Shown: positions 1-64,000 of the stretch, piece after piece
How positions within the stretch are numbered: the first letter of the stretch is position 1
Layout: each line of letters begins with the position of its first letter
NCBI GenBank assembly: GCA_030998015.1
Contig: JARWMV010000240.1
Location: forward strand, 682,001 to 746,000
Reading direction: 5' to 3'
From: Ceratorhiza oryzae-sativae
Lineage: Eukaryota; Basidiomycota; Agaricomycetes; Cantharellales; Ceratobasidiaceae
DNA: 64,000 nt
Notes under the pieces: generated by a model
Database searches by the model: none
Told to the model about the DNA's origin: nothing
Seen by the model: only the letters and a program-made list of their open reading frames with translations
Translations under genes and position numbers: made by a program

Positions 1-3000
1 CCGCCGTTGTCCAACAGTGATCCGTTCAACAGCACCAACCCCATGCCGTCCTCTCGCCACTCCAAACCCCTGCCCCCCATCTTCAAGCAGTTCCCACCGG
101 TCCCGGTTGACGATCGCTCAGACTCAGAGGACGACGTGCCGCTCGCAGCTCCGAGTCCTGTACCTCGACCGAAAGCATCCATCGAGGTTGCCAAGGACGG
201 GACCGAAGATCGCAACGCTACCATCACCGAGCGTCGACCGCGGCCTGGCCCAGCATTTCCGCGTCAGTCCAAGGACGGCCGCCGGCGGAGCATGAGCGTT
301 GGCGATATCGATGTGCAAAAGCTGGTCCTGGAAGCGCGTGCGCGCGCGGCCGAGAGGGGAGAGCAGCCACGATCGTCTGGGCTTAGCAGGCAGGACACAC
401 GGGGCTCGATAGACGTGCGCTCACGCGAGACCCCGCCTCGCACCTCGTTGGATACGCGTCTTGCACGCTACGAGCCCCGGCCTGATTCTGAAGACGAGGA
501 CCGAACTGAGGGAGGTCATGTTCCCTCTGCAGCTCAACTGCCCGCACCTCAGGCAGCGCCCTTGGACCAACGTCGAATGAGCAAGCGAGCTCAGGCGGTT
601 CAAGCGTGGTCTCGGGACATGGAGCTTTCAAGATTGGTAGATGGGTTCGGCGGTGAGTTGCAGGATGCCTTGGGTGGTATTCGTGGATCGCCGATGAGAA
701 CGCAATTGCATGGTCTAGGCGATGTCGCAGAGGAGCGAAAATCCTACGCTATTCGACCACACGCAGCCGAGCGGGCTGTGTCTGAGGGTGTGAGTAATCA
801 TGGGCAAGGTCTTGGACTTGGTGTGGCCTCTGGGCGGGGGCCTTCATCCCCGCTGGCTGCGCGTCGGCCGAGTACCACTTCGGTTGCGTCCGCCTCATCC
901 TCCTCCATGCTCGCGGTTCCTGGTCGTTTCCCTCATAGTTCCGGGTCAAACATCGGGCATGCCCAGGCGCCAGTTTTAACATCCCAGCCTAGCATGGAAT
1001 CCATGCGAACCGTAAGCAGTGAGACTGCCGGGGCATACATTACGCCGCCAAGCTCTGGAATCATGGAGTACAACTCGGCCTTGTCCTCGGGCGCGAGCTC
1101 AAACGGGGGCACAAGCGCCCGCCCTCGCCCCATGCCTAGTGCGAGCTCCTCTTCGACACCTACGACCAGCGCTCCATCAGCCGTTACAGGCGGGTCATCC
1201 TTCGCAGGACCCAGTCCGACCAGCTCGTCTTTACCCTCGACTCCGCTTTCCACCTCGCTCCCACCTCGGTCATCCTCGCTGCGCTTATCGCCTAGAGCTT
1301 TGCCTCGACGCCAGCCACCAAGACACCGAAGTGCGGCCAGCGCTTCAGAACCCTCTCTAGTTGACCTTACCGGGAACGTGGCCAGCGTGAGGCTAGTGAG
1401 CGACCAGCTGCCAGCACGTCCTGCGGCAATGACGGGCGCCGCTATCCATGAACAGCGCCTGGTAAGCGACCCAATTGTGTCCACTTCAAGCTGGACCCAG
1501 GATGTCGCCGAAGCGGCGACTGGCAAAGTAGATCGACGAGCAAGCTTAGGCGGCGCGAGCATGGATATTGAAGGCCGGGGCCAGAGCTTGGCTGCTAGGT
1601 GTTGGCAAGAGGACGAGGGGTTCCTGGCCAAAGAAAAAATCGCTGAGTGGCTTGGCGGAACGTGAGCGGAATTATTTTCTTCGAAATGACTAGAGAATTG
1701 ACCTGGGTTTGCAGGCCTGCGATCAACAAGGTTGCGTTGAGATATTACATGGATTACTTTGATTTCTCTGGGATGAGGCTAGATAGCGCGTTTAGGTGCG
1801 TTCCTATGCTCCGACGTCGGGCATAGTCATTAACTCTGCTCGAGTAGACACTTGTGCAACAAGTTATTCCTGAAAGCAGAGACGCAACAGGTTGATCGGA
1901 TTTTGGAAGAGTTCAGTCGCAGATTTTGGGAGTGTAACCGAGGTTCCGTATATGGCTCGTCATGTACGTGTTTATTCTTGGATGTGTGCAGGTTCAACTA
2001 ACGAAATACACCCCGTATCACTTAGCCATTGTACACGCAATATCATATTCACTCCTGTTGCTCAACACCGATCTTCACATTGCAGAAATATCCTCTCATA
2101 TGAGCAAAACGCAGTTTGTACGCAACACTTGGGCTGTTATTCAGGACCAAATCCGTTCGCTCGAATCAACTACCCCTCGCTCCCCCATGTCTGGGAGTCA
2201 AACCTTAAGCTCTGGGAGCGCCTCGGGGGTACTCGTTCATGCGGCGGCGTCGGGCTCGGCGGATCGCATACGCTCTCCTATGAGTCTGGAGCAAGGGCGT
2301 GCTCAGAGGAGCCAAGAGCAAATTCGCCCGCAAGGATACTTGCCAGGCGAGTCGACTCCGGAGCTTGTGCTAGACGACGAGGGGAGCCAGCACGGCGACG
2401 CTGGAGAACCGTTGACCCGAACACAACGGAGCGGCAGCTTGAATAGTTGGCGAAGCGGATCAAAAGAGGCGGTCCCAATGTCGTTGAATGCGAGCAATCC
2501 GTCTGTAACAATGGAGGGCTCGGATCCAAAGACCCCGACTGGTTCCATGTATCAGGTTGTATTCGCCAAGGGCTGGGATTCGGAAATGGAAATGCTACTC
2601 AAGGTACGAATCTACTTTTCGATAATGTGATGTGGAGTTTCTAATGTGCTCTCCCAGGAAATGTACACCGCGGTCAAGAACCAGCAAATTTTGCAGCCAA
2701 TGACGGGCCTCTCTCCACCGGAAAGACAGTCCTTGTCCTTGAGCCCGGGAATGGCCAACATCGGCCGGACGCGGAGCCAAAGAGGTCACGTCCCATCAGG
2801 CGGAGACCGGATAACTTCCCTTAAACGGGGTTCTATTCGGGGATTGCAATCGCTGCTGGGTAACCAGAGCCCGTATGGCAGTAACAGCAGCGTGGACGGC
2901 CGCATCAGTCCTTCGCCTAGCTTTGCTACTTCAATTGCAGATGTGAGTCGTCCTTGTTGCCTCGAGTACAACGGACTCATTGCTTCAACACAAACAGGGT

Positions 3001-4350
3001 GTCCAAACCGCTGCTTCCACGCATTTCGCCCCAACTCTTGGATTCGCATCAAACCTCTCTCACACAATCATCAAGGAGGCGCAGGAAGATGATGCCAGGA
3101 GCGTCAACAGCGATATGACTAATTCGACAACCTTGAGTATCGCTGACGAGGAGCTTGCTCTACTCGGTCCACCTTGGGCAAAGGAAGGAATGCTATGTCG
3201 CAAGCAATACTGGGAGTCTGCCGGCAAACGTGCCAAAACCAAAAACTGGATGGACGTATTTGTCGTAATTCAAAAAGGAGAGCTGAGCATGTTTGTGTTC
3301 GGCGAATCTAACTTGAGTGGTGGCGGAAATAACGTTGGAGGAGGCAACTGGCTAGTAGGTGTAGTCTCGAACATGGTTGATAGCTGTCTAACAACTCTAT
3401 AGTCAAGCGCAAACTGCGTTGGCAAAGTCGTTCTGGCACATGCGCTTGCTCACAGCTTACCACCTCCTGGATACAATCGTCAGCGACCCCATTGTTTTGT
3501 TCTTACTCTTGCCTCCGGGGCTGTCTTCTTTTTCCAAGCCGGGACCGAAGACTTGGTCAACGAGTGGGTCATGACCTGTAATTACTGGGCCGCCAGACAG
3601 AGCAAAGAGCCCCTCTCAGGGGGGGTCTCGAACATGGAGTATGGCTGGAACCGAGCTCTTGAACTCCTTCAGGTGTCTAAAGAGAGCGGCTCAGATCACA
3701 ACTTGGATTTGCTAGATTCTCGTAGCATCCGCAGCAACCGAGTCAACGCCAGGGTGCCTACTTCCCCCTTCAATGCCGATCGAATCGTCATTTACGAGTG
3801 GACGGGCCCAATGCATTCGGTGATGCCCAGCACTCACGACGAGGAAACCCAGATGGAAGCCCTTCAAAAGCAAGCAAGCCTACTTAAGCAAGAGCTTGTC
3901 GTACACAACGAGCTACGGCAGCATATGTTGAGTTTGGTACGTACCCGTAGGTCGATCATATACAACTTTTCGACCTAATGAATCGTTTAGTACTCCCCGC
4001 GATCAGCAAACGCCACCAAGGCATCGAATAACTGGGAGCGTCGATCGCAATATCTGCTTTCAGAAATCGTTAAATATGATTCTTATGTTGAGTCATTGCG
4101 CTCAGCGATGTCTCAACGACTCAAGCGTCGGGGAGAAAAGGCATTAGAACGCGCGCTAGGTGTCTCAAGTCCAGACGACGAGGAGCTTGAAGGAGTAGTG
4201 CATGGTGCACCGTCGATTACGGGACTCGGCCCTTCTGGGCGCCATGAACTGCAGCTCAATCCCAGACATTCTCCTCCCCATCAGGTTATAAACGAAGACG
4301 ACGACCCGACCACTCCCTCTCCTGGCATTAATACCTTTACTCCTCGCTGA
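1..4350 (+). CDS. Sec7-PH domain Arf guanine-nucleotide exchange factor (5' partial)
   Basis: Eight exons join in one frame: <1-1661, 1715-1795, 1848-1963, 2026-2603, 2658-2942, 2998-3354, 3403-3936 and 3991-4350, with GT-AG introns of 48-62 nt; from position 7 they encode about 1,321 residues. The frame is open through the first base, so the true start may lie upstream; the first ATG is at 43. Residues 1-525 are Ser/Pro-rich and look disordered. A Sec7 domain follows (about 530-690), with EWLGG, FDFSGMRLD and LLLLNTDLH; the Glu encoded at 1879-1881 aligns with the catalytic glutamic finger. A PH domain (about 965-1090, KEGMLCRK to NEWVMTCNYW) and a C-terminal coiled coil (about 1165-1270) follow. 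Sec7 domains load GTP on Arf GTPases at Golgi or endosomal membranes, and PH domains dock on phosphoinositides. The layout resembles S. pombe Sec73-type proteins. Intron 3 holds a CTAAC branch site. No frameshift or nonsense codon is seen. Confidence 0.93.
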
Positions 4351-4852
4351 TAATATATGCCCACAATGCATTGCCCTGTGTACCCGATACCCATATGCTC
4401 CTTGTTGATTGTATGTAGCTTGCCTATACATTATGTGCTTGCCGTGGAAGTTGCTCCAACTTTCCTGGGTTTAATTGTGCATATCACCTTTCTCCAAGGA
4501 TGCTCACCTTAACAATAAAGTGTTATGTCCTTGCACTACCCCCGGTCCTTGCACCACTGTATACAAGGGTTCTTGGTTGCTTCACATGGAGTGGACAGCT
4601 TCCTACCATTTGCATTCAAATTGCTGCTTTTGCAAGCTGTTGTTTTGCAGACTCTTTCATATATTGCAAGGTTGGACCAGGTTTCTCAGATCCAGCAAAT
4701 GTTGTCAGGAGGCTTGCAAAGTGAGAACACAAGCATTCAATAATTGTCTGTCTTTTGCTTGTACTGATACTTGGCACAGGCTGCATTGTAGTCATAACCA
4801 GCAAAACTGACTATGCCTTGGGCAGATACACAGCCATCACTTCACCCAACAA
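4351..4852. other. 3' flank of the Arf-GEF gene, no gene seen
   Basis: This 500-bp stretch between the Arf-GEF stop codon and the first LTR holds only short overlapping ORFs in several frames. It should contain the 3' untranslated region and terminator of the host gene. I recognise no coding domain. Confidence 0.6.
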
Positions 4853-6162
4853 TGTTACAGGTCAGGGTACACTTGGATATCTAGAGCTTAAGCAAACATA
4901 GATATGTTAGTATACACTAATTGTACTCAATACTTCTTAGACGAGAGTAAGAAGGCTCAAAGTAGTTGCAATGTGATCAAGTAACACTCAAGGTAGTCTT
5001 AATCTTTCACAGTGTAAACTGACAAATTTATAGGTATAAAGAGCAAGACTACTATGGTCAGGTTCCCTTAGATATCTTAAATGTAGTTCAGCCCTAGTTG
5101 CTTGGACTAACTGGTACTAATCTTAATACTAGACTTAAGCGATAGCTTATAGGATAGATGGTGGGCTGCCTAATGTGTGTACTTCCTCAGCTACAGGTAC
5201 TTAGATTTCCTCTAATAGCTGGTACTTTGTGTCATGCTCAATCAGGCAATATTGTATCCTTATATAACTCTGTATATAAGATACAGCAAATCAGACAGTA
5301 TATAACTAATATGGTACTTTATTCCTCAGTACTAGTTATATAAGAAATTACACACAGACAAGAGAAATAGAAGGAGAAAAGAAAAACAATAACCAGTCTG
5401 GGTTGAGTAGAGGAAGGAAGGTGGTCTGGAAGGGCCTCAGAGGAGGTCCTTTTATACCCTGAGGAGGGCATTCCAGAGCCAAATAGATACATGCATGCCA
5501 GTGCAATCATCAAAAGAGGGTACTGCTATACTTGGTATACACCCTAGCCCAGTATAGGATAAGAGAGTAAAGACAGGGTGTGGATTGAAGGCATTGATGC
5601 ATCTGAGACCTGCTATTGGCTTGTGGATCATATTATCATGGTATATACATGTCATGAACAGAGGCTACATCTCAGTGAGTCATAAGGTGAGTCAGAGAAG
5701 CTTCTGGATCAATTTGGGAAGCTCTCCTGACTCACTGGAGTCATTAGATCTTGATTGATGGTCCAGTAAGATTCTAATGATCTTTGGGCCATTCCAGTGC
5801 AATGATCTGGTGGATCACAACGATCTTCAGGCAGCAGATACTGCCAAAGATTAGCTATCAATAGAGCATAAGATTGCTTTGATAGCATAAGCAGTTGCCA
5901 AGATATGAGTGGTGCAATGTTGTAATCAATATCTCCTGATAAGAGGAAATATTGCCACCTCCATATCTCTCTGAGATCTTATTGTAAAAACTTAGTAAAA
6001 TATGCATTGGAAAGCAGGAAATTTTTACTATTTAATAGAACAGAGAATAGTACAATTTGGAGCACATACAAATTCAAGTATTTCACAAATTAATTACAGA
6101 GGCATTGCTTGAGGTTGGCAGAGCAGACTAAATTAATAGAAAAATGTTAGTGATCCATAACA
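4853..6162 (-). repeat. LTR of element A (3' LTR position)
   Basis: The repeat is 1,310 bp with TGTTAC/ATAACA ends and matches 24561-25866 almost throughout. On the minus strand it is preceded by a G-rich tract ending GGGGGGGCTA, as expected for the polypurine tract before a 3' LTR. It is nearly free of CpG, with TG or CA where the partner LTR keeps CG. Confidence 0.9.
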
Positions 6163-6193
6163 TAGCCCCCCCAGTCTGGTATGTCAACTCACA

Positions 6194-7273
6194 TTAGAGA
6201 GAATCATATCCCTCATTGTCAGAGCTGATGTAAATATACTCCCTCTCTTCCAACTGGCTTGGCTCAGCTAGTTCAGAAGGAGTGGAAGCACCAGACACAG
6301 TAAGGGACTCATCATCTGACTCCTTAGCCTCAGGATCAGCTTCAGAGAGAGAGACAGATTGAGATGGTCCAGCTTCATTTTCAAAATGAACCCTAGGGCA
6401 ACCATCTGCCACCCCTGTATCCCTGGGGTTGGAAGACCAAGGGACAGTTTTGGGCCCTGTAGCAGCAGCCAATTGTTCCATCTTGCTCCTCAGGAACTGG
6501 TAGAACTTCTTGGGAGACAATTGCTGCCTCAGAGTGAAGCAGACATGCTGCTCCTTGGTTGTCAGCTTCTAACCCAAGGGTAGTAGGATTGGGCTTACCA
6601 TATCATCTCCCCAAGTCTTAGGAACTCCAGACTTATTGGGCTCCAGCCATCCCTTCTTGCAGAATATAGAGCAATATAGATGGAAACAATCCTTTCCTGC
6701 AGCTATCATGGCACAAGGGAAAGGAGGGAGGACAGCTGTCTTGTCCCTGCCATCATACATAGCCAGACAGCACAGGCTGCAAACCATCTGTAAGGCCCAA
6801 ATCTGCAATTGAACCACTTCAGAAATAAGGGCAGGAAGAGATTCAAAAGGATTCTGCCAATCCCAAGCAGTGAAGCCAGTTATTGGCTCTATAGGGAAGG
6901 TGATTCCAGCTTCCCTGAAGTGTGCATATAGAGGTGAATCCACTGAAAAGTTATGAGACTTGTAGGCCTCTTCCAGAGTCCCATTCTGCAGGTAAGTTCC
7001 CACAGCATCTTGCACTTGGAGGAGCACATCTACCAAGGCATGGGCTACTTGATTGTGCACATACCATCCATCAGTGCCCCAGTCCTCATTGAAACTATAG
7101 TAAATTTCAATGCCATCCCTGAACTTTCATTCCAAGATGGATGTACTGGAGGCATACAGCCCTTCCCCCATGTGCATAGAGGCTGCCAGGCAGGCAAAGT
7201 ATTTGGACAGCAGAATTGAATCTGCTACTGCCTTGGCTTGCTCCTCATTGAGCATCATAGGAGGGGACTGCAT
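6194..7273 (-). pseudogene. Extra gene 2 of element A (unknown function), two nonsense codons
   Basis: A single reading frame of 360 codons starts with ATG at 7273-7271 and ends at 6194, broken only by a TGA near 7131 and a TAG near 6570. Both fit C-to-T change of CGA and CAG. The conceptual protein has an aromatic-rich central part (EIYYSFNEDWGTDGWYVHNQ, then TAWDWQNPFESLP), a Cys-rich stretch near CSLCCLAMYDG, and an acidic Ser-rich tail ending SSDNEGYDSL. I do not recognise a family. It lies between pol and the 3' LTR in the same sense as pol, the place where env-like or additional ORFs occur in some LTR elements. It could be a captured host gene or an element-specific accessory protein. 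Confidence 0.6.
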
Positions 7274-7470
7274 TGTGTAAGAATAGGGGGATAGCAGGTG
7301 AAAGTGCTTAAGTGCTAGCAGGGTGTTGAACTGCTGAGGAGAGAGGGCTCTCCAAGGCTGTTTTTATAGGCCAGAGATGTCCTGCTTTTCTCTTTGGAAT
7401 TATAGGATTGTCCCTTAAGTTCACACAAGTGGAATTGGGGGACAATAGCATAAATTCCAGGCAGACTAAA

Positions 7471-8305
7471 TTAATACAAGTCATGAGTCTCCATGATATC
7501 CCTCAGACATCTTTGTGCAGCTCTGAGGTTCCCTACTTCTTCCACTAGTTCCCTATTCAACTCCTGTACCCTACTTTCTAAGGCCAAATCTGTCACCAGA
7601 AGGTCACCAGATGACTCAGTTCCATCAGAAAGTGAGTCAGATGGCAATTCTGGCTGGTATTCAGGAGAAGGGGAAGGAGGGTAAGTGAGTCTAAACAAGT
7701 CAACTGTAGATCTTGACTCCAAAGAAGCAAACTCACTGATACTCAGGAAGCTCTCCTCCTGAGTCATATTCCCCATCACTAGGCTCTTCAGAGAGTATGG
7801 AAGGCTCTCTGGAAGCCTCATGGGGCCAATGTGCATAATCCCTAAACAGATCAGCTTTAGATCTTGACTCCATCAAAGTTAAGAACTTACCAGTCCATCC
7901 TCTCCAGGAACTCCTCATAGTCAACAGGGCTTATGCTTCTTGGAGGAAGCACAGGCCTTTTGTCCCTCCTGCCCCATCCATGCATCAAGACCAGATCAAA
8001 TGGGGTTGGCTCCAGCCCTGGAGAGGGGGGAGTTGGCCATCCAATCTCAAAATGAGGTCCTTGGCTGGGAGCTTCCAATGGATAAGTTGGAAGTGGAGGG
8101 TAAAGTGGAGAGGGTGCTGGATTGGGATACACAGGAAGAGGCACATCTGGGGCAGGCTCAATGCCCTCCCTTCTAGATTGTTGCCTATTCTGCCTGTTTT
8201 GAGATTGCACCCTAGTGCATTCCCATCTGAGGCCCATAAAGCAATGCTCCAGAATGTCCAGATGGGTGCTGGGAGTCTGGGGACATTTGATTCATAGTCA
8301 GACAT
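7471..8305 (-). pseudogene. Extra gene 1 of element A: spliced, Pro-rich protein with C-terminal coiled coil
   Basis: I read three exons on the minus strand, 8305-7891, 7841-7737 and 7690-7471, joined by GT-AG introns of 49 and 46 nt that keep phase (TG|G and CA|A). The start MSDYES at 8305 goes out of frame within about 20 nt of the ATG, which suggests a one-base indel; the long frame then runs to the TAA at 7473-7471. The product has a Pro-rich middle, an acidic second exon (EEPSDGEYDSGGELPEYQ), a related third exon and a heptad-like tail (LALESRVQELNRELVEEVG). The two introns share most of their last 30 bases, so an exon-intron unit seems to have been duplicated. I recognise no family. Introns inside an LTR element imply either spliced subgenomic RNA or capture of a host gene. 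Confidence 0.55.
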
Positions 8306-9329
8306 GTTTAGAGGGTAAACTGTGCAGTGTACAGCTGTAGTACCTTAGAGACAACACAAAAATCTTATACTGCATGTATTTCACATCCAGTTGCCAATAG
8401 GAAGCTTTCTCCAAATAAAAGAAGCTTGTAACTGGCCAAATAGAGTGTGTTCTGCTGTTATCTGTACAGTTATCACATGCTGATCCTTCCAGATCTTTCT
8501 TATCTAGTCCTTACACCTTACAGTTGGTGATCGGTCCAAGCAGTCAACTGAGATTACTTTGCAGTGACTCATTCTGATGATTGCTTTGGGGATCAGACAA
8601 CTTTATACTTTAAATGTATATACAGAAAGTTCTGGTATAAGACTTAAAGGGAAGATAAGGGGAAAAAGTTTCTGGATGGGGACTAGATGTGATCAATCCA
8701 AATAGATCAGTGGACTTGATAAGATGATCAGGCTAGATCTGACTTACCAAGCTTGGTTAATCTTATCTACAGCTGCAGAAAAGATCCTAAGTATTGCTGT
8801 TGCTCCATCCCTTGCATTTGATCTGTTCAGTACCATAAGCATTAAACCCAGTAAATAGTTTTGGACTTACAGTATGGATGATCTGGCAGGATGAAAAGCT
8901 CAGAGGGCATGCCTCTGTTTCCTGGACCCCTGTAGGGCTATACTGCCTGCGATTCCTCACCAAGGCAATGGAGAGGATGTTGGCTGGCTTAACAGTCCAG
9001 AGGGTCCTCTGCCTGCTGAAGTATACCTGTATGGCAGAGAGATCACCACCCTGCCAGTGACAGTATGGTGCGCTCCAGGTTGGAATACTCCATCACTACC
9101 TTTTGTCCAGGTGCGACCCATATAAAGTCCCCTAGACTGTAGAGGTAGTAAGGATGGCAAACCAATGAGGCAATTGGGAGAGTGACAGCAATGATGATAA
9201 TGAGTTGGCCATGGTTGGTGTGGTGTTTCCAGGTAAATGCCAGCCGATTTATATCTACAAAATGACTTTGTCAGTAAACAAACAACAGAGAAATCACGTG
9301 TTGTTCTTGGAATGATTTTCAGGAAAGGG
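8306..9329. other. Element A spacer between pol and the extra genes
   Basis: No clear gene is seen on the pol strand. On the plus strand about 8950-9115 reads as protein-like sequence (PLPAEVYLYGREITTLPV, ending VQVRPI and a stop), but upstream it passes through unconvincing sequence and no start is clear. The minus strand is also open there, so the coding assignment is uncertain. Confidence 0.4.
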
Positions 9330-12300
9330 TTAGGACTTCTTAGATGTCTTGAGGCATTGCTTAAGTTCCCATTCCTTGAGTATCCTGGGAGCATTTGTCA
9401 ACTGCTGCCTGGATAACCATTCATCCCATTCAGGTGGATAACCCACAAATCTTGTAAGATATTGATGCTGCTTTCTCTGTCCTTTCTTGACCATCTTTTC
9501 ATCCAGAATCTCCTCCACTTCCCATTCAGGTTCCTTGTCAAAGTCAGATCTATTCAGATGTTTCTTGGGATGGTCTGTACCATCTTTATCTCTATGATAA
9601 GGTTCCAGATGAGCTATATTAATCACAGGGTGAATTTGTAGCTGGCTGGAATCTTGATGCAATAAGTTACATCTGAAAGCCTTTCTAGAACTTCAAAGGG
9701 ACCATCATACTTCATCTGGAGTTTCCTTCCCTTTCCCTTCTGATTTCTCAGCAGGTTCAGGGAATGTGGATTCAGCATGACCAAATCTCCTTCCTGTAGA
9801 TCAAGATAACTATGGTTCTTGTTGTATTGATCCTCCATGTGTACCTGAGCCAATTTCAAGGCATCTTGAGCTTGAAAGCTGTTCGCTTTCATCATCTCAT
9901 CAAAGTTCACAGCTTTAGGATCTTCTACAGAGGGTCTGGCTAAAGCTTTACCAGTAGAAGTAAGTAAATCTGAGGGTCAAAGTGGTTCAAATCCTAAAAG
10001 AAGATAAGAAGGTGTAAATCCTGTAGATATATGCTCCATGGTGTTGTAAGCAAAGCTAAAATCATTTAGGAGGTCACTCCAATTGTCCATTGAAGGAAAG
10101 ACAAAAGCTCTTAAGGCAATCTCTAAGGTTTGGTTCATAATCTCACTCTGTCCATCAGCTTGTGGGTGATAAGCTGTAGTAAGCGATCTCTGAATGCCAA
10201 CCAAAGAGGTTAAGTGTTCCCAAAAGGCTCCTGTCCATCTAGAGTCTCTGTCAGTAATAACCTGTCTTGGAAGACCATACTTGGTCCATATATGTGCATG
10301 GAATAGTTTGGCAGTCTCTTCCTCATTGATAGAAGTATTGCAAGGGATAAAGTGTGCATACTTAGTCAATTTATCAACTATAGTTAGTATGGCATTAAAT
10401 CCATTGCTAGGAGGAAGATCCATTATAAAATCCATGGTTACTACTTCAAAAGGCTGACTAGGAATTGGAATAGATTGAAGAAAACCTCTTTGTCCATGTC
10501 TTTTAGGCTTAGCCTTTTGACAAATATCACAAGTGCGCACATATTCCTTAATGACTTGTACCATCTTAGGCCAGTAGTAGGTAGAAGCTACTTTGTTGTA
10601 GGTCCTATGGTAGCCAGCATGAGCTCCTTCTTGAAGAGAGTCATGTATTTCAGCTACTACTTCCTTCTGTAAGTCTTTAGGGACACACAGCTTGTAATTG
10701 TCATCTCTGCAAAAGTAAATAAGACCATTTTCTCCAATCCTGTATTGTTTGTAGGGTGGATTTAGATGATCATACTCACCTTGCAGCTTCTTGAGTACAT
10801 CAGCAAAATGGGGATCATTAGTGTATGCTTCATAAAAGCGATTAACTTCAGATTCATTAATACTGATGTGTAGCTCATTCAAACCTGATGTAGCAAGAGA
10901 GACATTAGCTTTATATACTTTGTTTCTTACCTTAAACCTTGTCCTAAAACCTTTGGAAGGCTTTTCTTCATTGGCTAAAGCATGCATAGTGACTGGACTA
11001 GCAAATCCTTCTCAAAGTCTACACCTATTTCTTGGTACAGATTCTTCAGGCATCTTCAGTGTCATTGTTAAAGTAAGAGGGGTTGATAAGTCTGCTAAAG
11101 GTCCATCTTGTCTAGGGATCCTTCTTCTTAATCTAGAGATTGGGTCAACATTAGTATGGACTTTGCCTGCTCTATGAACTATTACTAGGTCTGGAAAGGC
11201 AGCTATTACTATGCCATAACCAGATAGTCTTCTGTTCACAGTTTGGTAAGTCTTACTCCATTTAAGGGCAGCATGATCTGACACTACTACAACTTTAGCA
11301 CCTTCAAGATACATGTGGAATTTCACTAGACCATCTCTTACACCTAGAGCTTCTCTCTCAGTGGCTGAGTACCTTGTCTCAGCTGATTTGAGAAGTCTTG
11401 ACCAGTAGGCAATGACTCGCTCTATGTGTACTTCAGTTTCTTCAAAGTCTTCATTCCAAGTATCTTCATAGTCAAAAGTTTCAGTACCATCAGCCCCCCC
11501 AGTCAGGATGACCTTTCCTTTGGAGTCAGGTGTAATAAACCTGGGGACAGGTAACCCTTCTTGGTGAGCTTTCTTACATTGATCATAAACTCTAGTTCCT
11601 TTCAGGTCCTTAAGTTTCATGGTTTGAATTTGCTGTAGAATAGCAGCTATTCCAAAGTCACATGCATCAGTATAAAGCCTATAGGGCATCCCTGGTATTG
11701 GGTAAGAGAGAACTGGTGCATTGGCTAGGACTAGCTTAGCTAGTTTGAAAGCATGGGATTCCAATTTATCCCATTTCCACTTGACACTCTTCTTTAAGAG
11801 ATTAAATAATGGAGCTACTATCCAAGTATAATATGGAATATAACTTGAAAAGTAGGTCATCATTCCTAAGAATGTTTGTAATGTAGGTATATCCTTAGGT
11901 TCCTCTAATTGTAGAATGCCTTCCACTTTCTCCTTATGGGTAGACATGCCAAGTCTGGACACCTTTTGTCCTAAAAGGAGTAAGATTGATATCCAAGGTG
12001 GCATTTACCAGGAGAAAGAGTCAATCCAGAGTCTGCAATGGCCTTTAATGCTTTGTCTAAATGCTCACAGTGGTCTGCAAATGACTTGCTGTATATCACA
12101 ATGTCATCTATATATACTAGAGCAAATATCCATAAGAATGGGGCCAAAACATCAGTCATAACCCTTTGAAATACTGGAGGTCCATTTCTCCATCCAAAAG
12201 GCATTCTTCTGAATTGAAAGTGTCCTCTGTGACATCTAAATGCTGTCTTAGGCCTATCCTCATCCTTTATCTGGAGTTGAGTAAAGCCTGCTAGAGCATC

Positions 12301-12884
12301 TAGAGTACTGAGATATTGGGCTCCTTCAAGTGAATGAAGGATGTCTTGTTGCCTAGGTAGAGGATATTCATCTGGTATAGCTACTGCATTAAGCTTCCTG
12401 TAATCAATGCACAAGCAAGGCTTATTATTCTGCCATACTACAAGCACTGGGAAGCCCCAAGGGCTCTTAGATTCCTCAATTACACCTAAGTGCAACCAAT
12501 CATCTATTTGCTTGTCTATAGCAGCCTTAGCTTCTTCACTTGGCCTATAGGGAGTTAAAGCAATTTCATTTGTACCTGGTCTGAGATTAATCTCTACCCT
12601 GGCTAGGTAATTGCCAAGTCTTCCATCTAATCCAAAAGCTTCAAAGTTCTTCTTCACCACCTTTTGCAAGCTTTTCTTCTGATCTGGAGTCAAACTGTCT
12701 CCCCAATGTACTTCTGCTAAGAGTCTTTCCCTAGGGACTGGCTCTGGGTCAGGCAGTTCAGCAGTTTTAGGGCCTCCCTCTGGCTGCTTTGAGAGTTCAA
12801 TCTCTTCAGCAGTAGGAGAAGGTATTTTGACTTCCTTCATAAGAGTATTTGTTAGATGTGCCTTGGCTTCTCCTGCCTTCCTAG
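9330..12884 (-). pseudogene. pol of element A: reverse transcriptase, RNase H, integrase, chromodomain (decayed)
   Basis: Reading from 12884 down, a linker is followed by RT (LSTLDALAGFTQLQI with the first catalytic Asp, FRRMPFGWRNGP, and the YIDD box in LVYIDDIVIYS). RNase H follows (LYTDACDFG, SATEREALGVRDG, VVVSDHAALKW). Integrase has the HHCC finger (HAGYHRTYN...CDICQ) and the D, D and E residues in VTMDFIMDLP, ITDRDSRWTG and ADGQSEIMNQTLE. A chromodomain ends the protein (EWEVEEILDEKMVKKG, then YLTRFVGYPPEWDEWL). The frame is broken by a one-base shift near 11990, a TGA near 11010, a TGA near 9977 and a one-base loss near 9630. The protease and gag C-terminus are absent, apparently removed where the hAT element sits at 12885. 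Confidence 0.9.
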
Positions 12885-13130
12885 AGGTGCTGTGCCAGAA
12901 ATTTGCAGGACTCCGGCGCTGGCAGCCAGACTCCGGCGATTTTGGACCATTCTGGCACCGGCACTGGCACTGGCTGCTGGAATGCCAGAAATCTGCCGGA
13001 CTCCAGCATCCGCCAGAATGCCGGAATGCCAGAATGCAGGTATACCTGCATATCTGCACCTGCCGGAATGCCGGAAAAAGGTACAATGTGGATATACACA
13101 TGCTCGGTGGAACGCCAGAGTCCAGCTGTG
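12885..13130. repeat. Left terminal and subterminal repeats of the hAT element
   Basis: The terminal inverted repeat AGGTGCTGTGCCAG is followed by repeated CTCCGGCG, GGCACCGGCACTGGCACTGG and TGCCGGAATGCC words and a GTATACCTGCA motif. The pattern is mirrored at the right end. Such subterminal clusters are transposase-binding sites in characterised hAT elements; that role here is inferred. Confidence 0.75.
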
Positions 13131-14679
13131 CAGGTATATGTTGGCAGGTATCAAACGCCCCGAAAACCATTGAAATTGTACACTCAAAAGCCATGAAACC
13201 GTGCCTTCCCAGTTTGCTTTTTCAGCACAAAACAAAGCAGGCAAAGAGAACTTTTCTATTTGTATTTTAGAACTACAAAGACACCGTATACAATTATAAG
13301 CGTGCGTCTGACAAAGCCCCAACCGCCTGCGGGGTGATGGACTCAACGCCCGAGTGAACATGTAGCAGGGGGCATGGAATGTTGTCGAATGTAATGGGTT
13401 GGGTTGAAGAAGCGACGTCGAGTGCCGACAACTGGGGTTTGTGCGCGATCCTGTTGTCAACAACAGATACATCGATAGCACCAGGGGCCCGACATAATCG
13501 TGCTGTTGTGATTCTGCCCAGCGCCATCAAATCCACCTGACTATGGGGCAATATTGGCCACAGTAGCAATACAACATGGCACAATTGTCAGATATCGAAC
13601 AGCAAGACCGGCGCAGTGTGCAAGGCAGGTACGTACTGGGCTCGGCCGTGTGCCAAAAGCAGTTGAGGGCTTGAGTTTCATTGTCGCAACAAAGAAAAGC
13701 AGGAATAAGGTCAGTCGTGTGGGTAGTGAGATTAGCTGCGTACCGGGAGACGAGGAAAGAGTAAGGTCGGCTGTGACTGAAGTTGGAGCACAACTTACGT
13801 TTGGGAGGCCAGGGATGTGCATTTACCTGAGACAGGAGCGAGCCAGATTCAGTGGGGAGGAATCAGATTGATGAACAAGCTGGAGGGGCTCAGTGGAGAA
13901 AACTTGTGGTAGTGGAAGGTATCTGTTCAAGCGTTAGCGTAACACAAATAAGCCGGTTTTGACTAGCTTGTTGAGGCAACTCACTCCCTCATACCGCTAT
14001 GAGAAAAGGCCCTGTAAGATATGATAATCAACAAAGGTCGTGACCAGATTCGGCAGGCCGCATCGGCGAAACAAGTGGCATGGGGCACAAACCAAGGAAC
14101 ATGACCGACACGGTTACTCAAGATGCACACAAGAAAAGCTACAGATCAACGTACCGATCAGCGGACAAGGCGGAGTGCTCATGTCTTAGATACCAAGTAG
14201 TTTCAGCTCTAGACGCTGTCTGGAGGATATGCAAAAAGCAGGATCAGCACACAACCCGAAGTACGGCGAATACTACGTACCAACTTGATTGTCTCGCCAT
14301 CCCTGTTCACGACCATGCTAAAGGCAGGGCAATAAGCGGGCAGTTCAACCTACTTAATTCGAAACCCGTGTTTTTTGACGTCAATCATACGGCGAAAATA
14401 AGAGAAACACAATTACCTGAAGATTCAGCGGTGCCACTTGTTGCAAAGGCAGTATCAGCCAAGGCAAGCGCCCACTTGGAGTGAAATCCTCCACAGTCGC
14501 TACTAGTGGGGAATATTTTTGCTGTCGTGGTCGAATGAGAGTACGAGGCGATCGTCGCCTCGCGAAAATGGCGTGGTGGGGGAGCGAAAGAGACTGTTGG
14601 TGTGTCATGTGACATCAATGATTGAGCTGGCGGTACTAGACCCCACCAAGCACTTACGCTACACTGTTTTTCTCTATAA
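13131..14679. other. 5' region of the hAT element; possible divergent gene
   Basis: This 1.5-kb region upstream of the transposase holds several short ORFs. The most gene-like is on the minus strand from 14613 or 14693 towards 14400 (for example HSKWALALADTAFATSGT, just before a GTAATT that could be a donor site). I could not extend it through splicing without meeting stops, and I recognise no family. The divergent layout would let it share a promoter with the transposase. Confidence 0.25.
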
Positions 14680-17600
14680 ATGAGCAACTGCAATTGCTCG
14701 ATGTGCTATGCATCACCCTCTTGCCTCTCCAGTATTGAGCGGTGGATTCAACAAGTCTCGAACAATATGCCTGTTGCTGCCCCTAGTCACGTGGGCGGTG
14801 AAAACAGCGACGACGAAGTCCAAATCGACAGTGCGTGTTTCCACTCGAACAGATTCTTTTTTCTAACTTTTATTTCAGCTCCTCGTGGTCATACCAGCAG
14901 CGAAGCGCGACCACACAAGCGTCGCAGGACTGATTCTAGTCCACTAAGCGGTAATGTTTGACTCTGCTATTTAACTAATCTTATTCAACAAGTCAATGAG
15001 CAGAATCCAGTCGGATTGTTGTTCAGCGCCGCACCGCTTCCTCTTCAAATCGCCGGCCAACCCCATACTCACCCTCAATAACCTGCTCGTCGACTCCAGC
15101 TGGCTCCAAATTCGATCAGTCCGACTTGGACGGTCGATCTGAATCGGGCTCCATTCGTACAACCACGTCTCTCCACGCAAAGCCGGTTAATCATAGGGAC
15201 AAAGCGAAGATATGGCGCCAGGCAAACAATGCCGAAGCCGAATTAGGTATGCATATACCCAGTGCACTTGCATACTATGTTCACGGCATATGTCTTCAGC
15301 CAATACTATCGGCCAAATGCAGACGAGCACATTGCCCGCGTACGAGGGGTTCAAGGACCCAGTCCTTGACTATACAAGCGGCAACCCACCAAAAAAACAT
15401 ATATTCTATTGCATGCAGTAAGTGTGCTGCTCTGTCAAAACCGATGCGCTAATGTACCCCATTAGTTGCCCGGGAAAGGTAACGCGCCAAGTAGGAGTGA
15501 TGGACACCTCTGGCCTGATGTCCCACAAGCGTCGGTGTGCCGCAGAGCGGGCACGAATGTCCACCCTTACCCAGCATGGCTTCAGCGATACAACGGAGCT
15601 GACCGAGTACTCCGTTCGCCAAATGGTTGCTCAATGGGTTTGTGAGAACGGGCGCCCGTTCAGCATTATTACCGATCGTTGGGTGAGTTATATCACAACT
15701 GGAAAATACACACGAAGTTTTTTCGCTGAGTCAAGCGTGTAGTTTTGCAGGATAGTGCACCCGAATGCTCGCAAGCATTTACCGCACCGCAACACCATTC
15801 CTCAAGACATCAAGGCGATATATCGTGCAACACAGGAGGATCTCACACGGATGCTGAAGGTAGTTCGGCTCCCCTGCAATTTAGACCACATTGCGTCGGC
15901 TTACCAAATGACAGGCCATCCCTGGTACCTTGCATATTGGAATGGACATGTACCAATCGGACAATGGGCACGACTACCTGGGAGTCGTCGTGTATTATCA
16001 AGAAGTCCAAAAGGAGACTATGAAATTGAAGCGATGTATCCTTGAGTGTTTGGAGTGAGTACATCATCCTGTTTGTCACGCATATATTGACACAAAGTTC
16101 AAATTACAGCTTTGGTAGCCGCTCCCACACAGGCAAACAACTTGCCAAAACAATGCACAGCATTTGGGAAAAATTTGAGATTGGGGATCGGGTAAGGGTT
16201 CATTCCAATGCTGAAACAGCACTAATGGCGTATCCAGGTCTGGGCTGTGGTTGGTGACAATGCGTTCAATAACGACGCGATGGTGAAGCAGCTGGGTGGC
16301 TATGAGTTTAAACGGTTTACTGGCCTCGACTGCCGCGTTTACTGTTTTGCTCATGTTCTAAATCTGGCAACTCAGGTATGTATCATCCCGGTGATTTACT
16401 GATTGAACCCTAACGTGATGGTATTTGCATGTGGTAGGCTGCAGGCCAGCCGTTTCGAAAGCCAATTCCTCGTACAGATGACGGACCTGATAAAAACAAC
16501 AATAGTGACGACGAAATTGATTGGGAAAGCGATGAATACGACGATAGGTTAGTTCGTGGGGATGACCTAGTGAATGAGGTATGTACTTTCGGCCCTGAAA
16601 AGCTCGTACTAACTCGCACTCCTTTAGATCGACGAGGAGCACATTGATGACGACGACCTTGATGGGGAGGCAGCATCTTGGTCTCTGGACCAAGACGGTG
16701 AAGATGACGACGACGACAAGAGCAATTTTGAGGAAGAGATCGAAACACGTGATCTTCTGGCAATTGTTCCTGGCTTGGATGAGGATTTGGAGGCGAAGCG
16801 TGCAGCTCGAGTGGGGCGAAAGGTAGGCCATCAACAACCTGTCTTGTCTCTGGTACTTACAAAATCTCAGGTGGCTTGGTGGGCCAAGAAGCTTCGCTTC
16901 TGCCCTCCATTAAAAGCCATTTTTATTATGGCGTGCATAGAGTCTGAAGTTGAAACCCCGCATAACATACAGCGCGATGTCATCACGCGTTGGAATTCAA
17001 CCGGCCTGATGTACGGCGACGGGGAACGAACATTCCCAGCCATGTGAGTCATTGGTTATATGGATATAATATGGTACCTAATTTTTCATTCACCCAAGCC
17101 TGAAGACTCAGCGCGACCCTCAAGTATCAATTCCCGAAAAGTACCAGATGTTCGAACGCAACCTTAGACACATTAAGAACCTCAATAAGCTCTTTCAGGT
17201 ATGTTTTCTCATTGCTTTATTATCGAGGCTTATCTCAAGCATATACACACATGTAGCCATTCAAGATCGTGACCGATGTTGTGTCACGTGCGGATGTTCC
17301 GCTCCTGGCGGACGTGATCGTACACTTCGACTCCCTGGACTATACCTACAGCAAGTTCTGCGACAATACCACTCTCCCCCTCTACGTCCATCATGCGGCT
17401 AATCGCGCTCTCCTGGTCCTGAACAAATACTACGGCAAGACTGACCTCTGCTCGCTCTACCAGCTGGCTGTGTGTGAGTGCGAAAACCTGACACTTGGCT
17501 GCTAACTTATTTTTCTATGTTATGCAGTACTGCATCCTGGTATGCGTTCGGCATATCTTCGACTCACCAAGTGGCCGGAGAAATGGATCGAAGCAGCCGT

Positions 17601-18281
17601 TTTGCTTGCAATCAAGATATATGAATCGTACTACAAACCGACTGCCGACTCCGCCGCAACTGCCGCTTCTTCCGTTACTTCTCAATTCGGATACTCTGTG
17701 AGTATTGCTGATTCACCAATATTACATGTAGCTCACGCAATCACTCCATTTCCAGACCTTTGCAGCTCATCTATTTGGCACAGACATCGTCGAGGAAAAC
17801 ATAGCACAATGCCCAGTACGTGAATTCGTCAACGGTATGTGTTCTCCCCATTTAGACCGGGCGTAGACTCAGACAGTCGAGCAGGCTCCATGATTCGGCC
17901 AACTCAAGATGAGAATGGCAGCCTGGTTCTCTGTAACCCGGTTCAATGGTGGTACAGCCAATGTGTAGCTGGCAACGAGATGGAAGGGCTCACACAGATG
18001 GCACTGGACGTGCTGACTACGCCCGGTAAGTATCTGATCATGCCGACTTATATTACTTTGCTAATCATGATATACTAGCTACTAGTGTTGATGTCGAGTG
18101 CCTCTTCTCTTTTGTTGGATTCACTGTAAGCAAACGCCGTCACAAGCTGAATTCGTACACAATCCAGGCTGCGGCCACGCTTGGCTGTTATTCAAAGGCT
18201 AATTTGGTGCAACCAGGCTGCCTCAGTAAGCTGAAAGCGGCCCTACAAGGTGGCTCGAAGGGCAAGGCAAAGACAGCGTAA
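14680..18281 (+). CDS. hAT transposase with BED-type zinc finger, 18 exons
   Basis: Exons: 14680-14830, 14879-14950, 15004-15246, 15300-15417, 15466-15682, 15743-15859, 15915-16054, 16110-16191, 16238-16375, 16438-16578, 16628-16822, 16871-17043, 17099-17198, 17257-17473, 17528-17697, 17756-about 17834, 17867-18025 and 18079-18281. All GT-AG junctions keep frame, giving about 900 residues without a stop. A BED-like finger spans exons 4-5 (FYCMHC...GLMSHKRRC). Exon 6 has the family signature HPNARKHLPHRNTIP. The three catalytic acidic residues are Asp 15945-15947 (HIGMD), Asp 16256-16258 (AVVGDNAFNND) and Glu 18096-18098 in the C-terminal dimerisation motif (ATSVDVECLFSFVGFTVSKR). The acceptor of intron 16 is uncertain: a 32-nt intron or an alternative donor at 17820 is needed to avoid a TAG at 17864. 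hAT transposases cut and paste their own element in the nucleus. Confidence 0.85.
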
Positions 18282-19812
18282 AGGTGCGGTTTTTGACAAA
18301 TTCACCCTTTATCTTGTATTGTGCCCTGCCAATCATTCAATATCCTGCTGTCTATTGTCCCACATATATTGTCTATCTTTCACGACCATTGTGCCCTCCA
18401 TATTCATGACAAATATACGCCTTCTGTTTTCGTGTGCACACGACTCATCAAGCATGCACAGCCACTTACCAACATTCCTCGCATGTTCCACCACGGTCAC
18501 GGATACCCTCAGTTTCCCCCTTGCGTTATATTTTGTCCCGCCATTTTTTATTGCATGCCTTTACTTCTCAGGGGCTTCTTCGTCCCGTATTTTATGTTTT
18601 GGTCTGCGCCAACATCACATGCGTAGGTATCTTGGGACCCGGAGTTCATAGCGTGTACTGACTATATTCAATGTGTTTTGGTCTGTAACCCCCACAACTA
18701 TCCGTCCGCCATTGATACAGAGGCATACGACCATGCGTGTGCTAGTCTTCTCTGCCCAATGTGCGGTCCCCTGCCGCCAACTGCAGTGTAGGTATGGTAA
18801 CATTTCCTCCAGCTGCCTGCACAATTTTAAGTTAATATCTCTTCTCAACGATTGCCTTGATACTCCCTTACAATTGAATCTTGTTCGCATGAACTACGCA
18901 TGCGAGAACCCACTAATTCTGCCAACACTCACCTCATTGCTTGTTACATGTCCAGTCAGCTCCCTCAGGCTCTTGTGTCTGTATGTTAATTACTCTTTGG
19001 GCCACTTGCATGGCTCGTGTGGCTGACGCTTCTTCTCAACAGTCACACTTACGCTCCCCTAGGAGTGAATCTTACTTGCGATGGACTACGCATGCGAGAA
19101 CCCACTAATTCTACCAACACACCCAACCACTGATAACACGTCTGCTCAACTCTCCCAGGCTCGACTGCTTCCATCCAAACCTATGCCTCTTGTTGTTGGT
19201 GTCACCGTAGCTCGGTTGCACATCAAGCTAATTTCCTTGGATGTGTCTGTGTTTTTTGTTGCAAAGAGTGAGTGCCGTGCTCGAGTCAAGTTAGTGCTGT
19301 GTTGTTGATGCTAACTTGTTCATACATTTCTTGCAATTGTGTTCAGCTGCATTTTTTGTAGCTGGTTTTTCGTAGGTTTGGAAGCCAATGAATACTGGGT
19401 GTGTCCTTTCTCGCCCATATCTCTTTGAAGTCTTTTGTGTATATACTTCTTAAATGGATTTTCAGCCTTTTGAATACCGATTTGACCAATACTACATATC
19501 AGAACAGGCACATTGCACATGGTAAAATTGAGAGATGAATCAGGCAGACAGGGATAAATATGAAAGGGTATATCCTCAATTGAATATGCTACTGCTCATG
19601 CTTGTTGGAGCTGGAGCCTGGCAATGCGAGAATTCCGGCCATGCCGGACTCCGGTGTGTGCCAGAATGCCAGTGTACTGTCTGCCAGAACATGCCGGAGT
19701 CTGTGCCGGACTCCGTGATTGTGTGTTCATTCCTGCACTGGCACTGGCACTGGCACTGCCGGAATTTGCTGGAATTTCTGCCAGAATTCTGGCTAAATCC
19801 TGCTGCCAGAGC
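18282..19812. other. 3' region of the hAT element
   Basis: I see no gene here. A segment of about 40 bp beginning ACTACGCATGCGAGAACCC occurs twice (about 18893 and 19085) inside a longer imperfect direct repeat of about 190 bp. The last 200 bp hold the GCCGGA-rich subterminal repeats. Confidence 0.5.
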
Positions 19813-19826
19813 CTGGCACAGCACCT
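19813..19826. repeat. Right terminal inverted repeat of the hAT element
   Basis: CTGGCACAGCACCT is the exact reverse complement of the left end at 12885-12898. Flanking DNA to the right is element A gag. Confidence 0.85.
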
Positions 19827-21174
19827 TTACTATATATCAACTAATTTGGTCTATCCACCAATATAATTCATCTGGATCACCATCATACTCTGGTATCACT
19901 TCAGGCTTCAATTTCATGTCTAGATGAGGCTGATTATTTTGGTTTTTATTGTTACCATTTCCTCCAGCTCCTCTAGGGCCTTCTGGGCCTGGTGGACCTG
20001 GTGGACCTGGTGGACCATCTCTTCCATCCTTGCCATCCCTTCCAGGGGGACCTTGGTCTCTTGGATGTCCTGGAGGGCCTTGGATCCAAGGATAAGGACC
20101 ATTAGGAGGATTTCCAGGGGGCCCTGGAGGTCCAGGTGGTCCTGGTGGTCCTGGTGGTCCTTGTGGCCTAGGGGTATTGGGAGGATTAGGTGGAATGGGA
20201 GGAACATGAGGAATATGTCCTCCTCCTTGCTGAGGGTAACTTTGACCTACTGGAGGGTTAGGTGGCCCCTGTCCTCCTCCTGGAGGATTAGGTGGACCTG
20301 CACTTCCTCCTGAGAAATTCCTACCACTAGAGGCAGGAGGTCCAGTGGGAGGAGGTCCTGGTGGCCTCCTAGGTGGAGTAGAAGCCAGACCAGAGAACCC
20401 TGGTCCTAGATTAATCACAAAGGGTTGATAAGGATCAAACCTCTGAGTTCTAAATGTTTCAGCTTCAGTAGGTCTAGAGACTTGTGGCATATGTATGCTA
20501 GCATCAGCAGGGAATTGTGACTGAGGTACTAATGGCTGGAAACCTAATAAGGTATTCCCTTCAGGACTATAAAATGGCATCTTTGAAGGATCTCCAGTCA
20601 TAGTTACAGAAGGTCCAGTAGGCTCTCTAAAACCTTCAGCCCTGTGATCTTCTGTAGGCCTGCCTGCTTCAGCATCTGAAGTTCTATTAGAACTCCTATG
20701 TCTAGGTCTCCTAGCTTCTTCCTCAGAAGAGTCTTCTTCACTAGGAGTAACAATAAGGGTAACAGCTCCTTGAGGAACAGTCCCAGAGTCATCCCTTACT
20801 GGCCTAGAAGGGGTTATTGGCTCCCTAGGCAGATAAGGAGATGCTCACCTCCTAGCATACTGTTCACAAGGTGGAAACTCTTCCTCAATAGTGACTGCAT
20901 GACCTTTGCTAAGTCAACCCCCAAAAGGTTCCTTCCTAATAGCATTGTCAAAGGATTGACAAGGTCTAGCAGGTTTATTTACCGAGGGAGAGTCCTGGTC
21001 CTGATCAGTATCATCCTCATTTACTTCTCCGATAGTGGGTAAAGCTGAAGGACCAGCTTCAGTCACCTGAGCAGGAGGTAATAGAGGTTCTAGCACTCTT
21101 CCTGATTGCCTAGGACCTACTCCTATGCATCTAGGATAATCTTTATCTACAGGAGTAAATGAAGTTCCTAAGTA

Positions 21175-21401
21175 CACTTGCTGACAAAAGTCTTGCAGCA
21201 TGTGACCTCAACTGCAATTTTCTGGACTGTTTGTTGTACAATGGACGAACGTGGAGGTTTCAGCCCTCATTCAACTAGTATATTATGTAGACTACTATCT
21301 AAACTATATATGTACGAAAAACAGTGCGCTCTCAACACCTGTGAGATGAGATATGGCCATCTTTGCATGGTGGGGGGCTGCAAGACTTATGTAAGTGGCA
21401 A
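21175..21401. repeat. Left inverted repeat of the Tc1 element
   Basis: It is the reverse complement of 22573-22799 apart from scattered substitutions. The inner end (GACTTATGTAAGTGGCAAG) partly repeats the outer end (CACTTGCTGACAAAAGTC) in inverted form, suggesting a second transposase site within the arm. Confidence 0.85.
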
Positions 21402-21472
21402 GTGCCCCTTGGACAGATACACAATTTTTGGGCAGTAGAATCACGGAAACATGTATTAATGAAAATAGAACT

Positions 21473-22543
21473 TTAGTACCAAGTGTTACCACCCTTCGCA
21501 TCAATTACAGCCTGTAGTCTAGACAGAATAGAATCATACAACTTCTCAATAAAACTATTAGGGATGCAATGCCACTCCTCCTCCAATGCCTTCCACAAAT
21601 CATCTTGGTTTCAAGGCAAAACAGCACAAGAGCAAACCTTTCAATCCAAGAAGTCCCATACATGCTCAATAATATTAATATCGGGGCTAGACGCAGGGCA
21701 AGGAGTGACAGGAATGTGATGAGACTGGAACCATTCCCGAGCAACAAGTGAAGTATGCTTCAGGTCATTGTCCTGCTGGAATATAATCTGGCGCAGCTTG
21801 AGCTTCTGATCCTTAAGTGTCCCTAGAAATGCATCTTGAAGGATCTTGGTGTACCTGACACTGGTGAGTGTTCCATCGATGACATAGAGGCATCCCACAC
21901 CTGCAGCTGTAATCACTCCCCACACCATGACACTCCCCCCACTGTGTTTGATGTGTTTCTTGGTGTTGAGAGGGTCCAACCCTTTGCCTGGCCTTCTCCA
22001 CACATACTGCTTGCCATCTGACCCAAAAATATTGAACTTGCTCTTGTCTGAAAAGGTGAACCGGCGCCACACCATCATTGACCATTTGATTTGCTCCATG
22101 ACCCAGGCAAGGCGGATACCCTTGTTTCAAGTATTAATGAAGGGAACCTTGTGCCTTATATATGCATATAAGCCTACACCATGGAGAGCACAGCGGATTG
22201 TGGTGGGATGAAGGCCAGGAAAGAACTTGCACTGAAGTGCAGTGGCTGTGTAGTTGCAAGTTTGAGTGATGGAAAGTGCAGCAAAGCAAACATCGGAAGG
22301 GGTGAGTTTGTGTGGGCGCCCAGCCTTGGCCTTGGTGGAGTATACACTGCAAAGTTTCTTGACCCTCTTGCATATCCTAGTGACTGTAGTGGGATGGATA
22401 CAGAGCTCAGCACCAATCTTGTAAGTTGACATGCCCTGAGCGAGCATACTCATTGCAAGGGCTTGGGTTGCTGGATCAGAGTACTTGCCAGGCATAGTAG
22501 AGAGTGTTAGAAGAGACTTGGAAGCTGATACTTTACTGGTCAA
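21473..22543 (-). pseudogene. Tc1-type transposase, three in-frame TGA codons
   Basis: One frame of 357 codons runs from 22543 to the TAA at 21475-21473. A second possible start is MPGKYSDP. The N-terminal half has helix-turn-helix features (TYKIGAELCIHPTTVTRICK) and a basic GRPHKLT hook. The catalytic DD34E triad is present: Asp in FTFSDKSKFNIFG, Asp in IIFQQDNDLKHTS and Glu in SPDINIIEHVWDFLD. The length matches the family (about 340 residues). Three TGA codons interrupt it, near 22127, 21641 and 21611. The first fits CGA to TGA and the other two TGG to TGA, so the copy cannot encode a full transposase. Confidence 0.9.
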
Positions 22544-22572
22544 AAGTTATTGGGCTTAAATGTGCTTGCTAT

Positions 22573-22799
22573 TTGCCACTTACATAAGTCTTGCAACCCC
22601 CCACCATGCAAAGATGGCCATATCTCATCTCACAGGCGTCAAGAGCGCACCGTTTTTTGTACATATATAGTTTAGATAGTAGTCTACATAATATACTAGT
22701 TGAATGAGGGCTGAAACCTCTGTGTTCGTCCATCGTACAACGAACAGTCCAGAAAATTGCAGTTGAGGTCACATGCTGCAAGACTTTTGTCAGCAAGTG
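22573..22799. repeat. Right inverted repeat of the Tc1 element
   Basis: This is the inverted partner of 21175-21401. Differences between the arms include single-base changes such as GAACGTGGAGG against GAACACAGAGG. Confidence 0.85.
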
Positions 22800-24156
22800 T
22801 AACTCTCCAGGTAAGTAGAAGAACCTCTAACTCCCAGAATGCAAGTAGCTTCTATTTGAGAAACTGATTCTGGAGTAAATAGAGCTTGTAGTCTCTTCTC
22901 ACTTGGAGTCCTTATAGGAGTAATCACACCTAAAGCTTCTGGTCTAGCTGGAGAACTAGTTACAGGGCCAATGAAGCTTCTTCCTTGATCCATAGCTGAA
23001 GTAGATGCAAATCCAGAAGGTTGAATTGCAGTCATGCTAGTATCCTCAGCAGAATCATCTGCTATCTTTGTGATATCTTCCACTTCCTGCTCTTCTATTT
23101 GAACTAGCTCCTCTCCACCACTCACTGGCTCATCTGGATCCTCCTGAACTCCTAGAGGTTTGAATTCTAGACAACCAGTAGGGGATCTAATTGAGTCAAT
23201 AGTGTGCTTAGGATGAGGGACTGGAGCATATTCTGGAGTCTTGGAGCTGCTCTCAGAATTTTCCCACATTATTTCATTGAGCTCCCTTTACTTCCCTTTG
23301 CCAAGGTCTTGCATAGCTTGGTATTCAATAAAGAGGTAAGCCAAAAAGCACTCAACTTCATCCCTGAATAATACACAAGCAACTTCATGCTGTTTCTTAC
23401 TGAAAGCAAAATGCTTCCTAGTTGCAGGGAATGCAGGAACATCTGGGTGAGGTATAGGATGCCTGCTCCTAACAGGGAGCAGTTGGGACTTAAAAGCAGG
23501 GAGCTTAGTCCTAAAACTCGTATGCCTGTTCAAGTCAATGAACATGACAGGTTCTCCAGATGCAGACCAAGACCATTCTGGCCTAAATGTACATAAATAA
23601 TCCAATTCTTGTAAGAGATCCTTAAAGAATTCTCTACACCCAATGGATGGATATTTAATGTGCATTACATGGGGATGAGGATGTTCATGTATCCTCCTAC
23701 CTACAGCTCTAACTAACCTTCTCCTCTCTGCTATCTCTGGATGCATGCTTATTAAGTTTGTCATCCTGGTAGCAGCAGGTTGGTAAGTCAGATGCCTTTG
23801 CTCTCTAGGAGTAAGAGCAATATATGAACTAGATCCATTAGGGGGGATAGGCCAATGTTGTTCATAATCTACAGTATCTTGGTGATGATAACTATAGTCT
23901 GATTGTACATGCCTACCTCCTGCATCACTTCCTACCATGGAATCTGATGCATAAGGATTGTCAGGTGGTAATGGATGGTGAGTACTGTCCCAAAAACTTC
24001 CAGGGACATGCACAGACATATTTGAAGCACTGGCCATAAGAGTTCTTCTCCAATTCAAGATGAATTTGTACTTAGGAATAATTTTCAAAATATGTTTCAG
24101 TTACAAAATTGATAAATGGCTTGATAAACTGTATCCCAGTAGCTGGTATGGGGTGA

Positions 24157-24513
24157 CTAGAAAGACCTAATAAATGTGTGTTGAACTTTTATTGGTTGTG
24201 GTTGATCAGGAAGACATTGAATATAGACTTGAAATTCAAGTCTGGCACTTAGAGCACTTGATACTGAATTTATTGGAATATATGGCCTATAATTCCTAAA
24301 GGTGAATGTCAGAGTAATATGTGGGGGTGGACCACCAATACTACTATAACCTAAAACAGTAATTGTAAGGTTTGGGGCTTGAATCCAGACAGGATCTATA
24401 TCAAGAGCCCAAGATAAGTTGTTGTATTCTGTGGTAAGAAAGGTATTTCTATACACAGAGTGGTCAAAATTGAGAAATTCTGTTTTGGGCAATAGGTTGA
24501 CCAAAAATGGCAA
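24157..24513 (-). CDS. Leader ORF of element A, 118 residues, unknown
   Basis: The frame is open from ATG 24513 to 24157, between the primer-binding site and gag and in a different frame from gag. The product is not low-complexity (MPFLVNLLPKTEFLNFDH at the start; TITVLGYSSIGGPPPHITLT in the middle). I do not recognise it. It may be a true upstream ORF or part of an unspliced leader. Confidence 0.35.
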   Translation of the reverse strand: MPFLVNLLPKTEFLNFDHSVYRNTFLTTEYNNLSWALDIDPVWIQAPNLTITVLGYSSIGGPPPHITLTFTFRNYRPYIPINSVSSALSARLEFQVYIQCLPDQPQPIKVQHTFIRSF

Positions 24514-24542
24514 TGTTAGTTGATAGTTACTTGATGTAAGGA

Positions 24543-24559
24543 CCTGGGTTGCTACACCA
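24543..24559 (-). promoter_or_regulatory. Primer-binding site of element A
   Basis: On the minus strand TGGTGTAGCAACCCAGG begins one base after the 5' LTR. A TGG start at this distance is typical of a site complementary to a tRNA 3' CCA end; I did not identify the tRNA. Confidence 0.6.
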
Positions 24560-24560
24560 A

Positions 24561-25866
24561 TGTTACAGGTCAGGGTACACTTGAATATCCAGAGCTTAAG
24601 AAAATGTAGATATGTTAGTATACACTAATCATACTCAATACTTCTTAGACTAGAGTAAGAAGGCTCAAAGTAGTTGCAATGCAATCAAGTAACACTCAAG
24701 GTAGTCTTAATCTTTCACAGTGTAAACTGACTAATTTATAGGTATAAAGAGCAAGACTACTATGGTCAGGTTCCCTTAGATATCTTAAATGTAGTTCAGC
24801 CCTAGTCACTTGGGCTAACTGATACTAATCTTAATACTAGACTTAAGGAATAGCTTATTGGATAGATGGTGGGCTGCCTAATGCATGTACTTCCTCAGCT
24901 ACAGGTACTTGGATTTCCTCTAATAGCTGGTACTTCATGTCATGCTCAATCAGGCAATATTGTATCCTTCTATATCTCTGTATATAAGATACAGCAAATC
25001 AGACAGTATATAACTAATATGGTACTTTATTCCTCAGTACTAGTTGTATAAGAAATCACACAAAGACAAGAGAAATTGAAAGAGAAAAAGAAACCAATAA
25101 CCAGTCTGGGTTGTAAGGAGGAGTGGTGGTCTGGAAGGGCCTCAGAGGAGGTCCTTTTATACCCTGAGGAGGGCATTCCAGAGCCAAATAGATGCATGCA
25201 TGCCAGTGCAATCATCAAAAGAGGGTACTGCTATACTTGGTATACACCCTAGCCCAGTATAGGATAAGAGAGTAAAGACAGGGTGTGGATTGAAGGCATT
25301 GATGCATCTGAGACCTGCTATTGGCTTGTGGATCATATTATCATGGTATATACATGTCATGAACAGAGGCTACATCTCAGTGAGTCATAAGGTGAGTCAG
25401 AGAAGCTTCTGGATCAATTTGGGAAGCTCTCCTGACTCACTGGAGTCATTAGATCTTGATTGATGGTCCAGTAAGATTCTAATGATCTTCGGGCCATTCC
25501 GGCGCGAGGATCCGGTAGATCGCGACAATCTTCGGGCAGCAGATACTGCTGAAGATTAGCTATCGAAAGAGCATAAGATCGCTTTGATAGCGTAAGCGGT
25601 TGCCGAGATATGGGCGGTGCAATGTTGTAATCAATATCTCCTGGTAAGAGGAAATATTGCAACCTCTGTATCTCTCTGAGATCTTATTGTAAAAGCTTAA
25701 TAAAATATGCGTTGGAAAGCAGGAAATTTGTATTATTTAATGGAACGCAAAATAGTACAATTTGGAGCACATACAAATTCAAGTATTTCACAATTTAATT
25801 ACAGAGGCATTGCTTGAGGTTGGCAGAGCAGACTAAAATAATAGAAAATGTTAGTAATCCATAACA
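24561..25866 (-). repeat. LTR of element A (5' LTR position)
   Basis: The repeat is 1,306 bp with TGTTAC/ATAACA ends. On the minus strand a TATA box (GTATAAAAGG, about 25150) lies about 700 bp into the LTR. The segment about 25488-25750 retains many CpGs where the partner LTR has TG or CA; the rest is CpG-poor like its partner. Confidence 0.9.
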
Positions 25867-26777
25867 GGGAGTGGGTATACATTGGAGACAGTCATGTCAT
25901 TTAGCTGCCAGTAGTCAATGCACATGTGAAGCTTCCCATTCTTCTTTTTAACAAATATGACAGGGGATGCCATTGGTGACCTTGAGGGTCTAATATGCCC
26001 TGCTTTCAACTGGTGGTCTAAGGTATCGTGTAATTCTGCATCTTCCTTGACACCCACACTATATATGGGGCTGTGCCTTGGCTTAGCATCTGGTTTTAGG
26101 TCTATTTCCATGTCCCATTTCCTATGGGGTGGTAATGGTTGGACATCATCTTCTTTGGCAAATATTTTCTTGAATTCTTTGTATTTTGCCAGAAGCAAGT
26201 CTAAAGAGTCCAACTGGAGCTCCTTGGGTTCATTTGCTTGCACATGTAGGGGTTTGGTGATGCAATGCTTTAAGCATATTGACAAATTGAATTTCATGTC
26301 CTTCCTGTCCCAGTCAATGTCAGGGTTATGCAATTTGAGCCATGACATGCCCTGGACTAAATCATTTTTGCCAACATTCACAACATAAGCACTGAGAATT
26401 TCTTGGTGCTCCTGAATGCACAGCTCAAAGGTGCAATAGTGGGTCACAGACCCAGAGTCAATCTCCCTTCCATTGATTACTTGTAGTTTCTTTGGTGTTT
26501 TTAGGGTGACTGTAGGGATGTGATATTGTGTAACAAGGTTTTCATGTATAAATACTGACATGGCCCCTGAGTCAATCATGGCCCATCTGTTGAACTTTTT
26601 CATATTGTATGCAGACTTGTGTTTGGGGGTTGTGTGCAGAGGAAATGCATGAAAGAAAAACTGAAATTGTGATTGGTTTCCTAACAACATACATCCCACT
26701 TCCATATTTTTATTTTCATTCTGCACATTTTGTAACATAGTGCCCAAGACTGCCCCCCTGGCACAGTTTGAGCTCAT
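25867..26777 (-). pseudogene. pol start of element B: aspartic protease and reverse transcriptase (truncated)
   Basis: The frame opens at ATG 26777, which overlaps the gag stop as ATGA. A retropepsin site (WAMIDSGAMSVFIHE) and a GMSWLKLHNPDIDW motif are followed by the RT N-terminus (KKKNGKLHMCIDYWQLNDMT, then VYPLP). The sequence then enters the LTR of element A, so the catalytic YIDD part is lost. Compared with element C the frame is intact; truncation is the only clear lesion. Confidence 0.88.
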
Positions 26778-28165
26778 TCTTTTACCAACTCATCATTGGT
26801 TGTCTCTACATCTTCTACAACTGCCTTGTATCCTGACATTTTGGCTGAGGGACATTTGGCAGTGATATGACTGCACCCTCCACAGTTGTAGTAGGTATTT
26901 GTCCCCTTTCCTTTTCCTGCACTATCCAGGTCCATTGCATCTGGGTCTCTTGCCTTGGGGGCCACTGGTGGATGATTATCCTTCTTTATGTCCTTAAAGG
27001 ATTCCTGGATATTGGAGTTGCTACCATCATAACAGACAGTGGGAACTGTGAAACTCTTGGCATTGGGCCCAATGGCCACAATTTGGCCCTTTATCACCTT
27101 GCCATCCTTAATCTTGTATATTCGCTCCCCATTCCTGAACTTTTCCCTGGGGGAACTGCTTTGGGAGGTAGTTGCTGGCTTACTGGACAAGGCATTATTG
27201 CTGCTAGACTTGTTGCCCCCATGGGATGTCCTTTTGCTACCAAACAAGATAAGGTGATGGTTGATTTCCAGGGCTCGCTGAGTGAGCTGGGCAAAGGTCT
27301 TAGTGCAGGGATTGTAGTTTTGGGCCACCATGCTGTCTGTTATATCAGATGATAGGCCATCATAGAACTGGTCATGCATGGCTGTGTCATTGTAATTGAG
27401 CCCCATTGAGTATAGGTTGAAGAGGGTGAGATAGTCCTGAACCATCTTAGATTGTTTCAATTTCTGCCATTTCTTGCAGTTATTTTTGGTGCAGTTCAGG
27501 TCTCCATAACAGGTAGCAAACTCTTGCCAAAATAGTTTAGCATCATGAAGCCATGCAACTGTAGTTCCCAGGTTTAGGATTTTGAATTCCTCATATGAGT
27601 TGACCCATTTGGCAGTGGACCCTTCAAGATAAGATGTGATAAAGGCAACCACCTGATCTGCAGAGTGCCCACTCATGTTTGTGTTGATGTATCAAGCACA
27701 TGCAATTCTAAATGAAATGGTGTCTTCATGCTTTGTGCCATCAAATTTTTGGGGAGCAGCCATTTTAACTTTTGCAGTTGATCCACTAGAGGTAATGGTG
27801 GTGGCTGGTTGTGGCTGGATCATGCTGGAGGAGGGTTGTACTTGGGTGGCACCTGAGCCACCTGAGGAGGTATTGATTTGCACTTCAATGTGTGTGATAG
27901 TAGTTTGGAGTATTGCTAACATGCTAACTAGGTTGTTAACATTGGTGGCCAGCCTGGCCACATTGGCATCTATCTTTGTCTGGTTTGTTGTGAGTTTTGC
28001 TTCAAGCAAATCTGTGTAAGTTTTATTATTATGTTTGATGTCTCCAATATCATTTTGGAGGTTGTTGGTTTGTTCTTGCAATTTGTCCATTGACTGAAGC
28101 ATGTAAATGACTTTTTCTCCATCAGACGTGCTTGCCCAAGCAGGGGTAGAAGGTTGTGATGCCAT
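26774..28165 (-). pseudogene. gag of element B
   Basis: The start is MASQPSTPAW at 28165 and one frame runs to the TGA at 26776-26774, interrupted by a TGA near 27678 where element C has CGA. It has an N-terminal coiled coil (SMDKLQEQTNNLQNDIGD), a Ty3 capsid core (FITSYLEGSTAKWVNSYEEF, VQDYLTLFNLYSMGLNYND) and a CCHC zinc knuckle near the end in which the first Cys has become Tyr (YYNCGGCSHITAKCP, against CYNCGGRGHIAAKCP in C). Gag assembles the particle and binds RNA through the knuckle. Confidence 0.88.
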
Positions 28166-28188
28166 TTCAGGGAGATCTCAGATAGATT

Positions 28189-29094
28189 CTAGGAACAACT
28201 GAGGTGGTAGGGGATTACAGGGAATTGAGAGTTGTTTTGATAATAGAAGATCTCTGTACCCTGCACAAGTCTATAAATTTCAAAGTTTTCAATCCCCCCA
28301 AATCTCAACCACATATCATCCAAGTCCCAACTCTTGGTGTCCTGGCAGCAATACAGGGGTTCCACCCTCTTCAGTTTAATTTGATCCCTCAGGAGCACTT
28401 CCTTGCGGAAAATCAATTTGGCCTGCTGGAAGGGATGCTTCTTCCTGAATTGGCAAGCCTGTGCCACTTAGAAAGGTAGGGTGAGGGAGGTCTGATGGCG
28501 TTGAGAAGACAGGGAAGGCATACTTGTGGGGTCCAGTTGTTTCTTGGACTAGTGCTTGTAGTTCAAGATGATTGTGGAGGAGGGATAGATAGTCCTCCTG
28601 GTGTTTGCAACCACTTGGTTAGGTATGCACAGCAGGCCTTGGCTTTGCAAAGTTTTTCACAGGTTTCTTTGTACCTATTGCAGTAATGACAATACCTGTC
28701 TTGGAAGTTTTCAATGGTATCTAGTAGGTGACAAAGGAGTTGTTGGCCAAGGTTCTCCAGCTTATAGCTGGTGACAGGGGATGATATAGTAGTATAAAAA
28801 TTTGTCCTTCTTAGGACAGTAGGGGCAGTGTGCTGGGAAGGTGGCTCCATTTGCTTGATGGCAAATTTTGCACTTGGGGGCACCTGGCTCAGTGACAAAG
28901 GCTTGTTGGGCTTGTCTGACTTTCTGGGGGTGGACTTTGACAATTTTCACATGGTTAAAGTTGATGTGCCCAGCCTCCTCAAGGATATCTTTGACCAAGT
29001 TGAGAGTGAAGCAGTGGATAGACAGGTGTCCAAACCACCCACACAAGTGGCAGTGGTGGTCTTCTGTAAAGGGTTGTGCCACTGGGGGCTGCAT
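28189..29094 (-). pseudogene. ORF upstream of gag in element B: two zinc-binding motifs, coiled coil, conserved tail
   Basis: From ATG 29094 the frame has a CX2CX4HX4C knuckle (CHLCGWFGHLSIHC) and a second Cys cluster (CKICHQANGATFPAHCPYC), stopping at 28762. An overlapping frame (28943-28563) encodes a helical stretch (RYCHYCNRYKETCEKLCKAK), and a third (28467-28189) encodes DTKSWDLDDMWLRFGGIENF. The same three segments appear in element C (35880-36835) with similar protein sequence, so they probably belong to one product joined by splicing or frameshifts, or broken by old indels. I know no described counterpart. Confidence 0.5.
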
Positions 29095-29506
29095 TCTGTC
29101 AGGGATGTATTTGAGCAAGAACAAGACAGAACAAGAAAAGATAGACCCTTTCCTGAGTCTATTGGAGTGGGAAGGTGACCTCTGTTGCTCAGCTACTTAA
29201 GGGCAATGAGCAACCCCACCTCTTGTCAACAAAAGAGATGAGAGAACCAAAGCTTGTTACAACATGTAAGGGACCCAACCTTTGGTCAGTGAGTGGCTGC
29301 ATCCATGAGGACCAATAGCACTTCAACTGATATAGGTGTGCAAGGTTTCACAGAGGCATGTATAGGGCAATGATGTCTTGTGGCTGTGGATAGGTTGAGT
29401 AGGATTGGGGAAGGCAGCAGAGTGATATCTCAAGACAAGACCAACAGTGTTACAGACATATCCCAGACAATGCTGAGACTTATGATTGAACAAGAACTTG
29501 ACCTGA

Positions 29507-29868
29507 TGTCAACAACAACAAGTCAGGCAACAAGAAAAGTAAGAAAGAAAGAACTTGTATTCAATGAGAGGTCAAGTTCTTGAGGAGTCCTCTGCAAACT
29601 TGACCCAGTTTATATACATGATATGAGCCACATCATAACAAACAAGTCCATACAGTGAGTCATGACCAATAAGAGATAGAAGCAACTGCAGAACTGCAGA
29701 ATTTCACATCAGAGTTCAAATACATCTTGGTTATTGGTCTGGAACATCCCTTGAGTCACATGACACAGATATACCATAAAAGGCAAGTATGTTTTGAAAA
29801 TGATCTCATAAAATGTAATAAATCAAGAAAATATTATAGAGTGGATATATGCATGTCAGTTCATGACA
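29507..29868 (-). repeat. 5' LTR of element B
   Basis: The LTR is 362 bp, similar to the 375-bp LTRs of element C, starting TGTCATGAACTGAC and ending GTTGTTGACA on the minus strand. It is followed by AGGTCAAGTTCTTG, which is complementary to the LTR segment whose plus-strand copy is 29569-29583. Confidence 0.85.
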
Positions 29869-30109
29869 ACTAGGGCTGAACTACATTTAGGATATCTGAG
29901 GGAACCTGACTATAGTAGTCTTGCTTGTTATACCTATAAATTGGTCAGTTCAAACTGTGAAAGATTAAGACCACCTTGAGTATTACATGATTGCATTGCA
30001 ACTACTTTGAGCCTTCTTACTCTAGTCTAAGAAGTATTAAGTACAATTAGTATATGAACATATCTACATTTGCTTAAGCTCTAGATATTCAAGTGTACCC
30101 TAACCTGTA
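29869..30109 (+). repeat. Fragment of an A-type LTR, inverted relative to element A
   Basis: This 240-bp piece is the reverse complement of the first 245 bp of 24561-25866 and ends CCTGTAACA, the true LTR terminus. Element B is inserted in it and the other part is missing. To its right the integrase sequence of E1 continues. Confidence 0.85.
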
Positions 30110-30236
30110 ACAAGCTCTTCTGCAGATGAGGATTCCCTGCACAGAATCAACTGGATTGTCTTGTACAAGCAATACACAACAGTCAAAATGCTGTCAAAGC
30201 CTCTTGATTTCAGCAGTTTGACTATGTGTCAGGGCT

Positions 30237-30749
30237 GACAACCTCAACAGCAACACCTTACACTGATGAGGCCAGGGTAGACCCAAAGGCTATGATGGCC
30301 AAGGGTCAGACTGCAACATCTAGACAGGACATGCAGTGAAGCAAAGGGGTGCATCAACACACAGAGGGTTGTCAGATGTGTACTTGGCCTTAAGAGGTCT
30401 TGGCAAGTACTATATGGCTTGGTGACCAACTCAGGTAGAAGGGATAGTTCAACAGGAGGTCAAGTTCTGAGGCCTAAGTCTCTCAGGCTCTCCCTTATAT
30501 GTTCAAGGATTGGGTTGTACATGTGAAATAGCAATTAGTGTAAAGTCATACAATATGTGAAGTGGTGCCATGTCAACAGAATATTGCATAATACATTAAC
30601 AATGCTCAACAACAACAAGGTCATGTGACTCACTCAATAATTCTATGCATATACCTGCATAAACAGGAATTGTCCAAAAAGTAGACAATAGAGATAAAAT
30701 AAAATTGTATAAATTCTGAACCAATTGGTGCTCATGGTCTAGGCCACAA
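30237..30749. mobile_element. 513-bp insertion in E1 integrase with a 7-bp flanking repeat
   Basis: GACTATG occurs on both sides (30230-30236 and 30750-30756), and joining across it restores the E2-like integrase sequence. The insert starts TGTCAGGGCTGAC and ends GGCCACAA; I see no good terminal inverted repeat and no coding capacity. A 7-8 bp duplication would fit a non-autonomous hAT-like element. Confidence 0.6.
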
Positions 30750-30986
30750 GACTATGAAATCATATCACATGTCTTGCCAGCCCCTGGCAAGAACAGGGAG
30801 AGGATGTAGAGCAAGGTGTCTCTCATGTCCCCTGCTCCTTTTGGAGATTTCACAAGAGTCTACATAACAATTGAGCTGGAACTTCATAGCCAGCCAGTAG
30901 TAGTGTCTTGACCACAGCTCTAGAGTGTGCACACATGCACAATGCCCAGCAGCTGGTGAATCATGGAAATGCACCAACAAGCTCTG

Positions 30987-31663
30987 TGTGATGAGCCACA
31001 ATCAAGGTCTTGTGGCTAACCATCATTTTTTCCTTTGTCTACTGCATTTTTCTTGTGCCTTGACCAGCTCCCCTTCATGAGTAAGAACCTCCACTTGCTT
31101 ACTGAGCCACTTCCAATTCTTAGTCCCTTGCTTACCAATCACTGCCATTCACCTTACTCAGCTTACTGACTTGCTGACTGATGGACATACTATTATTAGT
31201 AACTGGCTGACTGATCACTGCCATTCATTCTTACTCATCCTGCATGTATGCTTGGTCACTCCCTTGTTTAGCTTAGTTAAAAGCAAGGAGAGCAAGCTGG
31301 TCTACCCCAGCTTGCTCTACCTCATCAATTCCCCTCTAAAGCACTCTGTGTGGAGTTCAGTCCCTAGCTGACTTATTAGCTTAAGTAGTGGCTAGAAGGA
31401 CCTTAAGTCAAAGCCACATTGCAAGCCCCAGCAGTAAGCATCTGACTTAGCTGCTGTCCACAGTTGCTTACTCAGTGATGGGTGTCTGTCAGCCACAAGC
31501 AGATCAGTGCATACAGTGTCAAGCCACAAGACAGTAGACACATGTAAGGCATCCAGCCAACACAAGCCATGCCTCAGTAATAGACAGGAAATAGTCCAAA
31601 CACATTTTGGGCATGAGCCACTTGTAAAGCAAAGTCTGACAACTGCTTTCAGAGGTTGCAACA
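30987..31663. repeat. Solo LTR of an unassigned family in E1
   Basis: The 677-bp insert starts TGTGATGAGCC and ends GGTTGCAACA, and is flanked by CTCTG on both sides (30982-30986 and 31664-31668). TG...CA ends and a 5-bp duplication are what a solo LTR leaves. It does not match the other LTR families in the window. Confidence 0.7.
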
Positions 31664-32487
31664 CTCTGTTTGATGTCAGACTCATCAGCAACAACAATTG
31701 TTCCCTGTTAAAACAAGACTCCATCCCACATAGAATAGTCCTTGAACTGTGCTGCAATAAAATGGGCATATTCTGTGAACCAGAGATGGCAGAGAAAATC
31801 ACTTCTCAGTTAGGGTTGTCCAGCAGCATGTCCTTGATCAGGGAGATAAGTGGAGCTGACATTGCTGCTGCTTTGCCAACAAGGAGGTGTTCTGGAAGCA
31901 TTATCTGTGGCTTAGGCTCTGAAGGGATGCGCTCCAGCCACCATGAGAGCACATGTGGTTTCTCCAACAATGTACCTGGCTTGTGTTCAATGACAAAGTT
32001 GTAGGAGGCAAGGGTGAGGTGCCAGTGTGCATGTCATCTGTTAAAGCTCCTGGAAGTCTTCCAGTTCTCCAGATTCTTGTGATCAGTCAAGACAGTGACT
32101 GGGTGCTTTGTTCCTGCCAGGAAAATGTGCCAGTGTTCAAAGGAGCAAATTATAGCCAGTAGTTCCTTGTCATGGGTATCATAATTGAGCTCTGCAGGGG
32201 AGAAGCAGGCTGAAATGATGGCTACAGGGTGCATGCATCCATCAGCCTGTCACTGAGACAGCACAGCACCCATTGCATTGCCCAAAGCATCAGTTTCCAG
32301 ATGATAGGGTTCATACTCATTTGGGTGTGCAAGCACAGGTTCCAATGAAATTGCCAGTTTGATGCCATCAAATGCTGCTTGCTTCTCTTCTCCCCAATGC
32401 CATGGGATGTCCAGATCTGTAAGATCATGCAGTGGCCTTGCCAACCAGCTGAAATCTGCAATGCAGCAACAGTAGAAGTTTGCAAAT

Positions 32488-33045
32488 TGTTGTGACCCTC
32501 TGGATGCTTCCTTGCAAAGCACTTAAGTAGTGGCTGCATTGACAGTTTGGTGCTATGTGGTATGTATTGAGTGTTCTAGTTACAGTGTTTGCTATGGTCT
32601 ATGGTGGTTGACAAGATAAAGCAAGCTGAGGCATCCAGTCTTGCTTTATCCTTCTTATATATGCCTGTGGCTGCAGTGGCTGCAGATGTATTATCTAAGC
32701 ACAATCCGCAGTAGGTGCAGGTTATGTACAGTACTATGGGTTAGGTAATTGTTTGTCTTAAGTTTGTGCAGCTCCGAATCTTATAGAGCCACATGAGGTC
32801 CAAGGGGTAAGCACTGAGGTCATGTGATCCTGCCATAAGCACCAAGATCATGTGACAACTTGCTCCTCACTCCAAGTAACAAGGGAGAGAAATGCTGGAG
32901 TGAGTTCAGGGTAACCACTGTAAGCACTGGTTAAGTGCCAAGGTCACATGACCTTGTTTATGGCTTGTTCTGCTTAGGAAAAAAATGCCATAAATCCGTA
33001 AAAATATTTGGTTATTCTATTATGTCTGTTTGACAGGTAATAACA
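32488..33045 (-). repeat. 3' LTR of element D
   Basis: The ends are TGTTGTGACC and GGTAATAACA. It contains the inverted repeat GATAAAGCAAG (32615-32625) / CTTGCTTTATC (32640-32650) with a 14-nt loop, kept in the partner LTR. Confidence 0.92.
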
Positions 33046-33473
33046 TTATCCCCCCCTTTGGACATGTCTTGGGGGACCTCAAGACATGGTTTGGGTCCTT
33101 ATGCAAAAGGAATCTCATGCACCAAGGAGGTTAAGGGTGCTGGACTCAAACCAACAACCTTTTGGCTGATTCAGTGTTGTTCGATGAGGTCAGGCTGAGT
33201 CAGGCTAGACCCTTAACCTCTTTGTTACATGAGATTGTTTTTCTTTTCTTTGTTGTGGAGGTTATTTAGGGGTGAGGATTTGTCTGCTTCTCAGAATGCC
33301 CCAACTGTTTGGATGGGCATAGCAGAAGTTGTACAGTACAGTAAATTATTCTAAGGGAATACAAAGAATGGTTTTTCTCCTGTTTACACCCATTCTACAT
33401 TTCATGATACCCATAAGTCCCCTTCTTCCCCCTCTATGTCTGACCAACACTTCATGATTGCCAACCAGCTATT
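33046..33473. other. Element D: polypurine tract and 3' untranslated part
   Basis: The purine-rich tract of D lies at 33046-33060 (read on the minus strand). No coding sequence is recognised in the remaining 400 bp. Confidence 0.5.
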
Positions 33474-34450
33474 TCACAGAATAACTGTCAGCTGTACCTT
33501 CATCAATTTCATGTGCACATACCTGCCTGTGAAGTCCACCTTGTACTGGCTCAGGGCCTTGAGCAAGTACTTCCTGTTTGACTGGACCATGTTGTCCAGG
33601 ATCCAAATGTCAGCATCTTCTGACAAGTTGCCCACATTCCACACATTGCAAATCTGGCTGTGGCAGCCCTTGGATTGTGCATACATTGTTTTCCCTGTTC
33701 CAGTTTCTCCTTCTATCACCAGGATGCGATGGCACACCCCTCTTCCCCTCTTCTCAACCTCCTTGGCAAACCATCTGTCTGCTTGGTCAATGTGCTCCCA
33801 GTCTTCTAGGACCTCTAACTCCACAGGGATTGCAGGCATGCAACCCTGGTCTTCCTTGTATGTGTACTCAGCATATGCTTGTACCAAGTTCTGCATCATC
33901 ACCATCTGGAGGGGGCAGAGGTGCTTGAATGCCTGGTAGTACTCCTGTTTCATCGCCAAGGCAACAATCTCCATCCCATCCTCCAAGTCTGCCTCCATCC
34001 TTGACCGTTTTCCACCCTTTCCCTTCACCAAGATCTCCTCCAACCTTTCCAAGGTCAGGTCCCCCACCATCAAATCCTCTATCTCCTCGCCATTAGCTCC
34101 AATGTCCTTCCAGAGATAGTTGAAGGGGTCCCTTTCTGGGTTGCCTCCTGGCCTGTCCTTGAGGTCTTTGGGCCATATGTTGGGGTGTTGCCCCTCGAAG
34201 TCCCAGAACCCCACATTCTGGGTGTTCCACCCACCCTTCTGTTCCTGACTGATGGAGAGGGCGTGGACATGCAGGGGCTGGGTTGGGTTGTAGTTCAGCT
34301 CCTCCAGGTTGTGCCATTCAACCATGGCTAAGGTTGCCCAGTGATTGGGCTGGTGGTGGCAGAACACCTCATATTGGGTGGCAAGCCCACTTGAGGGCTG
34401 ATTGCGTAGCTTCAACCAGGTCAGCAGCACTGCCCTGGTCTGGACATGGA
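33474..34450 (-). pseudogene. Rep-like protein (HUH endonuclease plus P-loop helicase) of CRESS-DNA-virus type
   Basis: Reading down from about 34450: motif I-like VLLTW; motif II with the HUH pair (LHVHAL, about 54 residues in); a GRS-like segment (DFEGQHPNI); motif III YLWK, with the Tyr that nicks DNA and its Lys; then Walker A GETGTGKT (about residue 241) and Walker B ADIWILDN. The order and spacing match Rep of geminivirus- and genomovirus-like replicons, which nick the plus strand at an origin hairpin and unwind it for rolling-circle replication. A TGA lies just upstream of motif I, and a further minus-strand frame (34680-34471) may be an N-terminal extension in another frame, so an intact start is not visible. 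The C-terminus ends soon after the helicase motifs. I judge it an old captured or endogenised copy, probably non-functional. Confidence 0.8.
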
Positions 34451-35099
34451 ATCAGGGGGCCTGTGCAGTTTCAGTTGGCTCTTTGGACCTGTGATCTGTC
34501 AGCATAAGCTGTGTAGAAGCAGGTGAGGGGGCTTGGCTTGATTCCAAGGGTGCCAGCAATGGTGATGCCAACCTCTGCCCTGTGCTTGATTCGTTTGGCT
34601 GGAGTGTTCCCACGTTCAAGCCATCTTTGCTTAGCATTGTTGGTGTTTTTTGAGGTAGATGTGTCTTGTGGGGAGGGCATGAAATGATAGCCCCTTTTAC
34701 CCCCAAAGGTGTCCCCTAGATATACCCTTTCTGGTTGTTGTGATCATGTGGTTTCCTGATGTAGGCTTGTGCTGGTTATGATGCATCTCCAAGGGGTGCC
34801 CTTCCTGTGTTCCCCTGTGTCGGCCTTATTCTTTGCTATGCTTGGGGCCTCTGCTCCTCCACTTTGGTTGGTGCCCCCTCTCTGACCCCTCTGGTAGTTA
34901 GGGGATAGCGTATATTCATGTGACTAGGCTAGGTCATGTGATTCCTGTGCTTTGTTGTTTGTTTTCTGGCAGATGGTCACATGTCTGTTGGTGTCACCTG
35001 ACCAGACTTTGTTTTGATGTTTGTGCAAGTTATTGTGTTGCACCATGATTTTTTAATGTTTGTGGTTTTGTTGTTTTCCTTCCTCATCCTGTCTTTACT
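34451..35099. other. Region between the divergent Rep-like gene and small ORF
   Basis: The 400 bp centred on 34900 separates two divergently oriented coding regions. A short hairpin CCCCT-N9-AGGGG lies at 34886-34904. In CRESS replicons the origin hairpin sits between divergent genes; this one has only a 5-bp stem and no clear nonanucleotide, so it is a weak candidate. Confidence 0.3.
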
Positions 35100-35198
35100 A
35101 TGCATGTTATTTCCCTTAACTACAATCCCCTTGACTGCACCTGCTGGTCTCTCCCTGAGGGGGAGTACTGTGCCTACTGTGATGCCATGTGCAATGCC

Positions 35199-35573
35199 TG
35201 TCACAAACTGACATGCATATATCCACTCTATAATATTTTCTCGATTTACTACATTTTACAAGATCATCTTCAAACATACTTGCCTGTTATGGTATATCTG
35301 TGTCATGTGACTCAGGGAATGTTCCAGACCGGTAACCAAGATGTATTTCAACTCTGATGTGAAATTCTGCAGTTCCGCAGTCACTTCTACTGCTTCTATC
35401 TCTTATCAGTCATGACTCACTGTACGGACTTGTTTGTTATGATGTGGCTTGTACTATGTATATAAACCAGGTCAAGTTCGCAGAGGGCTCCTCAAGAACT
35501 TGACCTCTTGTCAAATACAAGTTCTTTTCCTTTCTTACTATTTTTCTTGTTGCCTGACTTGTCGTTGTCGACA
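35199..35573 (+). repeat. 5' LTR of element C
   Basis: 375 bp, TGTCACAAAC to GTTGTCGACA. A TATA box TATATAAA is at 35459-35466. Confidence 0.95.
35459..35506 (+). promoter_or_regulatory. Core promoter and self-primer segment of element C
   Basis: TATATAAA (35459-35466) places the likely RNA start near 35490. TCAAGAACTTGACCT at 35492-35506 is the exact complement of the primer-binding site at 35576-35590, so the RNA 5' end can fold onto it. Confidence 0.7.
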
Positions 35574-35590
35574 TCAGGTCAAGTTCTTGA
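35574..35590 (+). promoter_or_regulatory. Primer-binding site of element C (self-priming type)
   Basis: It starts two bases after the LTR, AGGTCAAGTTCTTGA. It lacks the TGG expected for a tRNA site but is complementary over 15 nt to the LTR segment just after the TATA box, as in Tf1 of fission yeast. Confidence 0.7.
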
Positions 35591-35879
35591 CAATCGTAAG
35601 TCTCAGTGTCGTCTGGGATACTTCTGGAACGCCATTGGTGTCGTCTTGAGATAACTCCCCGTTGCCTTCCCCAATCCTACTCCACCTATCCACAGCCACA
35701 AGATATCATTGCCCTATACGTGCCTCTGTGAAACCTTGCATAGCCAGGTCCCTCACACGTTGTAACAAGCTTTGGTTCTCTAATCTCTTTCGTCAACAAG
35801 AGGTGGGGTCGCTCATTGCCCTTAAGTAGCTGAGCAACGGAGGTCACCTTCCTATTCCAATAGACTCGGGAAAGGGTCT

Positions 35880-36835
35880 ATTTTTCCTTTTATCTTGCTC
35901 TTGCTCAAGTACGTCTCTGACGGAACGCACGGCCCTCAAGTGGCACAACCTTTTACAGAAGACTAGCACTGCCGTCAGTGTGGGTGGGTCGGACACCTGT
36001 CGATCCACTGCTTCACCCTTAACTCAGTCCAAAGTATCCTTGAAGAAGCTGGGCACATCAATTTCAACTGAGTAGTAATTATCAAAGTCCGCCCCCAAAG
36101 AGTCGGACACGCCCAACAAGCCTTTGTCACCGAGCCAGGTGCCCCTGAGTGCAAAGTTTGCCATCGGGCAAATGGAGCCACCTTCCCAGCGCGCTGCCCT
36201 TATTGTCCTAAGAGGGACAAATTCCTTTATTACTACACCATCCCCCACAACCAGCTATAAGCTGGAGAACCTTGGTCAACAGCTTCTTCGTCACCTGTTA
36301 AACACTATCAAAAATTTCCAAGACAGGTACTGTTATTACTGGAATAAGTACGAAGAAACCTGTGAAAAACTTCACGAAGCAGAGGCCTGTTGCGCATACT
36401 TAACCAAATGTTTGCGCAAACACCAGGAGGACTACCTATCCCTCCTCCAAGACCATCTCAGACTAGAAGCTATAGTCCAAGAAACAGTTGAACCCCACAA
36501 GTACGCCTTCCCCGTCTTCTCAATGCCATCAGACCTCCCTCACCCCACCTTTCTAAGTGGCACAGGCTTGCCAATTCAGGAAGAAACACTCCTTCCAGCA
36601 GCCCAAATCAGTTTTCCCCAAGGAAGCACTCCTTTGGGACCAAACTAAACTAAAGAGGGTGGAGTGCCCCTATCGTTGCCAAGACACCAAAAGTTGGGAC
36701 TTGGACGATACTTGGTTAAGGTTCGTGGGAATCAGAAACTTTGAAATTTACAGACTTGTGTGGGGAACAGAAATCCTCTACTATCAAAACAATTCCCAAT
36801 TCCCTGTACTTCCTTATCGTCTCCGTCGTCTTTAG
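35880..36835 (+). pseudogene. ORF upstream of gag in element C (homologue of 28189-29094)
   Basis: One frame carries a CX2CX4HX4C knuckle (CRQCGWVGHLSIHC) and a second Cys cluster (CKVCHRANGATFPARCPYC) but has a TAG before and a TGA between them. The frame 36124-36648 encodes the helical part (RYCYYWNKYEETCEKLHEAE, LRKHQEDYLSLLQ). The frame 36557-36835 encodes DTKSWDLDDTWLRFVGIRNF. Protein-level similarity to element B in three different frames argues for former coding function. Family unknown. Confidence 0.5.
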
Positions 36836-36858
36836 AATTTTACCAAGTCTTCTCTGAA

Positions 36859-38245
36859 ATGGCGTCACAACCCTCTACCCCGGCTGGGCAAATATGTCCA
36901 ATGGGGAAAAAGTCATCTATATGCTCCAGTCAATGGACGAACTACAAGAACGAACCAACAACCTCCAAAATGACATTGGAGACATAGAACATAACAACAA
37001 GACATACATGGATACACTCGAAGCAAGGCTCACCACCAACCAGACAAAAATAGATGCCGATGTGGCCAGACTGGCCACCAGCGTTAATAACCTTGTGGGC
37101 ATGTTAGCAATACTTCAAACATCGATCACACATGTTGAAGCCCAAATAAACACCTCATCAGGTGGCTCAGGTGCCACCCAAGCACAACCAATCACTGGTA
37201 CAACCCAACCACAGCCAACAGCTACTATTACCACTGGCGGATCAGCCGTAAAAGTCAAGATGGTGGCTCCCCAAAAGTTCATGGCACAAAGCATGAAGAA
37301 GCCATCTCATTCAGGATCGCATGCGTGCGATACATCAATACCAATATGAGTGGGCACTCAGCTGACCAAGTGGTCGCATTTATCACATCCTATCTTGAAG
37401 GATCAGCAGCCAAATGGGTCAACTCATATGAAGAATTTGAAATTTTAAACCCTGGAACTGCGATCCCCTGGCTTCACAATGCCAGTTTGTTCTGGCAAGA
37501 ATTCACTACCTGTTATGGGGATTTGAACTGCACTGAAAATAACCACGACAAGTGGTGGAAACTGAAACAATCCAAGATGGTTCAGGATTACCTCACCCTA
37601 TTCAACCTATATTCCACAGGTCTCAACTACAACGATGCCGCCACGCGTGATCAGTTCTATGATGGTCTATCGTCAGATGTAACAGATAGCATGGTGGCCC
37701 AAAACTATGACCCCCGCACCAAAACCTTTGCCCAACTCACTCAGCGAGCCCTAGAAATTGACCGCCACCTCATCTCGTTTGGTAGCAAATGAACGTCTCA
37801 TGGGAGCAACAAGCCCAGCAGCAACGCCTTGTCCAGTAGACTGACCAATAACCCCCAAAGCACTCCCCAAAAGGAGAAATTCAAAAGTGGGGAACGGATA
37901 TATAAGATTAAGGACAGGAGAGCTGTAAAAGGTCAGATTGTGGCCATTGGGCCCAATGCAAAGGGTTTCACAGTTCCAACTGTCTGCTATGATGGCAGCA
38001 ATGCCAATGTACAAGAATCCTTCAAGGACATAAAGAAGGATAATCATCCACCAGCGGCCCCCAAGGCAAGTGACCCAGACGCAATGGATTTGGATAGCGC
38101 AGGAAAAGGAAAGGGGACAAACACCTGCTATAACTGTGGAGGACGGGGTCATATCGCAGCCAAATGCCCCTCAGCTAAGATGTCAGGATACAAGGCAGTG
38201 GTTGAGGATGTAGAAACAACCGACGAAGAGTTGGTAAAAGAATGA
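36859..38245 (+). pseudogene. gag of element C
   Basis: The start is MASQPSTPAG at 36859. One-base losses near 36890 and 37278 and a TGA at 37790-37792 break it. Capsid-core motifs (FITSYLEGSAAKWVNSYEEF) and an intact zinc knuckle CYNCGGRGHIAAKCP are present. The stop TGA at 38243-38245 overlaps the pol ATG. Confidence 0.9.
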
Positions 38246-41200
38246 GCTCAAACCATGCCAGGGGGGCGGTCTTGGGTGCTATGTTACAAAATGCGCATAA
38301 TGAAAATAAAAATATGGAAATGGAATGTATGTCGTTAGGAAACCAATCACAACTACAGTTTTTCTTTCATGCATTCCCCCTGCGCATAACCCCCGAATGC
38401 AAATCTGCATATAACATGAAAAAATTTAACAGATGGGCCATGATTGACTCAGGGGCCACGTCAGTATTTATACATGAAGATTTGGTTAAACAATACCGTA
38501 TTCCTACCGTCGTCCTAAAAACACCCAAGAAACTGAGGGTAATCAATGGAAGGGAGATAGACTCTGGGTCTGTGACCCATTACTGCACCTTTGAGTTGTG
38601 TATTCAAGAGCACTGAGAGATCCTCAGTGCCTACATTGTGAATGTTGGCAAAAATGATCTAGTTCTGGGCATGTCATGGCTCAAATTCCATAACCCAGAC
38701 ATTGATTGGGAGGGGAAAGATATGAAGTTCAACTTGCCAATATGCTTGAAACACTGCATTACCAAACCCCTACATGTGCAAGCAAACAAACCCAAGGAGC
38801 TCCAGTTGGACTCTTTAGATTCCCTCCCAACCAAATACAGGGAGTTCAAGAAAATATTTGCTGAAGAAGACGACGTCCAGCCGTTACCACCCCATAGGAA
38901 GTGGGATATGGAAATAGATTTAAAACCAGATGCCAAGCCAAGGCATGGCCCCATATATAGTGTGGGTGTCAAGGAAGATGCAGAACTGCACAAAACCTTG
39001 GAGCGCCAACTGAAAGCAGGGCATATCAGACCCTCAAGGTCACCAATGGCATCTCCAGTCATATTTGTCAAAAAGAAGAATGGGAAGTTGCGCATGTGCA
39101 TCGACTACCAGCGACTAAATGAAATGACAGTCTCTAATGTGTACCCACTCCCACACATCAATGATATTGTGGAGACACTGTGTGGGGCAAAGATATTCAC
39201 CAAGTTTGATCTAAAGTGGGGCTTCAACCTCATATGAATTCGGGAAGGGGACAAATGGAAAGCAGCTTTTAAGACCAAATATGGGCTGTACAAGCCCTTA
39301 GTCATGCAATTTGGTCAAAAGAACGCACCAGGAACCTTCATGGCCATGATCCGGGAAGAGTTCCAAGACATCGAGGGCATTTATGTGGTAATCTATATGG
39401 ATGACATATTAGTATTCTCCAAAAACCAGGAAGAACATGATGAACATGTCAAGGAAGTCTTATGTTGCCTTCAAAAAGCTGGCCTATATTGTGCCCTGGA
39501 GAAATGTGTTTTCGATGTCACTGAAGTTGATTACCTGGGAATAGTAGTGACTCCCCAGGGAATTAAAGTAGACCCAGCCAAGGTCAAAAAGGCTGTTGAA
39601 TGGCCCACCCCTACCAACCCAACCGAAGTCCTGGAAGGGTTGGGGTTTGCAAATTGGTTGAGGCACTTCATAAAAGACTTTTCGAAAATTACAAGATGTC
39701 TTTATGAACTTGTCAAGAAGGATGTAAAATGGGAATGGACAGAAGAAAGGGATCAGGCATGGAATCTGCTGAAGCAAAAATTAAAAGAAGCCCCCCTCCT
39801 AATTCAGCCAGAACCCAACAAACCATTCATTTTGGAAGCTGACGCCTCAGGCTATGCCACAGGCACTGTATTATTGCAATATGGAGAGGACGGAATGCTC
39901 CACCCAATCTCCTATTACTCCAAGGCAATGGTCCCAGCAGAAAGAAATTACGATATCTACAACAAAGAAATGCTGGCAATTATAAAGGCCCTCAAACACT
40001 GGTGTCATTTGCTAGAAGGGGCCGAACACCTGGTAAACATTGTTTGTGACCACAAGAACTTGGAGTATTGGAAGATGAATCAGCCACTGAACAGCTGGGT
40101 CACACAGTGGCATGAGTTCTTATCCAGGTTCGAATTCAAGATTCTATATATTGAAGGAGCGAAGAATGGCTGGGCAGACATACTCTCTAGGCTGTCAAGA
40201 CACATCCCTAAAGAGGGGGGTGAGAGCCAAGCTCTGCTTGCGCAAAACCAATTTTTGGAGCTGAAATCACTATGCCTACAAGCAATCACGCCAGACAATG
40301 ACCTAGAACAACTCATTAGGGATGCTATCCCAGGGGATGAACACCTATCAAAAGTCCTAAAAGCCCTAGATGACAATGAAAAGGTCAAAGATTGGGAATG
40401 GGACGAAGGACTCTTACGACACAAGGGCAGAATCTATGTCCCCAATAACAAAGAACTTTGCAAACTGGTCATCGAAAGCCGTCACAACAACCCAGCAGCA
40501 GGACACCCAGGACAGTTCAGAACATATGAATTGTTAAATTGCAAATACACGTGGTTGTCAATGAAAAAATCAGTCAACGAATATGTCACACACTGCGAGT
40601 CATGCATCAGGAACAAGCACAGCAACCAAGTTCCCCCAGGGCTCCTAAACCCAATACCCGCACCAGAGAAACCTTGGGAGGAAATTACTTATGATCTGAT
40701 CACCGGGCTACCCCTGTCAGAGGGGTTTGATGCCATATTTACAGTTGTCGACTGCCTGACAAAAATGGTCCACTTTATTCCATGTCAATTGGAGGCCAGC
40801 GCTATGGATTGCACCAACCTGTTCCTAACATATGTATGGAAACTCCATGGGTTACCATGGAAAACAATCTCAGACTGTGGCCCCAACTTTGCATCCAAGT
40901 TCTTAAGGCACTTATACAAACAACTGGATATAAAACCCTCCTACTCCACAGCATACCACCCTCAGCAGATGGCCAGTCTGAACGGGCCAACCAAGTAGTG
41001 GAAGGGTATATCAGACACTATGTATCAGACAGACAAGACGACTGGGTCTTGCTCCTACCATTAGCTGAATTTGCCTACAATAATGGTGTCAACGCCTCAA
41101 CTGGCAAATCACCATTCTTTGCAAACTACGGTTTCCACCCAAGGCTAGCGGTTGGGAATAGGGAGGAACCAGAACTCCCTTTAGTGGACAACCATGCAGA

Positions 41201-41771
41201 ATGGCTCCAAAAGGGCCATGACGAACTTAAGGCAGCCCTGGAAATAGCAAACCAGAGGATCAAGGAATACTACAACCAGAAGCATCGGACCCCTGAAGCT
41301 ATTAAGGTTGGAGACAAAGTCTGGCTTGATACCAAAAACATACGGACACAGCAGGCCTCCAGGAAACTGGCCCACAAAAGAGTTGGACCATTCAAGGTGG
41401 TAGCACAACATGGCACACATGCCTACAAACTGGACCTACCGATAACCATGAAAATACACCCAGTGTTTCATGTCTCACTCCTCACCAAATATAAGGATGA
41501 CCCCTATGGCCATCAGGTTCCCCCACCACCACCTGTGGTAACTCCTGAAGGGGAAGAAGAATTCGAAGTGGAACAGATCATAAAGTCACAATACAACAAA
41601 AGATCTAATGTCTTTGAATACTATGTCAAGTGGCTTGGCTACAACGAGCGACAATGGCTAACATACGATGACCTGGTGAATGCACCAGAACTCATTGCTG
41701 ACTATGTCAAGTCACACCCAAAGGCACCCCATGACCCCTGTGCCTTGAAGGGGGGAAGTGTCACAAACTGA
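38242..41771 (+). pseudogene. pol of element C: protease, RT, RNase H, integrase, chromodomain
   Basis: Protease: WAMIDSGATSVFIHED. RT: DIVETLCGAKIFTKFDLKWG, VMQFGQKNAPGTF and the YMDD box in VIYMDDILVFS. RNase H: LEADASGYATGTVL, YNKEMLAIIKAL, VCDHKNLEYW. Integrase: HHCC finger (HPGQFRTYE...CESCIRN), Asp in EITYDLITGLP, ISDCGPNFASKF and DGQSERANQVVE. Chromodomain: FEVEQIIKSQYNKRSN, then YYVKWLGYNERQWL. TGA codons stand at 38614-38616 and 39235-39237, both where CGA is expected. A one-base loss near 40965 shifts the frame just before the integrase Glu. The protein would be about 1,175 residues if intact. Confidence 0.93.
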
Positions 41772-42133
41772 CATGCATATATCCACTCTATAATATTTTC
41801 TTGATTTACTACATTTTACAAGATCATCTTCAAACATACTTGCCTTTTATGGTATATCTGTGTCATGTGACTCAGGGAATGTTCCAGACTGGTAACCAAG
41901 ATGTATTTCAACTCTGATGTGAAATTCCGCAGTTCCGCAGTCGCTTCTACTGCTTCTATCTCTTATCAGTCATGACTCACTGTACAGACTTGTTTGTTAT
42001 GATGTGGCTTGTACTATGTATATAAACCAGGTCAAGTTCGCAGAGGGCTCCTCAAGAACTTGACCTCTCATCGAATACAAGTTCTTTTCCTTTCTTACTA
42101 TTTTTCTTGTCGCCTGACTTGTCGTCGTCAACA
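41759..42133 (+). repeat. 3' LTR of element C
   Basis: 375 bp, TGTCACAAAC to GTCGTCAACA, preceded by the purine tract and followed by ATGCC. Confidence 0.95.
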
Positions 42134-42615
42134 ATGCCTCCCTTGAAGACTTCTATGGAGGTGTCAGGGATTGGTTCTTCTGTGAGGTGCCAGGTATGTG
42201 TGCTTGTTCTTCATTGTTCTCATGTTGCAAACTTGTTCTGTAGAAGAGCGCATCCTCCTTGATGGTCAGGCCCATGAGGCCACCCTTGAGTGTGTCTGGG
42301 TGCTTGTTGATCAGGACTACAAGTCCTTTGAGGAGCGGTCTCACCAGGCCACTCTTGCCAAATTTTTTGAGGAGGGCTCTGCTCCCTTGTTTGATGAGGC
42401 TTTGCCCTTTGCAGTGTCTGGTTCTGGGTGTTTCCAGAACTACATGGCTGACTTCCCAGGGGGGGAGGCCCCTTGGCTGTGGCCCACTACCTGGTCAGTT
42501 GTTCAGACCAATAAGAAGGATAAAAAAGGCAAGAAGCCCTATACCCGGCCCCTCAAGGGCAAACATAAATAGAGAGTAAAAAATGTATTAAGTTTGATGT
42601 GTAAAAATAAAACTC

Positions 42616-44251
42616 TTATACATTTGAGAAAATTTCATGGGAGGCAAAGTGGTCATATGGGGGCTGGTTCCAACAGTGGCACCTCCTCCAGAGCTTTGAC
42701 AAGCTTGTTTTCCCACTGGCCCCAGCCCTGTTTGGCTTCCTTACCACATTGTTAGTTTGGGTATTCCCCTGTTTGCTGCTGATCCCTGAAGGCTTGTTCC
42801 CCCCTTGTTTGTACTTTGCTGGTGCCCAGGTTGAATTTGATGAGTTGCTGGTCCTTGCATTCATTTTCTGGTTTGCAAACTGCATGTTGTCCATTTTGCA
42901 GGCAAAGTCAATTAATTGATCTAAGGTATATGATGGACCTTCAGCCTCATTTGCCAGTACTTCAATCCTTAAGATCTCTTGTTGTACTTCAGGTTTTAAC
43001 CCTTCCCTGAATTGGTCCTTGAGGGCTTCCTGGTTCCAGTCTACCTCTTGGATCAGGATCTGGAATTGGGTAGCATAATCCAATGCACTCTTGGTTTGTG
43101 TTAATTTCCTTAGTTTCCAGATGGTCTTTTCCTTTATGACTGGGTTGTTAAAAGCATCCAGGAATCCCTTCCTGAAATCCTTCCAGGATGCAAGGATACC
43201 TGTGCATTCACCTGCTAGTAGTTTCCAGCGGTAAGGTTGTGCCCAGTTTGCTGCTTCCCTGTCCTCCATGTTCATTAACACAGCAGATATCTTTTTTGGG
43301 TTGTCAAAAGCTGATTTGTCATAGTCAGTGAAGAAAAGTTCCATGCTGATTATGAAGTTCTCTGCTTCCTTCCCTTTTTTTCCCATTAAATTTGCTGGGT
43401 CTCCCTAGTCGCACCTCCTTAGGAGTGTGGTTTGCAGCAAGGGTAGGTTGGTTTGCTTGGGATGGAGGTTCTGTTCAGGGTCTTATTGTGGACTCAGCCT
43501 GGAAGGTTCTTCCCAGAAAGGGTGTTCATACTGGGGAGGCTGAGGGGGATTGTGAGGGGCTTCCTATGACCACCCTAGTTCTTCCCCAGGTCTCTTCTGT
43601 CCTTTCCCTTGGCCTTCCTGCTTCAGTTATTTTCTGGAGCTCATTTCCTAGATCAGTTACCCATTGTTCTAGTGCAGTCAGGATCTCCCCAGTGTTTTCA
43701 GTTTTCTTCTCTAAGCTTTCAAGCTTTTGCTCTTGCATTCCCAGTACCTGGTTTATTTCCATGGAGATGTCCTTTAATTCTTTTATCAGGTTCCCCATTT
43801 CTGCTTTTAGGTTGTCCTGGTTCTTTGCCACATAGAGGACATTTTTGTTGGATGTTTCCATTGACCTTACCATCCAGTCCACATTTCCTTCTTGCTGGGT
43901 TAGTGATATTTGACACTGATTTATACCTGTGATTGCCTTTTCTAGTTCCCTATGGTTATTGTCTCTAAGTTCCTTGAGCCCTGCCCTGATGGTGGTGGCA
44001 ATGGTGTGAATAGGGTTGGCAGTGGTTATGGTTCCAGGACCTGGCTGGGGTTGTGTCCTTGCCTCTTCTGCCAAGGCCATGCCTTGTTCGTATATGGTTT
44101 GGGTCATATCTTCTACCTCATCCCTCTCTGGATTTGAGATATCTTCTGGGTCTGGATTTATCAGGTGAATTGGCGGTTGAGGGCTGCGGAGCAGTATTCC
44201 CCCTATTTGCCCTCCCAGGATGGGGGCCCAAGTGGGGTTAGGCTGAGCCAC
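42616..44251 (-). pseudogene. gag of element D
   Basis: It starts at MAQPNPTWAP (44251). The N-terminal half is helical (NTGEILTALEQWVTDLGNEL). Two TGA codons follow (about 43524 and 43480), then an A7 run in GGGAAAAAAAGGG (near 43380) where one base must be skipped to enter the capsid core (ELFFTDYDKSAFDNPKKISA, WKDFRKGFLDAFNNPVIKEK, GLKPEVQQEILRIEV). It ends at 42616 without a zinc knuckle or protease. Core motifs are those of Ty3-type Gag. Confidence 0.85.
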
Positions 44252-44521
44252 TGGTCATGGGTTTTGTGGCAACCCCCCCGGCATTCCTTGGAGGGTCTTG
44301 TCTGGGTTACCTTCAGCCTCTGGGGGAGTAACTGGTTTAGGTGATTGTGGTCTACTATTTGCCACTCTGCTTTGAGATCAAGTTTGTGGTCTCTGTGACA
44401 TAGTTTCTTTGTGTTCCCTTATGTATCACAGGAGTTAGCTGGTTTCTCATGTACTCAGCCCTTAGTATCTGTGTAGTATACTTATGTTTGCCACTAGTTA
44501 AGTTAAGAGCTTGATTTATAA

Positions 44522-45076
44522 TGTTGTGACCCTCTGGATGCTTCCTTGCAAAGCACTTAAGTAGTGGCTGCATTGACAGTTTGGTGCTATGCAGTACATA
44601 TTGAGTGTTCTAGTTACAGTGTTTGCTATGGTCTATGGTGGTTGACAAGATAAAGCAAGCTAAGGCATCCAGTCTTGCTTTATCCTGCATATATATGCCT
44701 GTGGCTGCAGTGGCTGTGGATGTATTATCTAAGCACAATCTGCAGTAGGTGCAGGTTATGTACAGTACTATGGGTTAGGTAATTGTTGTCTTAAGTTTGT
44801 GCAGCTCTGAATCTTATAGAGCTGCATGAGGTCTGAGGGGTAAGCGCTGAGGTCATGTGATCCTGCCATAAGTGCCAAGATCACATGACAACTTGCTCCT
44901 TGCTCCAAGTAACAAGGGAGAGAAATGCTGGAGCAAGTTCAGGGTAACCACTGTAAGTGCTGGTTAAGCGCTGAGGTCACATGACCTTGTTTATGGCTTG
45001 TTCCACTTAAGAAAAATGCCATAAATCCGTAAAAATATTTGGTTATTCTGTTATGTCCGTTTGACAGGTCATAACA
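44522..45076 (-). repeat. 5' LTR of element D
   Basis: 555 bp, similar to 32488-33045. The sequence following it on the minus strand (TATAAATCAAGC) matches GATAAAGCAAGC, complement of an LTR segment after the TATATATGC box, at 10 of 12 bases, a weak hint of self-priming. Confidence 0.92.
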
Positions 45077-45106
45077 CAAATCCACAGAAACTCTGCACAT
45101 GTTTCA

Positions 45107-46515
45107 CATATCATGCAGGAAATTTGTGGGTAACCTGCACCTGCAGCTGGTAACCAGCGCCCCAGGGGCTATACCTGCACCTGCACCTGCACCTGCACCC
45201 ACACCTGCACCCACAGTGGAAAAGCTGGTATACCTGCAGTAACCTGCATTTTATCTGCATTCCCACCATTGCAGGTATACCCACTGCAGAAAGTCACCAC
45301 ATTGTGGTATTGTGGATACCATTAAATATGGTAAAATCACAGCTTTCAACCAATGTATTTAATCCCATGTACAAAAAATTGTAGCAGGAGTTATAAGCCA
45401 AACAACATTTGAATGAATCCATTAAAAGGGGGAGTGTTTTTGCAAAGTTGTCACAAATGTTAGCTCCAGTGCTCAAAAATGCGGAAAAATCAGGCGATCT
45501 CAATGTTGTATATCATTTTGCTGGGAAAAATCAGATCAATGAGATTGCAGCAAATCTATGGTGAAAGAAAATTGCTCACATGAGTGCAGCTCCTATTTCA
45601 TTGTAAAGCAGGCATATCCATGCAATTCTAGTACTGCAAATCGACTCAGAGTACCTGGAAACCCCTAGAACAAGTAGTATTATATTCATAGGCATCTTAC
45701 ATACAAGTGAACTCACCTCCCCTGCTCACAACCTTAGTAGGTTACATGTTCCCTTGGGTCTACACCAGCAGACCCACCCAATGGAACATACAGGGAGTGA
45801 GTGTTGAAGGACACATGACTAAGGTAAAAAGCTCCCCTGAGTTCACCTAAACCATCAGAATTGCTTGACACCCCCTCAGAAATGCTGTAGAGGGGGATTT
45901 GACAAAGATCTCACCACTCAGGGGTATGTTTCCCTTGTTTCAACCTCTAAATGTTGTCCAATGAAGCTGAAACTTTGTAGGTGACCTATGATAACCTGTT
46001 CACGCCCAGATAGCATGTGGGAACAGTGTTTGCACACTGAATTTCACTAGCACTTGTGGCGCTTTCAGGGGTTCTGCCCGCTATAATCTCCTGATATCTT
46101 GCACTACATGCACTCTAAAGCTTCAGGAGTATTCTCACTGAACTCAGGGAGCTGAGGCATATTGAGCAATATATATATGTTGTGTATTGTACAAGTTTTG
46201 AAGATCTCAATCAACCTGCACTTTAGGCTCATTATTTACCTTCAGTGTTTGTTGTGAATTGCCCTGTAGAAAATTTTGTTACTATGATTGTGTCACCCTG
46301 ATTCTTCTTTGCAGCCATGTTGCTGATTTCCTCTCTCTTTGTCACTGTTCTTATTGTTTTGACTGTGTGGGTATCTGCAGGTATGACAGTGCTTATTTGT
46401 GGGTTACTGTAGGTTTCCCACCCAGTTACCTGCATGGTTTTGGCCATACCTGCACCCTGCAGTGGGTATTTGTTGGCATTTATACCTACAGAATGCCAGT
46501 ATCCCAGCTGCCAGT
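45107..46515. mobile_element. Possible non-autonomous DNA element with CCTGCA-rich ends
   Basis: E1 sequence stops near 45107 and E-family LTR sequence begins near 46518. Both ends of the interval are rich in TACCTGCA and its complement, including an ACCTGC hexamer run at about 45168-45200; the middle has no coding sequence I recognise. Similar GTATACCTGCA words occur in the subterminal region of the hAT element. Exact ends and a target duplication are not visible. Confidence 0.35.
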
Positions 46516-46517
46516 TT

Positions 46518-46753
46518 CTCAGGCAACATGCTTAGCTACAAGCCAGGGCTAGACAACTACAAGTGAAATAAGCAATAGCTAGCACAGTACAAGCAACAGG
46601 AAGTGAACCTAAGCAAGCATAAGTGACAATATGCAAGAACAAGCAAGAATGGAAGCACAAGCACACAATGCAAGGAGCAGGCAAAATCAAGGAAGTGAGA
46701 GAAAAATATCACAAGTGAAATGAATGAGCATGTAAGTAGCAAGGCTTGTGACA
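46518..46753 (-). repeat. E-family LTR, partial
   Basis: It matches the right-hand 235 bp of the other E LTRs, ending GGCTTGTGACA. The outer part is missing. Confidence 0.8.
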
Positions 46754-47098
46754 CCAATATTGTTCATGGTGCACACCTACTGCTCATTTGTTTCTTGCTC
46801 AGGTGCAGGGGGCCAACTGAGGCTATCAGCACTGAGTGGAAGGGGTTGAGTAGGTGCACTGGTGCACAAGGGAGGGGGAGAAGCTGCTTGATGCTCTTCT
46901 GGCTGCACTTCTGGTACTGTGGAGTTGCAAGAGATCTCTGTGACCACAGGGCTGGTGCAGAAGCTTACCTTTCTTGGCTGGGATGGTGTGGATGTCCCTG
47001 TGGGGTCAAATTCCAACACATGTTACTGTGCTGGGGTGCTTGAGCAGATTAGGGAACACTGCTCTGGCTCCTTCTCACACCTGCTGCTGTCTTGACAA
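46754..47098 (-). pseudogene. E-family gag fragment
   Basis: Encodes TSTPSQPRKVSFCTSPVVTE and further residues similar to 48600-49120 of the neighbouring gag. It is joined directly to the LTR on one side and to protease-region sequence on the other, so internal parts are deleted. Confidence 0.75.
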
Positions 47099-47740
47099 AT
47101 ATCTGTGAGAGCTGAGAGAGAGAGAGCCCTAGGCTGCAGGAAAGTAGTTACAGAGCAGTAGATTGCACAGTCACATGGTCAGTGGGGGGGTAGGGAAGTG
47201 AAGAACTCTTCCCCAAATGTCTTCTTGAATTCCTGGAACTCAGGGGGAATTATGGGAGTGGTTGCCACATCTGCACTCCTTGCAGAGAGCACTTCAGGGA
47301 GTTTGATGGTCATATTTGCCTAGTCTATGTCAGGGTTGGCCTGCCTCAGCCAGGTCAGTCCTAAAAGGATATCCTGGTCACCAAGAGGGAGACAAAAGAA
47401 GGTTGCAGTGAATGAATGTGATTGGACTGTGAATTTGAGGGTGCATTTGAAGTGGGCAACATCCCTGATTTCTTTGCCATTAATCCCAACAACCTGCTGT
47501 GGGGAGCTGAGTTCTGTTAGGGGAATAGAAAGTCAACATGCATGTTGTGGGTCGATGAAATTTGCAGAGGATCCAGAGTCAATGAGAGCAGAATGAGAGC
47601 CTGTGATTCCCTCAATGTCAAGAGTTATTAGGAGAGAAGATTTTGATTGAATTGCACAGCAGACAAGGGGTTTGGATGACATTGTAGGGGGGATTGCAGC
47701 ACCAGACACAGGTAAAATGACCTGCACTAGACTTTTCCCA
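47098..47740 (-). pseudogene. E-family protease and start of pol (E3)
   Basis: Retropepsin active site HSALIDSGSSANFID, a TGA just after it at about 47536, then LGLTWLRQANPDID and the linker (FKKTFGEEFF). The frame is -1 relative to gag. Sequence changes to another gag copy near 47100. Confidence 0.82.
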
Positions 47741-49430
47741 ACTCTGCAGGTTCCTCTAGGTCAATCAAGCTTCCCACCCTTCCTGAGACTGGCTTGGGGT
47801 GCTCATCACCCTTGACTTTCCAGCCATTTGGACAATTTTCAAACTTGTGACCGGAATTGCCACATTTGGGCCAATGTCCTGCCTTCCTGCACTTCTCCTG
47901 GATCTCCACAGTCACAAAGCCTCCTGATCTTGCACAGGTGGGTTTGGGGGTGTTGTGAGGGGATTGATTGGAGGATGCTTGCATCTCCTTGCACAGCTCA
48001 AACAGGGTATCATCAATGAGACAAGCAATGTTAGTGAGCTCATCCAAACTGGTGATGCTCTTGCCAATGGAATGCTCAATGAGCTTGCTGCAGACAAAAG
48101 GCTCAAGACCTTGCTGGAATGCTGCCATGAGGGCACTGTCATACCATTCCAGCTCACCTGCAATGACCCTAAATTCTGTTGTAAAGTTGTTTGCAGAGCC
48201 CAATTGCTTCAGCTCATTAATTCAGTGCTCAGCAACCTGCAGGGCTGCAGGATCAGACCAATTGGCTAGGAAGCCTGTTTCAAATGTTTCCCAACTGTTA
48301 AGGATTGGATCTTGGTCTCCCCCAAGTAGCCTGTTGAGGTAGTATTGTCCACATTGTTTGGGGATGCCCTCCTTCAGGTTCATCGGCACATACATGATCC
48401 TGGAATCATCTGTGGGAAAGCTGGAGAGGTTGGCAACAAAGTAGGTTTTGCAATCCAGGATGAATGACTTTGCTGCATTCCCCTTCTTGCCACTATACTT
48501 CTCTTGAGCTGGGATTTTGGACTTTGGCTGCTGAGGAGCTGGAGTTTGTGTTGCAGTGTGTACAGCTTGCTCCAGAGGATGGGTAAGCATGTGGGTGAGA
48601 ACATTGGCAATATTGTTCATAGTGCACACTTCCTCCTGCTCTTTAGTCTTGTGCTCAGGTGCCAGTGTCCAGCAGAGGCCCTCAGCACCAAGGGGGATGG
48701 ATTGTAGGGGGACACTGTTGTGCACAGTAGGGGGAGAAGATGCTGGGTGCTCAGCTGCCTGTGTTTCTGCAGTGCTGGGATTGCAAGAGGTTTCTGTGAC
48801 CACAGGGGTGGTGTGGAAGGTTACCCTGCTTGGCTGGGCTGGAGTGGAGGCTGCTGTGGGGTCAAATTCAATGATGCTTTGCTCTGTGGGGCTTCTGGTT
48901 GCTTCTAGTTGTTGCTTGTCATCCTCCTCAGTGCTGGGCTCTGGCTTGAGCTGCTTGAGCAATCTGCAGGGACCTTCTGACCCAAATCTGGTGGGGATGG
49001 CATGGTCCCTGTATGTTGACCCAGTGACCAGCAATGGTTTGGGTGTATTCTCCCTAGCTGGAGTGCTGGAGTGTACTGGAGTGTGCTGTTCTGGCTCCCT
49101 GGCAAGCCTGGTGTTGTCTTGGAGTATATTGTTGAGTGCAAACATGATCCTGGCCTCTGTTGCCTGAATCTAGTTGCTGAGATTGTTTTGTAGTGCTTCC
49201 AGCATGCCATGGAGTGCCAGGGCTTCAGAATCGTTGCTCCTGGTGCCAATCAGATAGTTGAAGAGACAACCTAGTTTTTGATGGTCTTCTGGACCATACA
49301 GAAAGGCTTGTGCACTGTCTGAAGGTGTGCTGCTGCTTGGTGCCTTCCCTGCTGGTGCAAGTAATGCAGCTGGCAGTAAAGGAGAGTTCCTGGCTGATGA
49401 AGTGGCTGATGCAGAGTGTTGTTTGGACAT
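47727..49430 (-). pseudogene. E-family gag (E3)
   Basis: From MSKQHSASAT (49430) one frame runs to the TAG at 47729-47727, broken by a TAG near 49172 and a TAA near 48219. Capsid-core features: EKYSGKKGNAAKSFILDCKT, NRLLGGDQDPILNSWETFET, FRVIAGELEWYDSALMAAFQ. A zinc-knuckle-like end has Trp in place of the first Cys (WPKCGNSGHKFENC). It follows the 5' LTR at 49612-50002. Confidence 0.85.
47733..47739 (-). promoter_or_regulatory. Slippery heptamer for -1 frameshift between gag and pol (family E)
   Basis: On the minus strand G GGA AAA stands in the gag frame three bases before the stop codon TAG. The protease frame is -1 relative to gag, exactly what slippage here would give. Confidence 0.65.
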
Positions 49431-49611
49431 GGCACCACAGATGCAAGATCAGAGTCTTTAGAATTGGGTGCAACTGATATTGACACTTTGATATTTATAT
49501 GAGCTGGCTTGCAAGTTGTTGGTGTGCTTGTACAAAATGGCACTGGAATGGGCAGTGTGAGATGAGATCTAGAGAGTGATGAGGCCACAGCCTGAGAAGA
49601 GTGCTTCACAA

Positions 49612-50002
49612 TGTCACAACCAACAACTTGTAGATGGTTGGGATGAGACCTGAGCCTTTAAAAGTACTGCAGGGGAGCTCTGAGGCAAGTCAGGTGGTCT
49701 GAGAGCAGAAAGTGAAGTGAAACAACAAGGTGAAGTGCTCTGGAGAGCAGAGACACTTCACATACTTGCTTAAATACTATTCTATGCCAATATCACAAGC
49801 AACAGATAACTACAAGCAAGGGCTAACACAGTACAAGCAACAGGAAGTGAATCTAATCAAATATAAGCAAGACAAGTGGGAACAAGTGAGAATGGAAGCA
49901 CATGTACAAGCATACATAGCAAGAGGCAGCAAAAATCAAAGAAATGAGCAAGGAATATCACAATTGGAATCACTAAGCATCTCAGTAGCAAGGCTTGTGA
50001 CA
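49612..50002 (-). repeat. E-family LTR (5' LTR of E3)
   Basis: 391 bp, TGTCACAACC to GCTTGTGACA. AGAGTGCTTCAC at 49598-49609 next to it is the decayed primer-binding site (read on the minus strand). Confidence 0.88.
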
Positions 50003-50402
50003 ACTTTGGCTTTCTCCTCTGGCTGGACCTCAATGGCACAGATGCACTGAATTCTCTGGTCAAGGGCACTTACTATTGCTAGCTGGAGTTTGTCACTGCA
50101 GACTGCTCTTCCTTCACCCACATGATGCAGTGGCACTCAAATCACCTCAGCTAGTGGTAGGCTCAAGTGCCCATACCTCAAGAAGATCTGGGTGGCAAAT
50201 TTGATACCTGCCAGAGGAACCAATGCTGGAGGTGCAAATGGCAGATTGGTGCACTTGGTCCAACAACAGAGGCACAAGAAGGGATGATAGCCATTCCAAC
50301 AAGGAACATGCTGAGCTTGGGATGGAGGATTGGGCAAAGATGCTATCATTGTGTGAACATGCCCCCACTGCTCCAACAATTTGGCATAAAAATGTGGGCA
50401 AT
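50003..50402 (+). pseudogene. E-family 3' internal fragment, plus orientation
   Basis: Contains LGMEDWAKMLSLCEHAP, similar to LTMEDWEKMISLCAARP encoded before the 3' LTR of E2 (56538-56890). It leads into a partial plus-oriented LTR, as the 3' end of an element would. Confidence 0.55.
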
Positions 50403-50486
50403 GTCACAAGCCTTGCTCTTGAAATCATGAATCATTTAATTGCAATATTCCTGTCTTATTTCTTCAACTTTCTGCTCTTTCCAATG
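50403..50486 (+). repeat. E-family LTR, first 85 bp only
   Basis: Starts TGTCACAAGCCTTGCTC and stops where an oppositely oriented LTR begins. Confidence 0.75.
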
Positions 50487-50887
50487 CATTACAACCAACA
50501 ACTTGTAGCTGGTTGGTGGAGGTCCTAAGAGTAAAATTAGCTCCAAGGGGTCCCCTAGATGGGGTGGGGATGTCTCAGAATACTAGAGTGGGTAAAATCA
50601 CAAGGTAAAGTGCTCTGGAGACCACAGATGCTTCACAGACTTGCTTAAATACAATTTGGGGTCAATACTGCAAGCAACATGTAAGTACAAGCAAGTGCTA
50701 GCACAGTACAAGTGACAGGAAGTGAATATAAGCAAGTATAAGTGAGAACAAGTGGAAATAGTGAGAACAGGTAAAAATTGAAGCACATGCACAAGCATAT
50801 GTTGCAAGGATCAGGCAAAATCAAGGAAATGAGAGAGAGATATTGCAAATGAAATCAATGAAAATTTCAGGAGCAAGGCATGTGACA
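50487..50887 (-). repeat. E-family LTR
   Basis: About 400 bp, starting TTACAACCAACAACTTG and ending GCATGTGACA; head-to-head with the fragment on its left. Confidence 0.8.
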
Positions 50888-51949
50888 CAATGTGTCCTAG
50901 TACTTGTGCTTCTATTCTCACTTGCATTTGCATAATCCAACTTGCTCTTGCTTGAACTGTTTAGGGACTGCTAGCCATTGCTTATACTGCTTGCTGGTGC
51001 ATAGTGTGGTCTTGTCAGCCTTGCTCATGGCATGGCAATTAATTTCATTGTGATCTTCCAGTGTGATTGTCCTCATTCCTTCTGTGGTTTCTGATGCATC
51101 CTCATGCTTTTATTTCTGTGCTCACCTATTCCTGATCAACCAGACTTCCTCTTGCTTTTAATACTATTAGATGGCAAGCTCCCACTTGTACATCTTCAGT
51201 TTGTTAATTCACACTTTTAGATACAAATACCTTGTATTTAGTTCATCTGATAGCACTTAAGCAGGTCCATGAAGCGCCCTAATCTCCAGAAGCCTTCACT
51301 ATATGATTTTGCCCATTCTACTTGCTATGAAAAAAGTCCTTTCAATTCCAGAGCCCTCTCAAGGAGTCTACTTGGGCCTTTGCTGCTCCCAACTGTCTAC
51401 AAGTATTTTGTCTTGACATTGTGGGGTGAACTTACTAGGCTGTTAACTTGTATTGCCATGAACCTCTTCCCCCACCAATCATTTCAATGCCATCTTGTGC
51501 AATTACATCAGTAGCTGGCCTCTCAGATCGCATATGTGTCAACATCTCACTATCAGCAACACCTGCAAGTAAAGGCATTGATCCCACATCAGGAAAACTC
51601 CCCCTGAATTATTGTTGTAAATATCATGAAATAACTGCATATAAACTAGTTGTAAGAATTACTGTGCCCCCCTTTTGTCACCTATAATAAACTGTCGTCA
51701 GGTATTGCTTATAGGCTATTGCAGCGATAAAGCAGGATTATTGCTATAAATCCATTTGAAATTCTCCAACACATCTCCAAAGTGCCTCCCAGGAGACATG
51801 CAGGTTCATAAACAATGGATTCCACAAATTTCCAAAAATCTGCTATAATATGTGAAATCCTGCTGTATCAAAAATCCATTTTTTCCAGATGTATTGATAT
51901 GGCACATTGTCCAAACAACTCACTGCATTGATCACTTCATTGGCTAGAA
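50888..51949. other. Unassigned A+T-rich stretch
   Basis: Only short ORFs. I recognise no element or domain. The right end runs into an E-family gag fragment. Confidence 0.4.
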
Positions 51950-52220
51950 GTCTCCTCTTATCTTAGCTGCATCTTTTGCACCAGTTGGGAGCACACCAAG
52001 TGTCAGCACTCCCTCAGAGAGCATGCAAATGATATTCTATAGTCTGGAAGACTGTCAAACACAAGACCCTCTCTTTGACTATCTCATCAGCACCCAGAGC
52101 AACAGTTCTTCTGCTCCAACACTCCAAGCCATGCTGGGGATACTACAAAACAGACTCAGAAACAGAATTTGCTCAATGGAGGCCAGGATGATGTCTGCAT
52201 TCACCGGAGCACTCTAAGGC
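51950..52220 (+). pseudogene. E-family gag N-terminal fragment, plus orientation
   Basis: YSLEDCQTQDPLFDYLISTQ and MLGILQNRLRN align with YGPEDHQKLGCLFNYLIGTR of the minus-strand copy near 49280. Sequence to 52508 remains weakly gag-like with stops. Confidence 0.7.
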
Positions 52221-52508
52221 ATATAACCAGGCACACCAAGGAACTGGAAAAGTGTACTCCTGTCCATTCTACCAGTACAGCAGGAGAGATTAGACCCAAA
52301 CTATCACTCCTTGTAGGACCAGCATACTGAGACCATGCCCTCCACATGAGATTTGGGTCAGATGATCATTCCAGATTGCTTAGGCAGATGAAGACATAGC
52401 CTAGAATAGAGGACAACAAAAGGCACCTAGCTGCACCCATTAGTCCTGTAGAGTAGGGCTTCATCAAACTTGATCTTAAAGTGGCCTTCACCCCACCCCA
52501 CCAAAGCA

Positions 52509-52921
52509 CATCACAACCAAAAACTTGTAGACAGTTGGGAGAAGTCCTGAGCCTTAGTAGTGCTGTAAGTCAGCTCTGGAAGGACAAATGATCTCAGGGC
52601 AGTAACCATGTAAGATGACACAGTGAAGTGTTCTGGAGACCAGAGACAATCCACAGAATCACTTAAATACTATTAGGAGAAGATAAGACAAGTGACACAT
52701 AGCTACAAGCAAGGGCTACCTGACTACAAGCGAAATAAGCGAGAGCAGGCAAGCTGAGCACAGCACAAGCTACAGGAAGTGATTATAAGCAAGAATAAGT
52801 GAGAACAAAAGCACAATCACAATCACAAGCACATGTTGCAAGGAGCTGGCAAAATCAAGGAAATGAGAGAACAATATCCCAAATGAAATCAATGAATATG
52901 TCAAGAGCAAGGCTTGTGACA
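52509..52921 (-). repeat. E-family LTR
   Basis: 413 bp, CATCACAACC (decayed TGTCACAACC) to GGCTTGTGACA. A 70-bp gag remnant separates it from the inverted LTR at 52991. Confidence 0.82.
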
Positions 52922-52990
52922 AAGCACAGTAACCTGCCACCCCTGTGGTCACAGAAACCTTTTGCAACTCCACTGCTCCAGACACCCAGC

Positions 52991-53383
52991 TGTCACAAGC
53001 CTTGATTTTGCCTGCTCCTTGCAACAGGTGCTTGTGCTTGTGCTCCCATTCTTGCTTGTTCTTGCTTGTTCTTGCTCGCCCCACTTGTCCTTGCTGATTC
53101 TCACTTATATTCACTTCCTGTTGTGTGTACTGCGTTAGCAATCGCTTATTTCGCTTGTAGTAGGCTAGCCCTCGCTTGTCGCTTTGCGTCACTTGTTATA
53201 TCATCTTCAGATAGTATTTAAGCAAGTATGTGAGGTGTCTCTGGTCTCCAGAACGCTTTACCTTGTCGTTTTCCACCTTTTACTGTACTGCTCATAAACC
53301 ACCTCTTGTGGTTTGAGAGCTCTTCTGCAGCACTCCCAAACTCATGACTCCTCCAAACTGTGCACAAGTCCTCAGTTGTGACA
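52991..53383 (+). repeat. E-family LTR
   Basis: 393 bp, TGTCACAAGCC to CAGTTGTGACA. Flanks CCAGC and GCAGC differ by one base, so this may be a solo LTR with a decayed duplication. Confidence 0.8.
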
Positions 53384-53779
53384 GCAGCCAGCAGACCAGC
53401 CAACAGCTCCTACCTCTCTCTTGTGTACCAGTGCACCCCCAGAATCCATTCCAATTGGCACTGAATTGTCACAAGCTGTATGGATAGTGGTCACATGACC
53501 ACTTACAGTTCATATACGCATCATCAATTTTGATGTTTGTCTTCAGTCTTGTTTTTTTAGTACAATACTTTTGTTACTTGAGTGAATTATAACTACATAC
53601 ACACATTATGTCACTGTGTGAGGCTAATTAAGACCATGATTACAAGTTTATTGAGGTCAGAGCCCTTACACCTCTTTGAATGCTACACACATAGCAAAGG
53701 TAACCATTGCTTGCAAACAACAAAGAAATCCTACAACATGATATGTCATCACAGTGTGCATGAGCAGCTCTGTAGGTGA
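53384..53779. other. Unassigned stretch before the F gag
   Basis: No gene is seen. Another TGTCACAAGC word at about 53466 could mark a further LTR-like start, but I find no matching end. Confidence 0.35.
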
Positions 53780-56124
53780 AAAATCACCTGTGTATCCCAC
53801 AGTTGGTGTGTTTAATGCACTGTGACAGTCCACAGCAACCAGGTCCCCACTTGCTGCAGACAGGATGCGTCTTGGATGATCCTGAACCAGGGCTGAGTCA
53901 CCACTGCACCTCTGTGCAGTCCCCTTCAACTCAATTGAGTGAAAGTACAGTTGGGTCGTTCTCTACTATACCCAATTCCCCCAATAGTCAGGGACCTTTT
54001 TCAGCCCCCTCAACCTCAGGGGTCAGGCTATGTACAAGCCCCTACAGGGCCTTGACTGAGCAGATCCCAGTGTAGTCTGGGAGGCACAAGGTGCAATCAA
54101 TCAGGTGTACCACATATATATGTGCCTGTGGCGCCAAGTCTACCAGTAGTAGCAGGATCAAGCACATTGAGCCCTAGGGCCAATATTCCACCAAATACCT
54201 CAAAACAGAGGTGGCCAACAGTGATTTACCCGGGAAGTGGCCACTCAATAGTGGTGTGAGCAGATAGAATCAATTGCAGCAGAAGCAATCCAAGCACATA
54301 CATTCGGAATAGACAAGCATATTGGTTGACACAAATCCAACATCGAGAATTTATTGGTGCATATAAGGAGCATTGATAGAGGCAGCAGTGCTGGCAGCAT
54401 GCGCAGTGAACACAGTTGCTGTAGCACAAGGAGTGCAAGAAGCACTAGCATAGACCTAGAGCCAGAATCCTGGCTCAATGATAGACTAACAGGTCAAGAA
54501 GGTGTGAGCAATCAAGTGTCACACCCTGGTGCAGAATCAAGAACCATGCCTGCAAGTGCCCAGGCCAGGCCAAGCCCCCAAAATAGGGAAACAGGAGAAC
54601 CCATAGCTGATTAGAGAAGATGATTGGCATTCTCAACCATCAAGGAAGAGCTCAATGAGGATTCCAATGGGATTTATCCAGAGGAAAAGTATGCCCTACC
54701 CTCATTTGAGGGTGGGGAATCAACAAGTGCAGGGGTGGTTGACAAGGATAGGCAACCAAGGGTTGCCACTCATAATGGCTGAGAAGAGCTGTTGAGCAAT
54801 ACATTGGTGCATGATAGCAGCCAATCTTTCACACTGGTAACACTGGTGATCTATACACCTAAGGAGCATGAAATACATACCTGGCAATGGGGCAAGCAGT
54901 TAACAGTACCCACCATAAGCGGGCCAGGTGATGGGTGACAAATGTCACTGATAGCGATAGGCAAATTACTGCCCTAAGCTGCATATCCTACAAGCTGCAA
55001 GACTCCAAATTGTACTTGTGCATATTCCCACAAATCACAGGTAATCAATTATCTCAAGCAACACTTGGTATGCTGTAATACTCAAGCCAATAACAGGCTT
55101 GCATTAGGCAGTCCCCAAGTGTGGGGACATGACATACCACATCTGCAGTCCCAATGTCTGTCTTATAGTGTCCAGCGGCTACTAGTAGCCCTCAGATTCA
55201 ACCCCACACCACAGCGTTCACAATAGGGACTCTCCCAACGGACAGTATATTGCGTATGATAATAAATACCCTGATAGCACATGAGAGTGATGTAGACACC
55301 GAGAGGAATCTAGGAAAAAGAGGTCTAAAATTAGACCCACCCCCTTCTTACAACAGTACAGCAAAACTTCAAGACTTTGAAGAATGGGTGAGCAGATTAC
55401 TCTGTGATATTGGGATGAATGGCCTATGCAGCCCTACAGCACTGGATGATAATAATTCAGTGTATGCCATCAGACCAGACATCTTTGTGTCAGGAAGGCA
55501 CAAAGTTGGTTCCACAAAACTGTGGAAAGAACAAATATGGTTTTGAAGGATGGACCACACTGGAAGTAATCCAAGGATTAAAGTGCATATTCCTAGTTAT
55601 GCTAAGCACTGTTATAGCACCACATGTATTCCACACTCTCAAATGGGGTACAATTGGACACTCATGAGTTCTGTGAAGAGGTCAGATCATTGGCTGACCA
55701 ACAGCCAATCTCTCAAGATAACCTTATGTTTGTGATAAGGTATATGAAAGCACCACATGCACTAATCAGTAATCTGGTCAACAGGAACAGCTTCCACACC
55801 TTTCATGATTATGACAACCTAATGGAACTAGTCTGTAGAGCCATGGATATGGAGATTGCCCTGATACTGGTGAAAGCAGAAAGATATCCCAACTTGACAG
55901 CCAGGCTGATTCAAGGCAATCAAAGGACCAATGGGAACGGTAAAAGTGGCAAACAAGGTGAAAGGTGTGGCAGGCCAAAGCGCTTGTAAGGTAGAAGGGA
56001 GGTTGAGCAACATTCCAAGGTCATAGCTGAATTGTCCACCAAGGTCAAGACTAAAACCTGGCACAAGGGGGAAGCAGGATTTGTCAGCTGTAAATGCAGC
56101 AGGAATGGCCACGTTGCCCCCAGC
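53780..56124 (+). pseudogene. Element F: gag remnant, plus orientation
   Basis: Broken frames encode a Ser-rich N-terminal part (54354-54614, SAGSMRSEHSCCSTRSARST), the capsid-core start LKLDPPPSYNSTAKLQDFEE (55320-55390), the core (55624-55989, NLMELVCRAMDMEIALILVK) and a decayed zinc knuckle (CKCSRNGHVAPSC, about 56085-56125). E2 begins within or just after the knuckle. It is a different Ty3 family from A-E by its core motifs. Confidence 0.7.
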
Positions 56125-56537
56125 TGTGCCACAACCAATGACCTTTAGATGGTTGGAAGAATCCATGGAGTGGTAAGAGCTGCATGAGAGCCCCGGGATG
56201 AGGAGAAGTAGCTTTCAGAGTAGTTGAATGGGTGAAATGATGCAGTAAAGTGCTCTGGAGACCAGAGACATTTCACCAACTTGCTTAAATACTATTTGGA
56301 GTCAATATGACAAGTGAAGCATAGGTACAAGCAAGGGTTAGCGCAGTACAAGCAACAGGAAACAAATATAAGCAAGTATGAGCAAGAACAGGTGAAAACA
56401 AGCAAAACATGCAAGAATGGGTGAAAATGAAAGCACATGCACAAGCATATGTTGCAAGGAGTGGGCAAAATCAAGGAAATGAGAGAGAGATACTACGGAT
56501 GAAATCAATGAACATGTTAGGAGCAGGGCTTGTGACA
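56125..56537 (-). repeat. 3' LTR of E2
   Basis: 413 bp, TGTGCCACAACC to GGGCTTGTGACA, with the purine tract immediately upstream on the minus strand. Confidence 0.85.
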
Positions 56538-56889
56538 TTGCCCCCCTTTTTTTGACCCCAATGGCTCAGCCATTGGGGCGGGCTGCACAGAGGGATATCA
56601 TCTTCTCCCAATCCTCCATTGTCAACTTGGCATACTGCTTTGTGGCCCAACTGTCACCCCCTCCATTACCTCAGTTGTCAGTCCAGCTGCATGAATGCTC
56701 TTTTGCATCCCCAGCATAGCATCCTCCAGTGGCTACTGGAGGGACAGGTCTGTGAAAAAGGCAAGTAAGTTGTCTTGGGGATGGTGTATATTTAGAGTTT
56801 GATGTTGGAAATGCAGTTGAACTGGAGGCACAACAAAATTGGGGTTTGGCAGTGATATGGGGCAGGGAGTAGCGGAATTGTGAGTGAGA

Positions 56890-57248
56890 TGTCACAAGCC
56901 TTGCTCCTGACGTGTTATTGATTTAATTTGTGATATCTCTCTTGTCTTTCCTTGATTTTGCCTGCTTTTTCAAACGTGTACTTGTGCATGTGCTTCCATT
57001 TACGCCTACTCTCACTTATCTTGCTTGCGCTTACCTGTTCTCGCTTATACTCACTTATACTTGCTTCCAGTCGCTTGTACTTACACATCGCTTGCCATCT
57101 TTGCCCCAAATGGTATTTAAGTGAGTCTGTGAAGCGTCTGTGGTCTCCAGAGCGCTTTGCCTCGTTTATTCACCCTTTTCACTGCTCTGAGACTCAGTAT
57201 TCCCCTCTAGGGATTCCCCCAGCTGTCTACACCTCATTGGTTCTGTCA
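56890..57248 (+). repeat. Solo LTR (E family) in E2 integrase end
   Basis: 359 bp, TGTCACAAGCC to GGTTCTGTCA, flanked by TGAGA (56885-56889 and 57249-57253). It is opposite in orientation to its host. Confidence 0.85.
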
Positions 57249-59543
57249 TGAGAGAGGTAGTAGCGTAGTGTAATCATGCAAAACAGGTGATTTTGGACTT
57301 GCTGCTCTGTTGCACTACCCTCCTTCTGTTAGCTTCTAATTCCTCAAGGGGGAGGTGCAAAGCAACAGCCAAAATGTACGTCTTTAACCACAGGAGATAG
57401 AAGTGAGACATGGAAAACATCGTGTATCTTCATGCCCTCTGGGTGGTCCAGCTTGTATGCATGTGAGCCTATGTGCTTGGTGATTGAGAAGGGTGCCTAT
57501 AGCTTGTTATCCACTTTCTTGTTGGGTTGCTAAGATATGATATTTGTGCTCAGGAGCCAAGCGTTATCACCGATGCTGAATTCTGGGAAGTGTTTGCCTT
57601 TTTCTGCTTGTTTGAAGTGCTCCTTTGTCTATTTGTGGGCAGCATTAACGTCCTGGATAGTCTGGTGGTGTTCCATGGCCCTGTCATACGCCACGGCAAC
57701 TCTGGTGGGTCCCAGAAACAGTGCAATGACTGAGGAGCGACCATGAACAAGCTCAAACGGGGATTTGCCTGTTGCTTAACATCCAGTGTTGTTGTAAGTA
57801 AATTCAGCCAGAGGAAGCCGGTCTGCCCAGTCTGTTTACTTGTGGTTTGCGAAGGCGCACAAGTATGCTTCCACGCACTGATTCTTGATCTCAGTTTGCC
57901 CATCTGTTTGTGGATGCAAGGCTTTGGAGATTGTGGGATCAATTTAGAGCAATCTGTAGAGTGCCTTCAGGAAGCTAGCATTGAAAGAGGTCCCATGTCC
58001 AATGCAGTGGTTCTGGGAGTTCCATGCGGCTTCCAGACATGATGGATGAACATGTCTGCAACATTCTCTGCTGACAACACCTCTCTGCAGGGGATCAGGT
58101 GCGTCATCTTGAAGAAGCAGTCTGCAACTGTCAGAATGCTGTCAAAGCCCTTGGATTTTGGCAGCATGACAATGAAATCATATGAGATATCTTCCTAGGA
58201 ACCAGAAAGAACAGGGAGAGGCTATGGGCAAAGTCTGTTTCATGCCCCGTGCTCCTTTGGCAGATTTCACAAGAGACAAACAAGCGATTGACCTGGAACT
58301 TGATAACCAGCCAGAAGTAGTGTTGGGAGAATTGCAACAGAGTACATGAACGTCCTTGATGCATAGCAGCTGGAGAATCATGGAAATGAGACAACAAGCT
58401 CAGTTGGATGTCAGGTTCATCAGGGACAACAAATCTTCCCTGACAGAAAATGACTCCATCCCACATAGAATAGTGCTTGAACTTTGCTGTCACAGATTGG
58501 TGCATGTGCTCTGCACTGGAGACAGCAGAGATAATTGTGTCATGGCTAGGAACCTCTGGCAGCGGGTCTGTAACAAAGGAAATATGAAGGGATGACATAT
58601 CTGCTGCTTTGCCAACAAACAGGCACTCCGAAAGCATTATCTGTGGCTCACGCTCTGAAGGAATGTGATCTGGCTGCCATGAGAGCGCATCTGGTTTCTC
58701 CAACTGTTTACCCAGCCTGTGTTCATTGACAAAGTTGTAGGAGGCAGGGTGAGGTGCCAGTGCGCATGCTCTGTGTTAAAGCTCCTGGAAGTCTTCCAGT
58801 TGTCCAGATTCTGGTGATCTGTCAAGACAATGACCAGGTGTATTGTTCCTTCTAGGAAAATGTGCCAGCGGTCAAAGGAGCAAATCATAGCCCAGCAGTC
58901 CCTTGTCATGAGTATCATAATTGAGTTGTGCCGGGGAGAAGCTGCCTGACATGAAGGCTACAGGGTGCATGTGTCCATCAGCCTGCCACTGAGACAGCAC
59001 AGCACCCATTGCATTGCCAGAAGCATCAGTTTCCGGAAGATAGGGTTCATCCTCATTTGGGTGTGCAAGCACAGGTTCTGAGAAATTGCCTGCTTGATGC
59101 CATCAAATCCTTATTGTTGCTCTTTTCCTCAGTGCCACAGGATGTCCAGAGGTGTAAGATCATGCAGTGGCCTGGCCTACTAGATACAATTGGCAATGAA
59201 GCAGTGGCAGAAGTTTGCAAATCCTAGGAAACTCTTCACTTGTTTCATAGTCAGACGTGCTCGCCATTTGATCATTACCTTGCCCTTCTCCTTCTCCATT
59301 GAGATTCCTTCAGGAGTAATCACCAAGCAGTTGACAAACACATGATGCTTCTGTAAACACATGAGAACCTCCATGGCATGTCCCAAATGCTCCTCTCTGT
59401 TGCAGGAGAAGATCAGGATGTCATCCAGGCAGACAATTACAAAGATATCCAAGGAGTCCCTGAAGATGTTGTTCATAAAGCACGGCAACACAGCAGGTGT
59501 ATTTGTGAGGCCAAATGGCATGACCAGATATTCAAACAGCCCA

Positions 59544-59934
59544 TGCTATGAGCATTGCTCTTGACATGCTTAGTGATTCCAATCGTCCTATTCCTAGCTC
59601 ATTTCTTTGATTTTTGCTGTCTCTTCCCATGTATGGTTGTATGTGCGCTTCCATTCTTGCCTGTTCCTGCTTGTTTAACTTATATTTGCTTAGATGTACT
59701 TCCTCTCACGTGTACTGTGTTAACCCTTGCTTGTAGTTACGTGTCGCTTGTGACATTGGCATAGAATAGTATATAAGCAAGTATGTGAAGTGTCTCTCCT
59801 CTCCAAAGCGCTGCACCTTGTCATTCCACTTCCCTTTCTGTTCTCAGACGGCCTGGCTTGCCCCAGGGCTCCTTTGTAGTACTTTCAACAGCTCATATCT
59901 CATCACAACCGTCTACAAGTCGTTGGCTATGACA
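59544..59934 (+). repeat. Solo LTR (E family) in E2 RT
   Basis: 391 bp, TGCTATGAGC to GGCTATGACA, flanked by GCCCA (59539-59543 and 59935-59939). Confidence 0.87.
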
Positions 59935-60180
59935 GCCCATATTAGATGTGGAATGCTGTTTTCCACTCATCCCCTTTCTTGATGCACATGTTGTATCCTG
60001 AACAAAAATCCAGCCTGGATAAGATCTTGACTTGCCTGAGCTTCTTGATGAGCACATCCTGACACAGCAGTGAATAACAGTCTTTTATGGTGATACTATT
60101 CAGGTGCAAATAGTCAACCACCAGGGGCAGGTCGCCATCAGCCAGCTTGAGACATGTCATTGGAGCACCTGCTGGGGAGG

Positions 60181-60565
60181 TGTCACAACCGAGGACTTGC
60201 AGATAGCTGGGGTACTCACTGGAGGGGAATACTGGCTTTCAGAGTAGTGGAATAGGTGAATAGACAAGGTAAAGCGCTCTGGAGACCAGAGACGCTTCAC
60301 AGACTTGCTTAAATACCATTTGCAGCAAACGTGACAAGCAACACGTCAGTACCAGCAACAGCTAGCGCAGTACAAGCGACAGGAAGTGAGTATATGCGAG
60401 TATCTGCAAAAATAGGCAAGGGCAAGCAAGACAAGCGAGAGTAGGGGAAAGTGGAAGCACATGCACAAGTACACGTTGCCAAAAGCAGGCAAAATTAAGG
60501 CAACCCAAGAGAGATAGTTGTCACAAATTAAATCAATTTACGTTTCAGGAGCAAGGCTCATGACA
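60181..60565 (-). repeat. Solo LTR (E family) in E2 pol
   Basis: 385 bp, TGTCACAACC to GGCTCATGACA, flanked by GGAGG (60176-60180 and 60566-60570). Confidence 0.88.
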
Positions 60566-60847
60566 GGAGGTGCTGGGTCAGATCTTGCCACTTGCAAGCT
60601 CTTTATCTAGGTGCTACCTGAGCCCAGCTCTCTCAGCTGTTGTCATTGGGTACATAGGACCCCATGGCACATCCTTGCTGTCTTCCAGAGGAATTGCACA
60701 GTCATAGGGCTGGTGAGGGGGTAACGAAGCAAAGAACTCTTCTCCAAACGTTTTCCAGAACTCTTGGAAACCAGGAGTGTTTGTAACATCTGTATTCTTC
60801 CCAGAGATTGTTTCAGGAAGTTTGATGGTCATGTTTGTCCAGTCCAC

Positions 60848-62680
60848 ACCGGGATTGGCCTGCTATGGCCAGGGAAGCCACAGAATGATGTCCCAGTAAC
60901 CAAGAGGGAGAAAAAAGAATGTTGAAGTGAAGGAATGCGATTGTACAGTGAATTTGATAGTTCATTTGAAGCAAATCAAGTCCCTTACTTCTTAGCCATT
61001 AATCCTAACAACCTGTCATGGTGAACTGGCTTCTGTGACAGGAATAGATAGATGACATGGATATTGAGGGTCAATAGAATATGCAGAAGAACTAGAGTCC
61101 ATAAGAGCTGAATGGGAGCCTGTGATTCCCTCAATGTAAAGAGTTATTAGGAGGGAGGATTTGGATTGACTTGCACAATAGATAAGTGGTTTTTGAGGAC
61201 ATTGTAGGTAGGATTGCAGTACCAGACATAGGTATAATTGACTGCATTAGTGATTTCCTGATTCTGTAAGTTCCTCTAAATCAATCGAGTGTTCAAACTT
61301 CCCTGAGACTGGCTTAGGATGTTCTTCAGCTTCAAGTTTCCAGCCATTGGGGCGGTTTTCAAAATTGTCACTAGAATCACTGCATTTGGGGCATTGTCCT
61401 ACCTTCCTGAGCTTCACTCAGATCTCCACCATCACAAAGCAGCCTGATCTTGTGCACGTGGGTTTGGGGGTGTTCAAGGACAAAGAGTTGGAGGTCGATT
61501 GCATTTCATTGTGTGCCTCAAAGAGTGTGTTGCCAATAAGGCATACAATACTAATCAGCTCATCAAAGCTGGTGATGTTCTGGCCATTGGTCTGTTCAAT
61601 CAGTTTGCTGTGGACAAGGGGCTTGAGACCTCAATGGGATGCAGCCGTCAGAGCACTGTCAGACTGTTCCAGCTCTCCTGCAATGACCCTAAACTTTGGA
61701 GCAAAGTTGCTGGCAGAGCCTGTTTGTTTCTGCTTGTTGGTCTGGCGCTCAGTGACCTTCAGGGCTGCAGGATTTGGCCAATTGGCAAGGAATCCTGTCT
61801 CAAATGCTTCCCACCTGTCAAGAAGTGGATCCTGGTCTCCCCCAAGCAGTTTTTTGAGGTAGTAGTGGCCCCACTGTTTGGGGATACCCTCCTTCTGTTT
61901 CATCAGCACATGAGTGATGCTGGAATTGTCTGTGGGAAAGCAGGAGGGGTTGGCAACAAAGTATGTTTTGTGGTCTAGGATGAAGGACTTTGCTGTGTTC
62001 CACTTCTTGCAACTGTACATCTCCAGAGCTGGAATCCTTGACTTTGGTTGAAGGGCAGCTGGGGTTTGCATTGCTGCACACACATCTTGCTCCAGAGGAT
62101 GTGTCAGGGCATGGGTGAGGAGATTAGCAATGTCATTCATGGTGCACACTTGCTCGTGTTCTTTTGTCTCTTGCTTAGGTGCAGGAGTCCAATGGAGGCT
62201 GTCATCACAGAGCAGGATTGGTTGTGGAGATGCGCAGATGCACAAGGGAGGGTGAGAAACTATAGGCTGCTCTGCTGGCTGCATTTCTGGTGCTGTGGTG
62301 TTGTAAGAGATTTCTGTGATCACTGGGGTGGTGCAGAAGGTCACTTTGCTTGGCTGGGCAGGTGTGGATGTTGCTATGCAGTTGAACTACAGCACACTTT
62401 GCTCTGCTTGATTCCTAGGCGCATGCAGACATTGTTCGTTGTCCTCCTCTGTGCTGGGTTTTGCCTTGGGCTGCCTGAGTGAGCCTGAGGGACGTGGTGT
62501 TGCATGTGCAGGATCAATCCCTTTAATTGTGGGCGTAGGTGAAAGCAACATGCTGAAATGTATGAAATTTTACCAGCAAGCTGTTTATATGCTCGCACAA
62601 AATGACACTGGAATGGTTGGTTGGGAATAAAGTCCATAGTGATACGAGGCAACAGCCTGCCTGGTAAGAGCACTTCACAA
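60848..62680 (-). pseudogene. gag and protease of E2
   Basis: Gag core (YYLKKLLGGDQDPLLDRWEA, KFRVIAGELEQSDSALTAAS) lies at 62344-61290, and the protease region (GSHSALMDSSSSAYSID, a dec­ayed DSG site) at about 61200-60850. It is more decayed than E3; the slippery site seen in E3 is not preserved (CAGGAAATC). Confidence 0.8.
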
Positions 62681-62690
62681 TGTCACAACT

Positions 62691-63084
62691 GACAACTCAT
62701 AGACAGTTAGGAGAATCCCTGGAGTGTTAGGAGCTGCAGGGGAGCCCAGGATGCAGAGAAGTAGCTTTCAGAGTACTGGAATGGGCGAATTGACAAGGTA
62801 AGGTGCTCTGGAGACCAGTGACGCTTCACAGACTTGCTTTAATACTATCTGGGGCAATACGACAAGCAATGCATAAGTACAAGCAAGGGCTAGTGCAGTA
62901 CAAGCATCAGGATACAAATGTAAGCAATTATAAGCAAGAACAGATGCAAACAAGCAAGAGAAGCATGAACAGGCAAAAATGGAGGCAGATGCACAAGCAT
63001 ATGTTGCAAGGAGTGGGCAAAATCAAGGAAATGACAGAGAGATATTGCAAATTGAGTCAATTAACCTGTCAAGAGCAAGGCTCA
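62691..63084 (-). repeat. 5' LTR of E2
   Basis: Starts TGTCACAACTG; its outer TGACA terminus is lost where the inverted LTR at 63085 begins. Confidence 0.85.
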
Positions 63085-63475
63085 TGTCACAAGCCTTGCT
63101 CCTGACATGCTTAGTGATTCCAATTGTGATATTCCTTGCTTATTTCTTTAATTTTTGCCACTTCTTCCCACATATGCTTGTACATGTGCTCCCATTCTTG
63201 CTTGTTTCTGCTTGTCTCCCTCAGATTCGCTTAGATTCACTTCCTGTCGCTTGTACTGTGTAAGCCCTTGCTTGTAGTTACTTGTCCCTTGCGATATTGG
63301 CACAGAATAGTATTTAAGCAAGTACGTGAAGCGACTCTGCTATCCAGAGCGCTTCACCGCGTCGTTCCACTTCCCTTTCTGCTCTCAGACCGCCTGGCTT
63401 GCCCTTGAGCTGCTTTGCAGTACTTTCGACAGCTCAGGTCTCATCCCAACTGTCCATATGTCATCGGTTGTGACA
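63085..63475 (+). repeat. E-family LTR, inverted against the 5' LTR of E2
   Basis: 391 bp, TGTCACAAGCC to CGGTTGTGACA. It keeps several CpGs and the undamaged TATTTAAG box and AGAGCGCTTCAC self-primer segment (63346-63357). Flanks (GCTCA, CTCTG) do not match. Confidence 0.87.
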
Positions 63476-64000
63476 CTCTGAAGTCTCAGCTATGAGGGAA
63501 AATCAAGCTCTATATAACAGCTGGATAGTGGTTTGAAGGAGCGACTGAGTCCACTGCGCCCATGTTGTGTCTTTTCAAGAAAAAAATGTCACTGTGCTTG
63601 TGCAAATCTATCACTGTGCACAGTGACAATATGGTGAAATATATCACCCCATTCCCCAATCAGGAGGAAATTTGCGAGCATATATAGCCCATGCCAAGTA
63701 TTACTCTAAGCTGGACACAACCAATGCATTTGAGTACATACAAATTGTGCCAGAGCACATGAAAAGTACCTCATTTGAGACTGTTTATGGGACATTTCAG
63801 AGTAACGTCATGCAACAGGGTGATTGTAACAACTGAAGTACAACTCAGTGTCCAATGACACACACATTCAAGGCCTGGATTGGCCACAAGATATTTGTCC
63901 ATTTAGACAATATATTTGTGTATAGTGACATAATAGAAAAACATAAACAACTATTACAAGTTGTGGAGGGCATACTCACTAGTGCTGAGCTTCATCTTCC
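63476..64000 (+). pseudogene. Element F: reverse transcriptase remnant, plus orientation (continues past the window)
   Basis: YSKLDTTNAFEYIQIVPEHM and ETVYGTFQSNVMQQGDCN (about 63697-63840) match the RT palm of a Ty3 family. After a TGA, HLDNIFVYSDIIEKHKQLLQ (about 63900-63960) is the decayed LDDI box. The first 180 bp are unassigned. It probably belongs to the same insertion as the F gag at 53780-56124. Confidence 0.7.

Follow-up and report, generated by a model that had tools for sequence, protein, structure and literature searches.

The window, a 64,000-nucleotide stretch of Ceratorhiza oryzae-sativae DNA (contig JARWMV010000240.1, positions 682,001–746,000), contains a repeat-bounded insertion, here called element D, whose features are collected in Table 1. 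Element D is a genuine LTR retroelement with paired LTRs, target duplications, a polypurine tract, a Ty3 gag and a Rep-like ORF, and its preliminary description as one inserted unit holds. The two LTRs differ at 35 of 555 aligned bases, 32 of the differences being transitions. The gag region (42616–44251, minus strand) matches Pfam Retrotrans_gag (7.4e-11) and Ty3_capsid (1.4e-07). On the same strand, the Rep-like ORF encodes motif I (LTW), HUH, YxxK, Walker A and Walker B, in the order that had been described, and the divergent small gene is likewise present. In the window copy (L009), three in-frame stop codons interrupt the conserved Rep frame, with motif C just behind one of them. Searches found no Rfam family at four loci and no tRNA in positions 30000–46000 of the window.

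Table 1. Features of element D and of the younger element nested in it (window coordinates).
Feature	Position	Strand	Basis and remarks
Target site duplication CAAAT, left	32483..32487		Read directly; identical to 45077–45081
3′ LTR, element D, TG...CA ends	32488..33045	-	LTR comparison; at least 40 places genome-wide
Polypurine tract, G-rich	33046..33059	-	AAAGGGGGGGATAA in gag sense; adjoins 3′ LTR; read directly
Rep-like gene, conserved 366-codon frame	33354..34451	-	Longest open piece here 33474–34451; ORF from GTG 33474–34430
Stretch separating Rep gene from divergent small gene	34600..35193		∼590–650 bp in most relatives; putative bidirectional promoter
Nested younger Ty3-type LTR element, own gag-pol	35199..42133	+	Target duplication ATGCC, 35194–35198 / 42134–42138
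Small divergent gene (SM)	42134..42572	+	ORF 42198–42572, start and splicing uncertain; at least 40 places genome-wide
Deletion junction	42728..42735		8-bp microhomology CTGTTTGG; pol and post-pol ORF missing, 4.3 kb relative to L037
gag; its capsid part matches Ty3_capsid and Retrotrans_gag	42728..44251	-	Pfam; at least 40 gag places genome-wide
Leader, 5′ LTR to gag	44252..44521	-	∼270 bp in relatives
5′ LTR, element D	44522..45076	-	LTR comparison
Target site duplication CAAAT, right	45077..45081		Read directly

Near-complete relatives of element D elsewhere in the genome (L037 and L038) are ∼10 kb long, with their parts in the order LTR–gag–pol–post-pol ORF–small divergent ORF–Rep–LTR. Pol is present in both and in all seven other small-ORF loci (L030–L036). 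The preliminary description had placed Rep where pol should be; compared with L037, however, the window copy has lost pol and the post-pol ORF through a 4.3-kb deletion with microhomology at its junction (Table 1). All 39 other matches listed for the gag query begin at query base 113 or later, and all 39 others among the matches listed for the small-ORF query end by base 656, so that none has the window junction. The direct gag/small-ORF junction is private to the window copy among the gag and SM matches listed. We therefore reject a pol-less design for element D: its PR-RT-IN is absent through a private deletion, and the element is a dead member, stripped of pol, of a Ty3/chromovirus-type family present in many copies. 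Spread in trans, which had been suggested, is not supported as the normal mode of this family, since the near-complete copies carry their own gag-pol.

Rep is present in at least 80 copies in the genome, which fall into two subfamilies (A and B, each with at least 40). Part order is constant: a listed Rep-B copy (L099) continues into the small ORF, pol, gag and LTR, and 54 same-strand clusters of the matches listed show no different arrangement. An LTR adjoins the Rep segment at a constant position in 20 of 20 Rep loci compared, the window's own included, which bears out the earlier proposal that an LTR retroelement contains a Rep-type gene. In keeping with Ty3-type LTR retrotransposons, the elements have paired TG...CA LTRs and short target duplications. 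Exact 5-bp duplications, read by eye, differ at three sites (CAAAT, TGAAC and TGTTG); candidate duplications at two further sites (C55 and C251) match at four of five bases. Insertion sites differ, and therefore the composite of retroelement and Rep moved as a unit, a point that a single copy had left undecided. The preliminary description had also held that gag-pol elements without Rep elsewhere, together with a gag–Rep junction at this locus only, would indicate a chance event. D-type elements with gag-pol do occur elsewhere, but with Rep at 39 of the 40 post-pol loci among the matches listed; and while the direct gag/small-ORF junction is confined to this locus among those matches, Rep itself is resident at others. 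Two observations count against the reading preferred below: the LTRs of B elements are in part only slightly nearer to B than to A, and two copies (C26 and C190) are mosaic-like.

L037 encodes a gag with Ty3 capsid and a pol in the order PR-RT-RNaseH-IN, its integrase frame being broken by a stop codon. A C-terminal integrase chromodomain is matched just below threshold (PF00385, E 6.2e-05, 23.3 bits against a cut-off of 25.1), and a chromodomain is listed for the close pol homologues P0050–P0053. These homologues, Tf2-type retrotransposable element polyproteins of Ceratobasidium sp. AG-Ba, are the closest to pol, with 69–71% identity. Longer relatives have a C-terminal part similar to the post-pol ORF (24–32% identity among matches at E 0.001 or better; best E 1.5e-6, among 169 proteins). 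Considered as the capsid gene of a CRESS replicon, the small divergent ORF has no Pfam family above the cut-off and no protein database match. Two of its frames are open in some copies. The end of one odd gene model, P0029, resembles it weakly (E 0.002 among 49 proteins), a likeness on which we do not rely. In six non-Rep ORFs taken from L037 and L011, gag and pol domains alone pass the Pfam cut-off, and no transposase was found. An origin of the Rep module from a transposon with terminal repeats is not supported; only short AT-rich inverted pairs (13–15 nt) lie near the module ends.

Rep proteins of Geminiviridae and Genomoviridae carry motifs I, HUH, YxxK, Walker A, B and C in this order (Pfam PF00799 and PF08283). 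In the element's protein, HUH, YxxK and P-loop helicase follow one another as in a CRESS-type Rep. The HUH histidine pair, the YxxK tyrosine and lysine, the Walker A lysine and the motif C asparagine are kept in all 24 aligned Rep copies, and the Walker B aspartate in 21. The pattern I-HUH-YxxK-Walker A occurred in none of 50,000 shuffles of ten homologues, in none of 120 pol proteins, and in one of 69 ORFs of at least 150 aa from the window and three loci, that one being the window Rep. The whole motif set, in order and with near-constant spacing, is found in 11 of 49 homologues; the remaining 38, which include truncated and unusual gene models, do not fit it.

No Rep member reaches the Pfam cut-off for any Rep domain, which counts against a viral Rep. 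The best match to the catalytic domain Gemini_AL1 is 0.23, in one of 22 members, and a search of the genome itself for this domain gave no match, but neither did the search controls. Gemini_AL1_M matches colinearly in nine of 22 members at E up to 1; the best is in P0011 (E 0.001, 19.5 bits against a cut-off of 24), where it covers residues 182–278, behind YxxK and extending into Walker A. This domain has two sub-threshold matches in the genome, neither at the Rep places listed. P-loop NTPase families match equally weakly but in more members (nSTAND3 in 19 and AAA_22 in 12 of 22), NCBIfam gives weak matches in only one of three proteins (best Orc1/Cdc6 P-loop, 0.0066, in P0011), and the open C26 Rep frame matches no family. 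AlphaFold2 models were poor (pLDDT 34 for full Rep, 49 for the HUH part); a Foldseek search, on which we do not rely, returned 548 matches at E up to 10 and none at 0.001 or better, and sequence searches of the PDB found no Rep. A scan of IMG/VR with the Rep alignment, sensitive to close relatives only, found no viral relative; two Walker A patterns retrieved zero and one IMG/VR contig, and a plasmid search gave three short matches at E 9. Three patterns for a CRESS origin nonanucleotide like TANTATTAC had no match on either strand of six regions. By its motifs and the sub-threshold Pfam match, Rep looks like a protein of geminivirus/genomovirus ancestry.

Evidence that Rep is maintained comes from the comparison of subfamilies. 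Between A and B (six of 22 A copies against two B copies), dN/dS is 0.10–0.14, or 0.04–0.06 without CpG codons, and 1.7–3.6 in shifted frames. These ratios show strong purifying selection on the Rep protein sequence between the two subfamilies. Rep is open in Ceratobasidium homologues (427–429 aa, the best with 73% identity over full length), and its divergence to that genus is comparable to that of pol. Dozens of copies share Rep and selection has guarded its protein sequence; it is therefore probably useful to the element. Within subfamily A there is a codon-phase signal (p 0.001), although a noncoding control also deviates (p 0.0076); the N-terminal extension gives no signal and gag none that is significant. 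Against the reading preferred below, the Rep frame is interrupted by a stop codon in 19 of 22 A copies; among three B copies read, one has an open frame, of 429 codons, with a methionine at the Walker A threonine. CpG columns vary almost without exception among the 22 Rep copies (49 of 49, 49 of 50 and 57 of 57 by codon position), which points to CpG-directed decay.

Taken together, this is very probably a family of Ty3 LTR retroelements with a selected Rep-like gene. It is likely that a Ty3/chromovirus-type family gained, at its 3′ ‘env’ position, a Rep of geminivirus/genomovirus type that combines an HUH nickase with a P-loop helicase, along with a small divergent gene. Rep would be made during the retroelement's cycle and, within the nucleus, would act on unintegrated DNA of its own element, nicking and unwinding it and perhaps amplifying LTR circles. 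This mechanism, at somewhat less than even chances, is suggested by the retention of residues of both enzymatic domains. A ‘retro-replicon’, whose unintegrated circular DNA is multiplied after reverse transcription by a Rep derived from a circular single-stranded DNA virus, seems unlikely.

The main rival, possible if not probable, is that Rep was kept to manipulate the host and not to replicate DNA. The Rep of plant geminiviruses loosens transcriptional silencing or cell-cycle control, and the element's Rep may act likewise, to the benefit of an element that suffers heavily at CpG sites, nearly all CpG columns of Rep being variable. The lack of an origin nonanucleotide in the regions searched fits this reading, as does a report that a mycoviral Rep by itself changes its fungal host (PMC12774355). 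Binding alone, however, would not need the HUH histidines, the YxxK tyrosine and lysine or most of the helicase residues, all of which are kept. Improbable is convergence of another P-loop protein on Rep motifs: the failed structure models, the absence of any family above cut-off and the similarly weak nSTAND3, AAA_22 and Orc1/Cdc6 matches would agree with it, but not the ordered, near-constantly spaced motifs or the colinear Gemini_AL1_M matches. Slightly less probable again is a Rep replicon that fell into one element and hitch-hiked without a role. The broken A copies, the lack of an origin word in the regions searched and the lack of a close viral counterpart in the IMG/VR scan are as this would have it, but it predicts dN/dS near 1 between subfamilies, far from the observed 0.04–0.14, and leaves the open Ceratobasidium frames unexplained; loss at more than one of the 40 post-pol loci among the matches listed would also be expected. 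That Rep and a pol deletion met by chance only in the window has next to no probability, for although the deletion is private among the matches listed, Rep A and B are multi-copy, Rep keeps its LTR-adjoining place at 19 of 19 other Rep loci compared, and the other small-ORF loci and near-complete copies have pol.

On the preferred reading, a gag-pol LTR element that keeps a replication initiator under strong selection would bring two replication strategies together; were the retro-replicon true, these would be RNA-templated and rolling-circle DNA copying. Such an element would also give genes of single-stranded DNA viruses a concrete path of spread through fungal genomes, and it allows a test of whether retroelements are able to replicate at their DNA stage.

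Retroelements are known to have taken up env and certain enzyme genes, while Rep genes have been described from DNA transposons and from endogenous viral sequences. The present protein is like the Reps of Geminiviridae and Genomoviridae in motif order and in its weak colinear Gemini_AL1_M match, and unlike them in that it reaches no curated domain cut-off, has no detected nonanucleotide and does not lie in a circular virus genome. Within the literature searched, which left out most subscription papers and all bioRxiv preprints, we found no account of an LTR retrotransposon that carries Rep. The bdelloid elements Vesta, Juno and TelKA likewise hold a foreign gene between pol and the 3′ LTR, but the captures described are env, a GDSL esterase or a DEDDy exonuclease, and ‘Rep’ and ‘HUH’ are absent from the text searched (Rodriguez et al. 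2017, PMC5408684). Orchid Ty3/Gypsy elements reported to have an acquired m6A demethylase domain also combine a Ty3 element with an extra enzyme domain, though with a different enzyme and in a plant host (PMC9289625). In Tuber melanosporum, which has a geminivirus-like TIR transposon, 42 genes or remnants of Rep have been reported (Liu et al. 2011, PMC3198968); there too, a transposable element has multiplied a Rep of geminivirus/SsHADV-1 type within the genome of a fungus. The Tuber carrier is of the DNA kind, with terminal inverted repeats of 37 bp and ORFs for transposase, whereas here it is an LTR retrotransposon with gag-pol.

Element D, a Ty3-type LTR retroelement copy, holds up as one inserted unit: paired LTRs, a CAAAT target duplication at both flanks, gag and a polypurine tract are all present. 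Read in the gag sense, it consists of a 5′ LTR, leader, gag, junction, a small divergent ORF (opposite strand), an intergenic interval, a Rep-like ORF (HUH, YxxK and Walker A/B motifs; hereafter Rep), polypurine tract and 3′ LTR. Its LTRs show 35 differences in 555 aligned bases, 32 of the 35 being transitions. A younger LTR element (12 differences in 375 bases between its own LTRs) is nested in D, at what is probably the small ORF's start codon. Reciprocal insertion between the nested-element and Rep families is repeated elsewhere in the genome (fetched loci L064, L092, L094, L100 and a copy on contig C243). D itself seems to have landed within or next to an older retroelement, as RT/RNase H-like ORF remains lie at its left end. 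Two inverted repeats lie near the Rep stop; the long pair recurs in L037 and L038, two nearly complete family copies, and the short hairpin in L038. An Rfam search of loci with this region gave no match.

Coordinates of element D and associated features
Feature	Sequence	Position	Strand	Remarks
Element D	window	45076 to 32488	minus	bounded by two LTRs
Younger LTR element nested in D	window	35199-42133	plus	own gag-pol; target duplication ATGCC
RT/RNase H-like ORF remains	window	32222-32539	minus	extend into left end of D (by-eye reading)
Long inverted pair	window	33105-33138 / 33209-33242		34–42 nt, imperfect; between Rep stop and polypurine tract
Short hairpin	window	33063-33088		12 nt; between Rep stop and polypurine tract
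Tandem duplication	L038	7344-7465		61 bp; Rep/small-gene intergenic stretch

The preliminary description placed Rep 'where pol should be', which is true of one damaged copy alone. Relative to L037, the window copy lacks ∼4.3 kb, and the deletion junction is an 8-bp word, CTGTTTGG, found at both edges. Among the matches listed, homology begins only past this junction in 39/39 other gag places and ends ahead of it in 39/39 other small-ORF places. With the junction thus private among listed places, the absence of pol is an accident of a single copy.

Rep is instead resident in the family, not a local addition. The Rep segment, gag, the small-ORF segment and the segment of L037 holding the ORF directly after pol (post-pol) each match at least 40 places in the genome, the query's own copy counted, with listed Rep-segment places at 89–93% identity to the window. 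Listed coordinates form 54 same-strand multi-part clusters (gaps ≤18 kb allowed), none with a different order of parts once two clusters that run adjacent elements together are taken into account. An LTR adjoins the Rep segment in all 20 fetched Rep loci, including the window locus (in L011, two unaligned bases intervene), and the post-pol ORF, together with the near end of the pol segment, lies next to the small ORF in 7/7 other fetched small-ORF loci (L030–L036). Among post-pol loci listed, 39/40 have Rep: 18 on the expected side, the C190 copy, 16 at the expected distance (sampled by 600-bp stretches, which give distance and not the strand of Rep), and four more, two with partial Rep. The exception, C234:138952, ends inside the small ORF (L098). 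Exact target duplications, read by eye, differ between sites (CAAAT in the window, TGAAC in C20, TGTTG in C243); in C55 and C251 the agreement is 4/5 bases. These differing duplications and the 39/40 pairing, together with the LTR next to every fetched Rep, indicate that the composite moved as a unit many times, with its own gag-pol. The tandem duplication in L038 fits two classes of intergenic spacing, about 590 and 650 bp.

The window Rep belongs to subfamily A. Subfamily B, at 78–79% DNA identity over the Rep segment, occupies at least 40 further places, none in common with the 40 listed for A; in one listed B copy (L099), Rep is followed by the small ORF, pol, gag and finally a B-type LTR. 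LTRs of B elements are closer to B-type than A-type on the gag side (6/6) and the Rep side (3/3), the margin ranging from about 2 to 14 points of identity. Counter to this pattern, C26 and C190 resemble mosaics of the two types, with B-type Rep and Rep-side LTR and a far-side LTR at 92% to A type. Their right flanks (L052, L055) match over about 50 bases, and one copy may be a segmental duplicate. An LTR-internal repeat of ∼100–116 bp varies in copy number in both subfamilies (L018, L024, L086, L088, L092 and others).

We class the protein as Rep-type by motif architecture and withhold placement in Geminiviridae or Genomoviridae, given weak domain matches and a consistent motif order. In 11/49 homologues the motifs follow that order (motif I, HUH, YxxK, Walker A, Walker B, motif C) at almost uniform spacing; truncated or mis-modelled genes are among the others. 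The order arose in 0 of 50,000 shuffles. The Pfam geminivirus Rep central domain matches 9/22 members at E ≤1 (best 0.001, under cut-off), in P0011, a database homologue, from ∼47 residues past YxxK into Walker A. The catalytic domain model matches 1/22 (E 0.23); P-loop NTPase families match equally weakly, in more members. Structure prediction and structure-database searches yielded no structural support for Rep. The end of one Ceratobasidium Rep gene model (P0029, residues 369–452) faintly resembles the small ORF (E 0.002, 49-protein set).

CpG columns are nearly all variable among the Rep copies of L009–L028, L037 and L038, mostly C/T or A/G, which suggests repeat-directed mutation or methylation decay. 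In-frame stops, present in 19/22 A copies, would accordingly reflect CpG-directed decay after insertion. Three B copies were read, one with an open 429-codon frame in which Walker A Thr is replaced by Met.

Comparisons between subfamilies indicate that Rep was under selection. Across 12 non-independent pairs (each of 6 A copies, out of 22, against each of 2 B copies), dN/dS is 0.10–0.14 over all usable codons and 0.04–0.06 over CpG-free codons; two wrong frames of the same alignment give 1.7–3.6 (three A copies versus one B copy, CpG-free codons). Between the two B copies the ratio is 0.42, or 0.20 without CpG codons. Shared non-CpG changes within A are enriched at third positions (p 0.001), a test given little weight because a noncoding control also deviates (p 0.0076). 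All 24 aligned copies retain both HUH His, the YxxK Tyr and Lys, Walker A Lys and motif C Asn; Walker B Asp is retained in 21/24.

Retention of residues in both enzymatic halves argues that nicking/joining and ATP-driven unwinding matter for the role of Rep. We favour a reading in which Rep would act on nuclear DNA forms of the element; in its boldest version, LTR circles would be grown by rolling-circle copying. No TANTATTAC-like word occurs in the six regions searched, and this lack of a known origin word argues against a copied viral mechanism. The main rival, that Rep counters host silencing, fits the heavy CpG decay. That Rep is a passenger without a role is unlikely, given its low dN/dS and its near-constant pairing with post-pol.

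The 49 Rep homologues comprise 35 named Ceratobasidium and 14 from sources without an organism name, and Ceratobasidium is also the source of the nearest pol and named Rep relatives. The AG-Ba Rep is 73% identical across the whole query and the nearest pol 69–71%, similar divergences that fit joint descent. In the open-licence literature searched, no report of Rep inside an LTR retrotransposon was found. LTR elements with captured third ORFs are described (Rodriguez et al. 2017, PMC5408684) and resemble the present family in that capture, although the text of that paper contains neither 'Rep' nor 'HUH'. Geminivirus-like Rep genes in fungal genomes, and a Rep-bearing transposon in Tuber, are described by Liu et al. 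(2011, PMC3198968); that carrier ends in terminal inverted repeats, whereas the carrier of Rep here ends in LTRs.
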